Source: Cyclobacteriaceae bacterium
GTDB taxonomy: Bacteria; Bacteroidota; Bacteroidia; Cytophagales; Cyclobacteriaceae
Direction: 5' to 3'
DNA: 38,328 nt
Assembly (NCBI GenBank): GCA_025455465.1
Contig: JALOMI010000001.1
Location: 1-38,328 of the forward strand
In this document: piece by piece, positions 1 through 38,328 of the stretch
How the letters are laid out: each line of letters begins with the position of its first letter
Numbering within the stretch: position 1 is the stretch's first letter
The notes under the pieces: generated by a model
Database searches by the model: none
Seen by the model: only the letters and a program-made list of their open reading frames with translations
What the model was told of the DNA's origin: nothing
Made by a program: the position numbers and the translations under genes

Positions 1-107
1 TCAAGGGCCAGGCCTTCCTTCATCAGGTCTTTCACCGGCTGTGCCTGGAGATAGGTTCCCCCGATAATGATTGCCAACTGTAAAAATATCCCTCTACCCA
101 TTTTCAT
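1..107 (-). CDS. N-terminus of an exported protein, truncated at window edge
   Basis: Minus-strand ATG at 107; open frame to the edge MKMGRGIFLQLAIIIGGTYLQAQPVKDLMKEGLAL..., signal-peptide-like; same orientation as the downstream-coordinate cytochrome c operon. Confidence 0.6.
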   Translation of the reverse strand, partial: MKMGRGIFLQLAIIIGGTYLQAQPVKDLMKEGLAL

Positions 108-132
108 AACCTTTCGAAACCGCAAATATCTG

Positions 133-600
133 TTATTGTTTATTACAACCCTGCAAAATCCGTTCGGCATCTTTTACATCGATGATGCCGCGGGAGTTAC
201 CCCAAGTGTTATAGATGTATGTGGCAATTTCGGCTATTTCAAGATCCGTCAGCGTTGGTATGCCGGGCATGGGCTGGTTGTACTGCTTTCCGTTCACCAT
301 CAGTTCACCCTCGATGCCATGGCGCATCAGGCACAGCACGGATTCAAAATTTTCCTGCATGTAATCGGACTGGCTGAGCGGAGGGTAGACGCGACCCAGT
401 CCTGTGCCGTTGATTTGATGGCAGTTGCTGCAATGGTTGACATACAACTGCTCCCCCTGCCGGAAATAGTTGGTAAACTTATTTTTTTCTTCCTGTTTAG
501 ATGGATTGCAGGATGATGAAAATATCAGTGCCAGAATAACAACCAGCAATGCGGTACAAAGGATGTCGGTACTATTTTTCGCCACCCGTTTATTCCCCAT
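133..600 (-). CDS. Membrane-anchored monohaem c-type cytochrome
   Basis: N-terminal hydrophobic segment, single CSNCH (CxxCH) haem motif, distal Met (QPMPGIP), cytochrome c C-terminal helix. Confidence 0.85.
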   Translation of the reverse strand: MGNKRVAKNSTDILCTALLVVILALIFSSSCNPSKQEEKNKFTNYFRQGEQLYVNHCSNCHQINGTGLGRVYPPLSQSDYMQENFESVLCLMRHGIEGELMVNGKQYNQPMPGIPTLTDLEIAEIATYIYNTWGNSRGIIDVKDAERILQGCNKQ

Positions 601-1237
601 ATTCTCTCCGAAGTCGTCTGATGTCGGTGATTAGCCGGTTCACATCGTCTTCCATGGTACCGTCATACTTACCCCGGATTCTTCGCTCTTTGTCAATCAG
701 CAGGAAGGCACCACTGTGGATGAAACCATCTGGTTCCGTATTATCTGCCATTGCAGTGGCGAAGTAGCTGGTCTGCGCGATGCTGAAGATTTTATCCTGT
801 TCGCCCGTAACAAAATGCCACTTGCTGCTGCTGACACCGAGGCGATCTGCGAAGTCGTGCAGCAGGGCTACATCATCATGTTCCGGGTCGATCGTGTGTG
901 ATAAGATCAGTACATCCGGCAAGGATTGAATGGAATCATATACGCGCAGCATCTGGGTTTTCATTTTCGGGCAGATGGTGCGGCAGGAGGTGAAGAAGAA
1001 ATCGGCCACATAGATCTTTCCGTTAAAAGTCTGGTGCGTGATCACTGCGCTGTCCTGGTTGAGAAATTCGAACTCGGCAATGGTGTGGTAAACCGTATCG
1101 GCTACCTTCTTGCCGTCCACCTCACGCGCCACCACTTCGCGGTAGCCGAAGATGGGCAGCTTTTCTTCTTTTTCTTTGTTGGAGCAGGCCGCCAGGCCTG
1201 TCCACATCAGCAGTAAAATCCAGTAATGCGTTTTCAT
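590..1237 (-). CDS. SCO1/SenC family copper chaperone/thioredoxin-like lipoprotein
   Basis: Lipobox-like LAAC, FFFTSCRTICPKM (CxxxC), HSGAFLLID His motif; overlaps cytochrome c gene by 11 nt. Confidence 0.88.
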   Translation of the reverse strand: MKTHYWILLLMWTGLAACSNKEKEEKLPIFGYREVVAREVDGKKVADTVYHTIAEFEFLNQDSAVITHQTFNGKIYVADFFFTSCRTICPKMKTQMLRVYDSIQSLPDVLILSHTIDPEHDDVALLHDFADRLGVSSSKWHFVTGEQDKIFSIAQTSYFATAMADNTEPDGFIHSGAFLLIDKERRIRGKYDGTMEDDVNRLITDIRRLRREYGE

Positions 1238-2082
1238 TTGATTGTTTTCACCAGTTTATCTTTTTCCCACACGCCATGCACTTTCAGTTTACCATTGGGT
1301 TCATATAAATACCCTTCACCATGGCGCATATCGTTTTCCCATTGACCTTCGTATTTCCCTGCTTTGGCAAAATAGATTCCATAGCCATGGCGCTTGTCGT
1401 TCAGGTAATCTCCTTCGTAACGCTCACCGTCAGCCCAGGTAAAACTGCCTTTACCGTGCCGCTGGTTGTCTTTCCAGTTTCCTTCGTAGGTGCTGCCGCT
1501 TTTCCAGTACCCAAAACCGGTGCCGTTGGCCTTTCCGTTTTCAAGGTCACCAAAGTAAGTTACCGCGCTGTTTTTCGAAGTTTCAAACCGGATAATACCC
1601 CTCCGTGTTTTCACCTGATCAATTTCTTTCTGTGCAGCAGCCAGTTTTTCTTTCAGTGCGCTGATCTCTTCCTGCAACTCCAGTATTTCACCGGTTTGTT
1701 CGATGACTATGAAGTCTTTCTGATCAGTTTTCTGGGCCTGGTAGGCCCTCAGCAGCGCGGTAGTTGATTCAAGCTTACGGGACAACATTTCCAGTTTTTC
1801 CGAATCGGTTGAAATTTCATACTGATTCGATAGTTGCTGACGCTGCCGTTGAATCGAATCCCGGGTCAGGGAATCGATCATCCGGTAAAGCACCATGGCA
1901 TCGGGTATCTTTCCGTTTAGAAACAGTTCATCTGCATCCACTCGCATCTGAAGCGTGCTCATTTCCGCCTCAATCCCCGTTAATGCCTGCTGTGTAGTTC
2001 TGAGATCAAGGTAAAGCCACACGGCAACTGCGGTACAAATCAGCGCAACAAGTCCCAGTAGTCTTGTAATCATAGGCATCAA
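1234..2082 (-). CDS. MORN-repeat protein with N-terminal TM and coiled coil
   Basis: Repeats YEGNWKDNQRHGKGSF, YEGDYLNDKRHGYGIY, YEGQWENDMRHGEGYL; N-terminal TM; overlaps neighbours by 4 nt. Confidence 0.88.
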   Translation of the reverse strand: MMPMITRLLGLVALICTAVAVWLYLDLRTTQQALTGIEAEMSTLQMRVDADELFLNGKIPDAMVLYRMIDSLTRDSIQRQRQQLSNQYEISTDSEKLEMLSRKLESTTALLRAYQAQKTDQKDFIVIEQTGEILELQEEISALKEKLAAAQKEIDQVKTRRGIIRFETSKNSAVTYFGDLENGKANGTGFGYWKSGSTYEGNWKDNQRHGKGSFTWADGERYEGDYLNDKRHGYGIYFAKAGKYEGQWENDMRHGEGYLYEPNGKLKVHGVWEKDKLVKTIK

Positions 2083-2894
2083 TCAAAGTAACGAACTTTA
2101 ATCAGGTCTTTCGTACCCAGCAACGATACCTGATCAATATAAATTCCCACCATGATGCCTTTGTCCATGTCGTATTCAAAACCGGTGGCACCGCGTGTTC
2201 TCACGCGGTCGACATAACGAAGTTCAACCCGTGCGGCTGTGAGGAAGCGATAGCCCAAACCTAGATACAACCGGTTTTGATTAAACAGGTAAGGCACATT
2301 CTTACCGATATTAATTCCGATTTCATTAGACGCAGCAAAATAGAGTGTCTTATTGGCGTAAAAGTCAGTTGAATTCAGACCAACCCTGATGCGGTACCGA
2401 AAGCGAAAGCGATTGAAATACCGGTAGTCATCCTGTAACGGTCTTTCCTGCCAGCGAAGTTCGTAACGGTAACGCCAGGTATGCATCACGCGGCCCTGAG
2501 CTTGTTTGAGGTGATGAAAAAACTGGATGGTGGTTCTGAATTCTTCGTAGGGTGGCCGGAAGTAATCGGAAGGTTTTCCGATATAATCCTGCGTACGCAT
2601 GTAACCGATCGGTGAAACAGACAAGCGTGCAAGCGGGGAAAACTGATAATGCACCCAGGGCCGGTAACTTTCTCGTAACATGCTCGTGAACCGGCTGCCT
2701 TCGCCCAGTTCATTTTTGGTGCGGTAAACAAAATCAAAACCAAGGCCCCATTTTTTTGGGAAGATCTCGTTGATTTCTGTTTTCGACCAAAACGTGTCGT
2801 GATGGTAATTAACTTTTTCAGTTTGTGCGTAACTGAATGCGCCTGTGCAAAACAATAGCAACAACAGAGTAGCGGTCTTTTTTTGCAAAAACAT
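2079..2894 (-). CDS. DUF2490 family outer membrane beta-barrel protein
   Basis: Signal peptide, aromatic/Arg-rich barrel strands, family-like motifs (RYRYELRWQER, YFNRFRFRYR). Confidence 0.75.
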   Translation of the reverse strand: MFLQKKTATLLLLLFCTGAFSYAQTEKVNYHHDTFWSKTEINEIFPKKWGLGFDFVYRTKNELGEGSRFTSMLRESYRPWVHYQFSPLARLSVSPIGYMRTQDYIGKPSDYFRPPYEEFRTTIQFFHHLKQAQGRVMHTWRYRYELRWQERPLQDDYRYFNRFRFRYRIRVGLNSTDFYANKTLYFAASNEIGINIGKNVPYLFNQNRLYLGLGYRFLTAARVELRYVDRVRTRGATGFEYDMDKGIMVGIYIDQVSLLGTKDLIKVRYFD

Positions 2895-2898
2895 GCCG

Positions 2899-2906
2899 CA
2901 AAGATA
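2899..2906 (-). promoter_or_regulatory. Bacteroidota -7 element TATCTTTG upstream of DUF2490 gene
   Basis: Minus strand reads TATCTTTGCGGC-ATG; exact TAnnTTTG match with 4 nt before the start codon; no convincing -33 element at the usual distance. Confidence 0.55.
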
Positions 2907-2936
2907 GGCCTGCCTGTCAAACGGAGAAGCCCGGTT

Positions 2937-3767
2937 TTATGAGTGGCGGATACGATCACCTTCGTGTACCATACCCTCACTCAGCGCAAGAAGGTTTTGC
3001 CCGAAATAGATTTTATTGTTGTGTTGCCGGTAGGTGGACAATGTATGAAGCGGTTCAATACCTTTTGTACCAGTTGACGGTTCGATGGTTGTCAACACAC
3101 ACCGACTACAGTTTTTTACACCGGCAAAGTTTACGTCACCAATGGAGAAGTTTGTCCAGTGATCTTCTTCATAGGGTTGCCCACCGGTAAATACAAAATT
3201 CGGTCGGAAGCGTTGCATGGTGATGGGTTGGGGGAGCCGCACATTCAAATCGTCCAGTGATGCCTGGCCAATGATGAGAAACGGATAGCCATCCGCCAGG
3301 CTTACCTGTTCTTGGTGGAGGGCATAGTGCTTATCAACAGGTCGTGAATTTGTTTCCGGAAAGTGCATCAGGCGGCATTTCATATTCAGTTGGTCAGAGA
3401 ACCATTGGCTGATTTCCCTGCCAACTTCTACAGCCTGAACTTCATCATCCCAGATCGTCACCAACTCCTGCTGTGCAGAAAAATCATTCATGTCGAACTG
3501 AGCAGATGCTGCGTTGGCCTGGTGCCTTATTGTTAATTGCTCATTGTTCATTGCTAATTGAAAAAGCGCCAGTTGCGGATGTTCGCGCTGCGTGATAAAC
3601 CGGTTTTGTTCATCGACCAGCATCCACCGCCTGTCGAATTCGAGGCCTTTCTCTAACACACGGGCTTGTTGCAGCCGGATACCCCCCAATGATTTGACGG
3701 GGTAAATCCAGATTTCGCTTAGCGTTAAATCATTCATAATGGAAAACACAACAAACATACAAAACAA
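2937..3767 (-). CDS. MOSC domain-containing protein with MOSC N-terminal beta barrel
   Basis: LSEIWIYPVKSLGGI, LEFDRRWMLVDEQNRFITQRE, RFRPNFVFTGGQPYEED, KNCSRCVLTTI. Confidence 0.9.
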   Translation of the reverse strand: MFCMFVVFSIMNDLTLSEIWIYPVKSLGGIRLQQARVLEKGLEFDRRWMLVDEQNRFITQREHPQLALFQLAMNNEQLTIRHQANAASAQFDMNDFSAQQELVTIWDDEVQAVEVGREISQWFSDQLNMKCRLMHFPETNSRPVDKHYALHQEQVSLADGYPFLIIGQASLDDLNVRLPQPITMQRFRPNFVFTGGQPYEEDHWTNFSIGDVNFAGVKNCSRCVLTTIEPSTGTKGIEPLHTLSTYRQHNNKIYFGQNLLALSEGMVHEGDRIRHS

Positions 3768-3842
3768 TGCGTCCTACGCTGCTGCGCATGTTGCTGAGAA
3801 CTTTCATGGAATTGTTTTGTTAAGCAAGTAAATTCACGGTTT

Positions 3843-4355
3843 ATGAAACAAAGCCTGATTCTTTTAAGTCTCATCTTATTTTATTCGTGTATGAACGGAC
3901 AAGACATGAAATCGCGCATCATCGAGAAGGAGAAGCCCTATACCGCTGAGCAGAAAGTTTTCAAATCGGAGGACGAGTGGAAAAGGACACTGACTCCCGA
4001 ACAATATTATATCCTTCGCGAAAAGGGTACGGAGCGCGCCTTCACCGGCAAATACTATAAAACCAATGATAAAGGGGTTTATTCCTGTGCCGCCTGTAAC
4101 GCTGAGTTGTTTACCTCGGATATGAAGTTCGACTCCGACTGCGGCTGGCCGAGTTTCGACCGGGCCATTGAAGGAGGAAAAATCAAGTATGAAGTAGACA
4201 AATCTCACGGATGGACGCGTACCGAAATTATGTGCGCCAACTGCGGTGGGCATTTAGGACATGTTTTTGATGATGGCCCCACCATTACCGGAAAGCGGTA
4301 CTGTGTTAATTCGGTGTCGTTAAATTTTTACCGGGAAGAGAAGCAGAAGAAATAG
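3843..4355 (+). CDS. msrB: Peptide-methionine (R)-S-oxide reductase MsrB
   Basis: [55 protein letters not shown]-terminal lipoprotein-like signal. Confidence 0.95.
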
Positions 4356-4375
4356 CAGGGATACCATCACATGAA

Positions 4376-4412
4376 ACAAAAAAGCACCTGCAACCAGGTG
4401 CTTATTATTCCG
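4376..4412. terminator. Probable bidirectional terminator between convergent msrB and glucan phosphorylase gene
   Basis: AAGCACCTG-caac-CAGGTGCTT (4383-4404) with A-rich 5' flank and T-rich 3' flank. Confidence 0.8.
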
Positions 4413-4419
4413 TCATGAC

Positions 4420-6072
4420 TCAATGATGATAAAGTCTTGTGTAGTACTCATCCGCCATGCGGCCTGAATCAAAGCAGGGTATAACTTCGCGCATACCGGC
4501 TTTCATCATGCTGATCCACTGATCAGGGTTTTCGTAATACATTGGTATCACTTCGTTTTCGAGCAGATCATATAAGCGGTTTGCTTCATCACGGTCTTTT
4601 TCATGAACCGATAGTTCATCCGGTGCGGGCTGAATAAGGAAGGCGTTGCGTCCGTGTTCAGCGAATTCAGGCACCCAGCCATCGGGTATAGAACAATTAA
4701 TTGATCCGTTCATGGCGGCCGTCATGCCTGACGTGCCGCTGGCTTCATGATATAACCGCGGGTTGTTCAGCCAAACGTCAGAGCCTCGTTTCAAATGTCC
4801 GGAAAGCCACAGTTCATAGCCGGTCAGTACCGTACAGTGTTTAATGTCTTTGGTTTTCCAATAGATTTCATTGAAGATGTTGATGCCCTCGTAATCTTCC
4901 GGATATGGTTTTCCGGCCCAGATTACCTGCACCGGATATTTCTTGTTATTGACAATTTTCTTAAAGCGGTCGTAATCACGCAGCAACAAATTCGCGCGCT
5001 TGTAGCCGGCAAAACGCCTGGCCCATACAATGGTGAGCACATCTTCATCAAAGAGTTTGCCGGTCTGGTTGGCTACCACGCGGAAGAGTTTTTTCTTCAG
5101 CATCTTTTTACGCATCACCAGCTTTTCGTCATCGTCATTGGCCAACGCTTTTTCAAGCATGTAGTCTTTCCAGTAGGTTTTGTTCTGGGCATTGGTGATG
5201 GCATCAATTGCACAGATATCGCTATAAGGCGACCACATCTGCCGGGCCACTTCTCCGTGCAACTGCGATACACCGTTTGCTTTTTTGGCGATGCGCAGTG
5301 CAGTCAAGGTATAATTGAGTGTGCCGTTTTCAGGTTTGGCATAAGCTTCAACTTCTTCCATCGTCAGGCCATTGAAGAAGCTCATGCTTTCCAGCAGGTG
5401 AATATTATGTTCTTCGTTGCCGGCTTTTTCCGGTGTGTGCGTAGTAAACACAACGCGCTTACGCACTTCTTCGAGGTCCTTAAACTTATCCAGAAGATAG
5501 AAGCAAAGAGGCAGCGCATGCCCTTCGTTCATGTGGTATATATCGGTTTCCCGGCCAATGATCTCCAGCAACTTGGCGCCACCGGTACCCAGCAGTATGG
5601 ATTGTGCAACCCGGGTTGTTTCGTTCGGGTCATACAGCCGGTGGCTGATCGTTTGGGCCAGGTGATCGTTCTCTTCAATATCGGTTGTTAACAGAAACAG
5701 CGGGGCTGTTTTGAAGACTTCGGGCTTTAGCAGAAAGGCCTTTACAAAAACCCGGGCACCGTGAATGGTAATGGGGAAGAGAATGCCGGTGTCGGTTAAA
5801 AAGGTATACTGCTTATGCCGGAAACTGGCACGCATCGTCTGATCTTCATTGCGCTCCTGATCGTAGTATCCTTTTTTCCAGAGGATACCGATACCAATTA
5901 TGTTTTGTTTTAACTCATAGGCACTACGCATGTGTGAGCCGGCCAGAAAGCCAAGTCCACCGGAATAAATTTTCAGCGGTTGGTCAATGGCAAACTCCAT
6001 GGAGAAGTAAGCCACGGGCTTGGAATATTTTTCGTTGAACGAGTACGGAAAGAGTTTGTCGAGATCAAACAT
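4420..6072 (-). CDS. glgP: Alpha-glucan phosphorylase, short GlgP type
   Basis: VAYFSMEFAIDQPLKIYSGGLGFLAGSHMRSA, HMNEGHALPL, FTTHTPEKAGNEEH, FAGYKRANLL, LYHEASGTSGMTAAMNG. Confidence 0.92.
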   Translation of the reverse strand: MFDLDKLFPYSFNEKYSKPVAYFSMEFAIDQPLKIYSGGLGFLAGSHMRSAYELKQNIIGIGILWKKGYYDQERNEDQTMRASFRHKQYTFLTDTGILFPITIHGARVFVKAFLLKPEVFKTAPLFLLTTDIEENDHLAQTISHRLYDPNETTRVAQSILLGTGGAKLLEIIGRETDIYHMNEGHALPLCFYLLDKFKDLEEVRKRVVFTTHTPEKAGNEEHNIHLLESMSFFNGLTMEEVEAYAKPENGTLNYTLTALRIAKKANGVSQLHGEVARQMWSPYSDICAIDAITNAQNKTYWKDYMLEKALANDDDEKLVMRKKMLKKKLFRVVANQTGKLFDEDVLTIVWARRFAGYKRANLLLRDYDRFKKIVNNKKYPVQVIWAGKPYPEDYEGINIFNEIYWKTKDIKHCTVLTGYELWLSGHLKRGSDVWLNNPRLYHEASGTSGMTAAMNGSINCSIPDGWVPEFAEHGRNAFLIQPAPDELSVHEKDRDEANRLYDLLENEVIPMYYENPDQWISMMKAGMREVIPCFDSGRMADEYYTRLYHH

Positions 6073-6164
6073 GGTTATCGGGTAAAGGCTGCGAAACTAA
6101 CAATTCCGGATTCAACTGGTTTAAAAAGTTTTTTGGAACGAATCGAAATCGATTGCAAAATGAT

Positions 6165-7193
6165 TCAATTCATGGGCAAACCAGTTTGCATATGGTTCAG
6201 CAGGGAGTGCAGACTGGAGAATGATTGGTCACCAAGTGTCCAGGTCAGTTTCCCATTTTCATGCTGAGCGATGCTTATGATATGAATTGATGAATTATCA
6301 ATCCGGTAGCCTGATCGTTCTAATGCATTACGAGTCCAGAGCAGCGGATGTCCGTCACCACGAACCGTGACAGCGATACCCCGCCATGGTTTATGAAAAA
6401 CCCTTCCGGTTTTCAAGTCGAATCCTTTAAGCTGGAAAATTTCATCGAAGGTACCATCCAGTACCAGGTCTTCCGGAATACCTGACAATATTCCTTGCCG
6501 GTCACCAGCTAACCAGATACGGTCGGTGGTCTGTAGGGCAAGGTCAAGTTCGTGGGTTGCCACCACGATGCCTTTGTTCAGTCGATGTGCCAGATGCCTT
6601 AGCAAGTTCATAATCTCCACGCGGTTGTTCAGGTCGAGGTGGGCGGTGGGTTCATCCAGCAACAGAAGGGGGGTGTCTTGCACCAGGGCACGCGCAATCA
6701 TCACCAGTTGCATCTGCCCGTCACTGAGTTCATTCAGTCTTCGCGGCAGCAGGTGATTGATCCTTACAGCCTCGACCGCCTGGTTGATTTTAACCTGATC
6801 GGCAGTGCCGGTTTGCATCCGCCAGTTAATAAACGGATAGCGTCCGCTAAGCAGCAACTCTTCCACGGTAAGGTTATGGGCATTGATTTTATCCGTCAGC
6901 ACCAGTGCGATGAATTCCGGTTCCGGGTGATGAAGCGGTTGGAAACTATTGTCCGGAAACCTCAGTTCAATTTTGCCCTGCAACGGAGGCTGCAGGCCGG
7001 CCAGTGTTCTGATTAATGTGGACTTGCCGATGCCGTTAGCGCCCATAAAGCAGACAAGTTCTCCCGTATGAATCTGAAAATTCAGGTTATTGAAAAGCAC
7101 TTTAGCCGAGCCTTTATTGCTGTACCCCACGGAGAGATGGGTTGCACTTAGGAGAATACGGTCATTGATGTCTGGATCTTCCATGGAATTCAA
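6165..7193 (-). CDS. FecE/BtuD-like ABC transporter ATP-binding protein with C-terminal extension
   Basis: Walker A GANGIGKST, signature LSDGQMQLVMIARAL, Walker B LLLLDEPTAHLD; about 85 extra C-terminal residues. Confidence 0.92.
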   Translation of the reverse strand: MNSMEDPDINDRILLSATHLSVGYSNKGSAKVLFNNLNFQIHTGELVCFMGANGIGKSTLIRTLAGLQPPLQGKIELRFPDNSFQPLHHPEPEFIALVLTDKINAHNLTVEELLLSGRYPFINWRMQTGTADQVKINQAVEAVRINHLLPRRLNELSDGQMQLVMIARALVQDTPLLLLDEPTAHLDLNNRVEIMNLLRHLAHRLNKGIVVATHELDLALQTTDRIWLAGDRQGILSGIPEDLVLDGTFDEIFQLKGFDLKTGRVFHKPWRGIAVTVRGDGHPLLWTRNALERSGYRIDNSSIHIISIAQHENGKLTWTLGDQSFSSLHSLLNHMQTGLPMN

Positions 7194-8206
7194 ATATGAA
7201 GTCTCCTGCTTTTAACAATCACCCAGATGACTACCGGAGCCCCGGCCAGTGAGGTCACGGCATTGATAGGAATAATGTAGCCGCTTCCGGGCAGCTGGGC
7301 CAGGGTATCGCAAAGCAGCATAAATGAAGCTCCTCCCATAGAAACAGCAGGCAGCAACGGTTTATGATTCATGGTGTTGATGAGCAACCGGGTAAGGTGG
7401 GGTACGGCAAGCCCCACGAAAGCGATGGGACCGCAGAAGGCTGTAACTGATCCGGTCAGCATGGCCGTGCTTATTATAATAATGAGTCGGGATCGCTGAA
7501 TATTGATGCCCAGGCTGCGGGCATATTGATCACCCAGGAGCCACGTATTCAGGGGTTTAATTAATTGAAATGCCAAAAGGCAACCGGATAAGGAAAAAAC
7601 AGCCAGAATAGTAAGTTCTGCCCAACTCAGGCCTCCAAGACTGCCAAAGGTCCATACCAGGTAGTATTGCTGATCGCTGGCGCGGCTGGTAAACTGCAGT
7701 ATGCTGACTAATGCGGCTGTCAGGGCTCCGATCATCAGGCCAATCAGCAGCAGAGAAGCATGGTCGTTAACACTGCGCGACAAGGCGATAATGATCAGGA
7801 ATAACAGGCCTGCTCCGAGGGAGGCAGCAATAGTAATAGAGAATGAGCCGGTCAGCCATGGCAACAGGGAGTTTCCCAACATAATCAATACGGCTACCGC
7901 TAAGCTGGCACCGGACGTAAGCCCCAGAACATCCGGCCCGGCTAATGGATTTCGAAACAGGGTTTGCATCAGCAGTCCACCGGTAGCAAGGGCGCTGCCT
8001 GCGAGTATGCAGGTCAGGGCCTTCGTCAGGCGGAAATCCAGAACAATAGATTTCCATGCCGGGTTTTCCGGAATGCCTCCGGTCAGTATATAAAGAATCT
8101 GTGAAAAGGGTATCCGTACACTTCCGAAAGTAATATTTATCAGGAAGGAAACGATTAGAATTCCTGCCAGAATAAACCAATATCGGTACGATGCAGTGGT
8201 AACCAT
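7190..8206 (-). CDS. FecCD-family iron/siderophore/cobalamin ABC permease
   Basis: FRLTKALTCILAGSALATGGLLMQTLFRNPLAGPDVLGLTSGASLA, GPIAFVGLAVPHLTRLL; overlaps ATPase gene by 4 nt. Confidence 0.93.
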   Translation of the reverse strand: MVTTASYRYWFILAGILIVSFLINITFGSVRIPFSQILYILTGGIPENPAWKSIVLDFRLTKALTCILAGSALATGGLLMQTLFRNPLAGPDVLGLTSGASLAVAVLIMLGNSLLPWLTGSFSITIAASLGAGLLFLIIIALSRSVNDHASLLLIGLMIGALTAALVSILQFTSRASDQQYYLVWTFGSLGGLSWAELTILAVFSLSGCLLAFQLIKPLNTWLLGDQYARSLGINIQRSRLIIIISTAMLTGSVTAFCGPIAFVGLAVPHLTRLLINTMNHKPLLPAVSMGGASFMLLCDTLAQLPGSGYIIPINAVTSLAGAPVVIWVIVKSRRLHI

Positions 8207-8331
8207 GCCGGGGCTATAAGGCGGTAATGATACTCAAATTCAGGCTTATTGAGTTTTTTTGGGCGTTGTGGCCGCTTGTTTTTAAGCCTTTGCGGCAACG
8301 GCACCGCACCGGAAAAATTTTAAATGCCACA

Positions 8332-8362
8332 TTTGTTAACTACCCTTTATCTCATATCTTTG
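8332..8362 (+). promoter_or_regulatory. Bacteroidota promoter upstream of rplC
   Basis: TTTG (8332-8335), 19 nt spacer, TATCTTTG (8355-8362). Confidence 0.82.
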
Positions 8363-8369
8363 CAGTCCT

Positions 8370-8392
8370 TTTTGCGTCAGGAAGACGCAAAA
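8370..8392 (+). promoter_or_regulatory. Leader hairpin in rplC 5' UTR
   Basis: TTTTGCGTC-aggaa-GACGCAAAA, 9-bp perfect stem starting about 8 nt after the -7 element. Confidence 0.6.
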
Positions 8393-8423
8393 TCCTGAAA
8401 AACAGCATAAAAAGGTTTCAACC

Positions 8424-9056
8424 ATGCCTGGAATTATAGGACGAAAAGTAGGAATGACCAGTATCTTTAATACGGAAGGCGAGAACATCGCATGCACGGT
8501 AATTGAAGCAGGTCCCTGCGTAGTCACACAAGTAAAGAATGCCGAGACAGACGGATACCGTGCTGTTCAGCTTGCATTCGGAGACAAGAAAGAGAAAAAT
8601 ACGCCTAAGGCGATGATCGGCCACTTCAAGAAGGCTGGCACCACCGCGAAGAAAGATGTGGTGGAGTTCCGTGACTTCCGCAAAGAGTTCGAGGGAATTG
8701 TTGAGCTCGGAAAAGAAATCCGCGTTCAGGATGTGTTCAAGGAAGGCGACTTCCTGGATGCAGTTGGTATTTCCAAAGGACGCGGCTTCCAGGGTGTGGT
8801 GAAGCGTCACGGCTTCAGCGGTGTGGGTGAAGCAACTCACGGCCAGCACAACCGTCTGCGTGCTCCCGGATCCATGGGTAATGCCTCCTTCGCTTCCCGC
8901 GTTATTAAGGGCAAGCGCCTGGCCGGCCGCATGGGTACAGCCCGTGTCAAGGTTACCAACCTGAAAGTGGTTAAAATCATGCCTGAGCAGAACCTGATCG
9001 TTATCAGCGGTTCTGTTCCGGGTCCCAAGAACTCAACAATAATCCTGCAGAAGTAA
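8424..9056 (+). CDS. rplC: Ribosomal protein L3
   Basis: [52 protein letters not shown]. Confidence 0.98.
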
Positions 9057-9691
9057 TGGAACTCACCGTACTTAAAAATAATGGGGAGCAAACCGGCAAG
9101 AAGGTAAATCTTTCCGATGCCGTTTTTGCAATTGAGCCGAACGATCACGCCATTTACCTGGATGTTAAAAGCTACCTCGCCAATCAGCGTCAGGGTACGC
9201 ATAAGTCCAAGCAGCGCAATGAAATTTCCGGTTCCAGCAAAAAGATCAAAAAGCAGAAAGGCACCGGTGGCGCCCGTGCGGGTAACATCAAGAACCCGCA
9301 GTTCAAAGGTGGCGGACGTGTATTCGGACCGCAGCCTCGCGACTATTCTTTCAAGCTGAACAAGAAAGTAAAAGACCTGGCGCGCAAATCAGCGCTGACC
9401 TACAAGGCCAAAGAAAATGCGATCGCTGTATTGGAGGACTTTTCGTTTGAAGCCCCCAAGACCAAACAGTATTTGTCTATGTTGAATGCCCTTTCAATGG
9501 CCGACAAAAAGACATTACTGGTGCTGCCCGAGAACAACAAGGCTGTTGTTTTATCCGGAAGAAACCTGAAGAAATCCAAAGTGACCACGGCTGACAACAT
9601 CAACACCTATGATCTGATGAATGCCGACAGTGTGATCTTTTTGGAAAGCGCAGTAAGTTCGGTTGAGAACCTGTTAACCCGCGAGTCATGA
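9056..9691 (+). CDS. rplD: Ribosomal protein L4
   Basis: [54 protein letters not shown]. Confidence 0.97.
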
Positions 9692-9975
9692 GTGTATTGA
9701 AGAAGCCCTTAGTTACAGAGAAAGTCTCTGCCTTGAATGAAAAAGGTAAGTACGGCTTTATTGTTGACATCGATGCCAACAAGGTGGAGATCAAACAGGC
9801 TGTGGAGAAAATGTATGGCGTAAACGTGGAAAGCGTTAACACCATGCGTGTAATGGGTAAACAGAAGTCGCGCTACACCAAAACCGGTGTGCTGGCTGGT
9901 CGCAAGCCCAATTACAAGAAGGCCATTGTTACCCTGGCCGAAGGTGAAGTAATAGATTTTTATAGCAACGTATAA
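9688..9975 (+). CDS. rplW: Ribosomal protein L23
   Basis: [43 protein letters not shown]; 4-nt overlap with rplD. Confidence 0.97.
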
Positions 9976-9985
9976 TTCCTGAACA

Positions 9986-10810
9986 ATGGCGTTGAAGAAA
10001 TTAAAGCCGGTAACTCCAGGTACACGACACAGACTGGCACCGTCTTTCGAAGACGTAACTGCAGCTAAGCCAGAGAAATCCCTGGTGGTAACCCGTAAGA
10101 AGACGGGTGGCCGTAACAACGTGGGTAAAATGACCATGCGCTACATTGGCGGTGGGCATAAGCAAAAACTGCGTGTCATCGATTTCAAGCGTGACAAGGC
10201 AGGTGTGCCCGCAACGGTTAAATCAATAGAATACGATCCTACCCGTTCGGCACGCGTAGCTCTTTTATACTATGTTGATGGCGAGAAGTCTTATATCATC
10301 GCTCCGAATGGTCTGAAAGTAGGGCAGCAGGTTAATGCAGGTGCTGATGTAGCTCCTGAAATCGGCAACGCACTGCCCCTGGCTAAAATTCCGCTGGGTA
10401 CTATCGTACACAACGTAGAATTGAAGCCTGGTAAGGGAGGTGCAATAGCACGTAGTGCCGGTTCATTTGTACAGTTGCTGGCCCGTGAAAACGGACTGGC
10501 TACGCTGAAAATGCCTTCGGGTGAGATGCGTAATGTGCTGGAGGTTTGCATGGCTACTGTCGGTGCCGTGTCAAACGCTGACCACATGAACGAAAGTACC
10601 GGTAAGGCCGGCCGTTCACGCTGGAAAGGCGTTCGTCCGAGAAACCGCGGTGTTTCCATGAACCCGGTAGATCACCCGATGGGTGGTGGTGAAGGTCGTG
10701 CGTCAGGAGGTCATCCCCGTTCACGCAAGGGCTTGTATGCCAAGGGTAAGAAGACCCGTCATCCGAAGAAGTATTCTGATCGTCTAATCATATCGAGGAG
10801 GAAAAAATAA
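9986..10810 (+). CDS. rplB: Ribosomal protein L2
   Basis: [58 protein letters not shown]. Confidence 0.98.
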
Positions 10811-11082
10811 TGGGACGCTCAATTAAAAAAGGTCCGTATTGCGACTTTCGACTGGTGAAGAAAGTTGAAGCCGCTGAAAAGTCTGGTAAGAAATCCGTGA
10901 TCAAGACATGGTCACGCAGATCCACGATCATTCCCGATATGATCGGCCACACATTCGCGGTGCACAATGGAAATAAATTCATCCCCGTCTATGTCACGGA
11001 GAATATGGTGGGTCACAAACTGGGTGAATTCGCCCCGACCCGTACATTCCGTGGACATTCCGGTAACCGTAAAGAAGCTTAA
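10810..11082 (+). CDS. rpsS: Ribosomal protein S19
   Basis: [62 protein letters not shown]. Confidence 0.98.
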
Positions 11083-11087
11083 TAATC

Positions 11088-11558
11088 ATGGAAGCTGCTG
11101 AGAAAAAGACCAAGCGGTCTGTTATAAAAAGAGAAAGGCGTGATGCCCGTAAGGAAGCTGCGAAAACAGGACCTACGGTAGCCAAGCTAAAAAACGCACC
11201 TACTTCCCCGCGCAAGATGCGCCTGGTGGCTGAGTTGATTCGTGGCGAGCGCGTCAGCAAGGCGTTGAATATTTTAAAGTATGAATCCAAAACGGGTTCA
11301 TTTAAGCTGGAAAAGCTGCTGCTCTCGGCCATTGCCAACTGGGAAGCCAAGAACCAGGGTGCCAAACTGGAAGAAGCCGATTTGTATGTGAAGGAAATTT
11401 GGGTGGATGGAGGCCGTATACTGAAACGTCTGCGTCCTGCACCGCAAGGCCGTGCACACCGCGTCCGCAAGCGCTCCAACCATGTAACGCTTGTTCTTGA
11501 CAGCATGAAGAATGTAGGCGAAGCCGTAACAACATCTGAAACAGAAACGAAGGAATAA
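11088..11558 (+). CDS. rplV: Ribosomal protein L22 with basic N-terminal extension
   Basis: Core [33 protein letters not shown]; preceded by about 30 Lys/Arg-rich residues. Confidence 0.95.
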
Positions 11559-12338
11559 ATGGGACAAAAAGTTAATCCTGTAGGACTCCGCTTAGGAATC
11601 GTTCGTGGTTGGGACTCCAACTGGTATGGCGGAAATACATTCTCTGATAAACTGGTGGAAGATCAGAAGATCAGAAAATATGTGGATGCCCGTATCCCCA
11701 AAGGCGGTATTGCCAAAGTGGTTATTGAGCGCACGCTGAAGCGTATTACCCTAACCATCCACACGGCACGTCCCGGTGTTGTAATCGGCAAAGGTGGTAC
11801 TGAGGTCGACAAGATCAAGGAAGAATTGAAGAAGCTGACCGGAAAAGATGTCCAGATCAACATCTACGAGATCAAACGCCCTGAACTGGATGCCAAACTG
11901 GTTGGTGAATCGATTGGCCAGCAGATTGAAGCCCGTATTTCCTACAAGCGTGCCATGAAGCAGGCGATTGCATCGGCTATACGGGTTGGCGCTGAAGGAA
12001 TTAAAATAAAGGTATCCGGCCGTCTGGCAGGTGCCGATATGGCTCGCACGGAGCAATATAAGGAAGGACGTATTCCGCTGCATACCCTGCGTGCGGACAT
12101 CGACTACGCTATTTCTGAAGCGCAGACTGTCTATGGAAAGATCGGCATCAAGGTGTGGATCTTCAAAGGTGAAGTATACGGTAAGCGTGATCTGTCACCG
12201 AACGTGGGTATGGTAAGCAATGCTCCGGGCGGAGCCCAGGGCGGAGAGCGTGGCGGTGACCGTGGCGGAAGAAGACGTCCGGGTGGTGGCAGTGGTGAAT
12301 CGCGTGGTCGAGGAGGCCGTGGTGCCAGGAAATCGTAA
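11559..12338 (+). CDS. rpsC: Ribosomal protein S3 with Gly/Arg-rich C-terminal tail
   Basis: [67 protein letters not shown]; tail [32 protein letters not shown]. Confidence 0.98.
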
Positions 12339-12376
12339 GCATATTCAGCAACAGAGATATATAAAGTAAGGCAGCA

Positions 12377-12796
12377 ATGTTACAACCAAAGCGTACCAAG
12401 TTCAGAAAGATGCAAAAGGGCCGGGTTAAAGGTATGGCGACCCGTGGACATACAATTGCATTTGGATCTTTTGGTCTGAAAAGCATGGAAGCAGGATGGA
12501 TTACATCCCGCCAGCTGGAGGCCGCCCGTATTGCCGTTACCCGCTTCATGAAGCGTGAAGGACAGGTCTGGATCCGGATATTTCCGGATAAGCCGATCAC
12601 CAGAAAGCCGGCTGAAGTACGTATGGGTAAAGGTAAAGGTGCGCCCGAATATTGGGTAGCAGTGATTAAGCCGGGTACTATCCTGTTCGAAGCGGGTGGC
12701 GTAAACATGGCGACCGCACGTGAAGCCTTACGCCTGGCAGAAGGCAAACTGCCGATCAAGACCAAATTTACTGTACGTAGAGACTACGTTGAATAA
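12377..12796 (+). CDS. rplP: Ribosomal protein L16
   Basis: [42 protein letters not shown]. Confidence 0.98.
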
Positions 12797-12805
12797 TAGA
12801 ACGCC

Positions 12806-13000
12806 ATGAAAAGCACAGAGATAAAAGAACTTAATGTTACTGAGCTGCGCGAGAAAATCGGCAGCGAACAGGAGGCATTGCGCAAACTCAAATTTGCCCA
12901 TCAGGTTTCAGCAATCGAAAACCCGATGAAGATTAATGAAACACGTAAGCTCATAGCACGGTTGAATACCGAACTGCGGGCTAAAGAATTACAAAAATAA
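12806..13000 (+). CDS. rpmC: Ribosomal protein L29
   Basis: 64 aa; [34 protein letters not shown], between L16 and S17. Confidence 0.95.
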
Positions 13001-13005
13001 TTCCT

Positions 13006-13260
13006 ATGGAAAGGAACTTAAGAAAAGAACGTGTCGGAACGGTGGTCAGCAACAAGATGACCAAGACTATTACCGTTACCGTTGACCGTAGGGTGAAACA
13101 CCCCATTTATGGAAAGTTCGTGAACAAGACAACCAAGTTCATGGCTCATGACGAGAAGAACGAAGCCGGTATTGGTGATACCGTGCGCATTTCAGAAACT
13201 CGTCCGCTGAGCAAAAACAAGCGTTGGAGATTAGTTGAGATCATCGAAAAAGCGAAGTAA
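13006..13260 (+). CDS. rpsQ: Ribosomal protein S17
   Basis: [45 protein letters not shown]. Confidence 0.97.
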
Positions 13261-13262
13261 TC

Positions 13263-13631
13263 ATGATACAGACCGAAACCAGACTTACAGTAGCTGACAA
13301 CAGCGGAGCCAAGGAGGTTCTGTGCGTGCACGTGCTTGGAGGAAGCTCTAAGCGGTACGCTTCTGTTGGTGATAAAATTGTTGTTACCGTCAAGTCAGCG
13401 ATGCCAACCAGCCAGGTAAAGAAAGGTACCGTATCACGTGCTGTGGTTGTGCGTACCACCAAGGAAGTAAGACGTAAGGACGGATCGTATATCCGTTTCG
13501 AAGATAATGCGGCTGTTCTGCTGAACGCCCAGGACGAACCTCGCGGTACGCGTATTTTCGGTCCTGTTGCCCGTGAACTGCGGGAAAAGCAGTTTATGAA
13601 AATTGTATCACTGGCACCTGAAGTGATTTAA
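13263..13631 (+). CDS. rplN: Ribosomal protein L14
   Basis: [60 protein letters not shown]. Confidence 0.98.
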
Positions 13632-13634
13632 GCC

Positions 13635-13976
13635 ATGGAAAGAAAATTTAACAAACAGCCCAAACTGCATATCCGTAAGGGTGATACCGTAAAAGTTATT
13701 GCAGGTGATGACAAAGGCAAGACCGGTAAAGTGCTGGAAGTGATTCCCGCAAAAAACCGTGCGATCATCGAGGGCATCAATATTGTCACCAAGCATGAGA
13801 AGCCTTCGGCCGGTAAGCCGGAAGGTGGTATCAAGAAAACAGAAGGCTCTGTTCATATCAGCAACCTGATGGTGGTTAACCCGGCCACAGGCAATGCGAC
13901 ACGTGTAGGACGCAAAATGAATGATAAGGGCAAGCTGCAACGCTATTCAAAGAAAACCGGAGAATTTATTAACTAA
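13635..13976 (+). CDS. rplX: Ribosomal protein L24
   Basis: [44 protein letters not shown]. Confidence 0.97.
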
Positions 13977-14527
13977 TGGCCACGCCCAGATTAAAAGAAA
14001 AGTACCTCAAGGAGGTTGTACCGGCACTGAAGGAAAAGTTCCAGTACGAATCGATCATGCAGGTTCCCAAGATCGAGAAGATCAGCATCAACAAGGGAAT
14101 GGGTATTGCCGTAACCGATAAGAAGCTTATCGATGTGGCAATCGAGGAAATTACATCCATTACCGGCCAGAAAGCTGTCGCCACGAAATCCAAGAAGGCT
14201 ATCTCGAACTTTAAGTTGCGTGAGAACATGCCGATTGGTGTAAAAGTGACGCTTCGAGGTAATAAGATGTATGAATTCCTTGATCGTCTGATGAGCATCG
14301 CCCTCCCGCGTGTGCGCGATTTCCGTGGTGTAAGCCCGAAAGGTTTTGACGGCCGTGGTAACTACACCCTGGGTGTAAAAGAACAAATCATCTTCCCCGA
14401 GATTTCGATCGATAAGGTCAGCAAAATCAGCGGTATGGATATCACGTTTGTGACCACCGCCAATACGGATGAAGAAAGTTACGAGCTCCTGAAGGCTTTC
14501 GGGATGCCATTTGCAAACAAGAATTAA
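13976..14527 (+). CDS. rplE: Ribosomal protein L5
   Basis: [49 protein letters not shown]. Confidence 0.98.
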
Positions 14528-14536
14528 ATTCAGATT

Positions 14537-14806
14537 ATGGCTAAACTATCGGTAATTGCCCGGCAGACCAAGCGCGAAAAACTCGTAGCCACTTATGCTG
14601 CGAAACGCAAAGCATTGAAGGAAGCCGGAGATTATGCAGCATTGGACAAACTGCCCAGGAATGCGTCACCGGTCCGCCTGAGAAACAGGTGTAAACTGAC
14701 CGGCCGTCCCAAAGGCTATATCGGAAAGTTTGGCGTTTGCCGAAACGTATTCCGTGAAATGGCCTCAGAGGGAAAAATCCCTGGTTTGACCAAGGCAAGC
14801 TGGTAA
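14537..14806 (+). CDS. rpsN: Ribosomal protein S14, zinc-independent long form
   Basis: [51 protein letters not shown], 89 aa, no CxxC pair. Confidence 0.97.
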
Positions 14807-14880
14807 GACCAGCACACAGACATAGAAGGTTGCTGAGTACCCAGGTCGGCCAATAATAAAAAGCCGAAACCAGGTAACAG

Positions 14881-14912
14881 TTTGGATAACTAAAATTGTT
14901 AAGGTATCTTTG
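14881..14912 (+). promoter_or_regulatory. Internal Bacteroidota promoter between rpsN and rpsH
   Basis: TTTG (14881-14884), 20 nt spacer, TATCTTTG (14905-14912), followed by CAGCCC much like the rplC promoter's CAGTCC. Confidence 0.8.
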
Positions 14913-14915
14913 CAG

Positions 14916-14944
14916 CCCGTTTAACAGAACGGGTTTGCTTTTTT
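14916..14944 (+). terminator. Terminator-like hairpin in the rpsH leader (possible attenuator)
   Basis: CCCGTT-TAACAG-AACGGG followed by TTTGCTTTTTT, 3 nt after the -7 element and 22 nt before the rpsH start. Confidence 0.55.
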
Positions 14945-14966
14945 AATGAGCGTAAAGAAATAGAAA

Positions 14967-15365
14967 ATGACTGATCCTATTTCAGATTATTTGACCCGGT
15001 TGCGCAACGCAATCAAGGCTAACCACAAAGTAGTGGAGATTCCTGCTTCCAATTTGAAGAAGGAAATCACAAAGGTATTATTCGACAAAGGCTACATTCT
15101 GAACTATAAGTTCGAACAAGGCACTAACCCGCAGGGCATTATCAAGATTGCACTCAAGTACAATCCTGAAACCCGTGAGTCAGCCATCACCAGCCTGGAG
15201 CGAATCAGTACACCCGGACTCCGCAAGTACACTGGCATTAATACGCTTCCCCGTGTGATGAACGGACTGGGCGTTGCTATTTTGTCAACGTCTAAAGGAG
15301 TGATTACTGACAAGGAAGCCCGCAAAATGAATGTGGGTGGTGAAGTATTGTGTTACGTGTATTAA
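14967..15365 (+). CDS. rpsH: Ribosomal protein S8
   Basis: [52 protein letters not shown]. Confidence 0.98.
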
Positions 15366-15376
15366 AGAAAGAGCGT

Positions 15377-15934
15377 ATGTCACGTATAGGAAAACTACCC
15401 ATTACAGTACCTGCCGGTGTAACCTTTAATTTCAACAAGGATACCAGCACGGTAAGCGTGAAAGGTCCTAAAGGTGAGCTTACCCAGCCCATCGATAAGG
15501 ATTTTATCATCAAGCAGGAAGGTGAGACACTCGTTGTTGAACGTCCTACTGAGCAGAAACGCCACAAGGCGATGCATGGTTTGTACCGCGCACTAATCGC
15601 CAACATGATCGAAGGTGTAAAGAACGGCTACAAAAAGCAGTTGGAACTGGTTGGTGTTGGTTATAAAGCTTCTGCACAGAGCAACGTGCTTGAGCTGAGC
15701 CTTGGTTATTCTCATAATATATTTCTGGCTATTCCTGGTGAACTGAAAATAACTACTGTTCAGGAGAAGGGTGCTAACCCCACAATTATCCTGGAGGGTA
15801 TTGATAAACAACTTATCGGACAGGTAGCAGCGAAAATCAAATCCTTGCGCAAGGTTGAACCTTACAAAGGGAAGGGTATCCGCTTCACCGGTGAGCATGT
15901 ACGTAGAAAAGCTGGTAAGGCGGCTGCGAAATAA
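15377..15934 (+). CDS. rplF: Ribosomal protein L6
   Basis: MSRIGKLPITVPAGV start preferred over the 15350 frame start; VEPYKGKGIRFTGEHVRRKAGKAAAK. Confidence 0.97.
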   Translation: MSRIGKLPITVPAGVTFNFNKDTSTVSVKGPKGELTQPIDKDFIIKQEGETLVVERPTEQKRHKAMHGLYRALIANMIEGVKNGYKKQLELVGVGYKASAQSNVLELSLGYSHNIFLAIPGELKITTVQEKGANPTIILEGIDKQLIGQVAAKIKSLRKVEPYKGKGIRFTGEHVRRKAGKAAAK

Positions 15935-15966
15935 TAAATAGAGCATCATAGAAAACCATTAAATCT

Positions 15967-16317
15967 ATGGCAGGCAAGAACAGAGAAAGAAGAACGAGAA
16001 TCAAGCTGGGTGTACGCAAGAAAATTGCCGGTACTCCAGAGAGACCGAGGCTGTCCGTTTTCCGGAGCAACTCGGGAATATATGCCCAGATCATTGATGA
16101 TGTGAAAGGGGTTACTTTATCGGCAGCTTCAACCCGTGAACTTGGCGAAAAGGTCGGTTTGAATATGGAAAACTCCCGTAATGTCGGGAAGAAAATTGCC
16201 GAGAAGGCAATTGCTTCCGGGATCAGCACTGTTGTATTTGACCGCAACGGATATCTGTACCACGGCAACATAAAAGCTCTGGCTGAAGGTGCCCGCGAAG
16301 GTGGATTAAAATTCTAA
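15967..16317 (+). CDS. rplR: Ribosomal protein L18
   Basis: [38 protein letters not shown]. Confidence 0.97.
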
Positions 16318-16329
16318 GAATAAAACGAT

Positions 16330-16848
16330 ATGTCAGTAAGCAACATCAGCACAGTTAAGGCTAGCGAAATCGATCTGAAAGAAAGGGTCGTTGCGATTCA
16401 ACGTGTAGCCAAAGTGGTTAAGGGTGGTCGCAGATTCAGTTTTGCTGCCATTGTGGTGGTTGGAGACGGAAATGGTGTAGTGGGTTATGGCCTGGGCAAG
16501 GCTAATGAAGTTACCGATGCCATCACCAAAGGAATCGATGACGCAAAAAAACATCTCGTTAAAGTGCCGATCACCAAGGGTACGGTACCACACGAAGCCA
16601 TTGGTAAGTTTGGCGGAGGTTTCGTATTGCTGAAGCCGGCTTCTCCGGGTACGGGTGTAATTGCCGGTGGTGCCATGCGTGCCGTGCTGGAAAGTGCTGG
16701 TGTGCACAATGTGTTGGCAAAGTCAAAAGGTTCTTCCAACCCGCACAACGTGGTTAAAGCAACATTCAACGCCTTAACCAACATGCGTGATGCTTACACG
16801 GTAGCAAAGAACAGAGGAGTATCATTGTCGAAAGTGTTTAACGGATAA
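16330..16848 (+). CDS. rpsE: Ribosomal protein S5
   Basis: [46 protein letters not shown]. Confidence 0.98.
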
Positions 16849-16853
16849 TCAAG

Positions 16854-17033
16854 ATGGGCAAGGTTAGAATTACTCAGACAAGAAGCGATATCAAGCGGCC
16901 TGAAACACAACAGCGCACTCTTCGTGCACTGGGCTTGGGCAAGCCACATAAATCAGTCGAGGTGGAACTCACGCCCCAGATTGCCGGCATGATCACCAAG
17001 GTTAATCATTTGATCACCGTACAAGAACTTTAA
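16854..17033 (+). CDS. rpmD: Ribosomal protein L30 (absent from supplied ORF track)
   Basis: Manual translation, 59 aa: MGKVRITQTRSDIKRPETQQRTLRALGLGKPHKSVEVELTPQIAGMITKVNHLITVQEL. Confidence 0.96.
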   Translation: MGKVRITQTRSDIKRPETQQRTLRALGLGKPHKSVEVELTPQIAGMITKVNHLITVQEL

Positions 17034-17037
17034 GCTT

Positions 17038-17484
17038 ATGAAGTTACATAATCTCAAGCCTGCAGAAGGTTCGGTAAAAACCAATAAACGCCTTGGCCGT
17101 GGCCAGGGATCTGGCGGAACTACAGCCGGACGTGGTCACAAAGGAGCCAAGTCACGCTCTGGATATTCCCGCAAGTTTGGTTTTGAAGGTGGCCAGATGC
17201 CCCTACAGCGCAGGATTCCGAAGTTTGGTTTCAAGAATAATAACAAGGTATACTTCAAAGCAGTAAACCTGGATGTGTTGGAAACATTGGCTGAAAAATT
17301 AAACTCAGCAGATATAAGTGTGGAGGTATTGGTTGCCAATGGTATTGTAGGCAAGAACGATAAAGTGAAAGTGCTGGGCAGAGGCGAACTCAGATCCAAA
17401 GTGAATGTGCAGGCGCATGCCTTTTCTGATACAGCTGTAAAAGCCATTGAAAAAGTTGGAGGTACTGCAACCCCGGTGAAATAA
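17038..17484 (+). CDS. rplO: Ribosomal protein L15
   Basis: MKLHNLKPAEGSVKTNKRLGRGQGSGGTTAGRGHKGAKSRSG. Confidence 0.98.
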   Translation: MKLHNLKPAEGSVKTNKRLGRGQGSGGTTAGRGHKGAKSRSGYSRKFGFEGGQMPLQRRIPKFGFKNNNKVYFKAVNLDVLETLAEKLNSADISVEVLVANGIVGKNDKVKVLGRGELRSKVNVQAHAFSDTAVKAIEKVGGTATPVK

Positions 17485-18803
17485 TGAAGCGGTTTTTTAC
17501 AACCATACGAAATATTTTCTCCATCGAAGACCTGAGGGTAAGGATCCTTAATACAATCGGGTTCCTGATTATCTTCAGGCTTGGATCCTTTATTGTGTTG
17601 CCGGGAATTGATCCGGTGGTTTTAGCACAGAATGCAGTATCTGGTGGAATATTCGATTTGCTGAATACATTTCTGGGCGGCTCATTCAGCCGTGCATCCA
17701 TTTTTGCACTGGGTATCATGCCGTATATCTCGGCATCCATCATTGTGCAGTTATTGACATTCGCTGTTCCTTATTTCCAGAAGTTGCAGAAAGAAGGTGA
17801 CTCAGGCCGTAAACGTCTAAACCAGTTCACCCGCGTACTGACCATATTTATCACAGGCTTTCAGTCATATGGTTATATCCGAGGAACAATACCTAACGAA
17901 GCGATTATATCTCCGGGTATGTTCTTCTATGTTTCATCCATCGTGATCCTCATAGCCGGTACCATGTTCTGCATGTGGCTGGGTGAACGTATTACCGACA
18001 AGGGTATCGGTAACGGTATCTCCGTATTAATTATGATCGGCATTGTATCCCGTTTCCCGGGCGCCATCATCGATGAGGCGGTAAACAACCGCGGTATGCA
18101 GGGAGCGTTGCTCTTCATCATTGAGATGCTGGCATTGTTCTTTGTTGTCATGGGTGTTATCATGCTCACGCAGGCTACCCGAAGAATCCCTATTCAATAT
18201 GCCAAGCAAGTTATTGGAAACAAATTGTATGGTGGCAAGCGCGATTTCATTCCGCTCAAATTGAATTCTTCCGGTGTTATGCCGATCATCTTTGCCCAGG
18301 CATTGATGTTTATCCCGGCCTTGTTGGCTGGTATCTGGCGTGACAGCGATATCGGGGCCTATATCGGTTCAACATTCTCTGATTTTACTTCCTGGCAATA
18401 CAACCTGTTGTTTGGTTCCCTCATCCTGGTGTTTACATTTTTCTACACCGCGATTACCATCAACTCTAATGACATTGCTGACAACCTGAAACGTAACGGT
18501 GGTTTTATCCCGGGCATTAAACCGGGTAAGCAGACTGCTGATTTTATTGATACAATTTTATCGCGTATTACACTTCCGGGTGCATTATTCCTGGTGGTTG
18601 TTGCCGTGCTCCCTGCTTTTGCAGTACGGGTCGGTGTCGGCCAGAACTTCGCACAATTCTATGGTGGAACATCACTGTTGATCATGGTAGGGGTTATCCT
18701 CGATACCCTGCAACAGATTGAAAGCTACCTGCTGATGCGTCACTACGAAGGAATGATGAAGTCTGGACGTGTGAAAGGTCGTTCTCAATTTGCTGCAGCT
18801 TAA
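17484..18803 (+). CDS. secY: Preprotein translocase subunit SecY
   Basis: Multi-TM; GIMPYISASIIVQLL, NGISVLIMIGIVSRFP, KLNSSGVMPIIFAQALM, GFIPGIKPGKQTADFID. Confidence 0.98.
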   Translation: MKRFFTTIRNIFSIEDLRVRILNTIGFLIIFRLGSFIVLPGIDPVVLAQNAVSGGIFDLLNTFLGGSFSRASIFALGIMPYISASIIVQLLTFAVPYFQKLQKEGDSGRKRLNQFTRVLTIFITGFQSYGYIRGTIPNEAIISPGMFFYVSSIVILIAGTMFCMWLGERITDKGIGNGISVLIMIGIVSRFPGAIIDEAVNNRGMQGALLFIIEMLALFFVVMGVIMLTQATRRIPIQYAKQVIGNKLYGGKRDFIPLKLNSSGVMPIIFAQALMFIPALLAGIWRDSDIGAYIGSTFSDFTSWQYNLLFGSLILVFTFFYTAITINSNDIADNLKRNGGFIPGIKPGKQTADFIDTILSRITLPGALFLVVVAVLPAFAVRVGVGQNFAQFYGGTSLLIMVGVILDTLQQIESYLLMRHYEGMMKSGRVKGRSQFAAA

Positions 18804-18810
18804 GTGCTGA

Positions 18811-19605
18811 ATGGTCCACTTAAAGACTGACGAAGAAATTGCCATTATCAGGGAAGGTGCCCAGATTCTGGGTAAAGCCCATGGCGAGATAGCCCGGTTG
18901 GTAAAACCGGGAGTCAAAACGTCAGCACTGGATAAGGTGGCGGAAGAATACATTCGTGATTGCGGAGGCGTACCGTCCTTTAAAAATTACAATGGCTTTC
19001 CGGCCACACTGTGCATTTCGGTTAACGAAACTGTAGTGCATGGTTTTCCGGGCAACTATGAACTCCGCGAAACAGATGTGATTGCTGTGGATTGCGGAGT
19101 GTATTATAAGGGATACCACAGTGACTCAGCGTATACCTACCCGCTCGAAGGAGTGAAAGAAGAGGTGTTGTTGCTGCTCGAGCGAACCTATGAATCGCTC
19201 TTCAAAGGCATTGAGCAGGCAAAAGCCGGCAACCGGATGGGTGATGTGAGTTGCGCCATCCAGAGTTATGTGGAAGCTTTCGGGTATGGTGTAGTTCGGG
19301 AATTGGTTGGTCATGGTGTAGGGAAGAACCTACACGAAGATCCGGAAGTGCCGAACTACGGCAAACGGGGTAAAGGCGTTAAGCTGGTTCCGGGTATGGT
19401 GTTCGCCATTGAGCCCATGATCAACCTGGGTACCAGAAACGTGGTGCAGGAGCGTGACGGCTGGACCATACGAACGGCAGACAGACGACCATCTGCTCAC
19501 TTTGAGCACATGGTCGCGATTGGAGAAGAGAAAACAGAGGTGCTGACAACGCACCGGTATATAGAAGAAAATTATTCGTTTAAGTGGCGAAGCAGAAGTC
19601 GATAG
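18811..19605 (+). CDS. map: Type I methionyl aminopeptidase
   Basis: [74 protein letters not shown]. Confidence 0.97.
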
Positions 19606-19802
19606 AGCAGGATGGTACGATAATGGAAGCATTATCGAACGCCATGTTCCGGGTTCAACTGGAAAACGGACATGAAGTGCTTGCGCACATTTCGGGAAAG
19701 ATGAGGATGAACTACATCCGGATTTTGCCCGGTGACAAGGTTCGGCTGGAAATGTCGCCCTATGATTTGACTAAAGGAAGAATTGTATTCAGGTATAAAT
19801 AA
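19584..19802 (+). CDS. infA: Translation initiation factor IF-1, GTG start, 22-nt overlap with map
   Basis: (V/M)[71 protein letters not shown]. Confidence 0.97.
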
Positions 19803-19853
19803 TTAACAGGCCCAGGGAGTAAATCCGGAAGGCCTGATTAAACAACAGAACAC

Positions 19854-19970
19854 ATGAAAGTTAAAGCATCCATAAAAAAGCGCAGCGCTGATTGCAAGAT
19901 CATCAGACGTAAAGGCAAGTTGTATGTGATTAACAAGAAGAACCCGCGCTATAAGCAAAGACAGGGTTAA
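19854..19970 (+). CDS. rpmJ: Ribosomal protein L36 (absent from supplied ORF track)
   Basis: Manual translation, 38 aa: [38 protein letters not shown]. Confidence 0.96.
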
Positions 19971-20021
19971 TTCTGTAGTTAAACCGAAGATTGACAAAAT
20001 AGAAACCGATAATAAAACAAC

Positions 20022-20402
20022 ATGGCAAGGATACAAGGTGTTGATATTCCGGATAACAAGCGGGGCGAAATCAGCCTCACCTACATCTATGGCATTGGCC
20101 GCAGAACAGCGCAGAAAATTCTGACTTCTGCCGGTGTAGACTGGAATAAAAAGGCAAAAGACTGGACGGATGAAGAATCCAATGCGATCCGTTCATTCAT
20201 TGCCGAGAACTTCAAGATTGAAGGTGCCCTGCGCTCGGAAGTTCAGCTGAGCATCAAGCGATTGATGGATATCGGCTGCTACCGTGGACTGCGTCATCGC
20301 AAAGGTCTTCCGGTACGCGGTCAGACGACCAAAAACAATGCTCGTACACGTAAAGGAAAACGTAAGACAGTTGCCAACAAGAAGAAGGCTACGAAAGGTT
20401 AA
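20022..20402 (+). CDS. rpsM: Ribosomal protein S13
   Basis: [63 protein letters not shown]. Confidence 0.98.
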
Positions 20403-20431
20403 TCATTGAACAGGATATAAATAATTGACTG

Positions 20432-20827
20432 ATGTCCGCAGAAAAAAGAAAAGATAAAGCCAAAAAACGGGTTGTGCAGGTGGAAGCTTCTGGCCATGCA
20501 CATATCCAGGCTACTTTTAACAACATCGTTATCTCGATGACCAACTCCACCGGACAGGTGATCACCTGGTCATCAGCCGGAAAGATGGGTTTTAAAGGAT
20601 CGAAGAAAAACACGCCTTATGCTGCGCAGATGGCTGCCCAGGATTGCGCGTCACGTGCTTTTGAACTCGGCCTTCGTAAGGTAGAGGTCTTCGTGAAAGG
20701 ACCTGGTTCCGGACGTGAGTCCGCAATTCGTACGATCCAGTCGGCTGGTATTGAAATTACCACCATTAAGGATGTAACACCGCTTCCGCACAACGGATGC
20801 CGTCCACCAAAAAAGAGAAGAGTTTAA
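20432..20827 (+). CDS. rpsK: Ribosomal protein S11
   Basis: [61 protein letters not shown]. Confidence 0.98.
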
Positions 20828-20883
20828 TTAACAACGTACCGCAGCACGTAACAGTAACGCAGTACCGCAATAACTAAAATACC

Positions 20884-21489
20884 ATGGCAAGATATACAGG
20901 CCCCCGCGCAAGAATATCAAGGAAATTTGGAGAGCCCATTTTAGGTGATAACAAGGCGCTTCAGAAGAAAAACTACGCTCCGGGTATGCACGGACGTGGC
21001 AAGAAGAGAAAGCAATCAGAATACGCAACTCAGTTGGCTGAAAAGCAGAAGGCCAAGTACATTTATGGATTGCTGGAGCGCCAGTTTGCTAAATTGTTCA
21101 ACAAAGCTTCCCGTAAGAAAGGTGTTACCGGTGAGGTATTGCTGCAGTTGCTGGAAGCCCGTTTGGATAACACGGTTTACCGCTTAGGCATCGCCCCGAC
21201 ACGCAGGGCAGCCCGTCAGCTGGTCTCACATAAGCACATCACAGTAAATGGCGATATTGTAAATATCCCTTCGTTTACACTGCGTCCTGGCGACAATATT
21301 GGTGTGCGGGAAAAATCCAAATCGTTGGAATCAATCACAACCAGCCTTTCGGTGCAGGGAGCCAAGAAATATCCGTGGCTCGAGTGGGACAACAGCGAAA
21401 TGGAGGGTAAACTCATCCACCTGCCGGTGCGTGAGGATATCCCGGAGAACATCAACGAGCAGCTTATCGTTGAATTGTACTCGAAGTAA
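20884..21489 (+). CDS. rpsD: Ribosomal protein S4
   Basis: [60 protein letters not shown]. Confidence 0.98.
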
Positions 21490-21515
21490 TCATAACCCTT
21501 TAATCCAAACGTATT

Positions 21516-22505
21516 ATGTCAATATTAGCATTTCAGATCCCGGATAAAGTAGTGATGGAGAAAGCCGATGATTTTCACGGCACCTTCACCTTTAAGCCGC
21601 TGGAAAAAGGATACGGTGTTACCATCGGTAATGCGTTACGCAGAATATTGCTTTCCTCCCTGGAAGGCTATGCTATCACAGGTATCAAAATACCTGGTGT
21701 GCTGCATGAGTTTTCAACGATTGAGGGTGTTGTAGAAGATGTGGCGGAGATAATCCTCAACTTGAAGATGGTTCGTCTGAGAAAGGTTACCGACAGCTTT
21801 GACACCAAAGTAAACATCAGTATCAAGAAGCAGAAGCATTTCACTGCTGGCGACATTGCCCGATTCACCTCGGCTTTTGAAGTGCTCAATCCGGATCACG
21901 TGATCTGCACCCTGGATGAGTCAGCTCACTTTGAGATAGAACTGACCATTGAAAAAGGACGCGGATACCTTCCTGCCGAAGAGAATAAGCCGAACGACCA
22001 GATCTTTGGTTTCATTCCGATTGATGCCATCTTCACTCCGATCAAGAATGTAAAGTTCAGCGTGGAGAACACCCGCGTTGAACAGAAGACTGACTACGAA
22101 AAGCTCGTTCTCGAAATTCAGACCGATGGCTCCATTCATCCTGAGAAGGCCCTGGAAGGCGCTGCTCACATCCTGATCAAACACTTTGCGCTGTTCAGCG
22201 ATAAGTCGATGGAACTGGAGACCGGTAAGGATGCTGAAGTTGAGCAGGTAGACGAAGAATTGCTGCATATGCGCAAACTGTTGAAGACTCCGCTCCATGA
22301 CCTGGACCTCTCTGTACGTGCTTACAACTGTTTGAAGGCGGCTGATGTGAAGACACTGGGTGATCTTGTTGAACTCGAAATCTCAGATATGATGAAGTTC
22401 AGAAACTTCGGAAAGAAGTCGCTGGCTGAACTGGAACAATTGGTTGCCGAAAAGGGCCTTACCTTCGGTATGGACCTGGCGAAGTATAAACTCGATGAAG
22501 AATAA
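21516..22505 (+). CDS. rpoA: RNA polymerase subunit alpha
   Basis: [46 protein letters not shown]-terminal [21 protein letters not shown]. Confidence 0.98.
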
Positions 22506-22510
22506 TTGAC

Positions 22511-23053
22511 ATGCGACACGGTAGAAAAGTAAATCACTTAGGCAGAACGTCAAGCCATCGCAAAGCGATGCTGTCTAACCTTGCCTCTTCGCTGATCATC
22601 AGTAAGCGTATCACCACCACAGTAGCCAAAGCTAAGGCCTTGCGCAAGTATGTAGAGCCTTTGATTACCAAGGCTAAGGATGACACCATGCATTCCCGCA
22701 GAACGGTGTTCTCCTACCTCCAGAACAAGGAGTCGGTTAAGGAACTGTTTGGAACAGTTGCCTCTAGAACCAATGAGCGTCAGGGTGGATATACCCGGAT
22801 CATCAAAATGGGTGATACCCGTTTGGGGGATAATGCCGAAATGTGCCTCATCGAGCTGGTTGACTTCAATGAAATCTACAAGAAGGAAGGCGTTGCCAAG
22901 AAGGCGAAGACTCGTAGAAGCCGTACAGCCAAAGCGAAGAAAGCTGAAGGCGCTTCTCCTGAAGCAGCTGAACCGGCAGCAGAAACAAAAACTGCTAAAC
23001 CGGCAAAGAAAGCAAAGGGAAATACAGACACTCCGGCTGAAGAGCAGCAATAG
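22511..23053 (+). CDS. rplQ: Ribosomal protein L17 with Ala/Lys-rich C-terminal tail
   Basis: [29 protein letters not shown]; low-complexity tail from about residue 135. Confidence 0.97.
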
Positions 23054-23073
23054 TGATCGTGTTAAACCATATC

Positions 23074-23107
23074 AAAAGGGATTGGATTTTATTCAATCCC
23101 TTTTTTA
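23074..23107 (+). terminator. Rho-independent terminator after rplQ
   Basis: AAAAGGGATTG-gattttatt-CAATCCCTTTTTT. Confidence 0.9.
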
Positions 23108-23182
23108 TTGCCCAATGTGTTTGTTTACATCGTTTGAAGTGAAAAACTTCCCGCTTTCGGGAGGGCAATAAGGCAGGAAGAT

Positions 23183-23190
23183 TAACTTTG
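23183..23190 (+). promoter_or_regulatory. Possible Bacteroidota -7 element upstream of carA
   Basis: TAACTTTG matches TAnnTTTG, 17 nt before the GTG start; -33 element not clear. Confidence 0.45.
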
Positions 23191-23207
23191 TATAACCACT
23201 GAATCAC

Positions 23208-24317
23208 GTGAATAAAAAAGCCTATCTGTTACTGGAAGATGGCCTTCTGCTGGAGGGCGCCCTGATTGGAAAAGCCGGCACTACCGGAGGTGAAATTTGT
23301 TTTAATACCGGCATGACCGGTTATCAGGAAATCTACACCGATCCTTCGTATTACGGTCAGATTATTGTGAATACTACGGCTCACATAGGCAACTATGGAA
23401 CCGTTGATACGGAGCAGGAATCGGATACACCAAAGATCAGCGGCCTTGTTGTAAACGAGTTCTCCCACGAATTCAGCCGTCTGACTTCGCGCGAGAGTTT
23501 GCAACAGTACCTGGAAAAACATGGCATCACCGGCATTGCCGATGTGGATACCCGGATGCTGGTCCGGTATATCCGGAACAAAGGTGCCATGAATGCCCTG
23601 ATTTCTTCCGAACTCACACCCGATGAAATGCGAAGGGAGATTCAGCAGGTGCCTTCGATGAACGGCCTGGAACTTTCTTCAGTAGTATCTACCAAAGCCC
23701 TGTATGCGATTGGTGATCCGGCTGCACCTTATCGTGTAGCTGCCATTGATTTCGGCATCAAGAAGAGCATCCTTACCAACCTCGCTTCACGAGGTTGCTA
23801 TATTCACGTCTATCCGGCCAAGACCTCGTTTGCCGAAATGGAATCGTGGGAACCCCATGGCTACTTCTTATCCAACGGCCCCGGTGATCCTTCGGTGATG
23901 AATTATGCCATTGAGACGGTAAAGTTGATCATGGAGTCCAAGCGCCCAGTTTTCGGTATTTGCCTCGGTCATCAGCTCCTGGCGTTGGCCAACGGCATCT
24001 CCACCTACAAAATGCACCACGGACATCGCGGTCTGAACCACCCGGTTAAAAACCTGATTACCGGTTTGGGTGAGATGACCTCGCAAAACCACGGCTTCGC
24101 GGTCAGTGAAAAGGATATAGAAAAGAATGATCAGGTAGAGGTAACACACCTGCACCTGAACGATAATACCATCATGGGTATCCGCATCAGGAACAAGCGC
24201 GCTTTTTCGGTGCAATACCACCCGGAAGCATCACCCGGTCCGCACGATTCCCGATACCTGTTCGATCAGTTTGTCGAGTCCATCCGTCAGAGTCAATTAC
24301 AGGAAGTCAATCAATAA
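23208..24317 (+). CDS. carA: Carbamoyl phosphate synthase small subunit
   Basis: LEDGLLLEGALIGKAGTTGGEICFNTGMTGYQEIYTDPSYYGQIIVNT, PVFGICLGHQLLALANG; GTG start. Confidence 0.97.
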   Translation: MNKKAYLLLEDGLLLEGALIGKAGTTGGEICFNTGMTGYQEIYTDPSYYGQIIVNTTAHIGNYGTVDTEQESDTPKISGLVVNEFSHEFSRLTSRESLQQYLEKHGITGIADVDTRMLVRYIRNKGAMNALISSELTPDEMRREIQQVPSMNGLELSSVVSTKALYAIGDPAAPYRVAAIDFGIKKSILTNLASRGCYIHVYPAKTSFAEMESWEPHGYFLSNGPGDPSVMNYAIETVKLIMESKRPVFGICLGHQLLALANGISTYKMHHGHRGLNHPVKNLITGLGEMTSQNHGFAVSEKDIEKNDQVEVTHLHLNDNTIMGIRIRNKRAFSVQYHPEASPGPHDSRYLFDQFVESIRQSQLQEVNQ

Positions 24318-24326
24318 TTTTAATAA

Positions 24327-25616
<1,290 letters not shown>

Positions 25617-25637
25617 TGCGGATAATGTTATTTTGAA

Positions 25638-25667
25638 AGCCCTGCCCTTTACAGGCAGGGCTTTTTT
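25638..25667 (+). terminator. Rho-independent terminator after eno
   Basis: AGCCCTGCC-ctttaca-GGCAGGGCT followed by TTTTTT (loop boundaries approximate). Confidence 0.9.
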
Positions 25668-25714
25668 ATGGCATATCCTTTATTTTTCTATCTTCGTATA
25701 CTTTTTAATCTGAT

Positions 25715-26005
25715 ATGCTTACCCGGATACCACCCATTTTCCGAAATTTCTATACAATCAGCTGCATCATCTTTTTGATCTGGATGTTGTTTCTGGATTC
25801 CAACGATTTCATATCACGGTATAAATTGTCCGCCAAGCTGCGATCCCTGGAAAATGAAAAGACCTATTATGAAGAGAAGATCCGGGAAGTGGAAAAGGAC
25901 AAGGATGAACTTTTTGGCGATCGATACGCAGTGGAAAAATTTGCACGCGAAAAATACCTGATGAAGAAAGATAACGAAGATGTATTCATTATCGTAGAAG
26001 AATAA
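25715..26005 (+). CDS. FtsB/DivIC-like septum formation initiator
   Basis: Single TM, coiled coil SAKLRSLENEKTYYEEKIREVEKDKDELFGDRYAVEKFAREKYLMKKDNEDVFII. Confidence 0.88.
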   Translation: MLTRIPPIFRNFYTISCIIFLIWMLFLDSNDFISRYKLSAKLRSLENEKTYYEEKIREVEKDKDELFGDRYAVEKFAREKYLMKKDNEDVFIIVEE

Positions 26006-26015
26006 AAATTAGTGT

Positions 26016-26576
26016 ATGCGTCTCTCATTGATAGTGCTGTTTCTCATACTGTCTGCCGGCTCGCTGTTAGCCCAGGGCGAAGCTAACAGCCTTAAGGATG
26101 TGCCTGTTGCGGATCGCATTGTAACCGGTGGCGGCTTTGGTTTGGGTTTCGGTCAATACCAGGACTTCGTTTCTGTGTCTCCAATTATCGGATATTCCCT
26201 GACGCGCAAATTCCTGGTTGGCTCGGGTTTCACGTACCGGTATACCAAGTATAAGTACGTTACTCCAAATGTTTCGTTCAATGATTATTCCATTAACCCG
26301 TTTGCACGGTTTAATATTTACCAGGGCTTTTTTGTGCAGACGGAATACGAATACCTGAACTATGAATTCCTGACTACACCTACGGAGAAAAGCAGGCAGT
26401 CTTTTGAAAGTTTTTTGGCCGGTGGCGGTCTCATTCAGCCGGTAGGCAACCGGGCTGCGCTTTTTATTATGGCGCTGTACAATTTTTCATACACAGCCTC
26501 CACGTCAATGTATACGCCCTATGCCAGTCCGTGGGTGATCCGGGCCGGTGTTAATGTAGGCGGTTTTATCTTTTAG
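26016..26576 (+). CDS. Outer-membrane beta-barrel-like exported protein
   Basis: Signal peptide MRLSLIVLFLILSAGSLLAQ; glycine/aromatic alternating strands. Confidence 0.65.
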   Translation: MRLSLIVLFLILSAGSLLAQGEANSLKDVPVADRIVTGGGFGLGFGQYQDFVSVSPIIGYSLTRKFLVGSGFTYRYTKYKYVTPNVSFNDYSINPFARFNIYQGFFVQTEYEYLNYEFLTTPTEKSRQSFESFLAGGGLIQPVGNRAALFIMALYNFSYTASTSMYTPYASPWVIRAGVNVGGFIF

Positions 26577-27652
26577 AAAGCTATTCCCAGTTTTTGTCCC
26601 AACGCCTGAAGGTCTGCCACGACCTTTTCATTCAGTGGTATACCCGCTTTGAGACGGTGTGCATGCATGTCACGTTCCGGATCTCCGTGGATCAGCACTT
26701 TCTCCTGACCGGCAACCGGCCTGGCGGCACGGAAACGGCTGATCCAATTATCCATGTGATGCTTAAATTCATCGGCCGGACGGAAGGCATCAATGCGCAT
26801 TGCGCCTAGGAAATGCCCGATGCCGGAACCCACCGGGTCGGCCGGAGGTTGAAGAAAGGCAACAAAAGGAGGAACCCAGGGACCGTAATTAGCACCTGAT
26901 AAAACGGCCGACAAGATATCCACAAGCGCACCGAGGCCGTAACCTTTATGGCTTCCGTGTTCATAATCACTGCCCAGCGGAATCAATGCACCTCCTTCTT
27001 TTAACTCGTGCGGATTGGTTGATGGTGATCCTTCGCGGTTCTGAATCCAGCCCAGGGGCGCTTCTTTATTTTTACGCTGAAGAATTTCAAGTTTGCCGTT
27101 TGCTGCTGTAGTGGTGGCCATGTCCAGCACAAACGGTGGCTGACTTCCTGCCGGTATGGCTACAGAGATCGGGTTGGTACCCAGCAGTCGTTCAACAGAA
27201 AACGTAGGTGAAACCAACGGACTGGCATTGGTCATGGCCCAGCCGATCATATCCTGTTGTAAGGCCATCATGGTGTGGTATCCTGCGATGCCAAAGTGAT
27301 TGGAGTTGCGAACGGCAACCCAGCCGGTGCCTGCCAGCCGGGCTTTGTTCATGGCGATCTCCATGGCCTTGGGTGCCACCACCAAACCTAAGCCGCTGTC
27401 ACCATCAACAACTGCGGTACTGGGTGTTTCGTGGACAATTCGGATACCTGGTCGCGTGTTGATTCGCTTAGCCTCCCACAGGCGAACATAACCGGAAAGT
27501 CGTGCGAGGCCGTGGGAATCGATACCGCGCAGGTCGGCTGAAAGCAACACATCGGAGGCAAGCTTTGCGTCATCCGGTGAACAACCGATTTTTTGAAAAA
27601 TGGATACTGCGAATGTTCGCAACTGAGCATAAGGATAAATAGGATCACTCAT
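26573..27652 (-). CDS. Malate/L-lactate dehydrogenase (Ldh) family oxidoreductase
   Basis: LASDVLLSADLRGIDSHGLARLSGYV, GWVAVRNSNHFGIAGYHTMMAL, NPISVAIPAG, DMATTTAANGKLEI. Confidence 0.93.
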   Translation of the reverse strand: MSDPIYPYAQLRTFAVSIFQKIGCSPDDAKLASDVLLSADLRGIDSHGLARLSGYVRLWEAKRINTRPGIRIVHETPSTAVVDGDSGLGLVVAPKAMEIAMNKARLAGTGWVAVRNSNHFGIAGYHTMMALQQDMIGWAMTNASPLVSPTFSVERLLGTNPISVAIPAGSQPPFVLDMATTTAANGKLEILQRKNKEAPLGWIQNREGSPSTNPHELKEGGALIPLGSDYEHGSHKGYGLGALVDILSAVLSGANYGPWVPPFVAFLQPPADPVGSGIGHFLGAMRIDAFRPADEFKHHMDNWISRFRAARPVAGQEKVLIHGDPERDMHAHRLKAGIPLNEKVVADLQALGQKLGIAF

Positions 27653-27838
27653 GATAGATACTTTTTTGCCGCTGAGCGCAGGATGAATTAAGGGTACAAT
27701 ATTAGCTATATTTATTGGGTGCCGATTACGGTCTGCTGCTATCAGGCAGGTGATCGTTGCCGGTATGAAATGAATTTTTTGCTGATGGGGTTATGGAATT
27801 TATATGATTTGTGCATCCTAACAGGTAAACGAAATGCT

Positions 27839-29449
27839 ATGAAAAGTCTTATTGTGATTTTAATCTTCGCCATGCTGGTGATACCGGCTTTCAGCCAGCA
27901 GGAAAAACAAGCCGATTCCAAAATTACCCGGGTGACGGTGTTCATGAACCGTGCACAGGTCACACGGGATACCCGTGTTCGAATTGATCCCGGCAAAACC
28001 GAAGTTATTATTAGTGGTCTCACCGCGCAGCTCGATCAGCAAAGTATTCAGGTTTCCGGTAAAGGAAATTTCATTCTTTTGGGCATTAATTACCGGCAGA
28101 ATTACCTAAGTGAATCGAATAAGCCCAGGCGCATTCGTGTACTGGAAGATTCCCTGGCGTGGTATAAGCGGCAGGTAGCCCAGGAACAACTCCAACGTGA
28201 CTTGCTCAATAAGGAGGAGCAGATGCTGATCAGCAACCAGAAAGTCGGGGGCGCTAATCATAACCTGAGTGTAAATGAACTGCGCGCCATGTCGGATTTT
28301 TTCCGCACGCGATTTACGGAGATCGGCACTAACCGGCTGAAAAGTGATGACAAGGTTGCTAAACTTAATGCTCACATTGCGCGACTCAATCAGCAGCTTC
28401 AGGAACTAACTAACCTGCTTAGCCGGAACACCGGTGAAATTGTAGTGAGTGTTTTTGCTGAATCAGCAATAACTATTGATCTTGAATTAAACTATGTCGT
28501 GTATAATGCCGGCTGGTATCCCCTGTACGATGTACGTGCCATCAACACGCGAAGCCCGCTGCAATTGGGTTATAAGGCCAATGTTTTTCAGGGTACCGGT
28601 GAAGAGTGGGAGAATGTGAAGCTCAAATTGTCTACGGCCAACCCGGCCCAGGGAGGTGTTAAGCCTGAGATGCATCCGTGGTATATTGATTTTTATCAGC
28701 CTGTGGCGCGTGCCATGCAAGGCCGTGCAGCAGGAGTGGCCGTGAGCAAAGCGCAACCGGAAGCCGCTGCCGTTGAATTCGATGTTGCTGAAGAACTACC
28801 TGCACAGCGAATAGCCGACTATGTACAAACTGTGCAAACGTCTTTAAATACAGAATTTGAAATCGGTTTACCCTACACGGTTGTTTCTGGTACACGGCCG
28901 ACACTGGTGGATATTCAGAGTCATCAGCTCAATGCTGTCTACACCTATGGCGCTGTGCCTAAGCTGGACAGTGAGGCCTTTTTGCTGGCGAAAACAACCG
29001 GTTGGGAAGCGTTGAATTTACTGCCGGGTGTTGTGAATGTATTCTTCGAAGGCACCTTTGTCGGGAAGTCTTTTATTGATCCGAATGCAGTGAAGGATAC
29101 ACTGGCTGTTTCACTTGGTCGTGATAAGCGAATCGTGCTGAAGCGTGAGCAAGTGAAAGACTTTACCACGCGAAGAACGGTAGGAGCGAATGTACGTGAA
29201 ACGCAGGCCTGGGAAATCTCCGTTCGGAATACACGCAATGAACCGGTGAAGATCGCGCTCGAAGATCAGTTGCCGATTTCAAAGAACAGCCAGATTGAAG
29301 TTACGGTTATCGATGTTGCCGGTGCGCAGTACAATAAAGAAACCGGTAAGCTGGTGTGGGATATGACGTTGCAGCCGAATGAAACAAAGAAGGTGGTCAT
29401 CAAGTACGAAGTGAGATACCCGAAAGACAAACAGATTTCCGGACTTTAG
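27839..29449 (+). CDS. DUF4139 (MuiA-like) domain exported protein
   Basis: Signal peptide from ATG at 27839 (track start at 27719 is too far upstream); ITRVTVFMNRAQVTRDTRVRIDPGKTEVIISGL, VVYNAGWYPLYDVRAI, QAWEISVRNTRNEPVKIALEDQLPISKNSQIEV. Confidence 0.88.
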   Translation: MKSLIVILIFAMLVIPAFSQQEKQADSKITRVTVFMNRAQVTRDTRVRIDPGKTEVIISGLTAQLDQQSIQVSGKGNFILLGINYRQNYLSESNKPRRIRVLEDSLAWYKRQVAQEQLQRDLLNKEEQMLISNQKVGGANHNLSVNELRAMSDFFRTRFTEIGTNRLKSDDKVAKLNAHIARLNQQLQELTNLLSRNTGEIVVSVFAESAITIDLELNYVVYNAGWYPLYDVRAINTRSPLQLGYKANVFQGTGEEWENVKLKLSTANPAQGGVKPEMHPWYIDFYQPVARAMQGRAAGVAVSKAQPEAAAVEFDVAEELPAQRIADYVQTVQTSLNTEFEIGLPYTVVSGTRPTLVDIQSHQLNAVYTYGAVPKLDSEAFLLAKTTGWEALNLLPGVVNVFFEGTFVGKSFIDPNAVKDTLAVSLGRDKRIVLKREQVKDFTTRRTVGANVRETQAWEISVRNTRNEPVKIALEDQLPISKNSQIEVTVIDVAGAQYNKETGKLVWDMTLQPNETKKVVIKYEVRYPKDKQISGL

Positions 29450-29680
29450 AAAAGGAAGGGTTACTTCCAAAAAGGGTTTCTGAATCCGCCCCCCGGGACG
29501 GGCAATCATAAGCCTTTTTTTTCCCTGTTGATTGCCATGGCATTAAATTTTTATTCCAGCGAGTTCATTGACAGGATATTCAGAAAATGGAGTTTTAGCA
29601 ATGCGAATGCTCTTGCCTGATGAATTTAAAAGTCTATTTTCGGAGATACTTGACAGCGTAATTCATTCCCTAACCCGCTC

Positions 29681-31030
29681 ATGAAAAATAACCTCACCTT
29701 CATTGCCCTGGTGGCCGCTATGGCCGGTTTTCTTTTTGGATTCGATACCGTGGTGATCTCAGGGGCCAACCTGCCCATCAAAAATTTATGGAATACGTCT
29801 CCCTGGTTTCATGGCTTCTTCATCATGTCGATGGCGTTGTGGGGAACTGTGATTGGTGCCTTGTTTGGCGGAAAGCCAACAGAAAAGTATGGACGAAAAA
29901 AGGTGCTCTTTTGGATTGGCATTTTGTATACACTTTCTGCTGTAGGCTCAGCACTGGCACCGGAGCCTTATTCCTTCTCATTCTTTCGTTTCATCGGAGG
30001 GGTAGGGGTTGGCATTTCGTCCATAGCGGCACCCACGTATATCGCTGAGATTGCTTCATCGGCCACGCGCGGAAGGCTGGTGGCCATGTACCAGTTCAAC
30101 ATTGTATTCGGTATTCTCATCGCATTTATCTCCAACTACCTGTTGCAGGGATTTGGCGGTGCCAACGACTGGCGCTGGATGCTGGGCGTAGAAGCTCTGC
30201 CGGCAATCGCTTATACACTAATGGTAATCGGCATTCCGGAGAGTCCGCGATGGCTCATCACGAATCGCAACGATGTTGCCGGGGCTACACAGGTGCTGCG
30301 CCAGGTCGGAACACCCGATCCTGAGCAGGAAATCAGTCAGATCGTCAAAGCCAATGAGGAAGTAGAGGCCTTGAATAACCGTGAGCAGTTTTTCAGCCGG
30401 AAATACAGCAAGCCGATAATCCTCGCTTTCCTGATTGCCTTCTTCAATCAATTCTCGGGCATCAATTTTATCCTCTACTATGCCCCGGAGATTCTTGAGC
30501 GTGCAGGGCTTGCTGCAAAAGATTCGCTGTTTAATTCCATTGCCATTGGCGGAGTGAACCTGATCTTTACATTTGTTGGGTTATACTTTATTGACCGCAC
30601 AGGCCGCAGGAACCTGATGCTGATCGGGTCCTTTGGCTACATCATCAGTTTAACCATGGTGGCCTATTCATTTTATGCCGGTGCAGGACCAGGATTGATG
30701 ATGACCTTTCTGCTGATCTTCATCGCTTCGCATGCCTTCGGGCAAGGCACCGTCATCTGGGTTTTTATCTCTGAAATTTTTCCCAACAAGGTGCGGGCCA
30801 TGGGGCAGTCCTTTGGGGCCAGTATTCACTGGGTGTGTGCTGCACTCATCACATTGATCACACCGGTATTTCTCGACAGCGCCAACGGTGTTTTGAAGGA
30901 TGACCCCTGGATTATCTTTGTATTCTTTGCCGGAATCATGACGGTGCAGTTGCTGTGGGTGCTTACCACCTACCCGGAAACCAAGGGGGTATCACTCGAA
31001 GAAATTCAGCACAAGCTGGGCATCAGCTAG
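29681..31030 (+). CDS. Sugar porter family MFS transporter
   Basis: GFLFGFDTVVISGA, GGKPTEKYGRKKVL, FRFIGGVGVGISSIAAPTYIAEIA, PESPRWL, PETKGVSLEEIQ. Confidence 0.95.
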   Translation: MKNNLTFIALVAAMAGFLFGFDTVVISGANLPIKNLWNTSPWFHGFFIMSMALWGTVIGALFGGKPTEKYGRKKVLFWIGILYTLSAVGSALAPEPYSFSFFRFIGGVGVGISSIAAPTYIAEIASSATRGRLVAMYQFNIVFGILIAFISNYLLQGFGGANDWRWMLGVEALPAIAYTLMVIGIPESPRWLITNRNDVAGATQVLRQVGTPDPEQEISQIVKANEEVEALNNREQFFSRKYSKPIILAFLIAFFNQFSGINFILYYAPEILERAGLAAKDSLFNSIAIGGVNLIFTFVGLYFIDRTGRRNLMLIGSFGYIISLTMVAYSFYAGAGPGLMMTFLLIFIASHAFGQGTVIWVFISEIFPNKVRAMGQSFGASIHWVCAALITLITPVFLDSANGVLKDDPWIIFVFFAGIMTVQLLWVLTTYPETKGVSLEEIQHKLGIS

Positions 31031-31952
31031 TCTGATGCAGCCTGTATAGAGCGCCTTCTTTCAGCGAGTAGCCGGATACCCGCAATCGGGTAAAGCCAAA
31101 GGTGTCAATCAGGTAGCGGATCAGGCACGAGGCCACCACAATCATATCGACACGAAGTTCAATCATGCCCGGTATTTGCATGCGCTCATTATGATTTTTG
31201 GTGAGCAGTTCGTGGTGGATAGCGTAAAAACCTTCGATGGTCAGCGGTGTTTCCGGATCGTCTTCTGATTGCGGGAGTTGATGTTGCAGACAATAGATAT
31301 CGCTAAGCGTATCAAATGATCCGGAGGAACCGATCAGTGTAACAGGTTGATGCACCTGAACAGCATCGTGTAATTCCTGCAACTGCTCAGCAAAGTATAG
31401 ATCCATCGCATATATTTCTTCCGGAAGAATCGGGTCATGATGCTGGAACATATCCATCAGGCGCTGCCCTCCAATCTCAAAACTTCGTTTCCAGAACACC
31501 GTCTCACCGTTACCGATAATAAACTCTACACTACCCCCTCCGATATCTACCACCAGTGATTGTTCGTGGCCGAGATTGAGCGCATACCGGATGCCGTCAA
31601 AGATCATCGCAGCTTCTTCGTCTCCGCTGAGTACGGTGATGTCAATACCGGTTTGCAGGCGAATGTTGTCAATGAATTCATTCCGGTTACCGGCATTGCG
31701 CACGGCACTTGTTCCATAGGCATAAACCTGTTCCACCCCGTACTGCGTCATTACTTCGTTGAAGTTGAGCAACGTTCGAATAGCCCGTTGCTGTGCTTCT
31801 TCCGTGATGATGCGTTTGGATATTCCGCCATGTCCGATCCGCACACCCTGCTTATCCCGGTACTGGATTTTCAAGGTGCCGTGTTGGTAGCCTGCAATCA
31901 GTAAATGGAAGGTATTAGTGCCTAAATCGATGATGCCAACCGGTGCCTTCAT
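31023..31952 (-). CDS. Ppx/GppA family exopolyphosphatase
   Basis: VGIIDLGTNTFHLLIAG, AYGTSAVRNAGNRNEF, VVDIGGGSVEFIIG, LIGSSGSFDTL. Confidence 0.93.
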   Translation of the reverse strand: MKAPVGIIDLGTNTFHLLIAGYQHGTLKIQYRDKQGVRIGHGGISKRIITEEAQQRAIRTLLNFNEVMTQYGVEQVYAYGTSAVRNAGNRNEFIDNIRLQTGIDITVLSGDEEAAMIFDGIRYALNLGHEQSLVVDIGGGSVEFIIGNGETVFWKRSFEIGGQRLMDMFQHHDPILPEEIYAMDLYFAEQLQELHDAVQVHQPVTLIGSSGSFDTLSDIYCLQHQLPQSEDDPETPLTIEGFYAIHHELLTKNHNERMQIPGMIELRVDMIVVASCLIRYLIDTFGFTRLRVSGYSLKEGALYRLHQTS

Positions 31953-32014
31953 AGTCGTAAAATCGGGTCAATTTAATACCTTCCTTTGCTATATTTCGGT
32001 ACAAATCCAACCGC

Positions 32015-33586
32015 ATGATAAAACGTGAAATCACCGATCCGCTTTTACAGGAAAAGTTTGATCAACTGGATCGGAAAAACAAGGAAGCCCTGCTGGGCGG
32101 AGGAGAAAAACGCATTGAACAGCAACATGCCAAAGGAAAACTGACTGCCCGTGAGCGCATTCAGCTCTTGCTGGATGAAGGAACATTCGTAGAGATGGGC
32201 AAGTTTGTGATGCACCGCTGCAAAGACTTTGGCCTTGATAAGGAATACTACCTTGGCGATGGCGTTATTACAGGATATGGTAAGGTTAATGGCAGACTGG
32301 TTTATGTCTTTTCGCAGGACTTCACTGTATTTGGCGGATCACTGTCGGAAACCTATGCCGAAAAAATTGTGAAGGTGATGGAGCTGGCCATGAAAAACGG
32401 GGCACCCATCATCGGGTTAAACGACTCCGGTGGTGCCCGTATCCAGGAGGGCGTTATGTCACTCGGTGGTTATGCGGATATCTTTTACCGCAATACGCTG
32501 GCGTCCGGAGTAGTGCCCCAGATATCCGCGATTATGGGGCCGTGTGCTGGCGGTGCTGTGTACTCACCGGCCATAACTGATTTTGTGTTCATGGTCGAGC
32601 AAAACTCGTACATGTTTGTTACCGGCCCTAACGTAGTGAAAACCGTAACACACGAAGACGTCACTTCCGAAGAACTGGGTGGTGCAACAACGCACAGTAC
32701 GAAGAGTGGTGTTACCCATTTTGCCTGTGCAAACGGACTGGAGTGTATTCAGAACATCCGCAAACTGCTGAGTTATATTCCGCAGAACTGCGAAGAAGAA
32801 ACACCGCGTGTTCCATACGCTGCGGGTGATGAATCGCGCCCCAGGCTCAATAACATGATTCCCTCGAATCCCAACTATCCTTATGATATGCGGGAGGTGA
32901 TTGAGCAGATAGCAGACGAGGGATCTTTTTTTGAGGTACACAAAGATTTTGCAGAGAACATTGTTGTTGGATTTGCACGCCTGGCCGGCCGAAGCATTGG
33001 TATAGTGGGCAATCAGCCGGCATCACTGGCCGGTGTACTGGATATCAAAGCTAGTATGAAGGGCGCGCGCTTCGTGCGCTTCTGCGACAGCTTCAACATA
33101 CCCCTGCTGGTGCTGGAAGATGTACCCGGATTTTTGCCGGGTACCGACCAGGAGTGGAACGGCATCATTACGAATGGAGCGAAATTGCTGTATGCCTTTT
33201 GTGAAGCAACCGTGCCGCGAATAACCGTCATTACCCGCAAGGCGTATGGCGGTGCCTACTGTGTGATGAACTCCAAGCACATCGGGGCCGATCTGAATTA
33301 TGCCTGGCCTACCGCTGAGATTGCCGTAATGGGTGCCAAGGGAGCTGCCGAAATTATTTTCAAACGCGAGATTGCCGAAGCGGAAGATCCTGCTGCCAAA
33401 CTCAATGAAAAAGTGGAGGAATATACCCGCAAGTTTGCCAATCCGTACCGGGCCGCACACCGCGGTTACATCGATGAAGTCATCTACCCGGATCAGACCC
33501 GTGAAAAGCTGATTATCGCTTTTACGATGCTTGAGAATAAGGTGGCCAAGTTGCCGAAAAAGAAGCACGGAAATATTCCGTTATAA
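32015..33586 (+). CDS. Acyl-CoA carboxylase beta subunit (carboxyl transferase)
   Basis: [104 protein letters not shown]. Confidence 0.95.
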
Positions 33587-33633
33587 ACGACTGACTAATT
33601 TTAACTGCATCCGAACTATTAATCAATGATTTT

Positions 33634-34704
33634 ATGGACAAGAAGAGCAAAAGTTTTCTGTACGAATACCTGAACAATGCATCCCCTACCGGCTTTGAAC
33701 ACAGCGGTCAGCAGATCTGGCTGGATTACATCAAGCCCTATATTGATGACTACATCGTGGATGTGTACGGCACTGCGGTGGGTGTAATCAACCCGAAAGG
33801 CGCTTACAAAGTAGTGATTGAAGCACATGCCGATGAGATCTCCTGGTTTGTGGGCTACATCACCGATGACGGTTATATCTACGTGAAGCGCAACGGTGGC
33901 TCCGATCACCAGATTGCCCCTTCCAAGCGGGTGAACATCCACACGGATAAAGGCATAGTAAAAGGTGTGTTCGGCTGGCCGGCCATTCATGTGCGTGATG
34001 CCGCGCGTGAAGAACCGCCTACACTGAAAAATATCTTTATCGATATTGGAGCGGAATCCAAGAAGGAAGTGGAAGCCATGGGCGTGCATGTGGGTTGTGT
34101 CATCACTTTTGAAGATGAGCTGATGGAGATGAATAAGCACTACCTCGTTGGCCGCGCACTCGACAACCGAATGGGTGGCTTTATGATTGCCGAGGTAGCC
34201 CGGAGGCTGAAGGAAAACAAGAAGAAACTCCCGTTCTGCCTCTATGTTGTCAACGCTGTTCAGGAAGAGATTGGCTTGCGTGGTGCTGAAATGATTTCGC
34301 GCAGGCTCAAACCCGACCTCGCAATCTGTACGGATGTTACTCACGACACCTGCTCACCGGTTTACAATAAGAAGGACACCGGGCATATCAAGTGCGGCAG
34401 CGGACCGGTATTGTGCTACGGTCCTGCCGTACAAAACAACGTTCTGAAAATGATCATCGAAACAGCCGGTAAGCGGAAAATTCCTTTCCAGCGCCAGGCC
34501 GTCAGCCGATCAACTGGTACAGATACGGATTCATTTGCATATTCCGCAGAAGGAGTGGCGTCTGCGCTGATTTCCTTACCCCTGAAGTATATGCACACCA
34601 CCGTGGAGACGGTTCATAAAGATGATGTTGAGAATGTTATTAAGTTGATTTATGAAGTGCTTTTGCAGGTGAAGCCCGGGTATGATTTCCGGTATATTAA
34701 GTAA
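33634..34704 (+). CDS. M42 family metallopeptidase
   Basis: ASPTGFEHSGQQIW, VIEAHADEISWFVGYITDDGYIYVKRNGG, GRALDNRMGGFM, VNAVQEEIGLRGAEM. Confidence 0.94.
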   Translation: MDKKSKSFLYEYLNNASPTGFEHSGQQIWLDYIKPYIDDYIVDVYGTAVGVINPKGAYKVVIEAHADEISWFVGYITDDGYIYVKRNGGSDHQIAPSKRVNIHTDKGIVKGVFGWPAIHVRDAAREEPPTLKNIFIDIGAESKKEVEAMGVHVGCVITFEDELMEMNKHYLVGRALDNRMGGFMIAEVARRLKENKKKLPFCLYVVNAVQEEIGLRGAEMISRRLKPDLAICTDVTHDTCSPVYNKKDTGHIKCGSGPVLCYGPAVQNNVLKMIIETAGKRKIPFQRQAVSRSTGTDTDSFAYSAEGVASALISLPLKYMHTTVETVHKDDVENVIKLIYEVLLQVKPGYDFRYIK

Positions 34705-34727
34705 TTGTTAACAAAAACCTTACATCC

Positions 34728-34854
34728 GAAAGAATCGACCCTCAATAGAAGAATTTACCAGGGTAAGGCAATCTACATTTGATTCACTAAACCTAAGGCA
34801 AGCGGCCTTAACGTAACACGTACTGAGCACGGAGTTTTATTGAGAGGGTCTTTC
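34728..34854 (+). ncRNA. Candidate structured RNA of unknown family (strand assigned from downstream terminator)
   Basis: Closing stem GACCCTCAATAGAA (34737-34750) with TTTTATT-ga-GAGGGTC (34835-34850), flanked by GAAA/TTTC; internal hairpin TAAGGC-aagcg-GCCTTA (34794-34810); intergenic, no ORF. Confidence 0.45.
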
Positions 34855-34882
34855 TTCGTGCACCCAGTGCGTTCCTTAAAAT

Positions 34883-34930
34883 GAGCATCTTCTGATTCTT
34901 ATGGGTTTCGGAAGATGCTCTTTTAATTTT
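34883..34930 (+). terminator. Strong intrinsic terminator immediately upstream of the BtuF-like ORF
   Basis: GAGCATCTTC (34883-34892) with GAAGATGCTC (34911-34920), then TTTTAATTTT. Confidence 0.8.
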
Positions 34931-34931
34931 G
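34924..34931 (+). promoter_or_regulatory. Possible Bacteroidota -7 element for the BtuF-like ORF, overlapping the terminator T-tract
   Basis: TAATTTTG matches TAnnTTTG, 4 nt (GGGC) before ATG 34936; no clear -33. Confidence 0.35.
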
Positions 34932-34935
34932 GGGC

Positions 34936-35715
34936 ATGCTGCCAATTACGACAACGGATCAGATGGGAAATAAGCTCCGGCTGCCCGGTTACCCCCAGCG
35001 CATTATTTCCCTGGTACCCTCCCAAACAGAACTCTTACACGACCTGGGCCTCGACAAAGAAGTAGTCGGTATCACCAAATTCTGTGTTCATCCACCGGAA
35101 TGGCGGAAAACCAAAGCCATTATTGGGGGTACCAAGAATGCAGATCTCAGCCGCATGGAATCATTAACACCCGATCTGATCATTGGCAACAAGGAAGAGA
35201 ATGACCGCGCCACCATTGAGGCACTTCAGCAGAAGTATCCGGTCTGGATGAGCGATGTGATCACCGTAGGCGAGGCCCTTACGATGATAAGGGGCATCGG
35301 ACAAATTACCGGCCGGGAAGCAGCCGCTCACCAAATCGCTGACCGGATTAATCAATCGATGGCAGGCATTGTCCCTGCCGGAAAAGAAGCGCTGTACCTG
35401 ATCTGGCATAAACCCTGGATGGGGGCAGCACACGGAACTTTCATCCATCACATGATGGAGAAGGCCGGATACCGTAATTGCCTTCGTCATCTGCACCGCT
35501 ATCCGGAGTTGGATGAATCAATACTAAAGACTCTGAATCCTGAGGTAATCCTGTTGTCATCAGAACCGTATCCGTTCAAAGACAAACACAAGGAAGAACT
35601 CCAGTCGTTGTTTCCTGAAGCTACCATCTTACTGGTAGATGGGGAACTGTTTTCCTGGTACGGAAGCCGGATGCTTCACTTTGCCCCTTACACGGATACG
35701 CTCAGGCAAACGTGA
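34936..35715 (+). CDS. BtuF-like helical backbone metal receptor / ABC substrate-binding-fold protein without signal peptide
   Basis: YPQRIISLVPSQTELLHDLGLDKEVVGITKFCVHPPEW, IIGGTKNADLSRMESLTPDLIIGNKEEND; N-terminus MLPITTTDQMGNKLRLPGYP has no signal peptide or lipobox. Confidence 0.88.
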   Translation: MLPITTTDQMGNKLRLPGYPQRIISLVPSQTELLHDLGLDKEVVGITKFCVHPPEWRKTKAIIGGTKNADLSRMESLTPDLIIGNKEENDRATIEALQQKYPVWMSDVITVGEALTMIRGIGQITGREAAAHQIADRINQSMAGIVPAGKEALYLIWHKPWMGAAHGTFIHHMMEKAGYRNCLRHLHRYPELDESILKTLNPEVILLSSEPYPFKDKHKEELQSLFPEATILLVDGELFSWYGSRMLHFAPYTDTLRQT

Positions 35716-36949
35716 GGTTGAAGCCCATGCCCTTCATGCCTTCCCAGAATTTCGGATATGATTTTCGAACCACCATCGGATCTTCAATTACTATGTCGCG
35801 CATCGTAGCAAGAGGCGCAAATGCCATCGCCATGCGGTGGTCGAGGTAGGTATGGATCGGGTCGATGAATTCCGGTACTGAAGGCGCAGGAATTAATGTC
35901 CACCGGTTGTCTTCTTCAAGCAATTGTGCCCCGAGTTTGGCGAGTTCCTGCTGTAAGGCTTTGATGCGGTCGGTCTCCTTGATGCGAAGACTTTGCAGTC
36001 CGGTGAATTCAGCCCGGATGTTTTTGGCAGCGCACACTACAGCTACTGTTTGCGCCAGATCAGGGCAATGCGTGAAATCCCAGCTAAACGAATCACGTGA
36101 GGGAATTTTCATCAATAATAAATTGGAACCTCGCGGCTGGGTCATCACCCCGAGTTGTTCCATCATGTCCATAATGACGCGGTCGCCCTGCAACGATCGA
36201 ACCGTCATTTCCGGCAGAACAATATCCGCTTCATCAGCCAGTGCTGTAAAGGCATACCAGTAGCTGGCTGCAGACCAGTCGGATTCTACGGTATAGGTTC
36301 TGGGTTTATAGGCACCCGCTTTTACGACAACGGATTGTTCCTCCACCGTCACATCAGCACCAAAGAGGCGCATCAGCGAGGCTGTCATTTCAATATACGG
36401 GCGGCTGCCGACATGTCCTTCCAGGTTGATGACCAGTCCTTGCGGCAGGCGGGGTGCGATCATCATCAGGGCCGAAATGTACTGACTGCTGACATCCCCG
36501 CGGATGGACAAGGTATTTGTCTCGCTTGCTTTGATGCCATGGATACGCAGTGGCGGATAGCCTTCTTCGTTCAGATATTCGATGGATGCTCCCAGTGCGC
36601 GCAACGCATCCACCAGCAGTTTGATGGGTCTTCGCTGCATGCGTTCCGTACCGGTGAGTGTTTTTTGTTTTCCGGTAACGGCAAGGTAAGCAGTAAGAAA
36701 GCGCATGGTGGTGCCGGCATCTTCAGCATCCAGGGTGTGTTCACCCGATTGAAGCAGACGTTGCATCAGCACCGTATCGTTGGCATCGGAAAGATTGTGT
36801 AGTTCGGCCGGTGACGGGCACAAGGCCTGTATGATAAGCACCCGGTTACTGATGCTTTTGGAAGCCGGCAACTTGTTCACGGTTCCTCTTAGCCGGCTGT
36901 TCTTCTGAAGATGAATGATCTGTTGCACGTGATGATGAATGGGTAGCAA
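35702..36949 (-). CDS. aroA: 3-phosphoshikimate 1-carboxyvinyltransferase (EPSP synthase)
   Basis: LPASKSISNRVLIIQAL, DAGTTMRFLTAYLA, GDVSSQYISALMMIAP, LRIKETDRIKALQQEL, DHRMAMAFAPLA; start uncertain (TTG in track). Confidence 0.95.
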   Translation of the reverse strand: MLPIHHHVQQIIHLQKNSRLRGTVNKLPASKSISNRVLIIQALCPSPAELHNLSDANDTVLMQRLLQSGEHTLDAEDAGTTMRFLTAYLAVTGKQKTLTGTERMQRRPIKLLVDALRALGASIEYLNEEGYPPLRIHGIKASETNTLSIRGDVSSQYISALMMIAPRLPQGLVINLEGHVGSRPYIEMTASLMRLFGADVTVEEQSVVVKAGAYKPRTYTVESDWSAASYWYAFTALADEADIVLPEMTVRSLQGDRVIMDMMEQLGVMTQPRGSNLLLMKIPSRDSFSWDFTHCPDLAQTVAVVCAAKNIRAEFTGLQSLRIKETDRIKALQQELAKLGAQLLEEDNRWTLIPAPSVPEFIDPIHTYLDHRMAMAFAPLATMRDIVIEDPMVVRKSYPKFWEGMKGMGFNLTFA

Positions 36950-37020
36950 AATACGGCATCGTCAAACATTTTTTACAGGGAGTGAAACATTTAACGAGCA
37001 ATTCTAGTTATCTTCATCAT

Positions 37021-37212
37021 ATGAATAACACCAGCAAAATTGCAATTGGATTAGGACTGGCATCCAGTGCCTTGCTGGCCACCTGGCTTTTTACAGGCGA
37101 GCGTAAAAAGAAGACCCAAAATTACATTTCCAGGAAGGCCGTGGAACTCAAGCGCACGGTGGTGAAAAAGAAGAACGAAGCATTCGATGACTCAGAAGTA
37201 CACTACGTCTGA
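37021..37212 (+). CDS. Small single-TM basic protein, YtxH-like
   Basis: MNNTSKIAIGLGLASSALLATWLFTGERKKKTQNYISRKAVELKRTVVKKKNEAFDDSEVHYV. Confidence 0.6.
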   Translation: MNNTSKIAIGLGLASSALLATWLFTGERKKKTQNYISRKAVELKRTVVKKKNEAFDDSEVHYV

Positions 37213-38246
37213 AGATCTCGGTAAAAGTTCAGTGAAGCCACGATTCGGTCCATAGTAATCGCACAATCCCAGCGGGCCTGCCCAATCCCTTCCAGCAGGA
37301 CCGTCAGTATTTTATTGTCTTTATTTTTCTTGTCCTGGATGCATAAGGCGGCAATCCCTTCAAAGTTTTCCGTCTGCAACGGAAGCTTGCCGTAAACTCC
37401 GGTGATGTACTCCGATATCTCGTGAAGCTCATTTTCTGTCAGCAGATTTTCTTCCCGCGCGAGAAAAGCTTCACATACTAATCCGGCTGCCACTGCATCG
37501 CCATGGAGGATGGCCGACTTATTCCGCAGGAAAAAGGTTTCGATGGCATGTCCGATGGTGTGCCCGGCATTAAGTGTTTTCCGAAGCCCTTTCTCAGTCG
37601 GGTCTTGTTGCGTTACCGATGACTTGAATTCAGCCGAGTGTCGGATAAGCGACTCCCAAGACTGGTCTTCCAGCTGCGTGTTATGCAATTCATTCCAGAG
37701 CACTTTGTCGGATATAAGCGCGTGTTTGATCACCTCGGCAAAGCCTGAGCGCAATTCGGAAGGCGGAAGTGTTTTTAGAAATCCGGGAAAGAGTATGTTG
37801 AGTTTTGGTTCTTGAAACAGGCCGATGTGATTTTTAAAACCCTGGAAGTCGATGCCCAGCTTGCCGCCAATGCTCGCATCGGCCATGGCCAGCAACGTGG
37901 TGGGCAGCAGGGTAAAGTCGATGCCGCGCTTGTAGGTGGCGGCACAGAATCCGCCCATATCTCCCAGTACGCCACCGCCAAGAATCACGAGCATGCTGTG
38001 GCGGTCTAGGGCCTGCTCCGTCATAGCCGACCAGATGGTCTCACAGGTAGTAAGGTTTTTATGTTCTTCACCACTGGGCACTTTCAGCAGATGATGCTCC
38101 GGTAGCGTATCCTGCAGCAGGGGGTAGCAATGCCGGGCGGTGTTGTCATCAGCCAGCACCATGATTTTGTGGTACCCCCACTTTTGCAGAAAGAGGCGCA
38201 GGAAGGGCCCAGGGTTATCGGTGATTTTGATGTGTGATGGAAGCAT
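37203..38246 (-). CDS. aroB: 3-dehydroquinate synthase
   Basis: KVPSGEEHKNLTTCETIW, VILGGGVLGDMGGFCAATYKRGIDFTLLPTTLLAMADASIGGKLGID, TLNAGHTIGHAIET, LHGDAVAAG. Confidence 0.96.
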   Translation of the reverse strand: MLPSHIKITDNPGPFLRLFLQKWGYHKIMVLADDNTARHCYPLLQDTLPEHHLLKVPSGEEHKNLTTCETIWSAMTEQALDRHSMLVILGGGVLGDMGGFCAATYKRGIDFTLLPTTLLAMADASIGGKLGIDFQGFKNHIGLFQEPKLNILFPGFLKTLPPSELRSGFAEVIKHALISDKVLWNELHNTQLEDQSWESLIRHSAEFKSSVTQQDPTEKGLRKTLNAGHTIGHAIETFFLRNKSAILHGDAVAAGLVCEAFLAREENLLTENELHEISEYITGVYGKLPLQTENFEGIAALCIQDKKNKDNKILTVLLEGIGQARWDCAITMDRIVASLNFYRDLQT

Positions 38247-38328
38247 CAGGTTTTAGGTTCCGTTTCCTGGTTCATGATTTCGATCTGGATACGGATGGAT
38301 TCATCATGAATGATTTTAAAAAGTTCGC
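38246..38328 (-). CDS. C-terminus of a probable chorismate mutase (possibly fused to DAHP synthase), truncated at window edge
   Basis: Frame ELFKIIHDESIRIQIEIMNQETEPKT*; stop overlaps aroB start by 1 nt; resembles a chorismate mutase C-terminal helix. Confidence 0.55.
   Translation of the reverse strand, partial: ELFKIIHDESIRIQIEIMNQETEPKT

Follow-up and report, generated by a model that had tools for sequence, protein, structure and literature searches.

The region studied here lies in a window of 38,328 nucleotides (the whole stretch of DNA analysed, from contig JALOMI010000001.1 of a Cyclobacteriaceae bacterium). It is the gap between the gene of an M42 aminopeptidase and that of a TroA-like helical backbone metal receptor (BtuF-like), which is followed by a convergent aroA gene (Table 1). 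As the initial annotation had described, this gap, 231 nt long (34705–34935), contains no listed open reading frame and is densely paired when read as RNA (−68.3 kcal/mol, z −4.05, 0 of 200 shuffles).

Table 1. Features in and around the M42–TroA gap (positions refer to the window)
Feature	Position	Strand	Evidence or remarks
M42 aminopeptidase gene, upstream	33634–34704	+	PF05343, E 8.3e-78
5′ arm of the initially proposed long-range stem, GACCCTCAATAGAA	34737–34750	+	Complementary to the loop; lies 5′ of the predicted start and is not conserved
Bacteroidota −7 promoter box, TACATTTG	34774–34781	+	Exact match to TAnnTTTG, 0.5% of shuffles; predicted start ~34787
Predicted small RNA, ~138 nt (mini-hairpin, conserved hairpin, terminator)	34787–34926 (about)	+	z −6.11; conservation in sister
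5′ mini-hairpin UAAGGC-AAGCG-GCCUUA	34794–34810	+	Identical in sister (L009)
Family-defining conserved hairpin	34818–34872	+	Covariance model R1 match, E 6.2e-16; covariation
Lower stem of the conserved hairpin	34818–34825/34865–34872	+	
Upper stem of the conserved hairpin	34827–34834/34854–34861	+	
Invariant apical loop, UUUUAUUGAGAGGGUCUUU, proposed antisense seed	34835–34853	+	UU..GAGAGGGUCUUU identical in 42/42 distinct copies
Intrinsic terminator	34883–34924	+	Stem 34883–34894/34909–34920, T-tract 34921–34924; folded within the predicted transcript
TroA-like helical backbone metal receptor (BtuF-like) gene, downstream	34936–35715	+	NF038402
aroA, convergent, conserved neighbourhood member	35702–36949	−	TIGR01356 above cut-off; adjoins the hairpin in most loci

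The transcript predicted within the gap folds into three stem-loops, with a z score found in 0 of 200 shuffles. Compared with the locus of the sister genome G011 (L009), the sequence is conserved from ~34790 to ~34925 and the flanks have diverged. The box preceding the predicted start matches TAnnTTTG, the −7 promoter consensus of Bacteroidota (PMC9723704). In the sister, an equally distant box reads TACTTTTG; no −33 TTG was found within the range scanned. The small TAAGGC-AAGCG-GCCTTA hairpin and the terminator 3′ of the structure, both noticed in the initial annotation, are real and kept in the sister, where the terminator shows one compensatory change (C-G to U-A, at 34892/34911). Part of the apical loop, GGGUCUUU (34845–34853), is complementary to AAAGACCC, which we take to be a word from the conserved macrolide site of 23S rRNA; this match is presumably due to chance.

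The architecture differs from that initially proposed, namely a 14-bp closing stem (GACCCTC...GAGGGTC) enclosing 84 nt in a 6S-like manner. The complementarity invoked is real, GACCCTCAATAGAA being able to pair with 34835–34850. The sister has ACATTCAGTTTAGAA in place of the 5′ arm, and the closing stem is absent from the full-length minimum-energy fold; it formed only if the 3′ half of the true hairpin was removed. We rejected it as the architecture of the RNA: its 5′ arm lies upstream of the predicted promoter and its 3′ arm coincides with the apical loop of the local hairpin (34818–34872). The 6S-like model, whose stem is missing in both the sister and the full-length fold, was therefore wrong. 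An unannotated structured RNA is nonetheless present, folded differently than proposed, so that the scan had hit a real RNA despite the wrong fold.

A DNA search of 195 relatives revealed a short core shared by most genomes of the genus and present in a few further genera; this core is centred on 34827–34876 rather than on the proposed stem. When aligned, the loci share an invariant loop and fold as the two-part hairpin ACGYGCAG-GGK-CACGGAG-loop-CUUCGUG-UGCU-CUGUGCGU. R1, a covariance model of these loci, matched 44 of 246 genomes of the bacterial family at E ≤ 0.1, and full-length matches with E < 1e-12 occurred in 8 genera. Among 36 distinct full-length sequences, 97.7% of the cells were paired and 11 of the 18 pairs showed two-sided changes, in an alignment fitted to the model and hence biased towards it; their covariation score was reached in 0 of 500 shuffles, with slid controls far below. 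An unfitted alignment of the same hairpin gave 95.7% of paired cells and 6 pairs with two-sided changes. The G.U pairs of the stem fit an RNA read from the + strand. Pairs internal to the loop never vary, so covariation says nothing about them; the loop keeps the form UUUU(N1-6)GAGAGGGUCUUU, in summary UUUU(N)nGAGAGGGUCUUU. The compensatory changes among relatives whose absence would have spoken against the initial annotation are found in the local hairpin and the terminator; the closing stem is absent from the sister.

As far as the genomes searched indicate, the family is confined to one clade of Cyclobacteriaceae, comprising Chryseolinea, Chryseosolibacter, Chryseotalea, Ohtaekwangia, Dawidia, Parachryseolinea, Pseudochryseolinea and MAG genera. 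The loop pattern was not found in 13 other genomes of the bacterial family that we checked. Beyond this family, in 341 genomes of the order and 345 of the phylum, all R1 matches were CACAGAG-type palindromes in which the loop was missing at the match site (L187–L198); such palindromes, which also include L070 and L079, score weakly with the model. A scan of 84,980 species for the pattern AGTTTTN{0,6}GAGAGGGTCTTTYY returned 57 stretches, about three quarters of them in Cyclobacteriaceae. The remaining ones had no flanking stems by eye and their count, close to the estimated chance number (~13), is consistent with chance.

In the genus of the window there is usually one copy of the element per genome. 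Other genomes harbour dispersed copies besides that of the main locus (~3 in Chryseosolibacter histidini, ~6 in C. indicus, ~4 in the related isolate JP3-4), which combine the same loop with unrelated stems of 7–11 bp and separate terminators. Eleven short paralogues had 98.9% of their cells paired and 12 pairs with two-sided changes. Most dispersed copies are preceded by TAnnTTTG-like boxes located 2–15 nt from the stem, each of them weak alone. Since the same loop occurs on unrelated stems, the loop appears to be the fixed part of the element and the stem only a scaffold. The sequences thus define a putative multicopy sRNA family with the attributes of stand-alone genes of trans-acting base-pairing sRNAs: a clear terminator, moderate promoter boxes and dispersed copies. 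Covariation, stand-alone paralogues and the conserved promoter-like box back one of the two functions initially suggested, a standalone sRNA with its own terminator.

In most relatives, M42 is followed by two YfiR-like genes (PF13689), a histidine kinase gene, the hairpin, the TroA-like gene and convergent aroA, and the ancestral copy of the RNA is the one at this M42-[YfiR-YfiR-kinase]-RNA-[TroA]-aroA locus. Two tandem hairpins ~90–110 nt apart are found in the genera g74 and g16. Unlike most relatives, the window and the sister genome lack the YfiR-like and kinase genes between M42 and the hairpin. The kinase is also missing at the locus in G015 and G060, and the TroA gene in G060 (L023) and G040 (L025), with the hairpin still there; retention without the kinase was seen in the window, L009, L068 and L069. 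This survival of the hairpin after the loss of either gene indicates that the hairpin does not serve as a TroA leader and is more than a terminator of the kinase gene. Further upstream in the window, AACAAAAACCTTACATC (34715–34729) is 93% identical in the sister despite its diverging surroundings and is possibly a 3′ end signal of the M42 gene.

The exact complement of the loop, AAAGACCCTCTC, showed a particular distribution. We found 31 non-self sites in 31 element-bearing genomes, against 10 for a dinucleotide-matched control word, and 12 sites in 29 genomes of the bacterial family without the element, against 15 for the control word. The non-self sites in element-bearing genomes were either noncoding or no more than a few codons away from a start in 25 of 31 cases; this applied to 1/12 sites in the genomes without the element and to 2/10 and 1/15 sites of the control word (4/37 in total), all these counts being approximate, as the classes were set by a script and by our own reading of short antisense ORFs. 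A Fisher test on the site classes gave 4e-9 for hits and 9e-7 with orthologues counted once. Such a bias in element-bearing genomes, strong in genera other than that of the window, favours antisense base-pairing.

With moderate confidence, we consider positions 34787–34925 of the window to be the gene of a trans-acting sRNA, belonging to a family absent from Rfam and acting by its loop as a fixed antisense seed. The loop probably acts by pairing with complementary RNAs and, for the family, antisense pairing is the better-supported reading, which we regard as reasonably likely. The stem would only present the loop, and this seed would pair with complementary single-stranded RNA of two types: mRNA start codons, where ribosome entry would be blocked, and small complementary RNAs, which could be partners or sponges. 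The main rival, rather unlikely in our view, is an RNA-binding protein that recognises the invariant loop and is titrated by the copies, in the manner of CsrB/CsrA. A loop invariant over at least 12 bases plus flanking U-runs, beyond the strict need of a pairing seed, would suit such a protein, as would the multiple and tandem copies, but there is no candidate protein and the concentration of the antisense word at noncoding and start positions, only in element-bearing genomes, would be left unexplained.

The other explanations fare worse. In many genomes no more than ~15 nt separate the stop codon of the kinase gene from the hairpin, and a T-run follows directly; this would suit a terminator or 3′UTR element belonging to the YfiR-YfiR-kinase operon, its loop being decorative, and the kinase-linked copies may have originated from a 3′UTR. 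As a general explanation this is nevertheless improbable: the hairpin is kept where the kinase and YfiR genes are gone, a separate terminator follows the copy in the window as well as the dispersed paralogues, which lie far from any kinase, and termination requires no invariant 12-nt loop. A DNA-level palindromic repeat without RNA function, like the common CACAGAG palindromes of Bacteroidota, would account for the weak model matches in the order, the phylum and G197/G250, which are such palindromes. The stem at the main locus is similar and possibly arose from such a palindrome. However, a repeat of this type would be expected in many copies per genome and without a conserved loop, and the palindromes indeed lack the loop, whereas the element has an invariant loop, is normally single-copy at one syntenic place, keeps its stem paired via G.U, which only RNA tolerates, and has dispersed copies with unrelated stems and terminators; we thus judge this option very improbable. 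Hardly any credence can be given to the other function initially suggested, a metabolite-responsive leader (riboswitch) of the TroA/BtuF-like gene. That gene lies directly 3′ in many genomes, a position shared with cobalamin riboswitches and other metabolite leaders, but a terminator stands between it and the RNA, no Rfam riboswitch matched, and the hairpin is kept without the gene (L023, L025) and found far from it elsewhere in genomes.

The initial annotation recognised no known family, and our search with the window and nine related loci against Rfam 15 (6S-Flavo and cobalamin included) likewise gave no match at gathering thresholds; a relaxed search up to E 10 yielded chance-level matches only, 6S-Flavo and cobalamin not among them. 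The size range of 6S RNA and 6S-Flavo resembles only the first model of the RNA, whose true structure lacks their closing stem and open central bubble. In its mode of action, the family would come closest to multicopy loop-seed sRNAs, for instance LhrC, which has conserved single-stranded loop motifs that pair with the start regions of target mRNAs and a terminator hairpin. LhrC is a multicopy trans-acting sRNA family of Listeria (PMC4132741). The likeness, which includes several paralogous copies, is functional; the RNA described here belongs to another phylum and has one dominant hairpin with a G-rich loop, in contrast to the C-rich UCCC of LhrC. To our knowledge, no Shine-Dalgarno mechanism is expected in Bacteroidota, another difference from LhrC. 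Within the phylum, GibS of Bacteroides thetaiotaomicron (PMC7366714) and Rfp18 of Flavobacterium psychrophilum (PMC9723704) are intergenic sRNAs for which mRNA pairing has been proposed or shown. They share with our RNA the intergenic location and the TAnnTTTG promoter type, the invariant loop and dispersed copies being distinctive of the latter. We know of no sequence or structure in common with them, and of few regulatory RNAs in Bacteroidota outside Bacteroides and Flavobacterium; we found no paper on small RNAs of this Cyclobacteriaceae clade. We regard our RNA as a new family within a known kind (trans-acting base-pairing sRNAs), alongside GibS and Rfp18 as an sRNA of Bacteroidota. It is noteworthy for its strong covariation, its absence from Rfam and its fixed loop on freely changing stems.

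The candidate pairing sites are countable, which opens the mechanism to simple compensatory mutations. At start codons, AAAGACCCTCTCT-AUG lies in a 16-nt operon gap of two species (L230, L231), AAAGACCCTCTCCU-AUG (in DNA, AAAGACCCTCTCCT-ATG) occurs at L165, and AUGAAAAAGACCCTCTC (in DNA, ATGAAAAAGACCCTCTC) occupies start sites in three genera (L162, L245, L258). Frequent signal-peptide codons may account for part of the ATGAAAAAGACC sites. In a looser test, GACCCTC located up to 10 nt from any ATG was not enriched relative to its control. Several noncoding AAAGACCCTCTC sites are upstream of the promoter of the next gene and hence outside its leader. Two candidate conserved targets with sites near orthologues in two genera, a TPR gene and a lipocalin-like lipoprotein gene, were weakened on inspection; for the TPR gene, the sites are upstream of its promoter and most orthologues have no site. 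The genus of the window has a single non-self exact complement (G005, L258), its one-mismatch complements being mostly in coding sequence, and in the genome of the window itself a single weak candidate was seen, AAAGAACCTCTC, located 21 nt upstream of the ATG that starts a gene that by eye we take to be carboxylate-amine-ligase-like (L296).

Other sites are leads for candidate pairing partners. L251 and L252 (G267:C10:332600-334400 and G246:C33:125400-127200) contain 3–4 tandem GACCCTCTC units 5′ of the promoter of a gene for a large TPR protein. By eye, these units fold into small hairpins that place the word in their loops, and one G-U change favours that strand; this array could be a sponge RNA. 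At L241/L242 and L250/L253, AAAGACCCTCTC is intergenic and directly 5′ of a hairpin resembling an intrinsic terminator, possibly as part of short complementary RNAs. These tandem copies and pre-terminator sites lend themselves to a more speculative, and in our estimation unlikely, two-sided system, in which invariant G-rich-loop RNAs would face separate RNAs or arrays presenting AAAGACCCUCUC in loops or beside terminators, with loop-loop pairing tuning the regulon. Finally, a short contig of G060 (C173, L172) carries three zero- or one-mismatch complements, two of them shortly before an ATG, and this genome has 17 complement 12-mers with at most one mismatch, versus 7 for the reversed control.
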